In this document: positions 1 to 64,000 of the stretch, in pieces
Numbering within the stretch: position 1 is the first letter of the stretch
Layout of the letters: every line of letters begins with the position of its first letter
Origin: Hysterangium stoloniferum
Taxonomy: Eukaryota; Basidiomycota; Agaricomycetes; Hysterangiales; Hysterangiaceae
NCBI GenBank assembly: GCA_015178975.1
Contig: WHVD01000096.1
Span: forward strand, 267,480 to 331,479
Direction: 5' to 3'
DNA length: 64,000 nucleotides
Made by a program: the position numbers and the translations under genes
The notes under the pieces: model-generated
What the model saw: the letters and a program-made list of their open reading frames with translations, nothing else
Databases searched by the model: none
What the model was told of the DNA's origin: nothing

Positions 1-625
1 TATGCATAATTGGACTAAGGAATAATAGTTGGATTATAGTATTTTATTATTTACTTTTTATTTTCTTCATTTACATTCTTTCTATATTTCGAGCATACCC
101 TTATTTTGTAGTTCGAAGCTTTGTGTATACGTATGGGCACTCTCAGCGCCAAACAATAGACACTTTTTACCCAACAGACACCACCTCGTAAACGACCCAG
201 ACATCAAATAGCGAGAGGTGTCAAGGGTAACGTCTCAACTACCTATAAAGGTAGTGTTCTCTCGCATACTCACAGACTTTGGACTCGAACTGCGAAGGTC
301 GAGTTCCACTCTAAGGTCTTTGCGCTCGTCGACATTATAGTCGACTCGCACTATTATCCCTTTACTTTAGATATTCGGCCTCTCGTTGATTATCTATCTT
401 ACGTCTAGCTACGAGTTGTACCGTGAAGGTCAACTCTTTCATTCTTTATTCTAGCTGTCAAGAGCAACTGTACAGTTGCTCTTGTGACGCATTGCGTGTC
501 TCCTTACTAATACGGCCAGTCTAGTAATCTACGGTATTGTACTGAACGGTCAATACCTGCTAGTAGTAGTTGAATAAACGCTATACTTCGTATATTGAAC
601 GGTCAGAATCTATCAACTCTTCACA
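1..625 (-). repeat. LTR, family A (3' LTR of gag-only unit, cut by window edge)
   Basis: Read on the minus strand this is the 3' LTR of a Gypsy-type unit. It matches the LTR at 1913-2554 throughout and ends at 625 with the family A terminus ACTCTTCACA. The first bases of the LTR (TGTGAAGGGTATGC in other copies) lie left of the window, so its target duplication cannot be read. It contains the 20-bp palindrome GAGCAACTGTACAGTTGCTC within 460-483. Confidence 0.85.
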
Positions 626-1835
626 ATCGGTTTCTGACAGTGGTCACCTCGTTCTCGACGTTAGGGGTGTTGGAAACTCCCTCAAACGCAACGTGAGAAC
701 AAGGATCTCCCTGAAAAGGCGTGGGACTGGATTCCATTGCGATTCGTCTCTCGATCTCCATCGTGTTCAGGAGTCGACGTGGCTGAGGTTGATGAAAGGG
801 AGCACAGACCTCAATCCTCTTTTCTTGGAGGCATTCTATGACCTGCGTCCTCAAGTCCAGCGGAAAGTCCTCCAATATCACAGGACGGTTGAGAGAACAT
901 AGGAAATGAGTATCTGGAGACCCATTTAGGTTGCGAACGAACGAATTAGTCGTGGAGATAGGCAAATCGGGGACCTGAATCGAGTCATTATAGGGGAGGA
1001 GTACCTCTAAAACCATCTTATCGAGTCTTCTTTGATTTCGCTTCAGCCGACCCCTTAAGGTGAAATATGCGAACGGCAGATTTGGTGTGACTCTATTGAG
1101 AGACTCCTCCAACATGCGGATGTACATGTACTGGTAGTCAACCTTAGGCACGACATGATCTCTGCCGAGCAGGAGATGCAGGATCTGCAACACATCATCA
1201 TGCGTACGAAGTGCTTCAAGGAATAGAGAAAACACCTCCCACTTGAGGATCCTTCTTCCTCCTTCCGCAGCGGTAGTCACCTCGTTCGACCATTCGGGAA
1301 TCGATCGGGTCAAGTCCTCAAGGTTCCCTGGTCGCGTGAATAAATCTCACACCGATAAGACCGCCTGGTAACGACCTAACCAAACAGTCACTGGTAAAAT
1401 GGGATAATCTGTACTGTACTCCTCTACAAAGGGAGTAACCAGATCCTCGGAGATTCGATCGGTGTAATACATATCCCATTGTAAGTCAATGGGCTGAGCA
1501 TAAATTATATGACCTCCGAGGAACTGCTTGAGAATAACCTGTCTCGGAGGGAACTTGAGAACGGGCATGGGTGCTCGACCAGGCTCAACATCGACTCCGG
1601 GGGCATTCAACTGCCTGGGTGATGAGCGTTCTTCAGGTGGGTTGGGTGGAATGTTCGTTGACGATTCCGCTACTACTCCGGAAGGATCCTCCAGAGGAGT
1701 TGATCCTTGGAGAGTCGACGAAGACTTCCTCAAGGTGACATTACGGGGTGGTTCCAAATTAGCAGATTTCTGACGAGGCATGGAGCTACTCGGAGCTGAT
1801 GAAGACCTAGGTGTTTGGTTCTTGCCCATAGTCAT
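626..1835 (-). pseudogene. truncated Gypsy gag between two family A LTRs
   Basis: The minus strand from the ATG at 1835 encodes a protein closely similar to the N-terminal part of the gag at 59096-62053 (starts MTMGKNQTPRSS; later FLGGHIIYAQPIDLQWDMYY). An in-frame TGA near 1347 sits where the fuller copy reads CGG. The frame then continues (TRPGNLEDLTRSIPEW) and runs directly into the 3' LTR after EVTTVRN. No zinc knuckle, protease or RT is present, so about two thirds of gag and all of pol are missing. The unit could be a deletion derivative moved in trans or could have arisen by recombination after insertion. Confidence 0.8.
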
Positions 1836-1897
1836 TCGCGTGTTCAGGTTTTAGTAGTCCAATAATAAGATCTTTCTTCGTAGAAAAAGAACGGTCC

Positions 1898-1911
1898 GGC
1901 CCGGATCACCA
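1898..1911 (-). other. primer binding site of the gag-only unit
   Basis: On the minus strand TGGTGATCCGGGCC lies one base inside the 5' LTR end. The same motif follows the LTRs ending at 55889 and 59019, with a variant after 49006 and 52777. Gypsy primer binding sites start with TGG, complementary to the CCA end of a tRNA. The primer tRNA was not identified. Confidence 0.65.
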
Positions 1912-1912
1912 C

Positions 1913-2554
1913 TGTGAAGAGTCGGTAGATTCTGACCGTTCAATATACAAAGTATAGTGTTTTATTCAACTACTATTGTTAAGTATTGACCGTCCTGTAC
2001 AATACTGTAGATTACTAGACTGATAGTACTAGTAAAGAGACGCACTACACGTCACAAGAGCAACTGCACAGTTGCTCGTGACAATAAGGACTGGAGGAAA
2101 GAAGAGTTGACCTTTACGGTACAACTTGTAACTAGAAGTAAGAAAGATAGTCAGCAAAAGACTGAATATCAGAGGTAGAGATATAGCAGCGCGAATCGAC
2201 TAGAGTGTCGATGAGCGCAAAGACTTGAGAATGGGACTCGACCTTCACGGTTCGAGTCCAAAGATTACTATTACGCAAGAAGTTGCTACCTTTATAAGCA
2301 GCTGAGACTTCACCCTTGACACCTCTCACTATTCGACGTCGGGGTCGTTACGAGATGGTGTCTGCTGGGTAAAAAGTGTCTATCGTTTGGCGCCGAGAGT
2401 GCCCATAGGTATACACAAGACTTCGAACTAAGAAATATGGGTATGCTCGAAGGATATAGGGAATTAAAGAAAAGAAATAGAAACTAGATAATATAGTACT
2501 ATAATATGCATATTAATCCACTGTCCAATTATGCATATATGCATACCCTTCACA
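1913..2554 (-). repeat. LTR, family A (5' LTR)
   Basis: This 642-bp LTR runs in minus orientation from the TGTGAAGGGT terminus at 2554 to CTTCACA at 1913, followed by the primer binding site. Its outer edge is only 244 bp upstream of the RAD2 start codon, so the RAD2 promoter must overlap or abut it. Confidence 0.88.
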
Positions 2555-2798
2555 GTAGCGGTGGAGCCCACTGTAAGAATATAAGATGAGTTTTCATGTG
2601 GGTGAAGGGGTGACAGCCCTTAACTAGAATACAACTGTATACACAATTAGCCGAGCGTCGACAACGTGCAACACCATGACTTCTAACACTTTCTCATGGC
2701 AGTGTGCCTCCAAAGCGCGTCTATAGACGTCCACATGGACCTACACCGATCCACTCATTTGTCTAACGTTCATCTTACAGTATATGTAGACATCGACA

Positions 2799-5700
2799 AT
2801 GGGTGTAAAACAACTATGGACGCTCCTCACTCCAGTCGGTCGACCAGTCCTGTAAGTCTAGCCCTGCTTGCCACCACTGGGCATTTATTCACCGTGTCTC
2901 AGTCTCGAAACAATGGAGGGCAAAACGATGGCTATAGATTCAAGCATTTGGTTGTATCAGTTTCAGGCTACTATGCGTGACAAAGACGGGCGTGCACTCG
3001 TCAACGCGCACGTCTTGGGTTTTCTCAGGCGGATATGCAAGCTGCTATTCTACGGTATCAAGCCTGTATTTGTATTTGATGGTGGCGCGCCTGCGCTGAA
3101 GAGAATAACGATCGTGAGTGTGTGATTCTAGGAGAAATAGCTATTTTTCATTATACCTCGCAAGACCGAGCGAAGAAGGAAGAAGGCCGGCGCAACTGAT
3201 AGCCATGCCAAAATCGCAGAGAAGCTGCTAGCTGCTCATATGAGACGCGAAGCGATTAATCAAGTCGAAAAAGAAAAAAAGACAACATCTGCAGGGTAGT
3301 ACATGTATTTCTTGAACTCCGCCTTTACAATTTGCTCAAAACTATTACAGTCCTCCAAGCACAACACAAGCCCCCGTCATACTCGACGAGAACACCATAT
3401 ACCTCGAAGACCTGATTAATGATACACCCCACTCAACACCTTCCAAGGTAAAGAACAAAGGTAAAAGAAAGGAAACAGAAAAGAACTCCACCAAAACCCC
3501 CGACTCCGCCAGCAAAAGAGCCAAATTTCACGACCACGACCCCTACCGCCTCCCCGATGTTGATCTTGCCACTATCTCCCAACCTACGTCTACCATCGCT
3601 CCCGACCCCCGTCTGGCAACTGAAGAAGAACTCCGCGTCTTCATTGACGCCATGCGCCCCGAGGACTTCGATGTCTCCTCTTCTGCGTTCCGTGAACTCC
3701 CCACCGAAGTTCAATATGAAATCATTGGTGACCTACGTCTCAAATCCCGCCAGACCTCTTACAAGCGTCTCCAGACCATGCTTCAGAACTCGCGGACCCC
3801 GCTCGACTTCAGCAGAGCACAGATACGCAATCTGCAGCAACGTAATACGCTGACGCAACAGCTGCTTGTCACGACGGATACAATCGGAAAGGCCGGAGTT
3901 GTCATTCCAGTGAGGATCGCCAGCGAGCGGAATAAGGAGTATGTTCTTGTGAAGAACGATAATGAGGAGGGTGGGTGGGTGTTAGGGATTAAGGACGAGG
4001 GGACACAGGCTAAGCCTATTCTTATTGACGAGGATCGTCACACTTCGGACGATGACGATAGCGATCTGGCGATGGAAGAAACATCAACGTGGGTGATAGC
4101 GGTATCCTCTCTTCAAACCAATTGTTTCATGGAACCCTCAGACCAGGAAATGTTACGTATGACCCCGACTTACGGGAATATCAAGGTCGTATGGCTCTTG
4201 CAGCTGTGGCAGAACGTCATGCACCAAAGAAAGCGAAACATGGCGAGATGCCACTTTTTGTTGATGAAGACGCAGAACTCCAGATTGCCCTTCAAGAATC
4301 TCTAGAGCAACAAGAAGAAGAAGCACTCCGGCAAGTTCTCGAAGCATCCACAAAAGACACAATATCTGATGCACTCCAAACTCATACTTCTCCCGCCGAC
4401 GACTACGACGATGATCTATATGTCCCTAGCTCATCAAGACTGGACACCGCACTTTCGTTTGCTAACACGACACCTAATCGGCGCAGTACTTTATCCATGT
4501 TTGGTACACCGACGTTCCTGTTATCAGGAGGATCTGCCAGGGCCGCTTCTGACCCTAATGAGGAAGACGATGATATGGATATGGAAGAGGTAGTTGTTCC
4601 GCACATGCCTTCAAATGCTGAGGTTGTCGCGCCACTATTGGTAGAGTCGGACGATGACATGGAGGCGATCGAGATTCTTTCCAACGTGGCTCATAAACAA
4701 CCGAGCTTGAGTGGATCAGACAGAGAAGAGGGTGATATGGTGAAAGTTGCCACCGTCACCACCTCAGAATCGAATAAAACATCTGCTGCAAAAGTTTGGA
4801 CAGAGAAAGCATCCGAGCTTGCTGCTGACACTCCCATTCAACCTCTGGTTCATGATGACGACGACGGCGACAACCTTTACGTTATACCATCTCGTCCTGC
4901 ATTGCCCGTTTCAAAATCGCCCTCCCCACCGAGAGAGTTGCAAGCGGAGCAACTTGCTATTCAACAGTCTCCGGAACTAGTGCCTACTGTCCATACATTT
5001 CCTCTTCCTATCGTTTCTATGCCTGGTCCTACACCTTCAAACCAACCGACCGGGGAAGAGATCACCGAGGATGAGTTCCCCATTGAATGGGAACGCTATT
5101 CATCTTCGACATCCGGTCTATCAAGTAAACCTCCTCACTTTGCACACGACGATGCGGAAGAGTGGGATGCCGCTCAAGAAATGGATGTCGTAGCCGAAGA
5201 AGGGGACTTTGTTGAGTTTATTTCACAAGTGAAAGGACAAGATTTGGAAGCCGCTCGAAGAGAGATTGATAGCGAGATTCGTGAGTTGAATAAGCAGAAG
5301 AAAGTTGCGATGAGAGATTCAGAGGATGTTACTCAGCAGATGATTTCGCAGATAATGGTATGGTATCGTAACTTACTGATACTCCTGTTCGTTCGATGCT
5401 GACATCGCATAGTTAATGTTAAGATTATTCGGCATACCTTACATCACAGCTCCGATGGAAGCCGAGGCTCAATGTGCAGCGCTGGTATCTCTCGGCCTTG
5501 TAGAGGGCATAATCACTGACGATTCAGACGTTTTCCTCTTTGGAGGGCAACGCGTCTTCAAAAACATGTTTAATCAGTCGAAGACAGTGGAGTGCTTTCT
5601 CCTCAGCGATTTGGCACGAGAGCTCGGTCTGGACCGTGACAAACTTGTGCGATTAACGTACTTGCTGGGGAGCGACTATGTGGACGGGCTTTCCGGGGTG

Positions 5701-6778
5701 GGGCCAGTGGTAGCTATGGAACTACTGAAGGAGTTCCCTGGGGAGGATGGATTGCACAAATTTAGGGGGTGGTGGCGAAAGGTTCAAAGCGGGAAGGACA
5801 CAGCGATAGATACTCAATCTGCTTTTAGAAAACGATTCGTGAGTAATTGTTCTACGGCTTACGAACGATAATTGAGAGAGTCTTCTTTAGAAGAAAAGAT
5901 TCAAGGATTTATATCTCCCCGAGGAGTGGCCAAACCCCGCCGTAGTGAGTTATTTTACCACGAAATCGGATAGTTCTAGAAAAATATGTTAGCGGGATGC
6001 ATATTATCACCCAGCGGTCGATGAATCTGAAGAACCATTCAAATGGGGTTTACCTGATCTTGATGCCCTTCATCAGTAATGCACCTGTCATTATAATGGT
6101 CTGCGACACGGGCTGACCTATGACTAGATTCTTCCAGGATGAACTTAGCTGGTCCCAAAGTAAAGTGGACGATCTACTGGTACCCATTATTCGGAAGATG
6201 GGTCAAAGAGGGCAGGTATGTAGTTCATTGTCGGTAATCTGGATCATTTTTCAAACAGAATCGTTCAGGCTGCTGCTACAAATCGGCAAGGGACTCTAGA
6301 TTGTTTCTTTAATGCATCTCTCGGGAATGGGACGTATGCACCGAGACGACGCCAGGCCTACTCTTCAAAGCGACTGCAACAAGTTGTTGCAGATTTCCGA
6401 GCATCACAAAGGAATAATGGTTCTGCAACTGTAAGCGATGCCGGAGAAGAAATACCTGCAGTTGCAACAAAGAAACGGAAGGGGAAGGAGAAGGAGAAAC
6501 AAGCGAGTTCATCTAAGCGAGACAGAGGAGGGGATGTACAAGCTATTCGAAGCAAGAAACGGAGAGCCCATGCATCGCCTATAGAAAGTGAACAGGACAT
6601 GATAGATGAAGACGTTAGCCGCAGTGAAACACCGCCTCCACCTGCTCTTGCTGCGAAACTTCGTACAAGGTCAAGACCTAAATATAAAGTTGCGATAGCT
6701 GCAGAGGACGATGTAGATGGGATAGAAAAGGACAGTAGTGAGGATGAATTTGTAGTGAAGCGACGACGGAAAGCATAA
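2799..6778 (+). CDS. RAD2: DNA repair endonuclease, RAD2/XPG (Rad13) family
   Basis: Structure-specific nuclease that makes the 3' incision in nucleotide excision repair; nuclear. Ten exons give 1169 aa: 2799-2851, 2903-3113, 3165-3295, 3351-4088, 4142-5357, 5413-5838, 5891-5944, 5993-6075, 6128-6215, 6269-6778. The XPG N-domain starts MGVKQLWTLL, with D30 (AIDSSIW) and D77 (FVFDGG) where the family has metal-binding Asp. A long acidic spacer includes a UIM-like stretch (ELQIALQESLEQQ). The XPG I-domain starts near residue 787 with LFGIPYITAPMEAEAQ (E799, E801) and ITDDSDVF (D820, D822), followed by GSDYVDGL. The tail has a perfect PIP-box pattern QGTLDCFF (1007-1014) and basic clusters. The length fits Rad2/Rad13. 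The start is fixed by the conserved MGV. The last intron uses the acceptor at 6268, because the one at 6258 breaks the frame. Confidence 0.95.
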
Positions 6779-6875
6779 TTAGTATATCACATAATTTTAA
6801 TTCCTCGATAAGTTGATTTGTGATTGACAAATTAAATTGATTTTATATACAACACCCATCAGTCGTCTTCTGAAT

Positions 6876-7444
6876 CTACCTCGGGATTCGCCTGAATACT
6901 AGAGGTTGAGTATACCCACTGGGAAGATGATGAGATAGCCATGCCTTGTTCTCTTCTAATCCGCCCAATTCCTTCACCAAGCCATTAAATGGATACTCTC
7001 TCGGAATAGCTGGTCGCTCCGGGACATTCTTGTATACAACGTAACCAAACCCAATAAATGCTAAAGTAGCCAATGTGAATTGACGAAGAGCAACACTTGG
7101 TTCAACTGCAGGAGGTGCGTCAGGAGTCCACATGTTAAGGGCGTCATCCTCTTCATGAATCTAGTAACAATACACGTTCAGAGTCAGAATGCGAGGAATA
7201 ATACGACATTCTATAGCAAACTCACAGCTTCACCATAATTTCTACGCATTTGCAAGTCCCACCAGCCCTTTGCTGGTCGCAGTTGTGTAGATATGTATGG
7301 TAACTGAGGATAATCTCCAAGTTGATGATCTTTCTCTTCCCGTTTATACTCTACAGGAGTTGCATAATGTCGTACAAGTGATAGCTTGGTGGACCGGCGG
7401 CACCGAATGAAGTTTAGCACTGGATGAGCCAGTGAACGACACAT
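6876..7444 (-). CDS. NADH:ubiquinone oxidoreductase accessory subunit, NDUFB8/ASHI type
   Basis: Accessory subunit of mitochondrial complex I in the inner membrane. Two exons, 7226-7444 and 6876-7160, give 167 aa; the intron is 65 nt. The N-terminus is basic and presequence-like (RRSTKLSLVRHYATP). Family-type features follow: DYPQLPYISTQLR, WWDLQMRRNYGEA, HEEDDALNMWTPD, one membrane segment (FTLATLAFIGFGYVVY) and REYPFNGLVKELGG. After GGLEENKA the open frame ends in AWLSHHLPSGYTQ, while the neighbouring frame offers an acidic end (NPEVDSEDD), so the last ~20 residues are uncertain. The gene converges with RAD2, with 97 bp between stop codons. Confidence 0.8.
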
Positions 7445-8004
7445 GGTATGAGGTTACCTTAAGTTGCGGATGACCGTGGATGACTAAGCAGAGCTGATTT
7501 TTCGGGGCTTGTGAAGACACACACTACGCATCCGTCTCATTCACCCGCGATGGTCAATCAAGGACGAAGCTAGTTCCACAGCTCGAGCTCAATTTTTATC
7601 CAAAGCCACTAAAACCAAGAGTAAAAACAGCTTTGTCTACTTTAAGTGGTTTAGCACATGTCACGGACTGTCTTTGTTGTCCACACGGTATCTGATTGGG
7701 GACCGATCAGCCCCTTTATGATGGAAATAATTCCTTGCATCAAACACAAAAACCCATGTGTAGTTATTACCCTTTGTCGTGTCAATTGTGGGTCTTGTGG
7801 CATGTCATGTCATGAACATACCTCCCCCTTAGTATAAGCTGTATGCATCCAGGACATCACATCCACATTCTACACAACACTATGTGAGTTTATTGCATCC
7901 ATATTCTTGGATGCAATCATTTAAGTATGCCAATGCCCTAGGGCACTTTATCATCCAAATCCAAGTATTCTCAGTATAACAGTGATCAGGTACTTGCTGG
8001 ATGA
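7445..8004. other. intergenic: NDUFB8 upstream region and left flank of a Tc1-type element
   Basis: No convincing coding sequence. It holds the upstream region of the minus-strand NDUFB8 gene and then AT-rich sequence up to the TA (8005-8006) where the transposon starts. A short inverted pair TTGCATCCA/TGGATGCAA lies near 7893-7916. Confidence 0.5.
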
Positions 8005-8006
8005 TA

Positions 8007-8204
8007 CAGTGAGGGACAAAACCCTTCCAAAGATTTTTAGTTGTGCAAAGATTCTTGAATAACTCAAGAACCACTGTAGATACAGACCTGAAATTTGGTG
8101 GTTAGTTAGGTCTACATGTTATCTACATGCTCTTAAAATATTATGACATAAGTATTAGTATTTCCCATGCTATAATAAAATAATAATAAAATCACATTGG
8201 AAGG
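8007..8204 (+). repeat. left terminal inverted repeat of Tc1-type element 1 (continues 9330-9340)
   Basis: This segment is the inverted copy of 12489-12700. The solo LTR at 8205-9324 cuts it 11 bp before its inner end. The inner end (GGTTTTGTCCCA from 9329) is itself an inverted version of the outer end (GAGGGACAAAACCC). Confidence 0.85.
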
Positions 8205-9324
8205 TGTGAAGAGTCGATAGATTCTGACCGCTTGATGTATGAGGAATAGTATTTATTCAACTACTATTATTAAGTATTGACCATCCTGTACAATACTGTA
8301 GATTACTAGACTGATAGTACTAGTAAAGAGACACACTACACGTCACAAGAGCAACTGTACAGTTGCTCGTGACGATAAGGACTGGAGAAAAGAAGAGTTG
8401 ACCTCTACGGTACAACTTGTAGCTAGAAGTAAGAAAGATAATCAGCAAAAGACTGAATATCAGAGGTAGAGATATAGCAGCGCGAATCGACTAGAGTGTC
8501 GATGAGCACAAAGACTTGAGAGTGGGACTCGACCTTCGCGGTTCGAGTCCAAAGATTATTAGTACGCAAGAAGTTGCTACCTTTATAAGTGTGAAGAGTG
8601 GCGGAAGTTCTGACCATTCTATATACGAAGAAATGAGTAGAAAGGAAGGATATTGACCTATTCGGTGCAATATAAGAGAAAGTGAGAGAAAGAGTACAAG
8701 ATGACAAAGGAGTCAACGAGTGCGATGGTTCGAGTGGAGGCCTTGACTATTACAGTTCGAGGCTAGAAGTGTTAGATAGTTCAGATACTGCTACTTATGT
8801 AGTAGCTGACACGTTACCCTGATCACCGCTTGTAGTAGACCTAGTTTGTGTCTTACGAGTGGTGGTTCTTGGGTTAAAGTGTGTCTGAGTTCTAATTGGT
8901 GCTGAGTGCACCCACAAGTATACACAATGCTTCGAACTAATGAAATATGCAATATTCGAAGAATATGAAAGATAGAAAAATATGAATAAAATATGTAAAA
9001 TATAGATGAAATAAAAGGAGTGTTTTACCACAATGATACTGTGGTAAAAGCATACTCCTCACAATAAGTAGCTGAGACGTTACCCTTGACACCTCTTGCT
9101 ATTCGACGTCTGAGTCGTTACGAGGTGGTGTCTGCTGGGTAAAAAGTGTCTGTCTTTTGGCGCCGAGAGCGCCCATAGGTATACACAAGACTTCAAACTA
9201 AGAAATACGGGTATGCTCGAAAGATATAGAGAATTAAGGAAAAGGAATAGAAACTAGGTAATAAAGTACTATAATATGTATATTATTCCACTGTCCAATC
9301 ATGCATATATGCATACCCTTCATA
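8205..9324 (-). repeat. solo LTR, family A, with nested family B LTR
   Basis: Starts TGTGAAGAGTCGATAG at 8205 and ends GCATACCCTTCATA at 9324 (CATA rather than the usual CACA). Target duplication GAAGG at 8200-8204 and 9325-9329. Without the nested LTR and its duplication it is about 641 bp, the normal family A size. It lies inside the left terminal repeat of the Tc1-type element. Confidence 0.9.
8590..9063 (-). repeat. solo LTR, family B (474 bp)
   Basis: Starts TGTGAAGAGTGG and ends ACTCCTCACA. Exact target duplication ATAAG at 8585-8589 and 9064-9068, inside the family A LTR. A strong hairpin near the right end pairs TTTTACCACA with TGTGGTAAAA. Same length as the copy at 10586-11059. Confidence 0.92.
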
Positions 9325-10585
9325 GAAGGGTTTTGTCCCAGTCACATGCTCAGCACAAAACATTATTGATTATATGTAAAGAAGTGCAAATAAAAATCAT
9401 GTGACCTGTCAAAATTAGATATATATATAGCTGTTTACTTTCTAGTTCGACAAAATCCCCCCAACTCAACATTCTACACTATGAAAGCTCTTACTCCTCC
9501 TCAGATTAGCTACATTTTCATTTTGCTCAATAAGGGCAAGTCTGCTTCTCAGATCTCTGCAATCACTGGCAGAGGTCAATTTACCATATCCAGAATTCAC
9601 TTTACCCATTGCCCATCACTTGCCAAAGCACCTGGTGGCCATCCATGCAAGCTTTCTCCCTCAGATATTCATTATTCCCTCTAACAAATCACTTCTCAGA
9701 AGGCAGAACATGCCACTGAGGTCACCAAAATCCTTCAAAATATGACTGGAAAGTCCATTTCAGTGAAGACTTTTCATAGAGCACTCAAGAAAGCTAGAAT
9801 GAGAGCTGTGGTGAAGAGAAAAAGGCCTTTACTCACTAAGAGATATAGGAAGGCAAGAATGGGCTTTGCTCTAGGACACAAGGACTGGACTGTGGATGAT
9901 TGGAAGAGGTTTGTTTGGTTAGATGAGACAAAAATCAATTGTTTGGGGTCAGATGGGAGGAAGTAGGTATGGAAAAGGGCAGGAGAGGGGCTCAGTGATA
10001 GGGTGGTTGAGGGTACAGTCAAGTTTGAAGGAGGAAATCTGATGTTGTGAAGCTGTGGGAAGGGCTGGAATATTCCACCAAAATTGATGGAAGGATGGAT
10101 GCTGACCTTTATGTTAGCATTCTGGAAGATGAACTTCAAGCAATCATGAAGTATTATAGCAAGAACACAGAAGATGTGGTCTTTCAGCAAGATAATGATC
10201 CCAAACACAAGAGCAAGAAGGCCACCAATTGGTTTAAAGATAATGGATTTGTGGTCATGGTATGACCACCTCAGTCTGCTGACCTTATCTAATTGAACAC
10301 CTCTGGTATTACCTCAAAAAGAGGCTGGGAGAGTATGAAGTGGCACCCAAGAGTATTCATAAGTTGTGGGAGAGGTTGTTACGACCGGACAATCCTGCTG
10401 GACTCCGGGCACTAACCCATATGCCCCCACGTGCTACAAGCACCAATTGTCTGTTTATAGGATTTCCCACCCAGACTCCATTACATCAAGACTAGTTACA
10501 TTTGACCTCATTACGACACATATCAGTCACTGGACTTCCCCTGGACTCCATCTCTGTCTATGTCCATCTTCGTCCCATGCATCAG

Positions 10586-11059
10586 TGTGAAGAGTGGCGG
10601 AAGTTCTGACCATTCTATATACGAAGAAATGAGTAGAAAGGAAGGATATTGACCTATTTGGTGCAATATAAGAGAAAGTGAGAGAAAGAGCACGAGATGA
10701 CGAAGGAGTCAACGAGTGCAATGGTTCGAGTGGAGGCCTCGACTGTTATAGTTCGAGGCCAGAAGTATTCAGTAGTTCAGATAATGCTACCTATGTGGTA
10801 GCTGACACGTTACCCTGATCACCGCTCATAGTAGACCTAGTTTGTGTCTTATGAGTGGTGGTTCTTGGGTTAAAGTGTGTCTGAGTTCTAATTGGTGCTA
10901 AGTGCACCCACAAGTATACACAATGCTTTGAACTAATGAAATATGCAATATTCGAAGAATATGAAAGATAGAAAAATATGAATAGAATATGTAAAATATA
11001 AATAAAATAAAAGGAGTGTTTTACCACAATGAAACTGTGGTAAAAGCATACTCCTCACA
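10586..11059 (-). repeat. solo LTR, family B (474 bp)
   Basis: Nested in the family C LTR with exact duplication ATCAG at 10581-10585 and 11060-11064. An uninterrupted family C copy has GCATCAGTCAC at this place, which confirms the insertion point. Confidence 0.93.
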
Positions 11060-11219
11060 ATCAGTCACCGGACCCCACTTAGAATCCCGTCACCGCTCTA
11101 ATCGAGCCCCATTCCCGTTTTAGTCAAATGACCTGTCACGATTTAGGACTCCGCTCCCACTCCATTTCCTATTATGGGTTAAGCTTTGTCACGATTCAGA
11201 CTCCGCTCCGTTCCGTTCC

Positions 11220-11862
11220 TGTAAAGGGTATGCATATATGCATACCTGGACTAAGGAATAATAACTGGATTATAGTACTTTATTATTCACCTTTTATTTT
11301 CTTTCTTTATATTCTTTCTATATTTCAAGCACACCTTGATTTCGTAGTTCGAAGCTTTGTGTATACGTATGGGCGCTCTCGGCGCCAAAAGAGACAGACA
11401 ACTTTTACCCAGCAGACACCACCTCGTAACGACTCAGATGTCGAATAGCGAGAGGTGTCAAGGGTAGTATCTCAGCTACCATAAGGGTAGCATTCTCTAG
11501 TCTACTAATAGCCTTTTGGACTCAAACCACTAAGGTCAAGTTCCGCTTTCAAGACTTTGCACTCGTCAACACCGTAGTCGACTCACGCTACTATTACTCT
11601 ATCCTAAACACTCAGTCTTTAGCTGAGTATCTTACTTATTTCTAGCTACTAGTTGTACCGTAAAAGGTCAACTCATTATCTTACTGTTCTAAGCCGTCAC
11701 GAGCAACTATACAGTTGCTCTTGAGGCATGCAGTGCATTCTTATACTAGTACTAACAGTCTAGTAGTCTATAGTATTGTACTGACGGTCAATACTCTCTA
11801 ATAGTAGTTGAATAAACACTATTCTTCGTATATTGAGCGGTCAGAATCCACCACTCTTCACA
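11220..11862 (+). repeat. solo LTR, family A (643 bp)
   Basis: Starts TGTAAAGGGTATGC and ends ACTCTTCACA. Duplication GTTCC at 11215-11219 and 11863-11867. Also nested in the family C LTR. The first bases TGTAAAGGG are shared with the LTR at 58381, which marks a subfamily. Confidence 0.93.
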
Positions 11863-12488
11863 GTTCCATTCCTAACACCAATTTGGTATTTACTATTCCC
11901 GTTTTATGTTTTGTTAGTTTCGTTTTGTTATTACTGGATTTGGTATGTCATTTACTCCATGGTCTATATAAACTGGCAGATGTTGTACATACAATCCAGT
12001 CAGAAAATTAGCTTAGATTCCCCCCAGTAATCTAATAACATTTTCCACTCTAAAACCTTACTTGATTCACATCACTTGCACTAGTCAGAGCCCCGGGCTC
12101 CGGCACATCTATCTCTCTCAACTATCTTGACTCACAACCCACGACCTCCGACTTACGACCATGACCCCCGACTTATGACCTACGACCCACAAACCCCTCC
12201 CAGACTCCCTGGGATCCCCGTCCGTCCGTTTGAAATTGGACAACACGATCTAGCGAGGGCACAGCCTACATATAAGCTGAAGCCAAGTCCTACCGGATAT
12301 CCCGCGGGTTTCTCCAGAAACCCGGCCTGTGTGTGTATCCTAACAGAGGTTTAGACAAAGTGAGAGAAGATCCCTGCCTCTACTTGTCAGAATTTGATAG
12401 AGAGTATGCCTAGAAGAGTTGAGGCTGTTTTGAAGGCCAAGGGAGGCTATACCAAGTACTAGATTGTTTGATTTGTGTTCTTTTTATA

Positions 12489-12700
12489 CCAGGGACAAAG
12501 CTCTTCCAATGTAATTTTATTATTAGTTTATTTATAGCATGGAAAATGCCAGTGCTTATGTCATAATATTTTAATGGCATATAGATAACATATAGACCTA
12601 ACCAACCACCAAATTTCAGATCTGTATCTACAGTGGTTCTTGAGTTATTCAAGAATCTTTGCACAACTAAAAATCATTGGAAGGGTTTTGTCCCTCACTG
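12489..12700 (+). repeat. right terminal inverted repeat of Tc1-type element 1
   Basis: Inverted copy of 8007-8204 plus 9330-9340. It begins with an inner motif CAGGGACAAAGCTCTTCC and ends with the outer motif GGGTTTTGTCCCTCACTG, so the two face each other within one terminal repeat. Confidence 0.85.
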
Positions 12701-12702
12701 TA

Positions 12703-13912
12703 TGTTATTTGTATCTGTTCTTATAATATCCCTTCCATATACAGACACTGGCAATATTGGTTTAGCCACTGCACCTGCTGCTGTGTGCTCAGATAACATA
12801 TGGGGACTCTGTGTGAGAGGTACTCTTCACAGATGAGAATGTAGCTATCTTGTCAGACTATTTCCTATATTTTTTCTTATTTTCTACTATTTTCTAAATT
12901 GTTTAATTCTCTGATCACATGCATTTATATTAGTTCAAAGATCTATGTATGCCTGTGGGTACATAGACCTTACATATGAGCACTACATTGTTAGAACCAG
13001 GAAATCCACTGGGACCTGGGACTCATCCTATAAGTATTTGTGTGAAGGGTATGCATATATCATTGGACTGTTGAATACTAGACATATTATAGTACCTTAT
13101 TATCTGCTTTTATTTCTTTTCTTTAATTCCTTATATCTTTCAAGCATACCGTTATTTCTTAGTTTGAAGCTTTGTGTATATCTATGGGTGCTCTCGGCGC
13201 CAAAACAGTAGACCTTTTTACCCAACAGACACCACCTCGTAACAACCCAGAAGTTGAATAGCAAGAGGCATCAAGGGTAACGTCTCATCTACCTACAAGG
13301 TAGTATCTTCTAATCCACTAATAAGCTTTGGACTCGAACCGTAAAGGTCGAGTCCCCCACTCAAGTCTTTGTGCTCGTCGACACTGTGGTTGACTCACGC
13401 TTCTCTCATTCTATTCCAAATACTCTATCTTTAGCTGATCACCCTTCTTACCTCTTGTTGCGAGTTGTACTGCAATGGTAAACTCTATTATTTGTTTATT
13501 CAACTGTCACGAGCAACTGCACAGTTGCTCTAGTGATATGTAGCGTGTTTCTCTACTAGTACTGTCAGTCTAGTACCCTACAGTATTGTACAGAACGGTC
13601 AATACTTATTAATAGTAGTTGAATAAACACTATTCCTCATATATTGAGCAGTCAGAATCTATCAACTCTTCACAATTTGACTCTCTACATATATTGTATA
13701 AACTAACCACTGGACTCCATTCTGTATGTATTGAACACTCTAGATTGTATAAATGATACACTGGACCCTACCTGGACATTCCAGATCCCCTTGTTCCCAA
13801 TCTGTCTTTGCCCATTTGTTCATCTGGTTCAGTTACTGCTGTGTTCCCCTATTTATTTGACATCTGGTTTATTGTGTTATTGTACTCTTGATATGTCTTT
13901 TTGTATGTCTAA
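12703..13912. repeat. degenerate LTR-like sequence with a family A solo LTR inserted
   Basis: No gene. The stretch 12812-13040 has weak family D features, including a T-rich stretch, then TTAGTTCAAAGATCTATG and TGTGGGTACATAGACC. At 12812-12831 the two family D termini are fused directly (TGTGAGAGGTACTCTTCACA). 13680-13912 is AT-rich and not recognised. Short ORFs here have no family features. Confidence 0.5.
13041..13674 (+). repeat. solo LTR, family A (634 bp)
   Basis: Starts TGTGAAGGGTATGC and ends CAACTCTTCACA. Exact duplication ATTTG at 13036-13040 and 13675-13679. Confidence 0.92.
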
Positions 13913-13917
13913 GTTAG

Positions 13918-14546
13918 TGTGAAGAGTGGTAGAAGTTCTAACCGTTCTATATACGAAGAATATCGACCGTTTAGGTACGATACCACGATGTATTGACTGT
14001 CTAAGTCTAATACAGACCGAACGTGTATTGACTACTTAGTTCAATACGGTAGAGAGAAGTAGTTATCTAAAGTAAGGTAGATAGCTAGAACGAATAAGTA
14101 GAATCAACTGTTAAGTGCGATTCTGGACGACTGCTCGAGTGCAAGTAGAGTAGTTAGAGAGTCGAATAATAGAGTAGTGTGGATGTAGTCCACGCAGGTT
14201 GAGATAAGGATTGAGTTTTGACTGGTACAGTTCGAAACTCAGATTGAATGAGTAGCTAAAGCCCATCTGTGACGGTCGAGATGATACACCAATCACAACT
14301 TACAGGACACTAACAGGTGTCTGAGTAAGTCGTGGTTGCGGTGTAAAAGTGTCTGAGTTCTAAACTACAGGCACTAGAATACATAAGTCTGGCATGTGTG
14401 TGCCCACAAGAGTCGATGTACCGCATACATAGGTCGTTGAACTAATTATAGATATAATAAAAGAGAGAAAATAGAAATAATAAAGGAGATATAGTAAGAG
14501 CTCATCCGACTATATTTCCTGAGTGTATTTCGCCATACCTCTCACA
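13918..14546 (-). repeat. solo LTR, family D (629 bp)
   Basis: Minus-strand copy from TGTGAAGAGTGG to CATACCTCTCACA. Exact duplication GTTAG at 13913-13917 and 14547-14551. It contains family D landmarks: GTGTAAAAGTGTCTGAGTTC and the paired GAAACTC/GAGTTTT arms. Confidence 0.9.
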
Positions 14547-14551
14547 GTTAG

Positions 14552-15022
14552 TAGTATGTATAATAATCTACTAGTCTATATAGTCCAGTAGTGTCATGAA
14601 TCGATTATTCTTCGATAAAGTCAAATAATATTCTATTAACTGAACTCGAAAGCCTCATTTGACGAAGTATATATTCGCCCTGTCGATGAAGTAAGAGGCT
14701 ATTACCAGTCGCGAGAACTCACAGAAGTATTTGTCAAAGAAGTTATGACAAGATAGATTACTAATATCACTAATATACAGATATTTCAACTGACTTCCCT
14801 CGCTCCTTTTGTAGCCCTTTTATGCTTTTCATCGTATCGTTATGACTATGTTATGAACTAATTATGAAATCATATATGATGTCGAAATGAGACATGTCGA
14901 AAGAGATTCGATGGTGTCAAATAATGTTTGGTTTTGTCAAGTCGAATTCAATAGGTCGAATAGTCGTCGAAAGTTACCTTTGAATGTTTGTGACAATATG
15001 TGACATGTGATGGTTGCAACAA
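14552..15022. repeat. unclassified repeat, first copy
   Basis: No gene. The part 14835-15000 (TATGACTATGTTATGAACTAA, then GATGTCGAAATGAGACATG) has a diverged second copy at 15403-15485 continuing at 17834-17990. A Tc1-type transposon end and a full Tc1-type element separate or interrupt the copies. It may be the 5' portion of a long LTR related to family D. Confidence 0.45.
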
Positions 15023-15400
15023 CCACCCAAAGGAGTACATGAATTATGGGACAGGGTGGCAAAGGAGTGGATTGAAATACCACCAGAGACATGCCAGAAG
15101 CTAATAGAAAGCATGCCTAGGAGGGATGCAGGCAGTTTTAAAGGCAAAGGGGGGTCATACAAAGTTATTAGACTGTAAAATAATAGAGGGTCAAAAAAAC
15201 TGCCCTAATGAGTGATTATTTTGTCTGATTTATTGAGCAATGAGTTCTGATTGGAATCATATGATTTCTTAAATTGGTAGATAGCCAACATGTTCTAGTA
15301 TATCATGTGAATTTTTGAGAATTTTTGCTGATGTCATTCCTTCACATAATATCAATCTTTCTAAAATGCACAAACATTGGGGCAGTTTTTTGACCCACTG
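15023..15400 (+). mobile_element. Tc1-type element 3, 3' remnant
   Basis: 15023-15178 encodes a transposase C-terminus in one open frame (PPKGVHELWDRVAKEW, LIESMPRRD, ending SYKVIRL and a stop at 15176). It is homologous to the ends of elements 1 and 2 but distinct from both. A right terminal repeat follows, ending TTTTTTGACCCACTG at 15400 with TA at 15401-15402. An inner inverted copy of the end motif lies at 15187-15210. The 5' two thirds are missing. Confidence 0.8.
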
Positions 15401-15838
15401 TATGCCTTTCTTCATTAAACTATGATTAAACTATGACCTATGAATGAAATTATATATGACATCAAAATGAGACAAGTCAAATGTACAGTAACTTACAAAA
15501 TGTATCCAATGTTTTGCAGTTTCAACTTGTATAGCTTATACAGTACCCTCGTAGATAAAATCATAAAAATCACCAAAATATTTGCCAACATGCTCTATCA
15601 TGTATAGTCCAAGGCACCATAAGGTCATTATGTAATATCCATATATGGTAACAATATGAATATTTTAATAGAGAGGGGTCATTGGATACCTTTTGTAACT
15701 GACAGGCTTTTGCATGAAAATCATATGACAATGTTGATTATTTGTACTTGTTTATATTTTTCAACATATCATGTGATCATACTGTGCTAAAGTATAAGTA
15801 GAAGGGCTTTCACAGCTAAGATTCTTCTAATTTCAACT

Positions 15839-17606
15839 ATGCATCCTCTGTCCCTTGCTGTGAGAGGTACTGCAAAATATTCTCTGAAATATAGTTCGGA
15901 CGAGCCTACACTATATTTCGATTATTATTTCTATTTCTCTCTCTATTTTATTATATGCATATATTTAGTTCGGCGACCTATGCATTCAGTACATAGACAC
16001 TTGTGGGCGCATATGTGCCAGACCTATGTATTCTAGCACCTATAGTTAGAACTGAGACACTTTTTACCCCGTAACTACAACTTGCCCAGACACCTACTTA
16101 GTATCCTGGAAGTTGTGATTGGGATATCGTCTCGACTGTCACAGATGGGCTTAACTACCAGCGCAATCACAGTTTTGAACTACACTAGTCAAAACTCGAA
16201 CTATTATCTCAATCTGCATGAACTATATCCACGCTACTCTGTTTATTTGACTCTCTCATTATTTCCTTAAACACTCGAGCAGTCGCTCTGAATCGTACTT
16301 CAAAGTCAATTCTCTTTCATTTGTCTTAGCTATCTAATCTAAAGATAACTAATCCTCTCAACCATATTGAACTAAATAGTCAATACACATTTGGTCTGTA
16401 TTAGACTTAGATAGTCAATACATTGTCATGTTGTACCTAAACAGTCGATATTCTTCATATATAGAACAGTTAGAACTTCCACCACTCTTCACACTTGCTG
16501 CCCAGCAAGAGATCCTTTCTCTACTTGATGCTGGCCATTCTGCCAAACATATTTCAGTTTCCACTGGATATGGCTTTGCTACTATCATTCTGCCAAACAT
16601 ATTTCAGTTTCCACTGGATATGGCTTTGCTACTATCTCTAGACTTTGCTTTAAACATTGCTCCCATCTTTCTAAGTCCTCTGGTGGTCGTCCTTCCAAAC
16701 TCTCTACAGCCAATATCCATTTTGCACAATGTCTTATCAGCTCTGGGAAGGCTGATACAGCTGTAGATGCAACAAAGGCACTTTGCACTATCACCAACCA
16801 GTCACTCAATCCTCAAACAGTACATCGTGGACTCAAGGCAGCTGGGATGAAGCCTGTGGTAAAGAAGAAAAGGCCTCTTCTTTCTAAGACGCATAGGAAG
16901 GAGAGGATGGACTTTGCCTTGGCACATCAGGATTGGACTGTGGAGGACTGGAAGAAGGTGGTGTGGTCTGATGAGACAAAAATCAATAGGCTGGGGTCAG
17001 ATGGTAGGAAGTGGGTGTAGAAAATGGCAGGGGGGGGCTTGAGTGACAGGCTGGTTGAGGAAACCCTGAAGTTTGGTGATGGATCTTTGATGATATGGGG
17101 GTGCATGCTGTTGGGGGGGGGGGGGGGGGAGGGTTATGCATGCAAGATTGATGGATGGATGGATGGGGATCTCTACATACAGATTCTGGAGGATGACCTG
17201 CAAGCCAGCCTCAGGGATTATGGTAAATCTGCAGATGATGTCATCTTCCAGCAGAATAATGACCCCAAGCATACCTGCAAGAAGGCCCAGAATTGGTTCC
17301 AAGAAAATGGTTTCAGGGTTCTCTCATGGCCAGCACAGTCTCCTGACCTAAATCCCATTGAATACTTATGGAATCACCTGAAGAGGAGGTTGGCAGGGTA
17401 TGAGAATGCACCTCAGGGGATGGAAGAGCTTTGGGAGAGGATGGTGGAGGAATGGTACAAGATTGATGCAAAGATGTGCCAGGATTTGATTGAAAGTATG
17501 CCTAGATGAAGAGAGAGAGAGAAGGAAATGGTACACGCACCGACTAGAGGAAAGCTAGAAGGAGGGTTGCAGATGTATTAAAGGCAAAGGGTGGCTATAC
17601 CAAGTA
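15839..17606 (+). pseudogene. Tc1-family transposase relic (element 2)
   Basis: The ATG at 15839 (MHPLSLA) is followed by the solo LTR. Coding resumes at 16494 with AQQEILSLLDAGHSAKHI. Breaks: the LTR insertion, a 50-bp tandem duplication (16537-16586 repeated at 16587-16636) that shifts frame, a TAG near 17018, and a 17-G run at 17113-17129. The second catalytic Asp is changed to Asn (FQQNNDPKHT; element 1 has QQDNDPKH). WSDETKIN and SPDLNPIEYLW are kept. After MPR-stop at 17509, about 55 bp of extra sequence separates the conserved tail RRVADVLKAKGGYTK. Confidence 0.88.
15859..16493 (+). repeat. solo LTR, family D (635 bp)
   Basis: Starts TGTGAGAGGTACTGC and ends CCACTCTTCACA. Exact duplication CTTGC at 15854-15858 and 16494-16498, a few codons into the transposase gene. 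It carries a series of inverted repeats, for example 16172-16195, 16364-16386 and 16398-16421. Confidence 0.93.
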
Positions 17607-17833
17607 AATATAAGTAATTTCTTGCCAAAAGCCTGTCAGTGACAACAGGTATCCAATGACCCCTCTCTATTAAAATATTCATATTGTTACATAAAGAAAT
17701 TATGGTGTCTTGGATTATACATGATAAAGTATGTTGGCAAATATTTTGGTAATTTTTACAATTTTATCTACTAGAGTATAAGCTATACAAGTTGAAACTG
17801 CAAAACATTGGATACATTTTGTAAGTCACTGTA

Positions 17834-19028
17834 AGTCAAATGAATTTGAGGGTGTTGAAGATGTTGAATAGAATGTTGAGTTGGAATTTTTGTCAAAGAT
17901 AAATCAATGTGTCAAAGATGAGTCGAAGAGTTGTCACAAGTTACCTTGAATATTTTGTGACAATGTTGTGACAGTGACAGTTGTGACACCAGACACTTTT
18001 AGTGTCCTGCAAGTTGTAATTGGGGTATCATCTCAGCCATCTTAAATGGCTTCCAACTTGAACTTACAGCAATTATCTAGCTCCACACTGAATAGTTGAA
18101 GCTCAAACTCCCATTGGTTACTACTTGCATTTAGCCTTACTCATACCAACCTCTCCTCTTACTCTTATGTATGTATTTCATTAGCCCACTCTTTGGAATC
18201 ATACTGCAAGTGTCAATTCCCTTATCTCTAGCTGTCTTAGTTATCTTACAGTTACTTAAGTTGACTAAAGCTCATTCTATTTCTATATTGTACTTTGATT
18301 GTGAAGAGTTGCTAGATTCTGACCGTTCAATATACGAAGAATAGTGTTTATTCAACTACTATTAGTAGGTATTGACCGTACAGTACAATACCGTAGATTA
18401 CTAGACTGGCAGTACTAGTAAGGAGACACGCTATGCGTCTCAAGAGCAACTGTACAGTTGCTCTTGACGGCTAGAATGAGAGAAGGAAAGAGTTGACCTT
18501 CACGGTACAACTCGTAGCTAGACGCAAGATAGATAATCAATGAGAAGCTGAATATCTAAAGTAAAGATATAGTAGTGCGAGTCGACTATAGTGTCGACGA
18601 GCGCAAAGACCTTAGAGGGGAACTTGACCTTCGCAGTTCGAGTTCAAAGTACGTTAGTATGCAAGAGAACACTACCTTTATAGGTAGTTGAGACTTTACC
18701 CTTGACACCTCTCGCTATTCGACGTCTGGGTCATTTACGAGGTGGTGTCTGCTGGGTGAAAAGTGTCTATTGTTTGGCGCTGAGAGCGCCCATACATATA
18801 CACAAAGCTTTGAACTACAAAATAAGGGTATGCTCGAAATATAGAAAGAATGTAAATGAAGAAAATAAAAAGTAAATAATAAAATACTATAATCCAACTA
18901 TTATTCCTTAGTCCAATTATGCATATATGCATACCCTTCACATTGATAGTCAATATAATGTCATGTCATACCTAGATAGTCAATATTCTTCATATATAGA
19001 GTGGTCAGAACTTCCACAACTCTTCACA
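17834..19028 (+). repeat. degenerate family D-like LTR with nested family A LTR
   Basis: Contains family D motifs (AGTGTCCTGCAAGTTGTAAT, then GGGGTATCATCTCAGCC) and ends TTCCACAACTCTTCACA at 19028. Family A LTR 18300-18942 is inserted with duplication TTGAT. The 5' boundary is unclear. Strong TG/CA richness at former CG sites indicates an old copy. Confidence 0.6.
18300..18942 (-). repeat. solo LTR, family A (643 bp)
   Basis: TGTGAAGAGTTGC at 18300 to GCATACCCTTCACA at 18942. Exact duplication TTGAT at 18295-18299 and 18943-18947. Very similar to the copies at 1-625 and 50618-51259. Confidence 0.93.
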
Positions 19029-19904
19029 CCCCCTAACACCCATTGGGTCATCATATCCTTTGCCCAAGTGGTATTTTTAGTATAGTAAGTAGAAAGGCCC
19101 ACACTTCACAAAAGGAAATCTTTACTGTTTTGCTTTGGATTTCCCTCTGCTAGATGAGCATAGTTAGCTATCCTTGTATGTAGTATATAATAAACTTTGG
19201 ATTTCCCTCTGTTAGCCTAGTGTGATATCCACAGGCAACAGGGGTTACCCTTACAGTTTCCCATTCACATACAAAGCATATTGATATCAGGCATCATTTC
19301 ATTTGTGAACACACGGAAAGGTTCAAAGTTAATCTGAAGTACATCACTATGAAGGATATGTTAGCAGACATTTACCAAACAATTCCCATAGGAGACTTTT
19401 GAGAAGTTCAGATGCATGTTGGGAGTTAGAGATGCATGACAGAACTTACCAAGTGGGTGTGATGAGATTCGGTGGACCTCATACAGTTACTTAGTCGTGC
19501 AGCGTGCAGCTACTTATGTAATGTAGAATTATCCTTTTTATTGTCATGATACACTAAGTATACCTTCACTTTATCATACGGGACTCAAAAGGGCCAAGTT
19601 TAAATGTACATGTTATATGCATAGGTTTAGAGGAGTATCACGTTCCCAGACGAATTATAGGCAGTGAGACCTATAAAGGTCAGTGATCCAATATGGCATG
19701 AGATGACGAGAAAGAAAATTTGAATTTGTTGAAATATAAAGTCTAAGGGCAATTTTCTACACAATACAGGTCATATGCCCCAATATGCCCTTCATAATTT
19801 CAAGTCGGACGCCGTGCTAAAAAAAATCGAAGTAGTGAATCAACTACAACATCTGAGCGATAATAAAACGGATTTACTGTATCCACACCATTGTTTTCTA
19901 CATT
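19029..19904. other. intergenic, transition from repeats to gene island
   Basis: No gene seen. A ~20-bp direct repeat with core TTTGGATTTCCCTCTG lies at 19133-19153 and 19195-19215 (62 bp apart), followed by AGGGGTTACCCTTACA, which resembles an old LTR end of another type. The rest up to 19904 is AT-rich and is the 3' flank of the minus-strand opsin-related gene. Confidence 0.4.
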
Positions 19905-21323
19905 CTAATGACCAACACCGGCGGCAGTGCCAGGGGCGGTGGTCGCATTAGTAGTACCAGTCGCTCCCGTTGTATTGCCATGTTGTCCGGTTGTGGCACC
20001 ATGTTGCCCGGTTGTCACACCAGTTCCAGTTCCAGTGCCTGTACCGGTCATGCCCTGATTGAAGCAAGTGAACAAGTCAAATTAGAAATCATTGAGACTA
20101 CTGACGCGACCTGTCTCCACTGCTCCCGGCGCCGATGATTCACTAGCCTTGAACGAAGTCAACCCAAAGCGATCATACTCGATATTTCTCATAGACCAAA
20201 GCATGAGGAAGACGAAAACAGGCCTGCTCAGCAGATCGAGAACTGGGAAAGGGTGTTATTTAAATATTGGTGCCATGTATAAGAAAGAATATCTTAGCTT
20301 ACCCCCGTAAAATATATGTTCCCCAGTTACCGTAATAACATTTCCGCCTTCGGACAAAGCCCAGCAGATGGGATAGATCATCCAGATAAAACTTAAGTAT
20401 GCAGCACCGCGAATGTAATGAACGCTTGCGTCCGGGCCAATGAACTTCGCTGCACGCCATCCTTGGAATAAAAGAGAAGACCTGCATGATTTCAATATTT
20501 ATCAGACGAATGCTATGGCTTTCCGAACAGTATTAGGTTAGGACACACCAGATAAAAACAAGTGCGGCAAGAGCAAATGCGTAAAAACCCCATTTGTATG
20601 CCGAGTGGGTAAGAGCTCCAACAAGAAGCATGACAACCATAACCATGTCCATGAATATGATAAGCAGAAGACTAGCTACATTCAGCCCCGTGGCAAGCAA
20701 TAGCATAAGGAGTAGAAGGGGAGTAGTTATAAACTATATATTCACAATTTGAGGTTGAACACATGAACGCTAGTTATACGATGCTTACCCAATCGATATA
20801 CCGAACATACTTAAAACACATAAATTCAGTGTTGGACAATGATGTAATTACCGTAAATACCTACCCAAATAGCTCGTGTCGTGCCTGGTGCCCTTCCTCT
20901 TAGATACTGAACTGCGATGCTAAGGGTGGGCATTATTATGAATTATTATCAAATATCCACAAAACATACGGTGTTTGTCCCAAATTAGCAGCCATGATGA
21001 AGTACGCCAGTGTCGAAGTCGTTAATATGATGATCCCTAGATAATTGAATAATCTGGTTCCTCTGGGCCTCTGTCGGAAAAGCGGTAAGTGCAAATGCGA
21101 CTTGTATTATCTATGACGACGTACTGTATATGTCCAACCGATCAGTATCAAGTTTGAAAATAACATAACCGCGAACACTGCCCAGTCCCAATCCGACCCG
21201 GGTGTGGACAGGCCGAGATTGGCCGTCGTAGGGTTCTCCGAAGTGGCCTGCACATAGATATGAACGGTCAATAAGGTGAACGATGAAAATTTATCCGCTT
21301 ACTTTGTTTGCAAGTTGCTCCAT
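19905..21323 (-). CDS. opsin-related seven-helix membrane protein (microbial rhodopsin fold, YRO2/MRH1/HSP30-like)
   Basis: Nine exons (minus): 21303-21323, 21125-21247, 20970-21070, 20865-20919, 20789-20809, 20549-20733, 20303-20481, 20106-20242, 19905-20054, giving 323 aa. Landmarks of microbial rhodopsins: RYIDWFITTPLLLL (helix C; the Asp85-type residue is kept but the Asp96 position is Met), YPICWALSEGGNVI (helix F) and VLDLLSRPVF (helix G). In helix G the retinal-binding Lys position is Arg (DLLSR for DxxxK), so a Schiff base is not expected. The tail is Gly/Thr-rich with TTGQHG repeats. Fungal opsin-related proteins without the lysine act in membranes under stress; that role is inferred here. 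The gene is divergent from the CoA carrier, with 439 bp between start codons. Confidence 0.85.
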
Positions 21324-21762
21324 CCTGCTACAGAATATGGATAAGCGAGAAGGTACACCGAGACTCGAAGGGAGTCGTAAATCTTTATACCGAGTGACCT
21401 TTCTGACGTACAACCGGCCTGACAGTTTCGGATTACCTTTATCTGAAGTGACATCAAGCGAGGCGCGAAAACTATTCCAACCGTAAGTTTTCGCCCCTCA
21501 TGTCATTTCATAGAGGATTGACTACTGCTCCGAATTACGAGTGCCAGCTATGTTTAATAAATCAGCAATATGTTTATAGAGCATAGCTGGCAAGCATGCA
21601 ATAGTCCATGCCCTATGAAGCATAAACTCAAAGAAAGGAGGTCGTGGACGTAAACCCAGTCGACGGTTCTGTCCCGACACGTGTGACAATCACGTGCCGA
21701 TATTGAGTGTCAATTGATTCTTATGATTGGGGGCTTGGAGGGTGAAAACTCTTAGAACCCGG
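21324..21762. promoter_or_regulatory. shared divergent upstream region (opsin-related / CoA carrier)
   Basis: 439 bp between two divergent start codons. Two CACGTG boxes lie at 21678-21683 and 21691-21696. A perfect 11-bp inverted repeat, TGCCAGCTATG (21542-21552) and CATAGCTGGCA (21582-21592), flanks 29 bp. A small upstream ORF (ATG at 21723, ten codons) precedes the carrier start. CACGTG is the core bound by fungal bHLH factors; function here is inference. Confidence 0.45.
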
Positions 21763-22989
21763 ATGAAATCTCGCTCAGTCGATGACCCAGGCAAGCAAAC
21801 GATAAGCTATATATCCAGAGAGTTGCTTGCCGGAGGGGTAGCTGGCTCAGTTGTAAGTCTTCCAAATCTTATGTCACACGAGTTAAAAGTTAATAGTGTC
21901 CTTAAGGCGAAAACCGTAGTTGCGCCTTTCGATCGTGTAAAGATTTTATTTCAAGCTTCAAATCCACAATTCCAGAAATATGCTGGTATGCGAGGGTGCT
22001 TTGGATTCTTACTTGATAATGAAGTGCATCGTTTACAGGCAGATGGACGGGCGTGTTTTATGCTACCCATGATATATACGTACAGTCAGGCGTAAGAGGA
22101 TTATATCAAGGACATTCGGCCACGCTTATTCGCATTTTCCCCTATGCTGCCATCAAATTCATGGCTTATAGTCGGTTTCGTAGAGTAAGAAATGATCCAG
22201 ATCATTTTTTAATCAAATCTGACGATATATCCCTCAGGCTTTAATGCCCACGAAATCCAGTGAGACAAACTTCAAGAGATTCCTTGCCGGGTCACTATCA
22301 GGTTCGTACGGTCCCGCCTACCGTTATCTCTTTGGGTTGGATCTCATGTATCACCAGGTACCACATCCGTTTTGTTCACTTACCCTCTAGAATTGATCCG
22401 TGTCCGTTTGGCATACCAAACACGGACACCATCAGCCACCGCACGATCATCCTTACAACCTCATTCACTGTCACAGATTATCAGTTTAATTTATCATGAG
22501 GGTTCCCCATCATCAAAGTCCATAGCTGCTGAACCACATCCGACACCTGTAGCATCTCCTAAGCAATCACGTATTTTTGCCTCATTCCCGCTTCTCAAGT
22601 TTTACCGCGGTTTCTCGGTTACAATTTATGGAATGATACCGTATGCCGGCACGTCTTTTCTTGCCTGGGACTTTTTGCGAGCCAAAATATATGGAACTAC
22701 AGCTAAGCCCACTCGTATAGGCAATCTGGTAGTTGGGGCAATTTCAGGTGTCGTCGGCCAAACTATCTCGTACCCCTTTGAGGTTGTTCGAAGACGAATG
22801 CAAGTGGGTGGCTTAACCCGACCAGATAGGTGGATGGGATGGAGGGAGACAGTCAAGTCTGTCTGGCGACAAGCAGGCTGGCGTGGATTTTTTGTGGGAT
22901 TAAGTATTGGGTATTTAAAGGTTATACCTATGACTGCTGTCAGCTTTGCTGTTTGGGAAGAGATGAAGAGGATCCTTATCATAGAATGA
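21763..22989 (+). CDS. LEU5: mitochondrial carrier, Leu5/SLC25A42-type coenzyme A transporter
   Basis: Inner-membrane carrier that supplies CoA to the mitochondrial matrix (family assignment). Five exons: 21763-21852, 21907-21985, 22039-22184, 22238-22301, 22358-22989, giving 336 aa. Three carrier repeats show the signature PX(D/E)XX(K/R): [22 protein letters not shown] and [23 protein letters not shown] opens helix 1. [15 protein letters not shown] is characteristic of the Leu5 group. The loop between repeats 2 and 3 is enlarged and Ser/Pro-rich (about residues 155-190). The first in-frame ATG is at 21763; a 10-codon upstream ORF ends before it. Confidence 0.88.
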
Positions 22990-23098
22990 TAGATGCTTTG
23001 ATGTAGAAACTGTGGCGACGAGGATAGGAGCGCCCACTTGATTTGAAATAAAGCATCAGTTGACCAAACAGCAGCGTTCCACACAACCTCCTTCCTTC

Positions 23099-24989
23099 AT
23101 GGCAGCGCCGCCTTTGAAGCTTCTTATTCCTGAGCGACATAACGGCAGATGGCGCTCTCAGGCTCATCACGCTCATCACGCTCATCCCATGCATAACAGC
23201 GATGCGCACATCTGTAAAGAGTTTACCATAAATAACCTTTCTCTTGAGATGGTCAAGCGGATATGGTCAACATATCCCACCTTGAATATTCAGAAGAAAA
23301 ACTGGGAATCCAGATGCGAAAACTCCAGCTCAAATACGCTTGGATTAGATCTAGGCATACACGTTCCATCCTATAACGTACGTACAACAATGTCCTCATG
23401 TTATTCGGCGCTTACTGCAGAGTCTTAGCACAACGCAATCAATATGATTGCCTCCGAGCCACCGGCTATGGGTGGTGATAGCAATGCAAGTAGTGCTCTC
23501 GATGCTATCGACGCCGACACCAATACCAACACCTCTAGTACTCTCCTGGCCCCCGAGCCAATGTCAAATATGGATTCTGAAAGAGAACCTGGGGAAGTGT
23601 GGGAAGAAACATCGAGTCCAGGATTGCGTCCGCCGTCGCTTGTCAAAATGAGTGTTGCCGATCAGTAAGTATGAATTTTCTATATAAAGGTTGAGCATAA
23701 ATCTGATACCTTCTTCTTTACAGACCCATGCTTGACGAGGCTCGTGCTGCTCTCGTAGACTCGTTTATAAGAAATGCACGCATGCATGACCGAGACCACA
23801 GGATGAGCGACCACGACTTGAGGGTCAAATATGTGGAACGAATGACCGACGAGGAGGTCCGTCATTTCATGGCACTTGGGAAGAACGTCATGGATGATTT
23901 AAGGCGTACGGGAAAGCTGGAAGATGTGAAGCGGAAGTATGGCCACCTTCAAGATACAATAGATGAAGCCACAAGAAATACAAAACGCAAACTCGAGAAA
24001 CATTTGGAAGATGAAGCATCAGGCTCAGTGCAAAGCTCCTCCGGGCCACCCACTGCACCTCGAGCTATGCGAAGTTCCCCTCGGCCTTCACAACCACAAC
24101 GTTTATATAAACGGGACTCAACTCCTCTACGAAATTCTGGCAGGATTGCCATGTCGATCTCACCACCACCCACAACCCGACGTCCCGAAGTAGCGTCGTC
24201 CAGACATTCTTCAGAGCATCCGAGACTCGTACCACCCGGGCTACCGCCTACCGAGCCTGTAGTAGCCGTTTCTACCCCAGTCACATCTAGGACCAGTCTG
24301 CCTCTTCTGCCATTTGATGTGATGCAGCCTCGAATTGTTCTCGCCAAACAAAGCGGAGAGTTTGCTGGCACCATTCAGACTACATTTGATGTAGACGAGC
24401 GATTACTTGCAGCGGCACAACGATGGACAGATAGGTCCCAACGATTCGAGTAAGAAATAGATATCCGCAATTTGTTTTATCTGGCTTACGTTCTCTGTTC
24501 TTTCATCCAGCGTCGCTGGACAGCATATGCGGCTTTATTTGACAAGTGTCTTGGCCAGAGAAGCAGAGGTTGTATACAAGGCTCTCCCTCCAGATCCACC
24601 TCCTTCACTTCTTCCGGAGATGTTGTCCAAAATGGATATTGTGTGGCCACCCGATGGGTCGTTTTTCGTGTTAATTAATGAAAATCGCCCTGAAGGTAAA
24701 TCATATACCGATCGCTCCTTTGTACGTATATATGCTCCGTATACTGTCTGCTTAATACTGAGTAGAAGGAAAGACCCCTGGATCTCCTCCATTGAACATA
24801 TCCCATGCTTTGGTCCCTGGAGAGAATACCATCAAACTAGTTCAATTACATGACCACGCGGACGTTCTCTTCCTCGTTATAGCAATTCCTCCCAGTGATG
24901 ATGAAATTCAAGAAGAACTTTTGTGGCACAAGTACTTTGGTGATGATCCTAAGCCAGGCGAAGTTATCAAGGTTCAGTTCAGAATTTAA
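23099..24989 (+). CDS. unrecognised protein (about 548 aa)
   Basis: Five exons fit one frame: 23099-23377, 23429-23664, 23724-24449, 24511-24695, 24769-24989 (the last acceptor could be 24765). The N-terminus has a His-rich run (HHAHHAHPMHN). A Ser/Thr-rich acidic stretch follows, then an alpha-helical charged region (DEARAALVDSFIRNARMHD, then MTDEEVRHFMALGKNVMDD) and a Pro/Ser/Arg-rich low-complexity middle. The C-terminal domain is compact and beta-like (MDIVWPPDGSFFVLINENR, then PGENTIKLVQLHDHADVLF), vaguely reminiscent of a PINIT-type fold, but I cannot assign a family. If the first intron is wrong, a start at 23444 remains possible. It lies 109 bp after the carrier gene and converges with POL32. 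Confidence 0.7.
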
Positions 24990-25135
24990 AATCGCATTAT
25001 TTATTGTCAAGTCACTCCATTGCACTCCATATTGCATCGTACCATATGTATGTCATAATATTTCAAGGTGTCATATCACAATATAGTCCATAACTTGTAA
25101 ACAAAATCAAATCAAAACGCGAAGCAAGAAATAGT

Positions 25136-27215
25136 CTATTTCTTCTTAAAGTAGCTCATGAGATTTTTACCTCCATTACTAGCCTTCGTTTCTTTGCTGC
25201 CATCACCGTCGCTCTCCGGGAGTTTCTTCAACGACGCTCCTCTGGCTGCTATTTTTGATGAGGTGGATTTCAAAATTTCCGGCTTTTCTTTACTTGTCTT
25301 TAACTTCTTAGATGACAATTCTTCGTCTTCTTTCTTCCCCTTCGTGATCCCACCCTTTACTTTGACCTTATGTTTCTCTTTCGTCTGCTTCTTCTCTGTA
25401 TCTAGCGGCGCCGGCGGCTGCTCCGATTCTGAAACAGACTCATAAGATGAATAGTCCTCGGTGACTACACCAGAATAACTAATAAGAATCGGAAGCACTG
25501 GGATAGATCGAGCTCACCCAGATACCCCTTTGCGTTTTTGGTTTTTCGGCTTTTTACGACACGTGTCTTAGGAAGACCGTTCTTGCCAACAGGAATGACT
25601 TTTTTGGGCTTTCGTTTCTGCTTGGGCAGGGAAGGTATCACGTCGGGAAGCATCTCCACATCCTCGTCCTGATCTGATACCGGTTCAGATTCCGAAACAG
25701 GTTCCCGCGTGGTGCGATTGACTTGAGCTAGTGCACTGTTAGTAGAAAAAATGATTACAAAATATAAACGAACTGTCATCCAGGTCCATCATCGCCCTAA
25801 GGCTTGGATCGACGTCTTCATTGTCACTGACCAAAGCCCGACCTTTGCCTTTCTTCGACGATTTAATTTCCTGCACAACTTTTTCGTATTCGTCATCTGA
25901 GAGAAGAACACCCCGCTTAACCCTAACTCCCTTTTCACGAGAGGAGGGTTTGGACACCGGCAAGGGCGTAGATAGACGACGTTTTGTGCTGGGGAAAGGC
26001 CTATCATCTTCCGAATCAGACAATGACATAACTCCAGACGGTCGCTTGGTCCCTCGCTGCGGCGTGTGAACAAACATGATTCAAACATGAAAGGAACCGT
26101 TACCTTCAGTATATCCACCTCAGCACTCTTCTTAGAGATTGACTTGGCCGCATCAAGTTCTGCCTTGATATTAGGTTTCAAATTTCCACCGTTCTCCTCT
26201 TTGACCTTAACTTTCGAAGCCGTCTTAATGATTTCTTTGGTCTTTTTGGCAAGCTCCGCCTCCTTCTTATCGGCTTTGAGTTTGGCTTTGCTCCAATCAA
26301 GAGTACCCGTCTTCTTCTCTTCCGGCTTCGCTTTCTCGGGGGCATTAGCTTCCACCTCAGCAGGCTTTGATGCGACGGCAGAAGCCACTTTGGAGGAAGA
26401 AATGACTGGTTGTGCCTTCGTTGGTTTCAATGTGGCGCCCTTTGGTTTGCCTACATATCCGGTCTAAACAAAATATCAGTTAGATATGAAGGCAACAACA
26501 ACCGAAACCAACACGCCTTAACATCTGGACTGACAACAATTCCGACCGATTGATTATAAGCCTTTCCTTTCGATACGTCCGTCGGACGGACGCGATCGGC
26601 GATCGCACCAAGTAAGGCAACATCCTACCTAAACCTTTGAGAGTAAAATTTTAATGGATAGCGCTGCACGCACCGTTACTGCCGCGGGTGAGAGGCAATA
26701 TATGTGCATCGAAGGGGTATGTGTAAATTGACCTTTCGCGTCTGATACGGGTGTTGATATAAAGATTAAATCCGTTTGACAGGGTACGTACTCTCTAAAT
26801 CATCCTCACCAACAAGTATAATCTTTCGCGTAGATATTATTTCTCGATTCCCCTCGTCCCCATCCATTCTATCCTCCAGAACTTCTCCGCCAACCTTGAT
26901 TGGGACCACGTCCCCCGTTAGAAGGTAAGTGGCATGAACGTGCTGGTTTGTTGCTTTATATGACGCGTAAAACGCTGCCAGTTCACTATTGGAAGTTATA
27001 TCATACTAATTTAAACATAACTGAATGACATGATGCGTACTTTTTAGCCACATTAACGTGGATAGACAACTCGCGACTAAGCCAACGGAATGTAACCTCC
27101 AAAACACCTTGAGAGTTCGATCATAATCTACTGGATTAAATATCAAAACGCGTACAATTTCTTTATTAATGTTGAGTTGTTTGATGAGAAACTCATTGGC
27201 TTTCGCAGAGGCCAT
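25136..27215 (-). CDS. POL32: DNA polymerase delta subunit 3 (Pol32/Cdc27 family)
   Basis: Accessory subunit linking DNA polymerase delta to PCNA. Nine exons (minus): 27156-27215, 27041-27096, 26792-26985, 26674-26732, 26517-26624, 26104-26463, 25774-26056, 25518-25727, 25136-25464, giving about 552 aa. The winged-helix-like N-domain (ANEFLIKQLNINKEIVTF, WLSRELSIHVNVAK, ATYLLTGDV, SMHIYCL) matches the family. A long Lys/Glu/Ser-rich disordered region follows, and a PIP-like end KNLMSYFKKK sits at the extreme C-terminus, as in Pol32. Intron 26464-26516 appears to use a GC donor (AAG|GCGTGT), because no GT donor keeps the frame. Small acceptor ambiguities remain in introns 3 and 7. Confidence 0.85.
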
Positions 27216-27337
27216 GTTGGTTGAAGCCAAGCGAGACGCGTTGAACTATTCGGAGTTATTACATAAAGTAACTTGTGGGAGCTCAGCTTTGTCATCATCC
27301 AGTCCATGGTTGTCCGCCCACTAACACTCGATAATAT

Positions 27338-28383
27338 ATGTCTACTGGAATTAAACCCCTCTGTCTAGCGTGCTCATCATCACCATCTCCGAAGGCTGAT
27401 AGCACGGCCTTCTTTACCCCATGTTGCTCAAGGACAATATGCGACAGATGCTTGGAAAAGAACCCCCGACTACGGTGGTATAATCCTTGTTTGGCATGTC
27501 TGGCGGGGGTAGCCTTAGTCGGTCAATCGAGTTCATTGAAAGGAAAAGTGACCGCATGTATACCGACACATGGTCCTTCGGGACGCTCACAAGATCAGGA
27601 AGACAGTATCTTTGTTCTTGGTGACAGTGACGAGGAAGACAGAGATGATCGTAGCGTCCCACCGCCTTATTCTGGCAACGAGGATGCAGATAACATTATC
27701 CAAAGTAACCCTGAGGTGCCACTGAACTCAACTGTCGGCGTCGCGTCACCCACTAACGCGACTGTGGCCGAAATTAAGACGATTGAGACATCAACGCACT
27801 CATCCTCATCTCAGTACTATATACAACCTCACGATACGCTTAGAGGAATAGCACTTAAGTTCGGCGTAGATGTGAGCATTATTCAAGATACCATTGCGTG
27901 CAGAGAGGCTGGTCCTGACCTGTGGACGCTTGGCAGGGTGTGAAGATATGTCAACTCAATTCACTCCCTCTGAGTGCACTCAGCACCACGCCTCATATTT
28001 TACATACCCGTCGCGTTCTTATCCTTCCACCAGGAAAGCGCATACCTCCACCAACCCCGCATCCTTCTGTCGTGGAAGCACACGAGAGAGAACGGGCAGA
28101 GAAACGATTTCAGTTTGTGACAAAGGAAGTTGATTGGCGTGTTGCAAAGGCATATGTTGCAATAGCCGAAGGAGACAGTGCAAGCGTGAATGCCAAAGAT
28201 AAGGAAGATCCGAAATTTATTGAGAAGATGGGCGGTACCTTGTCTAGCGCTGTAGAACGTTATCTGGAGGATGATGAATGGGAAGCGGAACAATCTAGCG
28301 GACCCAGCATCCAAGGGTTTCCTCTCATCGCTGAGGATGGCAAGCAGAGGCCCAAGAGGAACACAGCCTCCATTGAGCAATAG
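27338..28383 (+). CDS. LysM-domain protein with N-terminal cysteine-rich zinc motif
   Basis: Two exons, 27338-27871 and 27937-28383, give 326 aa. The N-terminus has Cys pairs CLAC (C9, C12), CC (29-30), CDRC (C35, C38) and CLAC (C51, C54), a RING/treble-clef-like zinc pattern. An acidic Ser-rich linker follows (DSDEEDRDD). A LysM domain (YYIQPHDTLRGIALKFGVD, continuing across the intron to ICQLNSLPL and VLILPPG) spans about residues 160-208. The charged C-terminus starts VVEAHERERAEKRF. There is no signal peptide, so this resembles intracellular LysM proteins (LYSMD type) rather than secreted chitin-binding effectors. The function of such proteins is not well defined. Confidence 0.8.
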
Positions 28384-28658
28384 GCTACGCAGGATTTTAG
28401 GCGACTTAAGCTTAATGAAAGACCAGGACATTATTATTTGTTATGAAGAAGCAATAGATGGCCAAATGTGGTCATTGTATTTATATGATACTTTAGGATA
28501 TATCGGACGAGTTAGAGCTCCGTGTTGCTGCCGCCATCTTAGCATGTAGATTATTTATAATTCACTGGCGACTATTGCACTATTGAGATCCTTGATGTAT
28601 CCTGATAAACCATCTGTTATATAAATGTCGGTTACTCCATATTTTCCTATTCCCTCTC
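28384..28658. other. intergenic between LysM gene and first cytochrome b5-ACAD gene
   Basis: 275 bp, AT-rich, no coding signal beyond the flanking genes. It serves as 3' flank and as promoter region of the acyl-CoA dehydrogenase gene. Confidence 0.4.
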
Positions 28659-30935
28659 ATGGCAGTACAGCTAACGAAAACGTTCGCCCCTCAGGAAGTT
28701 GAGCAGGTCGGTGATATCAACCCTAGGCTATACATCACCCTCACCCCATACTTAGCACAACAAAGCAGGCGACCTTTGGATCATTATTGACTGTAATTGG
28801 CTTGATTTTATTTATTCATTTACTTGCTTTCTATTGACCTGTGTTCCAGCAAATGTTTATGACCTTTCCAAGTTCGCCGACCTTCACCCTGGAGGCCTAA
28901 GTGTCCTTCTGGAAGAAACAGTTGGTTGGCGCATTTTACAATTAAAGACTAGTATCATCATGCTAACACTCTCTCCCTAGCTGGCAAGGACGCTACAGAG
29001 ACATTCTTTTCCCTCCATCGACACGAAATTCTTCTGAAGCCCCAATACGCCCGCCTTCGTATCGGTGTTCTTCGCGGTTTCGCACCCGTCATTACTCCCC
29101 GGGCATCAGGGGAATTAAGCAAGGTGCCTTACGCCGAACCCAGCTGGCTCACAGATGGGTATTATAGTCCTTATTTCAATGAGGTGTGTCCCACAGTTTC
29201 TATCACAAGTATTTCTTATGAGCCAACGGCTAGAGTCACAAACGCCTCCAAAAGGCTCTGAGGAAATTCATTGATGATGTCATTTATCCTGACGCGCAGG
29301 CCCGTGAAGAAGATGGAAAGAGGCCCAGCCAAAGCGTAATTGATGCAATGGCGTATGCTATTTTCCAATATGAAATATTTACGGGACTTAATCTTCCATT
29401 CACAGAGCTCAAAATCTCATTGCCATGCGCATGGGCCCGGGGAGACACCTCAAGGTTCGTCTATGGGTAATTCGGTGACTTGCCCCAAGCCGACTCCATC
29501 CAGGGCTTCACACTGATGAATGGCATTATCACCCCGGAGGAAGTAAATCTATATTAATTCCTCACTATCCAGTTGTATAGCCTAAATCAAGCACTTATAG
29601 TTCTCTTACACACATGAAATGATAATGGTTCAAGAAAACGCCCGAACGGGATGTCGTGGCTACACAGATGGTATGTTCCTTCAATCCAAATGTTTTTCGT
29701 GATATTTCTTTACTAAGACCCTGCCAAAGGTCTTCTGGCTGGCGGTGTCATAGGTCTGCCACCCGTTTACAATTTTGGCAGACCTGAACTGCAGAAAAGA
29801 ATTGTGCCTGAAATTTTGCAGGGCAAAAAATTCATCTGTTTAGCAATTTCGGAAGCATTTGCTGGATCAGATGTCTCTGGTACGTATTTGCTTTGTTTGA
29901 CGTCTCCTTCGCCACATACTAATATGCCAATGAAGGCATTAAGACTACCGCAAAGAAAACACCTGATGGGAAACATTGGATCGTAACTGGCACGAAAAAA
30001 TGGATCACGAATGGCACGTACGCAGATTACTTTACTGTTGCGTGTAGAACAAAGGTGAGAGGTCTTAGAGCCGACTCGCATATAAAAGCTGATTACCCGT
30101 TACTAGAGAGGCTTTACTGTAATTCTGGTTGAGCGTGGCGAAGGCGTTGAGACAAAACCCATTAAAACTGCATATTCCGCCACAGCTGGGACTGCGTATA
30201 TCACTTTCGACAAAGTCAAGGTGCCCATAGAGAACACGCTTGGGCCGGAAAATGGCGGTTTGGCCGTTATACTCACCAACTTTAATCATGAGCGATGGGT
30301 GATGACTTGTTCCATTGTCGCCTCCCAGCGTCTTATAGTTGAGGAATGTTTGAAGTGAGTGCTCGTGTCAAGCTCCACTCTCCAGGCTTCTCAACATTAC
30401 CTGGCTTCAGATGGGTGAATCAGCGCCAAGTTTTCGGTAGGCCACTGATTTCACAAGCCGTTATTCGATCAAAGCTCGCTGCCATGATTGCACGGGTGGA
30501 AAGTGCGCAAAATTGGCTTGAAAGCATAACGTTTCAAATGGAGAACATGGACTATAAACAACAGTCAGATAAATTGGCTGGACCAATCGCGTTATTAAAG
30601 ATGTATGCCACTCGCACGTCCCAAGAAACGGCCGAGGCTGCAGTCCAGATCTTTGGTGGACGTGGAATCACTCGAACAGGCATGGGTCGTTTCATTGAGC
30701 ATGTGAATATCATTTTTCATTCGATCATTGCGTTGACTGGTTCTGACACTGTTGCTCATCCTCAGTATCATCGTGTGGTTCCTTTCGATGCCATTTTGGG
30801 AGGAGGTTTGCTTTTTTTGTCTTCTAAGCGTTTGCAACTCATAACTAAGATGCGTGCGTTTCAGCTGAGGATGTATTGGCTGATCTTGGAGTAAGGCAGG
30901 CGATGAAAAAAATACCGCACAACACTCGTTTATAA
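28659..30935 (+). CDS. cytochrome b5-acyl-CoA dehydrogenase fusion, copy 1
   Basis: Fourteen exons: 28659-28706, 28756-28792, 28850-28924, 28981-29183, 29234-29352, 29406-29454, 29504-29542, 29601-29670, 29730-29879, 29936-30054, 30107-30354, 30411-30702, 30766-30805, 30865-30935, giving 519 aa. The N-terminal cytochrome b5 domain has the haem motif DLHPGG and a second His in FSLHRHE. The ACAD domain follows: ISEAFAGSDVSG, KKWITNGTYADYF, FDKVKVPIENTLG, GGRGITRTGMGRF. The Glu in NFNHERWVM aligns with the catalytic base position of isovaleryl- and long-chain-type enzymes; the short-chain YEG site is LGG. Expected reaction: FAD-dependent alpha,beta-dehydrogenation of an acyl-CoA; substrate unknown. 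No clear targeting signal. Tandem with copy 2. Confidence 0.88.
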
Positions 30936-31644
30936 TGCTGGGATTTATTTTACGCCAGTCCTTGATTTTGTACTACCACGTTGCTTAGGTTGATTATCTG
31001 TCTAGCTGGATGAGTTTGGAGCCTATGACATGTATTCATGGTCAATAAGTATCTCGCTTGTCGTTTATAAATCAAATATTACGTAATAGTTACCGCAGCT
31101 CGGCTCTAGCTTGTGCCAAGGCCGAAACCCCAGCCGAACGCTCTGAGAGCCGAGCTGGCGGCAACATTACTATATTGAACCAGATCACCGCGACGATCGC
31201 TCAACCGTCACCACTCGCTCAACGCCTACGAATATATTCTCTCTAGCAATATTCTAAATAATAATTTCCCCTGAAAATCGTTTAAATTCAGTGTAACCTA
31301 AGTTATTCAAGGGTGAAGGTTGAGAGATCGTCACGGTGATGTAGCATGCATGTATCGTTATGAGACTGTTGCCTACAAGTACCCTAGGCAACATTTTATT
31401 TTTTCGAAACCCGTCATCATTTTCTGAAATAGAAATAATAACTTTATGAGCATACATCCAATTGTAGATCAATGCCTCTTTTTTCACGGTTGCTCCTGAT
31501 ATCACATGCCAACAAAGGCATAGCTTACATAATCGCACCCAGCCAATCGGAGGAGGGCTTACATCGCAAAAAGAAACACGTGAAACAACCATATGATGTT
31601 CATAAGACAGGTGTTTTCTTAGAATCGCCCTATTCATTGAAATC
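30936..31644. other. intergenic between the two cytochrome b5-ACAD genes
   Basis: 709 bp without a supported gene. A perfect 11-bp inverted repeat AGCTCGGCTCT (31097-31107) and AGAGCCGAGCT (31146-31156) with 38 bp between lies about 490 bp upstream of copy 2 and could be a transcription factor site. Short ORFs on either strand have no family features. Confidence 0.4.
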
Positions 31645-34004
31645 ATGTCTAGAGAGTTAAAGCAATTTACGAGGGAGGAAGTCGAGAAGGTCTGTATGCC
31701 ATTGCCCTGCATTCTTCGAAGATTCATTATTATATCTTCAATTAGCACAACAAACCTGGAGACTTGTGGATCATAATTGACAGTAAAGTGTTCGATCTTT
31801 CTAGGTTTGCGGCCTTACATCCTGGAGGAGAGAGCGTCTTCTATGACGAGGAAGTCGGTTCGTGCTAACTTGGTATTCTCCTCATAGTTAACACTAACAC
31901 CAATGACCTCATAGCTGGGCAAGATGCCACCAAGCCCTTTTTTGGTCTCCATAGAGCAGAAGTACTTGAGAAACCAAATTATGCGCGCCTTCAAGTAGGC
32001 ATTATCGAAGGGGAGAAGTCTGAGATCACAGGCCGACAGAGAAACAAAATTTCGAGCTTGCCATACGCCGAGCCTAGCTGGCTTACACCCGGATTTTATA
32101 GCCCATACTATTCAGAAGTGAGTTGGTATTTCACGCTTCTGTGACCACTTTCAATGATGTATCGTCCAGAACCACCGTATATTTCAAGCTGTAGTGCGCA
32201 AGTTTGTCGACGAAAACTTATACCAGGATGCCCAGGTGTGTACTCTAACTATATGTCGAGTATTACAGGAAATCCATATCGTGCTATTAGGATCGCGAAG
32301 CAGATGGACAGCGGCCTTCTCAGAGTGTGATTGATGCCATGGCAGCTGTTAACTTGCACGCGATGCGCCTGGGTCCGGGTAAACATCTCAAAGGACGATC
32401 ATTGTTTGACGGTTTAGTGGCTCCGGAAGAGGTAATATACTTTTACTCCATAAGGCCCTGATTGACTGCGCATTTCTTAGTTCGACTACTTCCATGAGCT
32501 TATCATCACCCAAGAGATCACTCGCTGTGGTGCGCGAGGTTACGGCGACGGACTAAACGCTGGTATGGTCATTGGATTACCTCCGGTCCTTAACTTTGGC
32601 CCGCCGGAACTCCAAGCTAAGATTCTTCCCGATGTCTTTGCTGGCAAAAAATTCATTTGGCAAGTCATTTATTATTCACTCCGATACAAGTGAAGAACTT
32701 GACATGTCTTGTAGTCTCGCTATCTCGGAAGCCTTTGCTGGTAGTGATGTCATGGGTATGAAGACTACTGCCACGCTAAGTGAGGACGGAAAGTATTACG
32801 TCGTAAACGGAACCAAGAAGTGGATCACCAATGGTGAGTGCCGGTGCCAAATTAACTAGGGATTTATTCAGGTGATCTGTGATAGGTCACTTCTGTGATT
32901 ACTTCACAGTCGGATGTAGAACAGAGGTATCTAGTTATTTATTTCCTAATCTATATGGTTTTCTGATATCTATTTTAGTCCGGATTCTCTGTACTGCTGA
33001 TTGAACGCGGGGAGGGCGTTGCAACAAAGCCAATTAAGACCTCCTATTCACCAACTGCCGGAACGGCTTATGTCACCTTCGACAATGTAAAGGTTCCAGT
33101 TGGAAATTTACTCGGCGAAGATGGTGGAGGCATCTTCGTTATACTCAGGTCCGTTGGTTTTACATAAATAACATTAGTGGTTGTTCTTATCACGACTTCG
33201 CCCAGCAATTTTAATCACGAACGGTAAGACAATTTCATTTGCTCATATTGATAATATATACCATTTCATTACAGATGGGTTATGTGCTGTTCAAGCATTC
33301 GTGGTCACCGACTAATTGTGGAAGAGTGTATGGCGTGAGTACATGTTTAATATTTCTTTTAGTAGATTTCCATATTTCAATTAGGTGGGCCAATCAGCGA
33401 GAAGTTTTCGGCAAACCTCTGAACGCACAAGCGGTCGTTCGTGCCAAACTTGCCGCTATGATCTCGCGTGTTGAAAGCCTGCAATCGTGGTTGGAGAATA
33501 TCACGTATCAGATGAACAAAATGGTAAGAATTTCATGCAATGTTTATATTACCAGGGCTCAAGATTTCCGATCAGTCTTATAAACAACAAGCTACGAAAC
33601 TAGCAGGGTGCGTGGCTCTACCAACAGCGCAAATCACTTCCGAAATATTAACTCATTTCTAAGACAAATTGCCTTTTTGAAGATGTCTGCAACACAAGCT
33701 GCCCAAGACACTGCCCGTGACGCCGTGCAGTTGTTTGGCGGCAGAGGGATTACTCAGACAGGCATGGGGCGATTTATCGAACATGTACGTGTTAACTCGT
33801 AGAGAATAATGTTGCAGCATACTTAAGTTGTATACAGTATCATCGCACGATCGCTTTTGACGCGTTGCTGGGTGGAGGTGAGTTCGTTTGTGATATATCT
33901 GTATTGGAATTCATTTGAATTTGCAATCTATAGCTGAGGACGTTCTTGGTGATCTTGGAGTACGGCAAGCTATGCGTGCTATCCCAAAGAACGTCCGTTT
34001 ATGA
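31645..34004 (+). CDS. cytochrome b5-acyl-CoA dehydrogenase fusion, copy 2
   Basis: Sixteen exons: 31645-31689, 31746-31857, 31915-32117, 32170-32235, 32291-32431, 32481-32659, 32715-32833, 32886-32926, 32979-33148, 33206-33223, 33275-33334, 33385-33523, 33576-33607, 33664-33784, 33838-33877, 33934-34004, giving 518 aa. Same architecture as copy 1: cytochrome b5 (ALHPGGE, FGLHRAE), then ACAD (ISEAFAGSDVMG, KKWITNG, NFNHERWVM, GGRGITQTGMGRF, ending AIPKNVRL). Many intron positions are shared with copy 1 but several are private to one copy. The intron at 32660-32714 has a GC donor (GCAAGT), and exon 33206-33223 is only 18 nt. Substrate specificity cannot be read from the sequence. Confidence 0.88.
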
Positions 34005-34166
34005 TATTACAAAGCTCTCTGGGATGTTTTGCATAAATTTAACTATTAAGCATTATTGTTGATCATGTCTTGAAGTGTCTCGTACGCCACACATTCTTAC
34101 CGAACATATCTTCTACCAAATAATCAGTATGTTCGTGATAGTGTAATGTATATTTATGCAATGTGA

Positions 34167-35225
34167 TCACACTCTCTTTCCTCTAAAAGATGTACGAATA
34201 CCCAAGGCAGTTCCGGGTAATTCCCATCCAAAGTAACCCAATATATTCTTTGCAAATATTTCTCCAAAGCCAAGCATGACGCCATTGACGAACGGCAGAA
34301 AGAGATTGATGGCAATTGAGGACATAACGGCCAATGTGCGCGCGCGAGGTGAAAGGGAGCGGTCAAATATCGAAAGGGTAACTGACAGCGGGTCCGGAGG
34401 GTGCTGATATGGCGGCCGTTCACGAGGACCAGACGCTGGTGGGGAGGGATCATGCATTGAAAAGGAAGGAAATGACGAGTCTAATGAGGGGACGTCCTCC
34501 CATGTCCTTGAACCAGAGAGGGTTTGATCATCGACATTTGATTGAGGAAATGTAGCGTTGTCTTGCGGCAGTGTATTCCGTTGAAGAGGAGGGAACTTTA
34601 AAGCATATGGCTTCCATGAGGTGATTGAAAGACCCGGTGCGGTTGGATGACTTACATGTGTGTCTTGAAAATGCTGCCGGTTGACCTCACTTGCGATAAG
34701 ATCCCGTACATCCGGGCCTGGTGACTTCTGCCCTGGTGGTACGTCACTCATCGTTGCTCTAACCCGTTTATGGTCGACGTCACCTGTAGTGTGGCTTTTC
34801 TCAGCCCCAACCGGGCTGATCACATCCTCCCACTCTGACTCTGGTTTCTTTTGGACTTTGGCTGTTGCAGCCTCCTGCTCACGGAGTATTCTCCACCGCT
34901 CCCGCTCCCGCTCTGCTTTCTCACGAGTGATCGCCGAGTCTGCACGCCAGCTGGCATCGAGTCTCTCTAGGTCCTCCTTCCAAGATTCATCACTACCACC
35001 TTCAACGTTATCAGCGGGCGTGGTATTGGCCACGGGATCCTCCACTGTCGTTACAGGCCATGCGTCAGTTGCAGTACTTGTAGCTATAATGGGTGACTCC
35101 TCAAATGCATGAGCCAGTGCCGCCTAATATTTTTAGTTTTTCATAGGCCCATAAATGAAAGGTTTTGAGTACAGCGTCAACTAACTCACCTGTATAGGAT
35201 CATCTGTGAAGGCGTCCATGTTCAT
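34167..35225 (-). CDS. MIM1: mitochondrial outer-membrane import factor MIM1 (Tom13) family, long form
   Basis: Helps insert helical outer-membrane proteins, including TOM subunits, in fungi. Two exons, 35190-35225 and 34167-35123, give 330 aa; a second in-frame ATG at 35219 is possible. The C-terminal membrane segment SSIAINLFLPFVNGVMLGFG, followed by EIFAKNILGYFGW, is the hallmark of Mim1 (LPFVNG-MLGFGE). The preceding ~260 residues are charged and Ser/Pro-rich with a helical stretch (AERERERWRILREQEA) and tryptophan-acidic motifs (SEWEDV, RTWEDV). Yeast Mim1 is far shorter, so the long N-terminus is notable. The gene converges with the ACAD copy 2 gene. Confidence 0.82.
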
Positions 35226-35865
35226 TCACAATGACTGTGCTTTAATCTTTCGTACTCCGCCACACTGCGAAATGCGCTGATTTTACTTGAACGAGTGGCC
35301 GCAAAGCAGCGTAAAATTCATTATAATACTAGAACACACAATATAAAAATTTACTAAGAATTACTCAAAACCAGTCAGAAAATCTGCAACATAGTCCATA
35401 TCCTTACTATTGTTCCTATAAAAATATTCTTCAATGGCAAATCGATTACTGCTTTGTCAGCAAATACACTTTTGTGGCGTCATCACAATCAACACTCGTG
35501 GCTGTGTGACAGAGACGTCACGGTTATTTTGGGAGACACCCCGAACGCTGTACTGAAGTTTGGAAATATAGATTGCCCCAGATAAATGGCTAGGACTAGG
35601 AATACAGAATATCTTGGCTCAGCAAATCTGAATCCTACCTTTGTATTGTACACGGCTTAATTGCTTGTTAGTGGTAAACCGTTGAGGAAACTAATATTAT
35701 GCTAATAACCACCGATCAGCATAATTATCATTTCCTCAACAGTTTATGATTAACATAACATTTAAATTTGCATCATGCCTTGAACAACCAAACTTAAAAG
35801 GCAACAAATGGGATTCGTTGCACCCAAAGCTTTTAATCCTCTTCGAAGGTGCGCCAATACTCATA
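35226..35865. other. divergent intergenic region with a long hairpin
   Basis: No gene between the divergent MIM1 and tudor-like genes. The main structure is the inverted repeat at 35676-35745. A TATA-like or AT-rich core is not obvious. Confidence 0.4.
35676..35745. repeat. imperfect inverted repeat (arms about 28 bp)
   Basis: Left arm 35676-35703 includes GTTGAGGAAACTAATATTAT; right arm 35718-35745 includes AATTATCATTTCCTCAAC. The loop is about 14 nt. It lies 120 bp upstream of the next start codon. It could be a small MITE or a regulatory hairpin. Confidence 0.65.
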
Positions 35866-36354
35866 ATGACAAAGTATAATGTAAAGTCCATCCATTTCCC
35901 CATTTATCCATGGTCTAAAGCAGTTTGTAGGCTGGAGATAAGGTCGAGTACCGCCCTGTCGTAAGTGCATAGCCGAACTATGATACCAATTGGCTTTCAG
36001 CCCGGGTAATCGTCTTCTTTTAACAGGGAGGAGCTGCGGATAACGTTTCCCATTCCGAGGGAGAGATTGTCGAAATTATCGGTAGTGGCGAAGTAAATGT
36101 CACTTTTGACGACGTCTATTTCCCTTTACGTGAACTAATTTTCTTGTAGAACACGCGGTACGCCATCAAAAACAACAAGACTGATAAGGTGACTCGTAAG
36201 TAAAAACTCCCCATTTGCACGTGCGGCAGCTTATTCTTCTGCGTTCATTACGGCTCTTTGTTCTAGATTATCAGGTGAGTCAGTTATCTTTGGTTATTGG
36301 GATGGTGTGTCTGACATTGGATAATAGGAGATGAACATCGTCAAAAAGAAGTAG
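35866..36354 (+). CDS. 63-residue protein, hypervirulence-associated tudor-like (DUF2945-type) family
   Basis: Six exons: 35866-35880, 35931-35960, 36027-36092, 36150-36195, 36267-36274, 36328-36354, so exon 1 is 15 nt and exon 5 only 8 nt. The product starts MTKYNAGDKVEYRPVGG, continues ADNVSHSEGEIVEI and NTRYAIKNNKTDKVT, and ends YQEMNIVKKK. This is a small beta-rich SH3/tudor-like module matching my memory of basidiomycete homologues of the DUF2945 group. All five introns have GT-AG ends and are 50-71 nt, and the joined frame is continuous to the stop, which supports the model. Molecular function unknown. Confidence 0.75.
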
Positions 36355-37287
36355 AAGTACGGACAAGCGAAACTACGAGTGCTTTATTTGAATGTACTGT
36401 CCAAAAAAGGGTCTCGGCTGAAAACAAATGGTGTATTTATATTCGTGATATAAGAAAAAATATCTAGACGAAAAGGATGTTAGTTAACGGTATTACGTGA
36501 CTAATTGCAGCGTCCATATGCATCCACCTTCACATGATAGCATCCTAACCTTCAACTCGTAGGCTATCGTTCCGAAACTCACCCTCAGACACCCGCGTAG
36601 TCCACCTATCCATCAGAACATGGACTTTGACCCGGATGAAGTAAGCATACCCAACATAGAGATACAGTCTATGACTGCCTTTGGAAATCTTACATTCCAA
36701 CTGAATCCATAAGTAGGGAATTATATGTCTCTAATCGTGGTATACTTACCATCTATAGATCGAATTTCGGTAAAACCTATGGCTCGCACGAATTCCCTCA
36801 GCTTCTGGATGCTCACTATGAGAGTTCCGATTTGGAAATCCCCCACTTCTTGAGTTGCTTTCCCAAGCCCTTCAGCAAAAAGAGTCAGTTCTTCTATGTG
36901 CCAGCAGTCTCAACAGCTCAGGCCTACAAGGACCTGCGTTGCCTCTTTAAATTGAACGTTGAGCCATGATAACCTATGCCTATAAGGCCCAAGGCTCTCC
37001 ACTTGTTGGGATATCATAAAGCTTCAAACACCCCACGTGGAATTGAGCTTGACGGTCCAAGGAGGCAACACAGTCCATACTCTTCGATCGATTAATAAAT
37101 CAAAAAGACGCCCCCGTCGCAGGCTCAGATACAGGATATGAAAATAAATGAATCCGAAGCTCAGAAATTCCTCACTACCTGAAGCGTTTAAAAGTGATTC
37201 CCAGGGTTCCAGGTCGGTGAGAACCAACGCATATACTATAAAGCAACTAAGTTGCAAAGGTTATGCCTCAAGTCACATTTCTTTGCA
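36355..37287. other. intergenic with a possible orphan exon at 36771-36971
   Basis: Most of this stretch shows no gene. A plus-strand frame, open from about 36771 to a TGA near 36969-36971, reads SNFGKTYGSHEFPQ, DLEIPHFLSCFPKPF and FFYVPAVSTAQAYKDL. The composition looks coding and a CTATAG acceptor stands just before it, but no upstream exon joins in frame (the nearest donor, after MDFDPDE, gives a stop). It may be a decayed gene or the last exon of one I cannot assemble. Confidence 0.35.
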
Positions 37288-38452
37288 ATGTCGTCGCCCT
37301 CTGAATTAGACTCCCAGTCTACTAGCAGCGCCCCTTTCGACCCTTTGCAGCATATGCTGCAAGATTATGCCACGCCCCTGTCCACCAAGATGTCTGATTT
37401 AGGATTCAATGACACCGGGTCCTCTGGTGTTGCAGTGACCAAACCGTTTCCCCTGTTTACCCTTGAAGCTGTGCGCCGTATCCGAGGGGAATTATTTCAC
37501 CCCGACACACTCTCTAACCATCTATTCAGCGACACCCTTAACCCGTCTGTTCTCCGCGGCTTTTGTCCCGAACGAGCTCCCTTCACACATGCAGCGTGGA
37601 CGCATCCAGCAGTTCAACAGCGCATCAATGACGCTGCAGGCATCGACTTGACCACTGTAATGGACTATGAAATAGGACATACGTATGTTGCGATTAATGG
37701 TCTAATAGCTTGGCTCTCAATTCTCTTAGTAATGTTCAGCTCGGGCCACGGGGTTGGGCAGGCTTGAAACCAGAACCAGATCTCCCTGATACCGCGGGGG
37801 CCCTTGGGAAGAAGGAGGAGATCGTGCCCACTTTGATGGTAACTCCAAACTGGCATAAAGACTCCTACCCAGTAAACTTGTTTCTGGCCTGTTTTTGTAT
37901 TTTTTCATCAGTGCTAAGTAATATCCACAGTTTGTCTGCATCCTTATGTTGAGCGAATCGTCCCACCTGCAAGGCGGGCGCACTGTTCTTCGCAGGATGG
38001 ACGGATCAAACGAGTTTTGTGACCTCCCCCCGATTGGCTATGCCATGGTCCTCCAAGGGGGGCACATTGTGCACGCCGTATCACCCACTGACACCACCCA
38101 AGAACGTATCTCTATGGTCACCTCGTATAGACCGGCAGACGCTTTCACTAAGGATATTTCGGTCCTGAAAACTGTCCGCACTATGAGCAGCGTGGCGTCG
38201 TTGCATCGTCAATGGTGTCAATACAGAATGAAGGTTGTCGCGCGGCGAGCAGACGCCATGGCAGCTAAGTTGAGTGAACCAGGGTACACTGGATGCGTTG
38301 AGGAAGAGATGGGGAAGTTTGTAGTCGACCAGAGCGAATATCTTGCGAATACATGGGGTGAGATGGTATATCCAGTGGCCAGCACTAGGACAAATCTGAG
38401 GAGCACCTATCTCAGTTGGAAGGCGGAGCAAGACACGGACAACACCGTCTAG
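37288..38452 (+). CDS. 2-oxoglutarate/Fe(II)-dependent dioxygenase-like protein
   Basis: Three exons, 37288-37682, 37730-37871 and 37931-38452, give 352 aa. The double-stranded beta-helix signature is visible: WHKDSYPF supplies H174 and D176 (HxD), GGHIVHAVSP supplies the distal H227, and ERISMVTSYR supplies R238 in the 2OG-binding position ten residues later. GGRTVLRR lies between. The N-terminal third (FPLFTLEAVRRIRGELF) resembles fungal members of this superfamily. The C-terminus is helical and charged. No signal peptide. Substrate unknown; it could act on a protein or on a small molecule. Confidence 0.78.
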
Positions 38453-39191
38453 ATTACATTAGAAGTTGTCTTTGACAATCTTGGATGTAATTTCCGTGCA
38501 GCATTCTTGATTAAAGTCACTACGGTTAACTGCCTTCTATGCATCGATATTTGATTATCTGCTTGTTCACACGAGCAAGCACTGGAAGTGATCCATGTCT
38601 TGAGGGCACTATTAGGTAAACTTTAACGTTATCTCATTATATGGTACAAGCGTAAGAGCCCTTGGGTCTACTTTTGCGAGATCCCTATTTACTAGTCGGT
38701 ATAAAAGCTTACTATAGATCTAGGGAGTCTAGGGGAGTCTACATAATGGGTGTAGACATTCCCAAATCCCTGATGCTGGTCAATACTCTCCGAGACTTGA
38801 TGTGTATTAAAAATTGTTTCGAACATTTTGATGATAAAATGCTTTATAACGGTGGTTTCACCTCAGGCTCATCGTCATCGTCATCTCATCAAACACCGCT
38901 CTATCCATGGCACAATATAATTTCTAGATGGTCGTCGGGAACAGTGACCAAGGCACCGGTACCACAAATAAAAAATGACATTTATAATCACAAGGTCCCA
39001 AATCACCATCCTCTCTCTTGCCAATCAACGGCGGCACACAGTGGGATACTGCTAGCTAGAGCATTACATTCCACGTCAAATTACAGATTGATGGTAATAC
39101 CAGGGGATGAACTACACAGCATTACCTGCGCCGAACCAGTCAGATCGAGATCGAAGTTACAAAAGGTAAACGGGGTATAAGGATATTATTC
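38453..39191. other. intergenic; doubtful ORF 38746-39180 (+)
   Basis: Lies between the convergent ends of the dioxygenase and the GPI-type gene. A plus-strand frame with ATG at 38746 runs 144 codons (MGVDIPKSLMLVNTLRD, a Ser run, ending RSKLQKVNGV). It shows no domain and no intron structure typical of the neighbours and ends 11 bp before the neighbouring stop codon. I consider it more likely non-coding 3' sequence. Confidence 0.3.
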
Positions 39192-39988
39192 CTACAGGTG
39201 AACGAGACTGAAAAGGATGGTCGCGACAGCGAAAATCGAGCCAGCGGGGAGGGCGGCGCGGGGGACAGCGCCAGATGAGGCAGGGGTGACGGATGGGCTG
39301 GCGGCAACGTTACCGACGGCACCAGATGGAACGGGGAGGGGGACTGTGCTATATCCGCCTGGCAAGGAAGTAGCGGACGATGATCCGGGGTTCTTTGCGC
39401 TGGATGGATCGCCCGACAAGGTTTTGTTGACGGGACCCGAGCCAGAGGCAACCAATGCATCCATAGCGGTCTCATCGATGCAGGTCCAGTCGCTGCTGGG
39501 GTTGACGACCATCTTCAGGATAGAAAAAAAAATTTAATTCACGCATTGTAAAAAATATGTCTTGTAAAATGACACCCACTGAACCACTCCAAGCTTCTCC
39601 ACCATCAGAATCTACAACCAACATGTCAACCTTACTTCCGGCAGCAAGGGTGACCTTCCATTGCAGACTATGCTTGCCGGTCTGGGGAATGTTAACGCTG
39701 CACAGGAAAAGTGTCAATATGGACAAAAAAGCAAGGCACTAATGCCGCAACATACACGGAGTCCGCACACACGTCTTCTGAAGGCACAATGAAAAGCAAA
39801 TAATTGGGATTACCGCCTTTCCAATTAACAGTAGCGGTTTGACACTACGGAAACGTCAGAAAACTTTTACAAAAAAAAAGGAATTTACTCACCTGGACAA
39901 GGTTGGGGGTATCAATTGTAAATCCCGCAGTTACGAAACGAACTGCAATGGCCACAACAAGGAGAACACGTGCAATTGTGGAGAACAT
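39192..39988 (-). CDS. secreted Ser/Pro-rich GPI-anchor-type protein with Kre9/Knh1-like N-domain
   Basis: Four exons (minus): 39893-39988, 39756-39844, 39580-39697, 39192-39512, giving 207 aa. A signal peptide (MFSTIARVLLVVAIAVRFVTAG) is followed by FTIDTPNLVQCQTATVNWKG and, after the second intron, KHSLQWKVTLAAGSKVDMLV, a pattern typical of Kre9/Knh1-like beta-sandwich domains in mushroom cell-wall proteins. Cys residues occur in the domain and at SDWTCIDE. A Ser/Pro/Ala-rich linker follows, then a hydrophobic end (AGSIFAVATILFSLVHL) consistent with GPI attachment. Expected location: plasma membrane or cell wall. The specific function is unknown. Confidence 0.8.
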
Positions 39989-40450
39989 GAAGAACGAGCG
40001 TGAGGGGTAAGGAGGGGAGGTTTGCCAAAGCAAATGGGAACGGTGAGCAATGTGGAAGGCGAGGAGCAGTTCAGGAATGACGGCCGTGGAAACCGGCTCT
40101 ATAATATTTAAAAGGAAGGCAGATAGGCGCCTGCAGTCAACCGCATTGTTTTCAACGGCAACTGCTGTCACACAATACGTAGCCCATTGTGCATACCTGT
40201 TATTGTAGTCCTGGCTCGCCATGAAGCAAACGCCATAGGGCTTATGTTATTCCTCGAGTTTATGGCTCGTTCATTGTTCAAAGTCGAGGTGGAAGTACGG
40301 CCATCACGCATCAAACGGCTGGCGACTTCACATGGTGCAGACTAAGAATTGAATCCTTGATATATTATTCTCATATAAATATTTAGATCGGCTGTAGTAG
40401 TAGTAGATTTTCTCTGAATAAACAGAGATACAAGAACATCAAACATCAGT
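39989..40450. other. intergenic: upstream of the GPI-type gene, downstream of citrate synthase
   Basis: 462 bp with no supported gene; overlapping short frames are extensions or shadows of the neighbours. Contains the promoter of the GPI-type gene. Confidence 0.4.
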
Positions 40451-42955
40451 TTACAACTTCCCCTTGTATTGTGCCAGGCGAGTCCGTTTGCTTATCCTAT
40501 GTAAACAACCGCTTAGCAGCAGCCACTCCATACACCAGGAAGCGTACATACCCAGTATGCTGCACGGGGTGAGGAGTATTTGTATTGCCGTGGACCGTCT
40601 TCCGGTCATTGATGGGAACATAGTCTCGCTTACCCTCGCCAACGTAGATCTACAATGGCATAAATACTAAAACCAAACAGACCATCCAAGCAAGCTCTTA
40701 CCTGCCGCGGTCGCCAAATTTTCACGCCGCCTTGTTGCAACATCATCTAAATAAGGATAATCGATTGGTCAGTGCACAATTGGCAAGCGCCGAAAGCCTA
40801 ACCTGACGCCAATGAGCAAGCCAGCCAACCACACGTGGGACGGCAAAAAGGACTGGGAAGAAATCAAGCGGAAATCCTAAGTATCAAGATGCATGAGGTG
40901 TATTTTCCCAAATGATGGTATATATAGCTCTGAGGCGTACCCATGGCACGATAAATGAGACCACTATCCGATCATGGATAAACGTGCGATTTTCACTAAT
41001 TACTTGACGACTCACCTCCTACAAAAATTGGACACGTCAGAAACATTTTTGGTTGCAAAGGAGTAGTCACACTAACCAGAAATCCACATTTGGCGCGAGT
41101 TTTCTAGATTCAAGATTCAGTGGTAAGTGTGGGAAAAAAAATAACACAACTTACCGCTTGGTAAAAAATTCATCATTCATCGCTACATCATGCAGACGCA
41201 TCGCCGTGTCGAGTAATTCGTCTTGACCAGTGCTGTAGGAAATCTCTAAGTTTCCTAGAATCAAATGGATGTTGACGTCACTTACACTTTGAATACTTCA
41301 TCCGCAGTCTTACGCACAATGAATGATCGTGGATCGGACTAAAAAAACGTAATCAGAAAACCTGTTGCAATACATCAATGTATATCTCACAGTTTTATAA
41401 ACTCTAGGAATCCGAGCAGGTCAGCGGGAAACGGCCCAATAGTCAAAGTGCGCACCGATGACCAAACCCAGAGAGGACTTTCTCCCTTCTCTTCACCTGT
41501 TCGACAAACTTGGGTACATTATCTGGACTACCAATCGAGATCAACATCCTAATAACAGCCTCGTTCGCGCCACCATGGAGGGGACCATATAATGACGCGC
41601 AGCCAGTTGAGATCGCTGAATACGGATCGACGAGCGAACTCGCAGTTTGGAGGACAGTGGTGCATGATGCATTAAGTTCGTGATCTGCATGCAGAAGGAA
41701 AAGAACATCGAGTGCCTTTTCGAGAACCGGGTTGGGAACGTAGTTTGCTTCACTAAGATGGTCCATCTGGTATAAAAATCTTGGTGGAGAACGCAATTAA
41801 TAATTGATTGTGCTAAAATCATCCCAGGACAGACTCACGAGCCGGTATAACTGAGGTTGTGTGGGGGAACAACGAAGGGGCGACCTTGGCGGACGCGGTA
41901 AGCCATTCTGGAGAGGAGAATAAATATTTAACAGTAACGCGACATGGAATTTTACATACGCAGCGAATGTAGTGGCCTTTCCGATCAGACTGTTGTTATC
42001 AAGGTTTAATATATATGGTTCATTCGATTGATACACATGCGTACCGGTAAATTTGTTTGTCCATATTGGCAAGCGAGGCGGGGTCATCTCTGGTATATAG
42101 TGTCTGGCCTTCGAGAGAACAGAGTAAGAAATATGAACCTGTTACTATTCATCCTGGACAAACCTTGCAGTGAAGGATTCGCCTTTTCAGAAAGTTCAAT
42201 GTCCCCTATAGCAGGTACCAATGAAATTCTTACACACCTCACTGTAATACGATCCTAACGCAGCAAACGAGCTTGTCAAAATAGCCATAGGATGCGCGTC
42301 ATATCTTTCAAGACCTCATCATCCCAAAACAAGCTACAAAATGACATCCGCATACCGGAATGACCGAAACAACTCCTCCGCGTCCACATGTGCAACCGAG
42401 TGGTGCATGACCTCGCCTTCAAAGGTACGATATTGACTTTGCGTAGGGAGTGATCCATATATGAGCAAATATGCCGATTCCAGGAAGGACGAGTGCACTG
42501 CAAGCTGTTCGATCGGATATCCTCTGTCACCAGAACTCTTAGCAAAAGAAAAATGGGGGACGCATGTGTATGCTATATACCTATAGCGCAAAACTGCCCA
42601 GTCCATCAGAAAATGACATAAAACACTACCATAGTCACTCACTTCCAGCCTCGCCATCAATGTAAGTGATCTTTGAGTTTATAACGGCGGTGTTGAGGAA
42701 ACCCTTGTCTAAGACTCTTAACCCCCGCTCTGTCTCATTCTCCTCGCGTTCCCTGGGACGACGGGGGCCTGCAATGCTCTTAAACGCTGTTGCTGTTATA
42801 GCATTATCTACGATCCTGTCCAACAAGTTGATCTAGGTAAACATGCCATGACCAGGGAAGATATATCATAGGACTAACGGGATGGTGTACGTCTTCCCAG
42901 TGCGGTTGTCGCGCACTGTCAATGATTCAGAGTTTGAGTTGGCTGGTTGACCCAT
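40451..42955 (-). CDS. citrate synthase, 20 exons including a candidate 3-nt exon
   Basis: Condenses acetyl-CoA and oxaloacetate. Exons (minus): 42879-42955, 42643-42815, 42581-42593, 42356-42523, 42238-42304, 42164-42182, 42045-42108, 41960-41989, 41839-41907, 41456-41779, 41391-41403, 41286-41338, 41155-41232, 41077-41103, 41016-41018, 40941-40963, 40803-40876, 40702-40746, 40552-40649, 40451-40490; 485 aa. Landmarks: LTVRDNRTGKTYTIP, LRYRGYPIEQL, YDAHPMAIL, LHADHELNAS and GPLHGGANEA (catalytic His pair), PNVDFWSGLIYRAMG (catalytic Asp), VAGWLAHWR-type GWLAHWRQ. The C-terminus is AQYKGKL. The start at MGQPANSNS lacks a presequence; an upstream in-frame ATG at 43132 would add about 59 residues. 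The compartment is therefore unsettled: peroxisomal or cytosolic if the short form, possibly mitochondrial if the long form. Confidence 0.9.
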
Positions 42956-43498
42956 AGAGCGTAAATAGGAGAAATTGGTAGGGTCCCTTGAATGTTTACG
43001 ATTTTGCTTTGCTCCTAGTCTTATATCAGATGCAAGAGCCGCCCGACATGCTGATATCACGTGACGAGGTTGACCGTTCGGATGCCATGGTCGCCGAATG
43101 CCGAATGCCGACAGACAACTAATGCAGAACATTATTAAAGCAGCCTAACCGTTTGTCTGTAATTCATGTGTAACTGTAGTTAAAAACACCATGCTTATAT
43201 GAATCCGATATACGTGTCCATATGATGTGCGATCCTGCAATACCGTATCGAATAACTATAATGAAGGGAATGATGCTAGGAAAAATGCGGGATGAATGTG
43301 CATCCATTCTTGTAATGTAGTGAAATCATAACGTAATCGTTCATGTGCTTGTAGTCCTTCCTGGTCCATCCATTATTACTTCAGAGTCTTGCAACACGCC
43401 ACACTTACACCCCTGCAAGGTCCAGCCTACTCCCAGATAGTTTATCTATCCTCGGCTCTTGAATAATCCTGTACAAAATTATAAGCCTCTTCAAAATC
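42956..43498. other. intergenic: citrate synthase upstream region
   Basis: 543 bp between the citrate synthase start and the 3' end of the F-box gene, both on the minus strand. 42956-43132 is an in-frame open extension of citrate synthase (MFCISCLSAFGIRRPW) and may be translated leader or 5' UTR. The rest shows nothing recognisable. Confidence 0.4.
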
Positions 43499-45315
43499 TC
43501 AGGTAAAAATGACGCACTTCAACCAGAGTTTGTGGGGACCGCTTTTCTCCCGAACAATCTCCCACTCCCTCACCTGCCCGTTGCGCTCCATCGCGTCCAT
43601 CAACGTCGAAGTCCCTTCCTTCGTCCCTTCCGCTTCCAATACCCAGTCGCCAGACCAACTTTCTCCGAAACCTAGCGCTTCCGTGTCGTCCTCCCTCACA
43701 TGGATTTTCCCTAACCAGGCGTGTCGCACCACACGCACCCGGCCATTAGGACTATGTGGACTTGGTATATTGCTCGAAAGCCGGCATAATTCCATGCGCA
43801 TTCGAACTCTAGGCAATGGAAATGCACATCGGAGGTTTGACTGTGGGGGTACAAGGTGGGAAAAGTAGAGGGGAGATTCTAAAGCTTTGAAATCGTCTAT
43901 GGGGAGCGGGTTTGGCGGAAAGAACGGATGTAGGGCGTCATTCGAGTAAATAAGCCAGCCACACACTATGCTACTGTCCTTCGGGACATATCCAAGGTTA
44001 ACCACGGCATCACCCGTACGAAGATGCTTCCACAGTCCGATGGATATTAACTGCTGCTCTGCTTCAGCGATTACGTCATCGTCGTTCAATGATGAACATG
44101 GTACGAACACGCGCAGGATCGGCGCGCGTGTACGTGAACAGGCGTTTATGAGATCGTGAGCTGATGGTTGCATGCGTGGGCTAAGTAAGGAAGCCGAACG
44201 AGGGAGGGAACCTTGCGATGAGCTGGGTGAATTCGCACCCGCAGATGTAAATGGGTATCGTGGAGGCGGGAGAGATTCAGAGATGAACCGCGAATGCGAC
44301 GTATAAGATGGCTCGGCTGCTGGGAATCTTCTCCGACCTATACTCGAATAATATTTCATAGATGGCGGGGAGGGCTGCGGTAGTGGCAGAGGTACGCGCT
44401 CCTTCGCACCAAATACGGAGAATAATTTTTTGGAAGTCCTTGGCGAAGGTGGCAGCGAAGAAGATTCTCCGATATTTTTGCGACTTTGGGAAACTCTTCT
44501 TTTTGATGTGGTGGATGAAGAAGCAGATAACGATGGTGAAGTCGCCTCTCCTGTATTATGTGAATCGATATACGATAATGGGGCAGGGAATGTGAGTTCT
44601 CTCAAAGAAACAGCAGAAGTACTCTTATGGACGAATTCCTCGGTATCGAAGTTGGACTGCCATCGAGGAGCTTGCGATCGTAACAGTAGCACAAATCGAG
44701 AATGTGCTTGTGCAAAGCGGACTAATCGATGCGATATTGCCGTTAAATAAGGAACAATGTTGTTGTCAGCAGACAAGACGTTTACAGCATGCCTTGGATA
44801 GTGGTGCAAAGGGTACGAAGAGGATACCACTAATAAACGATGAGTGTTTTGGGCATAAAATGCCAGCGAAAAAGCTCACTGAGAGCTTCCAAGTCTTGTA
44901 GGCTAACGCGGACGTCTTCTGCGGTACCTTCTCGACTTTCCTTGGTGTAGCCAGGAACGAAACGTGCAAGGGTGATATCTTTCAGTTCCTGACTTTTGAA
45001 AATATTGCGAAAGGTGCGAGAGACCCGAGAGACAGCGTGAAACTCTCTCCAGCTCATATGATCTAACAAACATTTAAAAACGATTGGATTGTTCCATGCG
45101 CTATCCAAATAAGTGGTATATCCGTAGTAACTGCCTTGAGAACAGCGACTAGGTGCATGGCTGAGGGTGTACGATGTGCGTTGAAAAACTCTTTCTTTGC
45201 CCTTGGCCGGAATCGGAGGTGGAGGGAGGGGACTCGCGATTGGTAGTTCGCCGCTTGAGGAAATGGTACCTATTGAGCTGATCAGAGAAGGAGTGCTTGA
45301 ATTGTGAGAAACCAT
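43499..45315 (-). CDS. F-box-type protein, Ser-rich
   Basis: Two exons, 44880-45315 and 43499-44829, give 588 aa. The region NPIVFKCLLDHMSWREFHAV, then SRVSRTFRNIF, has the leucine/tryptophan spacing of an F-box. A helical stretch (DLEALMVSSSYPLHHYPRHA) spans the intron. A long Ser/Pro-rich middle follows (SLSASSSTTSKRRVSQSRKN, SLPPSPRTSKK). The conserved-looking C-terminal half contains RTRAPILRVFVPCSSLNDDD, HLRTGDAVVNLGYVP and GDWVLEAEGTKEG. F-box proteins serve as substrate adaptors in SCF ubiquitin ligases; the substrate is unknown. An upstream in-frame ATG at 45438 would add a hydrophobic 41-residue lead, which I consider less likely. Confidence 0.72.
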
Positions 45316-46548
45316 AAGGAGCGACGAGGAAGGGAGGTGAAACAGGACAGGAATGAGTGAAATGATTATTTGAATGAGGTAACAAATAGGCGCCTGTGGA
45401 TAAGGAGCTATGCAACTGCTGCTGCCATCATCATGCATGTAATGGAACTGACTTGAACTTGACTTACCGTGACTTCGCCGAAATCTTAGATGTGGATCCT
45501 GCCGTCACCACTTTTTACGAGCAGTAGTATGTGTTTTAGTCACTAGCAAATTATTCAACAATAATTCATTGATAATCAATATGTTCTCTGGACTCTTGGG
45601 TCGAAATACTATTCGCAGTAGCACTAGTTGGATGTTAGTCTCACTGTGGAAAAAAAAAGTACAGTTTAGATCTGTGGGAAGCTAGTCAAGATATCAACCA
45701 AAGCACCCAACGGTGGTTAGTATAACCGGATTGCGTCGCCCGAAATTAGAACCCCCCTGGACCCTGAGGCCTTGAGGCTTCGCCGGCCATGACTCACTTA
45801 GGACTAGCACTTTGTGTTTGACAGACTCCATCCTGGCGTTGAGCTGTAGTGAGATGTGATGTACAGCAGAGAACACAGCGCTCAAGGCGAGATCTGACAA
45901 AAAAAAAAAAAGGAACCCACCTTCCAAACTGAATATACAGCTCCCACCCCTGGAACGGGCTACGGAACAGTGCCGCGCAGGGTGTCGCACTGCCGCGACA
46001 TGTTTTTTTTTTTCCAAAATAAGTAGTTATCTGATCAATTTTGGGTTGGAAAATTGTCAAAATACAATTATATCTGACTTTAGGACAGTGCTGAAATATA
46101 CCTTGTGTACCACTTTAATTAGCTCATCACTAGTTTTAGGAGTAATATACATACCCAAATAAAATTATTAGAGTGCTAAATAACAAAATATGACATCTAA
46201 AACACATGGGCTCTAGGTTTACATCAAAAACATGTATGTTGCAGCAGTTACCTTCCTAATTTGGAAGGCAACTGTTGGGACACTGAAACAACTTCACTTG
46301 TAGATGGCAGAGGCTCTAAAAAAAAGTCACATTATATGTAAAAAGCTCTATAATGTGTCAGAGGCTCTGAAAAATGAATATTTAAAAACTCTCTTGTTTG
46401 CATCAAAACATTTTTAAGTCTCTTTATAATTCAGCCTGGGTTGTTTCTGAGTGCTCTTTCAGGCTGCTTGTCAATCAAAGTGTTAGAATCCCAGTCATTC
46501 AGCCCGCAAAATCATTTTACTCTCCCCACCCTGTATTGGTACCCCCAA
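45316..46548. other. long intergenic region at the edge of the gene island
   Basis: 1.2 kb with no gene supported. Low-complexity A or T tracts occur at 45652-45659, 45899-45911 and 46003-46013. 46309-46390 has a partial direct repeat (CAGAGGCTCT twice). The segment 45690-45960 is GC-richer than its surroundings; on the minus strand it is open in two frames but shows no protein family. It could be an old SINE or transposon relic. Confidence 0.35.
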
Positions 46549-46609
46549 TGTGAAGAGTCATAGAAGTTCTGACTGCTTGATTATGTAAGAAGAATATTGA
46601 GCCTCTATG
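46549..46609 (-). repeat. short LTR end fragment
   Basis: TGTGAAGAGTCATAGAAG at 46549 and AGAAGAATATTGA match the inverted 3' end of family D/B LTRs for about 60 bp and then stop where a plus-strand family D LTR starts (46610). It looks like a recombination or end-to-end insertion scar. Confidence 0.55.
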
Positions 46610-47820
46610 TGTGAGAGGTACTGCAAAATATACTCCGAAATATAGTCTGGATGAGCCCACACTATATTTCCATTATTATTTCTATTTTCTCTCTATTTTA
46701 TTATACATATGCATATACAATTTAGTTCAACGACCTATGCATTCGGTACATTGACTCTTGTGGGTGCATACATGCCAGATCTATGTATTCTAGCACTGAT
46801 AATTAGAACTCAGACACTTTTTACCTCATAACCACGACTTGCCCAGACACCCACTTAGCGTCCTGCAAGTTGTGATTGGGGTATCGTCTCGACCATTACA
46901 GATGGGCTTTAACTACCAGCACAATCACAGTTTCGAACTATACTAGTCGAAACTCGAACCGTTATCTCAATCCATGCAGACTATGTCCACACTTGTTACG
47001 ACCGGAAATCCCGCTGGACTCCGGGCACCAACTTATACACACCCGTGCCCTATACGCACCCATTATCAGTTCACCAGAATTCCCACCAGACTCTGTATGT
47101 CAGACTCGTCTACATCTGTCTTCGTTACATTGTGTTTCAGTCACTGGAATACTCACCGGACTCCGTCTCTGTTTAATTCCGACCTCGTCCCACGCATCAG
47201 TCACTGGACCCCGCTCAGAACACCTGTCTTCCCTCTAACCGAGCCCCGTTCCCATTTTAGTCAAATGACCTGTCACGATTCGGACTCCGCTCCCGCTCCA
47301 TTTCCTGTTATGATTTATGATTTGTCACTATTTGGACTCCGCTCCATTCCGTCCCATTCCTAACACCAATTTGGTGTTTACTATTCCCGTTTTATGTTTT
47401 GCTCATTTCGTTTCATTATTACTGGATTCGGTATGACATTTACTCCATGGTCTATTTAAACTGGCAGATGTTGTACATACAATCCAGTCAGAAAATTGGC
47501 TTAGATTCCCCCCAGTAATCTAATACATTTTCCGCTCTAAAACCCTACTTGAATCACACCACTTGCACTAGTCAGAGCCCATGGGCTCTGGCGTATCTAT
47601 CTCTCTCACTAATCTCGACTCACGACCCATGACCTCCGACTTACAACTCATGACCCATGACCCCCACCCAGACTCCCCAGGATTCCCGTCCGCCTGTCTG
47701 AAATTGGATGACACATTCTAGCGAGGGCACAGCCTATAAGCTGAAGCCAAGTCCTACCGGATATTCCACAGGTTTCTCTGGAGACCCGCCCTGTACATAT
47801 CCTAACAGCACTACTCTGTT
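46610..47820 (+). repeat. partial LTR, family D, split by a family C LTR
   Basis: Starts TGTGAGAGGTACTGC at 46610 and runs through family D landmarks (TAGTTCAACGACCTATGC, GTCCTGCAAGTTGTGATT). It is interrupted at 46994-47807 and stops at 47820 after CACTACTCTGTT, where another family D LTR begins. The 3' third is absent. Confidence 0.75.
46994..47807 (+). repeat. solo LTR, family C (814 bp)
   Basis: TGTTACGACCGG to ATCCTAACA. Flanks ACACT (46989-46993) and GCACT (47808-47812) form a near-perfect 5-bp duplication with one mismatch. Uninterrupted family D copies join at this point. Confidence 0.85.
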
Positions 47821-49006
47821 TGTGAGAGGTACTGCAAAATACATATACTCTGAAATATAGTCTGGATGAGCCCATACTATATTTCCATTATTATTTCTAT
47901 TTTCTCTCTATTTTATTACACATATATTTAGTTCGACGATCTATGCATTCGGTACATTGGCTCTTGTGGGTGCATACATACATGCCAGACCTATGTATTC
48001 TAGCGCTGGTAGTTAGAACTTAGACACTTTTTACCCAGTAACCATGACTTGCCCAGACACCCACTTAGTGTCCTGCAAGTTATGATTGGGGTAGTATCTC
48101 GATCATCACAGATGAGCTTTAACTACCAGTGCAATCATAGTTTCAAACTACACTAGTCGAAACTCAAATCATTATCTCGATCCGCATGGACTATATCTGC
48201 ATGGACTATATCTGCACGGACTATATCCGCATGGCCTATATCCGCAGGGACTATGTATATCCGCAGGGACTATGTATATCCGCAGGGACTATGTATATCC
48301 GCAGGGACTATGTATATCCGCAGGGACTATGTATATCCGCAGGGACTATGTATATCCGCAGGGACTATGTATATCCGCAGGGACTATGTATATCCGCAGG
48401 GACTATGTATATCCGCAGGGACTATGTATATCCGCAGGGACTATGTATATCCGCAGGGACTATGTATATCCGCAGGGACTATGTATATCCGCAGGGACTA
48501 TGTATATCCGCAGGGACTATGTATATCCGCAGGGACTATGTATATCCGCAGGGACTATGTATATCCGCAGGGACTATGTATATCCGCAGGGACTATGTAT
48601 ATCCGCAGGGACTATGTATATCCGCAGGGACTATGTATATCCACAGGGACTATGTATATCCGCACGGACTATATCCGCAGGGACTATATCCGCAGGGACT
48701 ATATCTGCATGGACTATATGTATCTGCACGGACTATATCTGTGCTACTCTGTTTATTCGACTCTCTTGTTATTTCCTTAAACACTCAAGTAGTCACTCAT
48801 AATTGAACTCCAAAGTTGATTCTCTTTTATTCGTCTTAGCTATCTATTCTACTTAGGATAGCTAATCCTCTTAACTGTATTGAACTACATAGTCAATATG
48901 TGTTTGGCCTGTATTAGACTTAGATAGTCAATACATCATTGTGTTGTACTTAAATGGTTGATATTCTTCATATATAGAACAGTTAGAACTTCCACCACTC
49001 TTCACA
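47821..49006 (+). repeat. LTR, family D, enlarged by a minisatellite (5' LTR of a gag-only unit)
   Basis: Starts TGTGAGAGGTACTGC and ends CCACTCTTCACA. It is followed by one G and the primer binding site at 49008 (TGGTGATCCAGGC). Length is 1186 bp instead of about 635 because 48185-48741 is an expanded tandem array. Confidence 0.88.
48185..48741 (+). repeat. minisatellite: 15-bp units flanking 22 copies of a 19-bp unit
   Basis: Left: four 15-bp units (CATGGACTATATCTG type) at 48185-48244. Centre: 22 tandem 19-bp units (CAGGGACTATGTATATCCG) at 48245-48662, nearly identical. Right: units of 15, 15, 15, 19 and 15 bp at 48663-48741. The 19-bp unit is the 15-bp unit plus 4 bp. Other family D LTRs hold one unit here (for example near 52497 and 55610). 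Because 19 is not a multiple of three and the unit has no stop, all three plus frames are open and encode the same 19-residue repeat in different phase. Confidence 0.95.
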
Positions 49007-49281
49007 GTGGTGATCCAGGCCGGACCGCTCTTTCCCTATGAAGAAAACATTACTCTTCGACTATTAATTTCTAAGCATGCAAATGACCACAGATAAAAAC
49101 CAAACACTGAGATCTTCAACAACCCCAAGTAGTTCAACACCTTGTCAAAGACCTGCTAGTCTGGAACTACCCTGTAACGTCACCATGAGGAAGTCTTCAT
49201 TGACTTTTCAAAGATCAGCCCCTCCTGAGGATTCCCCCAGAGTAGCAGCTGGACCGTCAATGAATACTCTCTCTAATCTGC

Positions 49282-50121
49282 TGTTAGGATACACACACAG
49301 GCCAGGTTTCCGGAGAAACCCGCGGGATATCCGGTAGGACTTGGCTTCAGCTTATAGGCTACACCCTCGCTAGATCGTGTTGTCCAATTTCAAATGGACG
49401 GATGGGGATCCCGGGGAGTCCGGGCGGGGTTCGTGGGTCGTAGGTCATAAGTCGGAGGTTGTGGGTCGTAGGTCAGGGGTCGTGGGTCGTGAGTCGAGTT
49501 GGTTGAGAGAGGTAGATGTGCCGGAGCCCGTGGGCTCGACTAGTGCGAGCGATATGAATCGAGTAAGGTTTTTAGAGCGGAAAATATTATTAGATTACTG
49601 GGGGGAATCTAAGCTAATTTTCTGACTGGATTGTATGTACAACATCTGCCAGTTTATATAGACCATGGAGTGAATGACATACCAAATCCAGTAATGGCGA
49701 AACGAAACTAACAAAACATGAAATGGGAATAGTAAACACCAAATTGGTGTTAGGAATGGAACGGAACAGAGCGGAGTCCGAATCGTGACAAAGCATAACC
49801 CATAACAGGAAACGGAGTGGGAGCGGAGTCCTAAATCGTGACGAGTCATTTGACTAAAATGGGAATGGGGCTTGATTAGAGTGGTGACGGGATTCTAAGC
49901 GGGGACCGGTGACTGATGCGTGGGACAAAGACGGACATAGACAGAGACGGAGTCCAGGGGAAGTCCGGTGACTGATATGTGTCGTAATGAGGTCGAATGT
50001 AACTAGTCTTGACGTGACGGAGTCCGGGCGGGAAATCCTATAAACAGACAATTGGTGCTTGTAGCGCGTGGGGGCGTACAGGTTAGTGCCCGGAGTCCGG
50101 CGGGATTGTCCGGTCGTAACA
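49282..50121 (-). repeat. solo LTR, family C (840 bp)
   Basis: TGTTAGGATAC to GGTCGTAACA, inserted in gag with exact duplication TCTGC at 49277-49281 and 50122-50126. It is uninterrupted and therefore a good reference for the split copy at 10377-12345. Confidence 0.93.
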
Positions 50122-50164
50122 TCTGCCCAAGGAATGTTCATCAACTGGGCAGTTGAGCACCCCT

Positions 50165-50568
50165 TGTGAGGAGTATGCTTTTACCACAGTTTCATTGTGG
50201 TAAAACACTCCTTTTATTTTATTTATATTTTATATATTCTATTCATATTTATCTATCTTTTATATTCTTCGAATATTCCATCATTTCATTAGTTCGAAGC
50301 ATTGTTTATACTTGTGGGTGCACTTGGCACCAATTAGAACTCAGACACACTTTTACCCAAGAACCACCACTTGTAAGACATAAACTAGGTCTACTACAAG
50401 TGGTGATCAGGGTAACGTGTCAGCTACCATATAGGTAGCATTATCTGAACTACTGAACACTCCAGGCCTTGAACTATAGCAGTTGAGGCCTCCACTCAAA
50501 TCATCCATCTTCCCATTCTACTCATTTCTTCATATATAGAACAGTCAGAACTTATACCACTCTTCACA
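50165..50568 (+). repeat. solo LTR, family B (404 bp)
   Basis: TGTGAGGAGTATGC to ACCACTCTTCACA, exact duplication CCCCT at 50160-50164 and 50569-50573, inserted in gag. About 70 bp shorter than the other two family B copies. Confidence 0.92.
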
Positions 50569-50617
50569 CCCCTGGAGCTAATGTCGAGCCTACCTGAGCA
50601 CCCGAGCCCATTCTCGC

Positions 50618-51259
50618 TGTGAAGAGTCGATAGATTCTGACCGTTCAATATACGAAGTGTAGTGTTTATTCAACTACTATTAGCAGGTATTGACTGTTCA
50701 GTGCAATACCGTAGATTACTAGACTGACAGTACTAGCAAGGAGACACGCTACACATCACAAGAGCAACTGTACAGTTGCTCTTGATGGCTAGAATGAGAG
50801 AATGAAAGAGTTGACCCTTACGGTACAACTCGTAGCTAGACGTAAAATAGATAATCACGAGAGGCTGAATATCTAAAGTAAAGAGATAGTAGCGTGAGTC
50901 GACTATAGTGTCGACGAGCGCAAAGACCTTAGAGTGGAACTCGACCTTCGCGGTTCGAGTCCAAAGTCTGTTAGTATGCGAGAAAACGCTACCTTTATAG
51001 GTAGTTGAGACGTTACCCTTGACACCTCTCGCTATTCGACGTCTGGGTCATTTACAAGGTGGTGTCTGCTGGGTAAAAAGATGTCTGTCTTTTGGCACTG
51101 AGAGTGCCCATAGGTATACACAAGACTTTGAACTAAGAAATATGGGTATGCTCGAAGGATATAGAGAATTAAAGAAAAGGAATAGAAATTAGATAATAAA
51201 GTACTATAATATGCATATTAATCCACTGTCCAATTATGCATATATGCATACCCTTCACA
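50618..51259 (-). repeat. solo LTR, family A (642 bp)
   Basis: TGTGAAGAGTCGATAG to GCATACCCTTCACA, exact duplication CTCGC at 50613-50617 and 51260-51264, inserted in gag. Confidence 0.93.
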
Positions 51260-52142
51260 CTCGCATTCCCACCAAGACAAGTTATCCTTAAGCAGTTCCT
51301 TGGGGGCCATATGGTTTACACTGAGCCTATCAATGTGAAGTGGGACATGTACTATGCTGATTGAATCTCCACTGATCAGCTTACTCCTTTCATGGAGGAG
51401 TATGAAACAGATTATCCTTCTTTACCGGTGACTGTAGCAGTCTGGTTAGGTTGTTATCAGGCCATCTTATTGGCACAGGACTTATTCACATGACCAGGAA
51501 CCCTTGAGGATCTGACCCGCTCAATTCCCAAATGGTCGAGTGATGTTACATCCATTATGGAAGGGGGAAGAACAATTTTAAGCAGGAAGTGTTCTCTTTA
51601 TTCCTCGAAGCACTTTGTACACACGATGATGCTGCAAATCCTTCACATCCTACTTGGTGGGGATCATGTCGTGCCCAAGGTTGACTATCAGTATATGTAC
51701 ATTTGAATGTTGGAGGAATCTCTTAATGGAGTCATGCCAAATGTATTGTTCGTGTACTTTACTCTAAGGGGCCGGTTGAAGCGAAATCAGAGAAGACTTG
51801 AGAAAATGGTTTTGGAGGTGCTTCACCCTTATAATAATTTGATTCAAGTGCCTGATTCGCCTATCTCCACAACTAATTCGTTCGTTCGCAACCTAAATGG
51901 GTCTCCTAATACTCATTTCCTCCATTCACTCAATCATCCTGTTGTTTTGGAGGATTTCCCATTGGATATGAGGATGGAAGTGATAGATCACCTTCAGGAA
52001 AAAAGGATTGAAGTCTGCACTCCTTTCCATCAGCCTCAGCTGCATCAGCCTCAGCTGCATCAGCCTCAGCTGCATCAGCCTTTGAATATGATTGAAATTG
52101 AGAGATGAATCGCAACGGAACCCAGCCCTATGCCCCACCAGG

Positions 52143-52777
52143 TGTGAGAGGTATGGTGAAATATACTCAGGAAATATAGTCTGGATGAGCTCATACTATA
52201 TTTCCATTATTATTTCTACTTTCTCTCTATTTTATTATACACTTATAATTAGTTTGATGACCTATGTATGCGGTACATTGACTCTTGTGGGCACATACAT
52301 GCCAGACTTATGTATTCTAGCACCTGTAGTTAGAACTCAGACACTTTTTACCCCACAACCACGACTTACCCAGACACCAGTTAGTGTCCTGTAAGTTGTG
52401 ATTGGGGTATCGTCTCGACCATCACAGATGGGCTTTAACTATCCACACAATCAGAGTTTCGAACTACACTAGTCGAAACTCCATCTTTATCTCAATCCGC
52501 ATGGACTACATCCATGCTACTCTGTTATTTGACTCTCTCATTATTCACTTCTGCGCTCAAGCAGTCATTCAGAATCACACTTTACAGTCGATTCTTCCTA
52601 TTCGTTCCAGCTCTCTATTCTACTTTAGATAGCTATTTCACTTGACCGTATTGAACTAAACAGTCAATACACGTTCGGTCTGTATTAGACTTAGATAGTC
52701 AATAAATCTTCGTGTCGTACCTAAACGGTCGATATTCTTTGTATATAGAACGGTTAGAATTTCCACCACTCTTCACA
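52143..52777 (+). repeat. LTR, family D, shared between two gag-only units
   Basis: TGTGAGAGGTATGG to CCACTCTTCACA (635 bp). It closes the gag of the unit on its left and is followed on its right by one G, a primer binding site (52779) and a new gag start, so it acts as 3' LTR of one unit and 5' LTR of the next. Confidence 0.88.
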
Positions 52778-52853
52778 GTGGTGATCCAGGCTGGACCGCT
52801 CTTTCCCTACGAAGAAAACGTTACTCTACGACTATTAATTTCTAAGCATGTAA

Positions 52854-53123
52854 ATGACCACTGGCAAGAACCAAACACCGAGATCTTCAACAACCTCGAG
52901 TAGTTCAAAACCTCGTCAAAGACCTGCTAGTCTGGAACCACCCCGTAACGTCACCATGAGGAAGTCTTTGTTGACTTTTCAAAGACCAGCCCCTCCCGGG
53001 AATTCCCCTGGAGGAGCAGCTGGACCGTCAATGGATACTCCCCCTGATCTACATGAGGAACGTCCATCAACTGGACAGTTGAGCACCCCTGGAGCTAATG
53101 TTGAGCCTACCTGTACACCTGAG
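52854..53123 (+). pseudogene. truncated Gypsy gag, second unit in series
   Basis: The ATG at 52854 opens a frame (MTTGKNQTPRSSTT) of about 90 codons matching the N-terminus of the other gags, including LEPPRNVTMRKS. It breaks off into a family C LTR at 53124. Nothing downstream resumes the gag frame. Confidence 0.82.
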
Positions 53124-53913
53124 TGTTAGGGTACGTACACGGTGGGTTTCTGGAGAAACCCACGGATTATCTGGAGAAACCCACGGATTATCTGGTAGGA
53201 CTTGGCTTCAGCTTATTATACGCTGCACCCTCGTGAGATCGTGTTGTCCAATTTCAGACAGGCAGACAGGAATCCCGGGGAGTCTGGGCAGGTCGAGAGG
53301 TCATGAGTCGAGATAAGTAAGAGAGATAGATATGCCAGAGCCCGTGGGCTCCGACTAGCATGAGCAGTGTAATTCAAGTAGGAGTTTAGAGCGGAAAATG
53401 TATTAGATTACTGGGGGGAATCTAAGCCGATTTTCTGACTGGATTGTATGTACAACATCTGCCAGACTAAATAGACTGTGGAATGAATGACATACCAAAT
53501 CCAGTAATAATGAAACAGAACTAGCAAAACATAAAATGGGAATAGTAAACACCAATTTGGTGTTAGGAATGGGATGGAACAGAGCGGAGTCCAAATCGTG
53601 ACAAATAATAAACCATAATGGGAAATGGAGTGGGAGCAGAGTCTGAATCGTGACAGGTCATTTGACTAAAATGGGAACGGGGCTCTGTTAGAGGGATGAT
53701 GGGTTTTACGAGCAAGGTCTGGTGACTGATGCGTGGGATGAGGTCAGACATAGACGGGCGGAGTCCAGTGGGTTTTCCGGTGACTGAAACACAATGTAAC
53801 GAAGTTGAATGTGGACAAATCTGATGTATGGAGTCTGGTGGGAATTCCGGTAAACTGACAATGGGTGTGTATAAGTTAGTGCCCGGAGTCCGGCGGGAAT
53901 TGCAATCGTAACA
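53124..53913 (-). repeat. LTR, family C, without target duplication
   Basis: TGTTAGGGTACG to GCAATCGTAACA. A ~20-bp duplicated piece (TCTGGAGAAACCCACGGATT type) lies near 53149-53190. Flanks CTGAG and GTACC do not match and gag does not resume on the right, so this is a recombination or deletion boundary rather than a clean solo LTR. Confidence 0.75.
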
Positions 53914-54122
53914 GTACCCTCCCTTTATGCCAAAGTCCCAAAGAGGCTCTAGACCTCGATAAGGTTCTTGTCAGCTACGCACATGTGTCAAAAGTCATGT
54001 TGGTTACATGTATGTGTCAAAGAGTCATGTGATCTGGAAGGTAAGGTTCAGACGCAACGAGCCTATATATAAATTTGAAAAAACGAAAATTTCTTCTTCT
54101 TTATTACCCCCATCTCGCCATA

Positions 54123-55068
54123 ATGGGACCCAAGCCAACGCCAAGACGTCCTATGCCGACCGCTGGGCCCTCCACTGGCACTCCATATCGGGTGCTGCTC
54201 AGTGCAGCCCAAATACTGGCACAGTGAGAGGAACAGTGTTGACAATGTGAGGAGGCGGAAAAGGAGGCGAGGGAGGTGGAGGAAGCCCTTGACAGGGAGT
54301 ACCAGGTGGCCTTGGCTGTGGAAGAAGAGGTGGAAAGGCAGAGGAAGAGAGATGAGGAGGAGGCTGCGTGGGTGGCCGCAGAAAAAGCCTGGGCAGCTGC
54401 AGACAGGGCCGCGGTTGCCACGGGCAAAGTAAGTCCCAACGTTTCAGCTTGTCAAGTTTAACTGACTTAGTATTTTCAGCACAAAGTGACAGAGGTCGAA
54501 TCAGAGTCTGAGGGGGAGCCGGAGAGCCCCCAAAAGGTAAGTATCAGGTCCGTGGGATATCTGGGGAACTAACCATATCAACAGAAAGCAAGGAAGGTGG
54601 CACCAGTCCATCTCCCGACACGGAATGATCCGTGGTGTTCCAGTTGCAATGACCAGAACACAGAGTGCAATCGAAAGTCCAGGCGGGGACTGGGATGCTA
54701 CCAATGCACACACCTCAAGGTGAGGTGCTCGCTCGTCCACGAGCAACCCATGGGACGTTAGTGGGACAGATGGGATGTCCAGGTTGGATAACGTGTTGGG
54801 GGGGATCACTGAGGGCAGAGAGGCCCAGAACAAGTTGCTCTGAAAAAGCAACAAGGTCCAAGTTGTAGTGGCGAATGAGCTCCGTGGGCTCCACTCAGAA
54901 TTTTGGAAGTTCCTAGCAGAGTTCGGTGGATACATATATGAGGAGCCGCAAGCCGGGAGTTCCGAGGATGCTGGATCGGATGAGGATGAGGTGCCTGCGG
55001 AGGTAGCAGAGCTTCCTCAGGAGATGGCTGAGGTTGGGCAGAAACATAGCCCCATAAATGTAGATTGA
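54123..55068 (+). pseudogene. decayed gene with Cys-rich zinc-type motif
   Basis: ATG at 54123 (MGPKPTPRRPMPTAGPSTG), then two in-frame TGA codons (near 54225 and 54240) before a long Glu/Ala-rich helical region (EEALDREYQVALAVEEEVER). Two short introns appear intact. A Cys-rich motif follows (CSNCNDQNTECNRKSRRG, then CYQCTHLKVRC). A frameshift near 54760-54870 separates the acidic C-terminus (ELRGLHSEFWKFLAEFGGYI). The layout (coiled coil, paired Cys motif, acidic tail) resembles repetitive basidiomycete gene families that lie among transposons. Original function unknown. Confidence 0.6.
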
Positions 55069-55249
55069 AATAGAATAAAAGTTTAATAGTAATTTCTTTT
55101 TGAAAGTAAAAGTAAAAGTGTGAAAAACATAAAAATCAAAGTCCATGGCAAATCCACTTAGGGACTTGAAAAACATGTCAGAACCTGTAAAAGCAAAGAG
55201 AGACATAGGGCGACAGGGAATAATGAAAATGAGTCCAAACATAACATAG

Positions 55250-55889
55250 TGTGAGAGGTACGGTGAAATATACTCAGGAAATATAGTCTGTATGAGCTCA
55301 TACTATATTTCCTTTATTATTTCTACTCTCTCTCTCTATTTTATTATACACTTATAATTAGTTCGACGACCTATGTATGCGGTACATCAACTCTTGTGGG
55401 CACATACACGCCAGACTTATGTATTCTAGCGCCCATAGTTGAAACTCAGACACTTTTTACCCCGCAACCATGACTTACCCAGACACCCAGTTAGTGTCCT
55501 GTAAGTTGTGATTGGGGTATCGTCTCGACCGTCACAAACGGGCTTCAACTATCTACACAATCAGAGTTTTGAACTGTACCAGTCGAAACTCCACCTATAT
55601 TTCAATCTGCACGGACCACATCCGCACTACTCCATTATTCGACTCTCGTTACTCTTTTCTACACTCGAGCAGTCTTTTGGAATCGCACCTAATGGTCAAT
55701 TCCCTTTATTCGTTTCAACTCTCTACTCTACTTTAGACAGCTACTTCGCTCAAACGTATTGAACTAAGTAGTCGATACTTGTTCAGTGTGTATTAGACTT
55801 AGACAGTCAATACAACTACGTGTCGTACCTAAATGGTCAATATTCTTCGTATATATGTAGAATGGTTAGAACTTCCACCACTCTTCACA
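55250..55889 (+). repeat. LTR, family D (5' LTR of a third gag unit)
   Basis: TGTGAGAGGTACGG to CCACTCTTCACA (640 bp), followed by G and the primer binding site TGGTGATCCGGGCC at 55891-55904. Confidence 0.88.
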
Positions 55890-55965
55890 GTGGTGATCCG
55901 GGCCAGACTGTACTTTCCCTACGAAGAAAAATCTATTAAAAAAGTAACTAATTCCTTTACAAACA

Positions 55966-58380
55966 ATGACTACAGGCAAGGAACAGGCCGTGAAACCTTC
56001 AGTGGGATCAAGCAGTTCATTCCTGCGACAAAGGCCCGCTAGTCTCGAACCGCCTGGAAATGTTATGATGAGAAAACCCTCACTGACCTTCCCAAAACAA
56101 ACTTCAGCCAGAGGTTCTCCCAGAACCGAAGTTGAACCAGTGACAGCCAGCCAATCAGGACCATCTGCACTCCAGGTACTACTGACAGCACCAGAAAGAG
56201 ACCCTTTGCCTGCCCAAGACATGACTCTGAACTTTCCACCATGTCAGGTAATGCTTCAACATGCTTACCATGGACTATTGGTTTACGACGAACCTATGGA
56301 TGACAAATGGGATATGTACTATGCCTCCCAGATTTCGCAGGAGGAAGTTATGGCAATTACACAGGATTATCAAACTAGATACCCCACTATGCCTCCATCA
56401 ATTGCGACTTGGTTAGGGAGGTACCATGGGATCCTGGCAGCTCAAACCCTTTTCACATGATCAAGGACTCTGGGAGAGGTCACTCAATCGATCCCCGAGT
56501 GGTTGGAGGAGCTCACGATCCTGATGGAGAAGGGAAGAACAGCAATAAAAAGGGAATTGTTTATCCAGCTCGTGGACTTGTTGAAGGTACATGATGATAC
56601 GTTGCAGATCTTGCACATATTGATCAGATGTCTTCACCCTGTCCCCAAGGTCGACTATCGATACATTTACATTCGGATTTTAGAACATTCCCTCTACAAA
56701 AGATTGCCCAAGATATCCTTTGCGTATTTCAGTCTCCAGTCTAGGCTTTTACATGTCCAACAGAAATGTGACAAGATGATGATGGAATTATTGAATGAAT
56801 TTGACGTGACAATGCAAATACCCCCCTCTCCAGTCTCAACAACAGACTCATTCATACGAGATCTCAAGGGTTCCCCCAACACTTGTTTTCTACGTTCGGT
56901 CAATCGCCCGCTGATCCTAGAAGGTTTTCCAACGGATATAAGAATCAAAGTGACAGAACATCTACAGGAAAAGAATATTCCCATCAAGCTTTCTCTTTAT
57001 CAGCCACAACCACGTCGCCTTCTTAGCATGGCTGAATTGGAAATAGAGGCCTTGAAGCAATGACGAGCAACTCCTAACGAGGAAACACCACGTGTCAGAG
57101 TAACCTTCAACACCCTCTCTACGACTGCGAACCCTTTTGATGACTCCCACTGGCATCTAGACAGACCAGCCACCAATTGTGAAGAGTCGATAGATTCTGA
57201 CCGCTCAATATATGAAGAATAGTGTTTATTCAACTGCTATTAGAAAGTATTGACTGTTCAGTACAATACTATAGATTACTAGACTAATAGTACTAGTATA
57301 GGGATGCACTACACGTCACAAGAGCAACTGTACAGTTGCTCGTGATGACTAGAACAAGAAAATAGAAGAGTTGACCTTTACGGTACAACTGGTAGCTAGA
57401 AGTAAGATAGATAATCAGTGAAAGACTGAATATCTAGGGTGGAGAGATAGCAGCGCGAGTTGACTACAGTGTCAACGAGCACAGAGTCTTGAGAGTGGAA
57501 CTCGACCTTTGCGGTTCGAGTCCAAATACTATTAGTATGCAAGAAGACACTACCTTTATGGGTAGCTGAGATATTACCCTTGACACCTCTCGCTATTCGA
57601 TGTCTGAGTTGTTACGAGGTGGTGTCTGCTGGGTAAAAGGTGTCTGTCTTTTGATGCCGAGAGCACCCATAGATATACACAAGGCTTCGAACTAAGAAAT
57701 AAGGGTATGCTCGAAAGATATAGAGAATTAGAGAAAAGAAATAAAAACTAGATAATAAAGTACTATAATATGTATGTCTATTATTCCACAGTCCAATCAT
57801 GATATATGCATACCCTTCACACCAATAAAGGTCGACCGTCCTTTTCAACTGCGTTTGTTGAAGGAATAGCAGGTAGGGTGTTTGGTCGGGGATCACAAGA
57901 TCCGGATGAAGCCCACCAACCTCTACCTATCATATCCAATCCTTTCATCGCACCTGGAGGAGAGCCCAGCAACTCGTCTGGGAGTTCAGATAGCTCCCAT
58001 AGTAACCAGCACCAGGGACGTGAGGGGAAAAACCCTGGAATTCCTAGACTCACGAACTGATCCGGCTCCCGAAGCAACGACTTACATAAGGAGAAGGCAC
58101 TTACTCTCAACATGAACAACATCAAGATCAAATGGTCTGACCTTCCTGAATATGATGGGAGTCATTCCAAGGCCTTGGAGTATGTACATCCTCGACATCA
58201 TGAACCTTTCAGAGATCTCAGACTCGATGAGCGCCCTGTTGGGGGTCTCTCTTCCGAGATGACTCACAAGTAATGCAAAGATTTGGTGGAGCACCCTAGA
58301 CCGTGAGCATTGCACTGAATTCAGTCAATCTCAGGGATCTTTTCTTTGGGTAATTGTCGAGGGTTTACTAGGAACCAGGT
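55966..58380 (+). pseudogene. truncated, diverged Gypsy gag (third unit)
   Basis: ATG at 55966 (MTTGKEQAVKPSVGSS). One in-frame TGA near 56458, at the same codon as in the gag at 49083-52142. A second frame continues to 57061 (SIPEWLEELTILMEKG and later). A family A solo LTR interrupts at 57178-57821. The next part (RPSFSTAFVEGIAG) continues with frameshifts to 58380, where a new Gypsy element begins inside the capsid-like region at the position of LLGTRW. This gag is more diverged from the 59096 copy than the other two truncated gags. Confidence 0.82.
57178..57821 (-). repeat. solo LTR, family A (644 bp)
   Basis: TGTGAAGAGTCGATAG to GCATACCCTTCACA. Exact duplication CCAAT at 57173-57177 and 57822-57826, inside gag. 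Confidence 0.93.
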
Positions 58381-59019
58381 GTAAAGGGTATGCATATATG
58401 CATACCTGGACTAAGGAATAATAACCGGATTATAGTACTTTATTATTTACCTTTTATTTTCTTTCTTTATATTCTTTCTATATTTCGAGCACACCTTGAT
58501 TTGTAGTTTGAAGCTTCGTGTATACGTATGGGCGCCCTCGGCGCCAAACGAAAGACAACTTTTACCCAGCAGACACCACCTCGTAACGACTCAGACGTCG
58601 AATAGCGAGAGGTGTCAAGGGTAGTATCTCAGCTACCATAAGGGTAGCATTCTCTAGTCTACTAATAGCCTTTTGGACTCGAACCGCTAAGGTCGAGTTC
58701 CGCTTTCAAGACTTTGCGCTCGTCGACACTATAGTCGACTCGCGCTACTATTACTCTATCCTAGATACTCAGTCTTTAGCTGAGTATCTTACTTATTTCT
58801 AGCTACTAGTTGTACCGTAAAAGGTCAACTTATTATCTTACTGTTCTAAGCCATCACGAGCAACTATACAGTTGCTCTTGAGGCGTGCAGTGCGTTCTTA
58901 TACTAGTACTAACAGTCTAGTAATCTATAGTATTGTACTGACGGTCAATACTCTCTAATAGTAGTTGAATAAACACTATTCTTCGTATATAGAGCGGTCA
59001 GAATCCACCACTCTTCACA
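58381..59019 (+). repeat. 5' LTR, family A
   Basis: TGTAAAGGGTATGC to CCACTCTTCACA (639 bp). At least eight inverted repeats lie between 58632 and 58951, including GTCGAC pairs at 58722-58739, 9-bp arms at 58764-58772 and 58780-58788, and a 20-bp palindrome at 58858-58877. Confidence 0.93.
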
Positions 59020-59020
59020 G

Positions 59021-59034
59021 TGGTGATCCGGGCC
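59021..59034 (+). other. primer binding site
   Basis: TGGTGATCCGGGCC one base after the LTR. The same site follows the family D LTR at 55889 and the minus-strand family A unit at 1913. Complementary to a tRNA 3' end ending in CCA; tRNA identity not determined. Confidence 0.7.
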
Positions 59035-59095
59035 AGACCGTTCTTTTCCTACGAGGAAAAACTTATTATTTGACTACTAAGACCTGAACACGCAA

Positions 59096-62053
59096 ATGAC
59101 TACGGGCAAGAATCAAACATCTAGGCCTTCATCAACACCGGGTAGCTCCATGCCTCGTCAAAAATCTTTTAACCTAGAACCACCCTGTAACGTCACCCTG
59201 AGGAAGTCTTCGTCGACTTTTCAAGGATCAGCTCCTCCGGAGGATTCCCCTGGAGTAGTAGCTGGATCGTCTACGAACATTCCCCAGCTTCCTCCAGGAT
59301 CACCTCCTCCAGAGGATTCCCCCGGAGTAGTAGTTGGATCGTCAATGATCATTCCCCCCGATCCACCTGAGGAACGCTCATTACTCGAGCAGTTGGACAC
59401 CCCTGGAGTTAACGTTGAGTCTAATCGAGCACCCATGCCCATTCTCAGATTCCCTCCGAGACAGGTCATCCTTAAGCAGTTCCTCGGAGGTCATATGGTT
59501 TACGCCCAGCCCATCGATTACAAATGGGATATGTACTACACCGATCGAATCCCCGAGGATCAGGTTACCCCCTTCGTGGAGGAGTACAGTATGGATTACC
59601 CTATTCTACTGGAGACTGTAGCAGTCTGGTTAGGGCGTTATCAAGCGATTTTATCGGCGCGGGATTTATTCACGCGACCAGGGAACCTTGAGGATTTGAC
59701 CCAATCGATTCCTGAATGGTCGAACGAGGTGACGACTACTATGGAAGGAGGAAGAAGAATTCTCAAGCGGGAGGTGTTTTCTATGTTCCTTGAAGCACTT
59801 CGTACGCATGATGATGTGTTGCAGATCCTGCATGTCCTGCTTGGCGGAGATCATGTTGTGCCTAAGGTTGACTACCAGTACATGTACATCCGTATGTTGG
59901 AGGAGTCTCTCAATGGAGTCATGCCGAATCTATCGCTGGCATACCTCACTTTAAGAGGTCGGTTGAAGCGAAACCAAAGAAGACTTGATAAGATGGTTTT
60001 AGAGGTACTCCTCCCCTATAACGACTCGATCCAGGTCCCTGATTCGCCTATCTCCACGACCAATTCATTCGTTCACAACTTAAACGGGTCCCCTGATACT
60101 CGTTTTCTGCATTCTCTCAACTGTCCCGTAATATTGGAGGATTTTCCACTGGACTTGAGGACGCAAGTGATAGAACGCCTTCAGGAGAAGAGGATTGAGG
60201 TCTGCGCTCCCTTCCATCAACCCCAGCCGTGTCGACTTCTGAACGCGACGGAGATCGAGAGACAAATCGCGATGGAACCAGGCCTAACGTCTTTCCAGGG
60301 AGATCACCGCTCTCGCGTCGCATTTGAGGGAGTCTCCAACAGCCCAAACTTCAGGGATGAAGTGACCACTCTCAGAAACCGATCAGTCGCCAACAAGGGT
60401 CGACCGTCCTTCTCCACGGCATTCACTGAGGGCATAGCTGGCCCAGTTGCTGGTCAAGGATCGCTTAATCCAGACGGTCCCCGCCATTCTCTACCGATCG
60501 CTTCAAACCCTTTCTTGCCATCAGGAGGACCCCCTAGCGATTCATCTGGGAGTTCGAATACTTCAGACCGGGGAGGGAACTCAGGACGTGGGGAACGCCA
60601 CAATGGAGTGCCTAATACCTCTTTTCGAACTCTGATGCGGTCTCGAGCTAGCGCGCTTATTGATGACTTACCTAAGGACAAGAAGGTCACTCTTAACACC
60701 AACGGCCTCAAGATCAAATGGTCTGATCTCCCTGAATACGATGGAGCTCAATCCGAAGCCCTGGACTATATCATGGATATCATGAGTCTCGCGGAGATAT
60801 CAGACTCTATGAGTGCGATCTTAGGAGTTGCTCTGCCAAGACGACTCAAGGGGCACGCTAAGGTCTGGTGGAGCACCTTAGACCGTGAGCATCGTACTGA
60901 ATTCAGTCAATCTCATGGGTCATTTCTTTGGGGTATCATCGAAGGATTGCTCGGAACTCGTTGGCGTGAATCCTTAGCCTTAGAATGGGAAGCTATGAAA
61001 TTTCGACAGGCTGGTCACGATCGTGAGACACCCGTCCACTATATCCAATGGAGAGTTAAACTTTATCGTTTCCTGTACGGGTTCCACCAGGACAGAGGGG
61101 ATGAGACACGCAGACTCATTCTCACACTGCCTACGGAATGGCTCTACCTTCTCGAAGGACAACCCATCGATAATATCATGAGTTTACAGACTTATGCTAA
61201 TAACCTGCAAGAAGCTCTGATTAACGCTTGGGTCCAAACACACCGGGAACGTTACAGGTTCCAGAAACCGCGCGTAATGTTATCGGAGGGTCAAGAATTG
61301 GATTTTAGAGTCACCGGCGACTCCTCTTCACCTAACCATATTCTCGTTAGTGAGACTAACGAGAGAGGCTCGACGAGAAGGACCGTTCCAGACGTCGCTG
61401 ATCCAAAACAGGGAAAGCGTCATGGAAAAATGTTCTTCGAGAGGAGTAACAAGAGGAGTTCGGTCAAACCCACCAAGGAATGTTGGATATGTGGAAGTCC
61501 GGAGCATTTTAAGATAGACTGCCCTCAAGCTGGCAAAATGTCTCATTATGTCTCTATCAACAAATGCTCCGCACAGGATATGTCGGAGGAAGCTGAGGAG
61601 CAAAGGTTATATGAAGCGGTTCATGGACTATCTATACAAGGACAAGTAAATAACTCTGATGATGAATTGACTTTTGTTTCCATTTATTCGCCCCATGTCG
61701 AAGACAAATTAGTGAGGGAGGAAAATCGAATGACTGGTGAAGCTCTTCTGTCTGAAGCTTACGTATCCATACTCGCCGCAGATTTCTTCGAAAAAGGAGA
61801 CCGGCTGAGTGCTCATCGGCAGGACCTTGAAGGCCTGACCGAGGACTATTGTCAGACTGGAGATTCTCACGAACAAATCAGTTCGAATTCGCTCTGTTCA
61901 CCTGGAGCTGATGTTGACACGTTCCCGTTTGATCCCGGGAACCCCCCGATTTACTACCGTACGAGAATTCGGATTCGGAGGACAGCGACGATGATCCAGT
62001 ATTGGATTCCCCTTCGAAGCGTGTTCCTTGCCGAAGTGAACGCAGGAACGTAA
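59096..62053 (+). CDS. Gypsy gag polyprotein (985-codon open frame)
   Basis: Structural protein of the retrotransposon particle. The N-terminal 400 residues (MTTGKNQTSRPSSTPGSS, with a duplicated PPEDSPGVV segment) are the part kept in the truncated units. The capsid-like retrotransposon gag domain spans about residues 540-720 (LPEYDGAQSEALDYIMDIM, GHAKVWWSTLDREHR, ALEWEAMKFRQ). A CCHC zinc knuckle has C796, C799, H804, C809 (CWICGSPEHFKIDC). The last ~35 residues look out of frame: a C6 tract near 61945-61950 precedes the change, and pol continues in another frame. Confidence 0.88.
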   Translation: MTTGKNQTSRPSSTPGSSMPRQKSFNLEPPCNVTLRKSSSTFQGSAPPEDSPGVVAGSSTNIPQLPPGSPPPEDSPGVVVGSSMIIPPDPPEERSLLEQLDTPGVNVESNRAPMPILRFPPRQVILKQFLGGHMVYAQPIDYKWDMYYTDRIPEDQVTPFVEEYSMDYPILLETVAVWLGRYQAILSARDLFTRPGNLEDLTQSIPEWSNEVTTTMEGGRRILKREVFSMFLEALRTHDDVLQILHVLLGGDHVVPKVDYQYMYIRMLEESLNGVMPNLSLAYLTLRGRLKRNQRRLDKMVLEVLLPYNDSIQVPDSPISTTNSFVHNLNGSPDTRFLHSLNCPVILEDFPLDLRTQVIERLQEKRIEVCAPFHQPQPCRLLNATEIERQIAMEPGLTSFQGDHRSRVAFEGVSNSPNFRDEVTTLRNRSVANKGRPSFSTAFTEGIAGPVAGQGSLNPDGPRHSLPIASNPFLPSGGPPSDSSGSSNTSDRGGNSGRGERHNGVPNTSFRTLMRSRASALIDDLPKDKKVTLNTNGLKIKWSDLPEYDGAQSEALDYIMDIMSLAEISDSMSAILGVALPRRLKGHAKVWWSTLDREHRTEFSQSHGSFLWGIIEGLLGTRWRESLALEWEAMKFRQAGHDRETPVHYIQWRVKLYRFLYGFHQDRGDETRRLILTLPTEWLYLLEGQPIDNIMSLQTYANNLQEALINAWVQTHRERYRFQKPRVMLSEGQELDFRVTGDSSSPNHILVSETNERGSTRRTVPDVADPKQGKRHGKMFFERSNKRSSVKPTKECWICGSPEHFKIDCPQAGKMSHYVSINKCSAQDMSEEAEEQRLYEAVHGLSIQGQVNNSDDELTFVSIYSPHVEDKLVREENRMTGEALLSEAYVSILAADFFEKGDRLSAHRQDLEGLTEDYCQTGDSHEQISSNSLCSPGADVDTFPFDPGNPPIYYRTRIRIRRTATMIQYWIPLRSVFLAEVNAGT

Positions 62054-64000
62054 TCTTGTCCCTGTGCAAGGAAAGTAAGAGGCCTCAAATCCAATACCCT
62101 CGTCCCAGTCGTCTGATGAAGGAGGATACTACAATCCTTTATTGAAAACGGGATCCCCCCAGTGGTTACTCTAGCATAGGAGTTGCAGCGCTCCATGTTT
62201 TCGGTCATGTAGGAACTCCCGATTCACCCGAACGCGTTAAAATTCGAATGGACACGGGAGCGGATCTTTCCCTTATATCGGAGGAATTCTACAAGGAACT
62301 GCAGGGCATGTATAAGTTGAAACAAGGACTCAAGTTACGTCTAATCCAGCTCACGGGTAACGCTAAGGTTATCGGATATGTTAATATCCCCATTTACCTG
62401 GAGGACGAAGTGGAACATTACTGAAGTTCGTGGCAGAAACATATGTTGTTAGAGGAATGACGGTGCCAATTCTTTTGGGAGAAGACTTCCATATTAATTA
62501 TGAAATTGGTACTCTAAGAGATCAGCCGTTGGGATCTAGACTTATTCTCCCAGGACGACAGGGTTTTATTCCAGCCAGTTCTTCTAAGGAACCTCAACCT
62601 TTGACCTTCACCGTCAATAAGGCCCCTTTCGGGAAGCATGAGAAGGAGTCATCCAAACTCACCTCTCTCCCCCAATAAAGGTGTGCATACTGAAAGAGTC
62701 GCGCGAGCCTTGGAGGATTGCACTATCGATCCAGAGTCAGCCAGACTAGTGCCTATTTTTGTTGAAGATCTAAAGGGCGAGGAATGGATTGTTGAAGGAA
62801 GTGTACTGCAAAACGAGGACGGTTCTATATTAGCCACACCAATCACGGCAATTTCAAGGAATAGTGTGGCAGTACCTTTAGCCAATCCATCGCTAACCCC
62901 TAAGACTATCCGACGAGGGGAGACAATAGGGATAATTCATGACCCTGCTCGTTGGGCTCACAAGCCCAGGTCACTCGAGGAGAAAGGTTTAATGGTAGCA
63001 GGCGCAACCAAGATTGCATACCTGATCGAAAGTCTCTCTCAACTTGAGGAGGACCATCAAGTCGCCTCAGAAAGGCCTAAGCCACCTGTTGAACCAGAGA
63101 TTGCAGATGATTTCGAACCGCCTGGTCCTAAGATGGCTGCAGTGGCTGATAATGAGAAATTTGCCTCAGAGGATCTTCACAAGTTAGTCAATTTGGGACC
63201 GGATATACCAACAGAGGTCCTGCCACGTCTCAGATCAGTTTTGACTGAGAACGTTAAGGCTTTCAGAGTCGACGGACGGTTAGGGCAAGTGGAATGTAGA
63301 GTCCCTGTCCCCTTGAAAGAGGGCGCTCAGCCCATATCCATGCCTATGTTCCCCTCGTCCCCTGCCAATAGGAGAGTTATAGACGAGCAAATGGATACCT
63401 GGTTCGAACAGGGTGTCATTGAGCCATCTAAAAGCCCCTGGGGAGCGCCAGCCTTTGTAGTATATCGCAATGGTAAACCGCGGGTGGTCATCGACTATCG
63501 GAAACTTAACCATCTTACTGTTCCAGACGAATTCCCTTTACCACGTCAATCGGAGATTATGCAAGCGCTGTCGGGGTCAAATGTTCTTTCTTCTTTCGAT
63601 GCGCTGGCTGGGTTTACTCAATTAGAAATGTTGGAGGACGATAAGCCCAAAACAGCCTTTAGATCCCATAGAGGGCTGTGGCAATTTAAAAGGATGCCAT
63701 TTGGGCTCAGAAACGGCCCCTCTACATTTCAGCGCGTCATGCAAACAGTTTTAGCACCCTACTTGTGGATTTTTTGTTTAGTCTACATCGATGACATAGT
63801 CATATTCTCTAAGAACTGGGATGATCATTTGCTTCACCTGAATCAGGTGCTTGGCGCTATCGCTTCGGCCGGTATCATTCTCTCTCCCAAGAAATGTTTT
63901 ATCGGATATAATTTGATATTGTTATTGGGTCATAAAGTATCTAGGCTGGGTTTTTCAACCCACCAAGAAAAAGTTCGCACTATATTGGAATTGGCCCCAC
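62054..64000 (+). pseudogene. Gypsy pol: aspartic protease and reverse transcriptase, frame-broken, partial
   Basis: Protease motif RMDTGADLSLISEEFY near 62245-62292. RT motifs: KPRVVIDYRKLN (63475-63510), LSSFDALAGFTQLEM, FKRMPFGLRNGPSTFQRVM and the catalytic YIDDIVIFS (from 63784). Breaks: a TGA at 62143-62145 upstream of the protease, a frameshift near 62420 and a compensating shift near 62660. From there the RT frame is open to the window edge. RNase H and integrase are not in the window. Confidence 0.88.

Follow-up and report, generated by a model that had tools for sequence, protein, structure and literature searches.

A predicted 3-nt exon beside the presumed catalytic aspartate codon of a citrate synthase gene in Hysterangium stoloniferum

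Can three bases serve as an exon in the part of a citrate synthase gene that specifies the active-site loop? This question is raised by a locus on the minus strand of a 64,000-nt stretch of the Hysterangium stoloniferum genome (contig WHVD01000096.1; hereafter the window), in which the trinucleotide GAG is located between two intron-like sequences, shortly after the codon for the Asp of an NVD motif, a residue which we take to be catalytic.

The gene concerned, of the GltA-like type, was modelled by hand at 42955-40451 (minus strand) as 20 exons and 19 introns specifying a protein of 487 aa, with intron ends likewise being picked by hand, and once spliced the model is open from ATG to TAA without internal stop, over 1,464 coding bases with the stop codon counted. 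All 19 introns are of the GT-AG type and measure 49-64 nt. The gene is very intron-dense, its numerous introns of roughly 55 nt being suggestive of a basidiomycete, and its spliced model contains further tiny exons on the same strand, being exon 3 (13 nt, 42593-42581), exon 11 (13 nt, 41403-41391) and an exon of 19 nt (42182-42164). The predicted protein matches the Pfam family PF00285 (Citrate_synt) with 406.2 bits across profile positions 1-357 of 357, and this full-length domain, combined with the NVD catalytic motif, identifies it as a citrate synthase of the GltA/plant-peroxisomal-like kind. Its best matches in the PDB are a plant-type citrate synthase 3, peroxisomal (9x0i, 482.6 bits), and 8qzp, while its best NCBIfam match, the bacterial PRK05614, is below threshold (474.6 versus a cut-off of 505), as is a second bacterial equivalog (440.3 versus 485.15). 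The predicted C-terminus is GKL (window 40451-40496, minus strand), which presumably resembles a peroxisomal PTS1 tail; this tail and the plant peroxisomal match hint that the enzyme may be located in peroxisomes.

Direct reading of the minus strand places the end of exon 14 (27 nt, 41103-41077) at GATTTCTG (GTG GAT TTC TG), that is, the Asp codon, a Phe codon and two bases from the codon after that. This is followed by intron 14 (58 nt, 41076-41019), which extends from GTTAGT to TTTTTGTAG, by the three bases GAG (41018-41016), which the splicing model treats as exon 15, and by intron 15 (52 nt, 41015-40964), which extends from GTGAGT to CGGATAG. Exon 16 (23 nt, 40963-40941) consists of TGGTCTCATTTATCGTGCCATGG and supplies the rest of a Ser codon, followed by GLIYRAM. 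As an exon of phase 2 to phase 2, GAG contributes the last base of the Trp codon TGG and the first two bases of the Ser codon AGT, and it is flanked on both sides by complete introns with canonical AG and GT ends (TAG/GAG/GTGAGT). Joining with GAG generates the peptide NVDFWSGLIYRAMG, whereas joining without it generates NVDFCGLIYRAMG. Every base and coordinate that the preliminary description had given around GAG proved correct upon this re-reading, as did its statement that skipping GAG preserves the frame at the cost of a 113-nt intron and of the Ser residue, yielding NVDFCG. It had also regarded 58 and 52 nt as normal intron sizes for the window, which agrees with the introns of the citrate synthase gene itself and of its mitochondrial-type paralogue (see below), the two genes used for this comparison. 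An intron of 113 nt would, in contrast, deviate by approximately 14 SD from the 17 introns found elsewhere in the gene (49-64 nt).

Splice products of the interval 41103-40941 were enumerated by removal of GT/GC-AG stretches of 40-140 nt in zero to two steps, with nested and recursive paths included. This generated 113 products including the unspliced form, and nine of the 113 are in frame without a stop codon. Five of these nine retain both NVDF and GLIYRAM, namely NVDFCG, NVDFWSG, NVDFWLSG, NVDFWLVG and NVDFWLVSG. The family spacing NVDFxSG is restored in NVDFWSG alone, and the sole route to this product is to excise both the 58-nt and the 52-nt intron, whichever of them goes first. Stwintron-like nested introns were also considered and rejected, as the two-step enumeration yielded no competing NVDFxSG product.

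The length of this loop was next compared with that of homologous proteins. Of 36 homologous loci read, 33 gave an open reading frame matching the query, corresponding to 34 rows or 33 distinct proteins (the protein being identical at loci L012 and L015), and the remaining three (L014, L016 and L018, which belong to a single divergent genome) contained no query-matching open reading frame at E 1e-5. All 34 rows are ungapped over PNVDFWSGLIYRAMG and have Ser as the residue aligned with position 7 of PNVDFWSG, in a sample which is biased, being drawn from the top matches in a single bacterial phylum group and supplemented by three bacterial loci from a contig scan. Inclusion of GAG, resulting in NVDFWSG, fits the NVDxxSG motif that had been invoked in its favour, and the residue count in the loop, for which an alignment to other fungal citrate synthases had been proposed, agrees in these bacterial homologues with the GAG-included length. 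In the loop alignment, SG is found in 25 and SA in 9 of the 34 rows, and Ser is preceded by Trp in 3/34; the plant peroxisomal citrate synthase 3 has the loop sequence NVDFYSGLIYRAMGFP. The homologues found are exclusively intronless bacterial sequences, and the genome set searched contains no relative of the present genome: a search for a fungal orthologue found none, the genome_contigs scan having returned the three bacterial loci and the viral_contigs scan no locus, and a PHROGs search with a short query piece yielded no match. When queries of 96 aa (with GAG) and 95 aa (without GAG) were compared against the PDB, all 44 matches common to both scored higher with GAG, a gain of which a small part is trivial, owing to the one extra residue, and the GAG-less query forced a gap at the loop in all five alignments shown. 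The Pfam score likewise decreases, from 406.2 bits with GAG to 395.6 bits without.

Splice-site scores were obtained by a leave-one-out procedure trained on only the 19 hand-chosen introns of the citrate synthase gene itself, and within this set the acceptor preceding GAG ranks first of 19 (score 6.3) and the donor following it second of 19. The donor of intron 14, GTTAGT, ranks 8th of 19 (score 7.2), and the acceptor of intron 15 ranks 11th of 19. Competing sites obtained lower values, being -1.1 for the acceptor TAGGAG, the use of which implies a zero-length exon, and 0.9 for the donor GTGACT. Intron 14 contains a branch-like motif, CTGAC, at 41040-41036, with the A at 41037 positioned 19 nt from the intron end, and the branch-like motif of intron 15 is weak (TGAT, with its A 9 nt from the end). 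At the donor of intron 15, reading GAG/GTGAGT, the microexon itself constitutes the exonic part.

In order to estimate how often such an arrangement is produced by chance, the 113-nt interval was subjected to 20,000 dinucleotide shuffles with its first and last 6 bases kept fixed. A stop-free 3-nt exon in an AG-NNN-GT context with both introns measuring 45-70 nt appeared in 1,559 of these shuffles and one which also restores Ser in 165, and no shuffle of the 20,000 contained a Ser-restoring 3-nt exon that in addition had YAG and GTRAGT sites.

Based on the sequence, the coordinates, the frame, the uniqueness of the product, the loop length of homologues and the site scores, all computed here, GAG at 41018-41016 is very probably (at a probability of roughly 0.93) a real and normally always included 3-nt exon of the citrate synthase gene, flanked by two ordinary introns and spliced by means of intron definition. 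According to the established view, the splicing machinery of fungi recognises introns as short as these across the intron itself. Considering that both flanking introns appear to be ordinary short fungal introns, each with its own complete splice sites, the spliceosome would pair sites across the introns, and the 3-nt exon would never have to be recognised as a unit. Given such recognition its size would be no obstacle, as two normal introns would be removed successively, with intron 14 and intron 15 leaving in either order. The downstream donor would read GAG/GTGAGT both before and after removal of intron 14, and would therefore be strong whichever intron leaves first, because GAG represents positions -3 to -1 of that donor. 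The predicted product restores TGG AGT (Trp-Ser), and with it the fixed-length NVDFxSG loop following the presumed catalytic Asp. We infer that splicing in the cell follows this model, through intron definition and with constitutive inclusion of GAG; the arrangement itself may have originated from two neighbouring intron insertions or from a shifted splice site.

It is very unlikely that GAG is not an exon and that TTCTG is spliced straight to TGGTC by removal of one 113-nt intron, resulting in a loop (NVDFCG) which is one residue shorter. Such an intron has GT-AG ends, is in frame and stop-free, and its product is still scored as a citrate synthase by Pfam at the 395.6 bits given above; its length, however, deviates from that of the other 17 introns, it deletes one residue, and with it the Ser, at a position where 34/34 homologous rows are ungapped, and it leaves a near-best acceptor and a near-best donor idle at precisely the right place.

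We consider it similarly improbable that both forms are made, with GAG acting as a regulated cassette exon or recursive splice site through which a measurable share of inactive or altered NVDFCG protein tunes or switches off citrate synthase. GAG, at 3 nt, leaves the frame intact whether present or absent, the tandem acceptor TAGGAG directly abuts GTGAGT, and a microexon switch of 20 nt has been reported for Xlr2 of Trichoderma in the available text of PMC11121469. Skipping may proceed by way of the single 113-nt intron or by a second route, overlooked in the preliminary description, in which the weak acceptor TAGGAG at 41016 is used, leaving a zero-length exon, prior to recursive splicing at GTGAGT. 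A read joining TTCTG to TGGTC is therefore by itself no proof of a 113-nt intron, because the zero-length-exon route generates the same junction. The acceptor at GAG nevertheless scores -1.1 as compared to 6.3 for that at TAG, the skipped product lacks the Ser present in 34/34 homologous rows, and the splice sites of the microexon are among the best of the gene, strengths which argue for constant inclusion; low-level missplicing at GAG is possible, yet it would represent noise. The earlier proposal that inclusion or skipping could change the active-site loop finds, as a switch, no support in the sequence beyond the frame-neutral length of 3 nt, given the strong sites and the Ser in 34/34 rows.

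Other exon boundaries, being the donor GTGACT (NVDFWLVG), the 2-nt exon TC with its GTGTGA and GTCAAG sites (NVDFWLSG) or GAG combined with GTGACT (NVDFWLVSG), are extremely unlikely, as their products, all stop-free and in frame in the enumeration, insert one or two residues into a loop that is ungapped in homologues and the donor GTGACT scores 0.9 versus 7.2 for GTTAGT. As candidate structures, the single 113-nt intron, the GTGACT donor, the 2-nt exon TC and the zero-length exon were all rejected on loop length and, for the sites that were scored, on site strength.

Ultra-small exons are rare but already known, fungi included, and the 3-nt citrate synthase exon adds a case. The view that an exon of this size is near the limit of what spliceosomes can define does not agree with the transcript support available for 1-nt exons in plants (PMC8831610) and in a Fusarium P450 (PMC12940212), according to the accessible parts of both reports. 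The Fusarium example, in CYP621A P450 genes, is a 1-nt exon backed by 20 orthologues and 18 RNA reads (PMC12940212). As described there, it resembles the present case in that an ultra-small exon within a conserved motif (in that instance PKG) of a fungal gene restores the motif length, and in that an apparently over-long intron (139 nt as compared to a median of 56 nt) resolves into two normal ones; it differs in measuring 1 nt, such that its skipping breaks the frame, in occurring in ascomycetes, and in being backed by orthologues and RNA, whereas the GAG exon is predicted from the sequence of one genome. The plant genes APC11 and VPS55 contain 1-nt microexons in Arabidopsis and other plants, which, as reported in the part of PMC8831610 available, are likewise ultra-small coding exons overlooked by annotation, with strong GTRAGT donors at the VPS55 exon; they differ from the present case in belonging to plants and in having both cross-species conservation and RT-PCR and RNA-seq confirmation behind them. 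Published exons of 2-5 nt in Arabidopsis, Drosophila and humans, and the 8-nt exon of CYP5141A1, a P450 of Phanerochaete chrysosporium, are recounted in PMC12940212. The P450 genes of this basidiomycete are similar in being rich in short introns (45-55 bp) and in containing tiny exons, of which some are located in conserved motifs, but the shortest P450 exon given in the accessible text of PMC1184071 is 6 bp, as compared to 3 nt in the present gene, which specifies an enzyme of central metabolism. The arrangement is also reminiscent of stwintrons (spliceosomal twin introns), in which, as far as the sources available describe them, two adjacent introns mimic one long intron and are perhaps removed sequentially; in a stwintron, however, a splice element of the external intron is broken up by the internal one, whereas both citrate synthase introns are complete, with an exon between them and no splice element interrupted at GAG. 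Nelson and Syed suggest, in the portion of PMC12940212 available, that micro-exons with G at both ends are favoured inside conserved motifs, a suggestion which GAG fits. A published report of a 3-nt citrate synthase exon was not found in a literature search covering mostly non-subscription journals.

GAG would join the few ultra-small exons of fungi as a well-defined 3-nt exon, located beside the catalytic Asp codon of a housekeeping enzyme. Ultra-small exons are easily missed, and gene finders could here drop an active-site residue without breaking the frame. Because both flanking introns are ordinary, the locus may offer a clean natural substrate for asking whether intron definition alone suffices for exons of near-zero length. 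Regulated skipping of GAG, if it did occur, would amount to control of citrate synthase through one residue of the active-site loop.

A DNA search of the same genome for a second allele or duplicate matched the window itself only. The paralogues present on contigs C13 and C190 represent other citrate synthase types, and speak neither for nor against the microexon. That on C13 (L011, G000:C13:81500-85000) is of the mitochondrial type, its 11 exons being separated by 10 introns of 50-72 nt, and its loop NVDAHSG (NVDAHSGVLL) is located inside one exon; a tRNA-Phe (GAA) is present downstream of it (L011 413-341). The C190 copy (L010, G000:C190:581200-584800) is a third, intron-rich citrate synthase relative, whose loop, NVDATSG, is by eye without an intron at that position. 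Downstream of the citrate synthase gene in the window, a gene at approximately 39985-39200 (minus strand) appears by eye to specify a small secreted protein rich in Ser and Pro, which begins like a signal peptide and is hydrophobic at its end.
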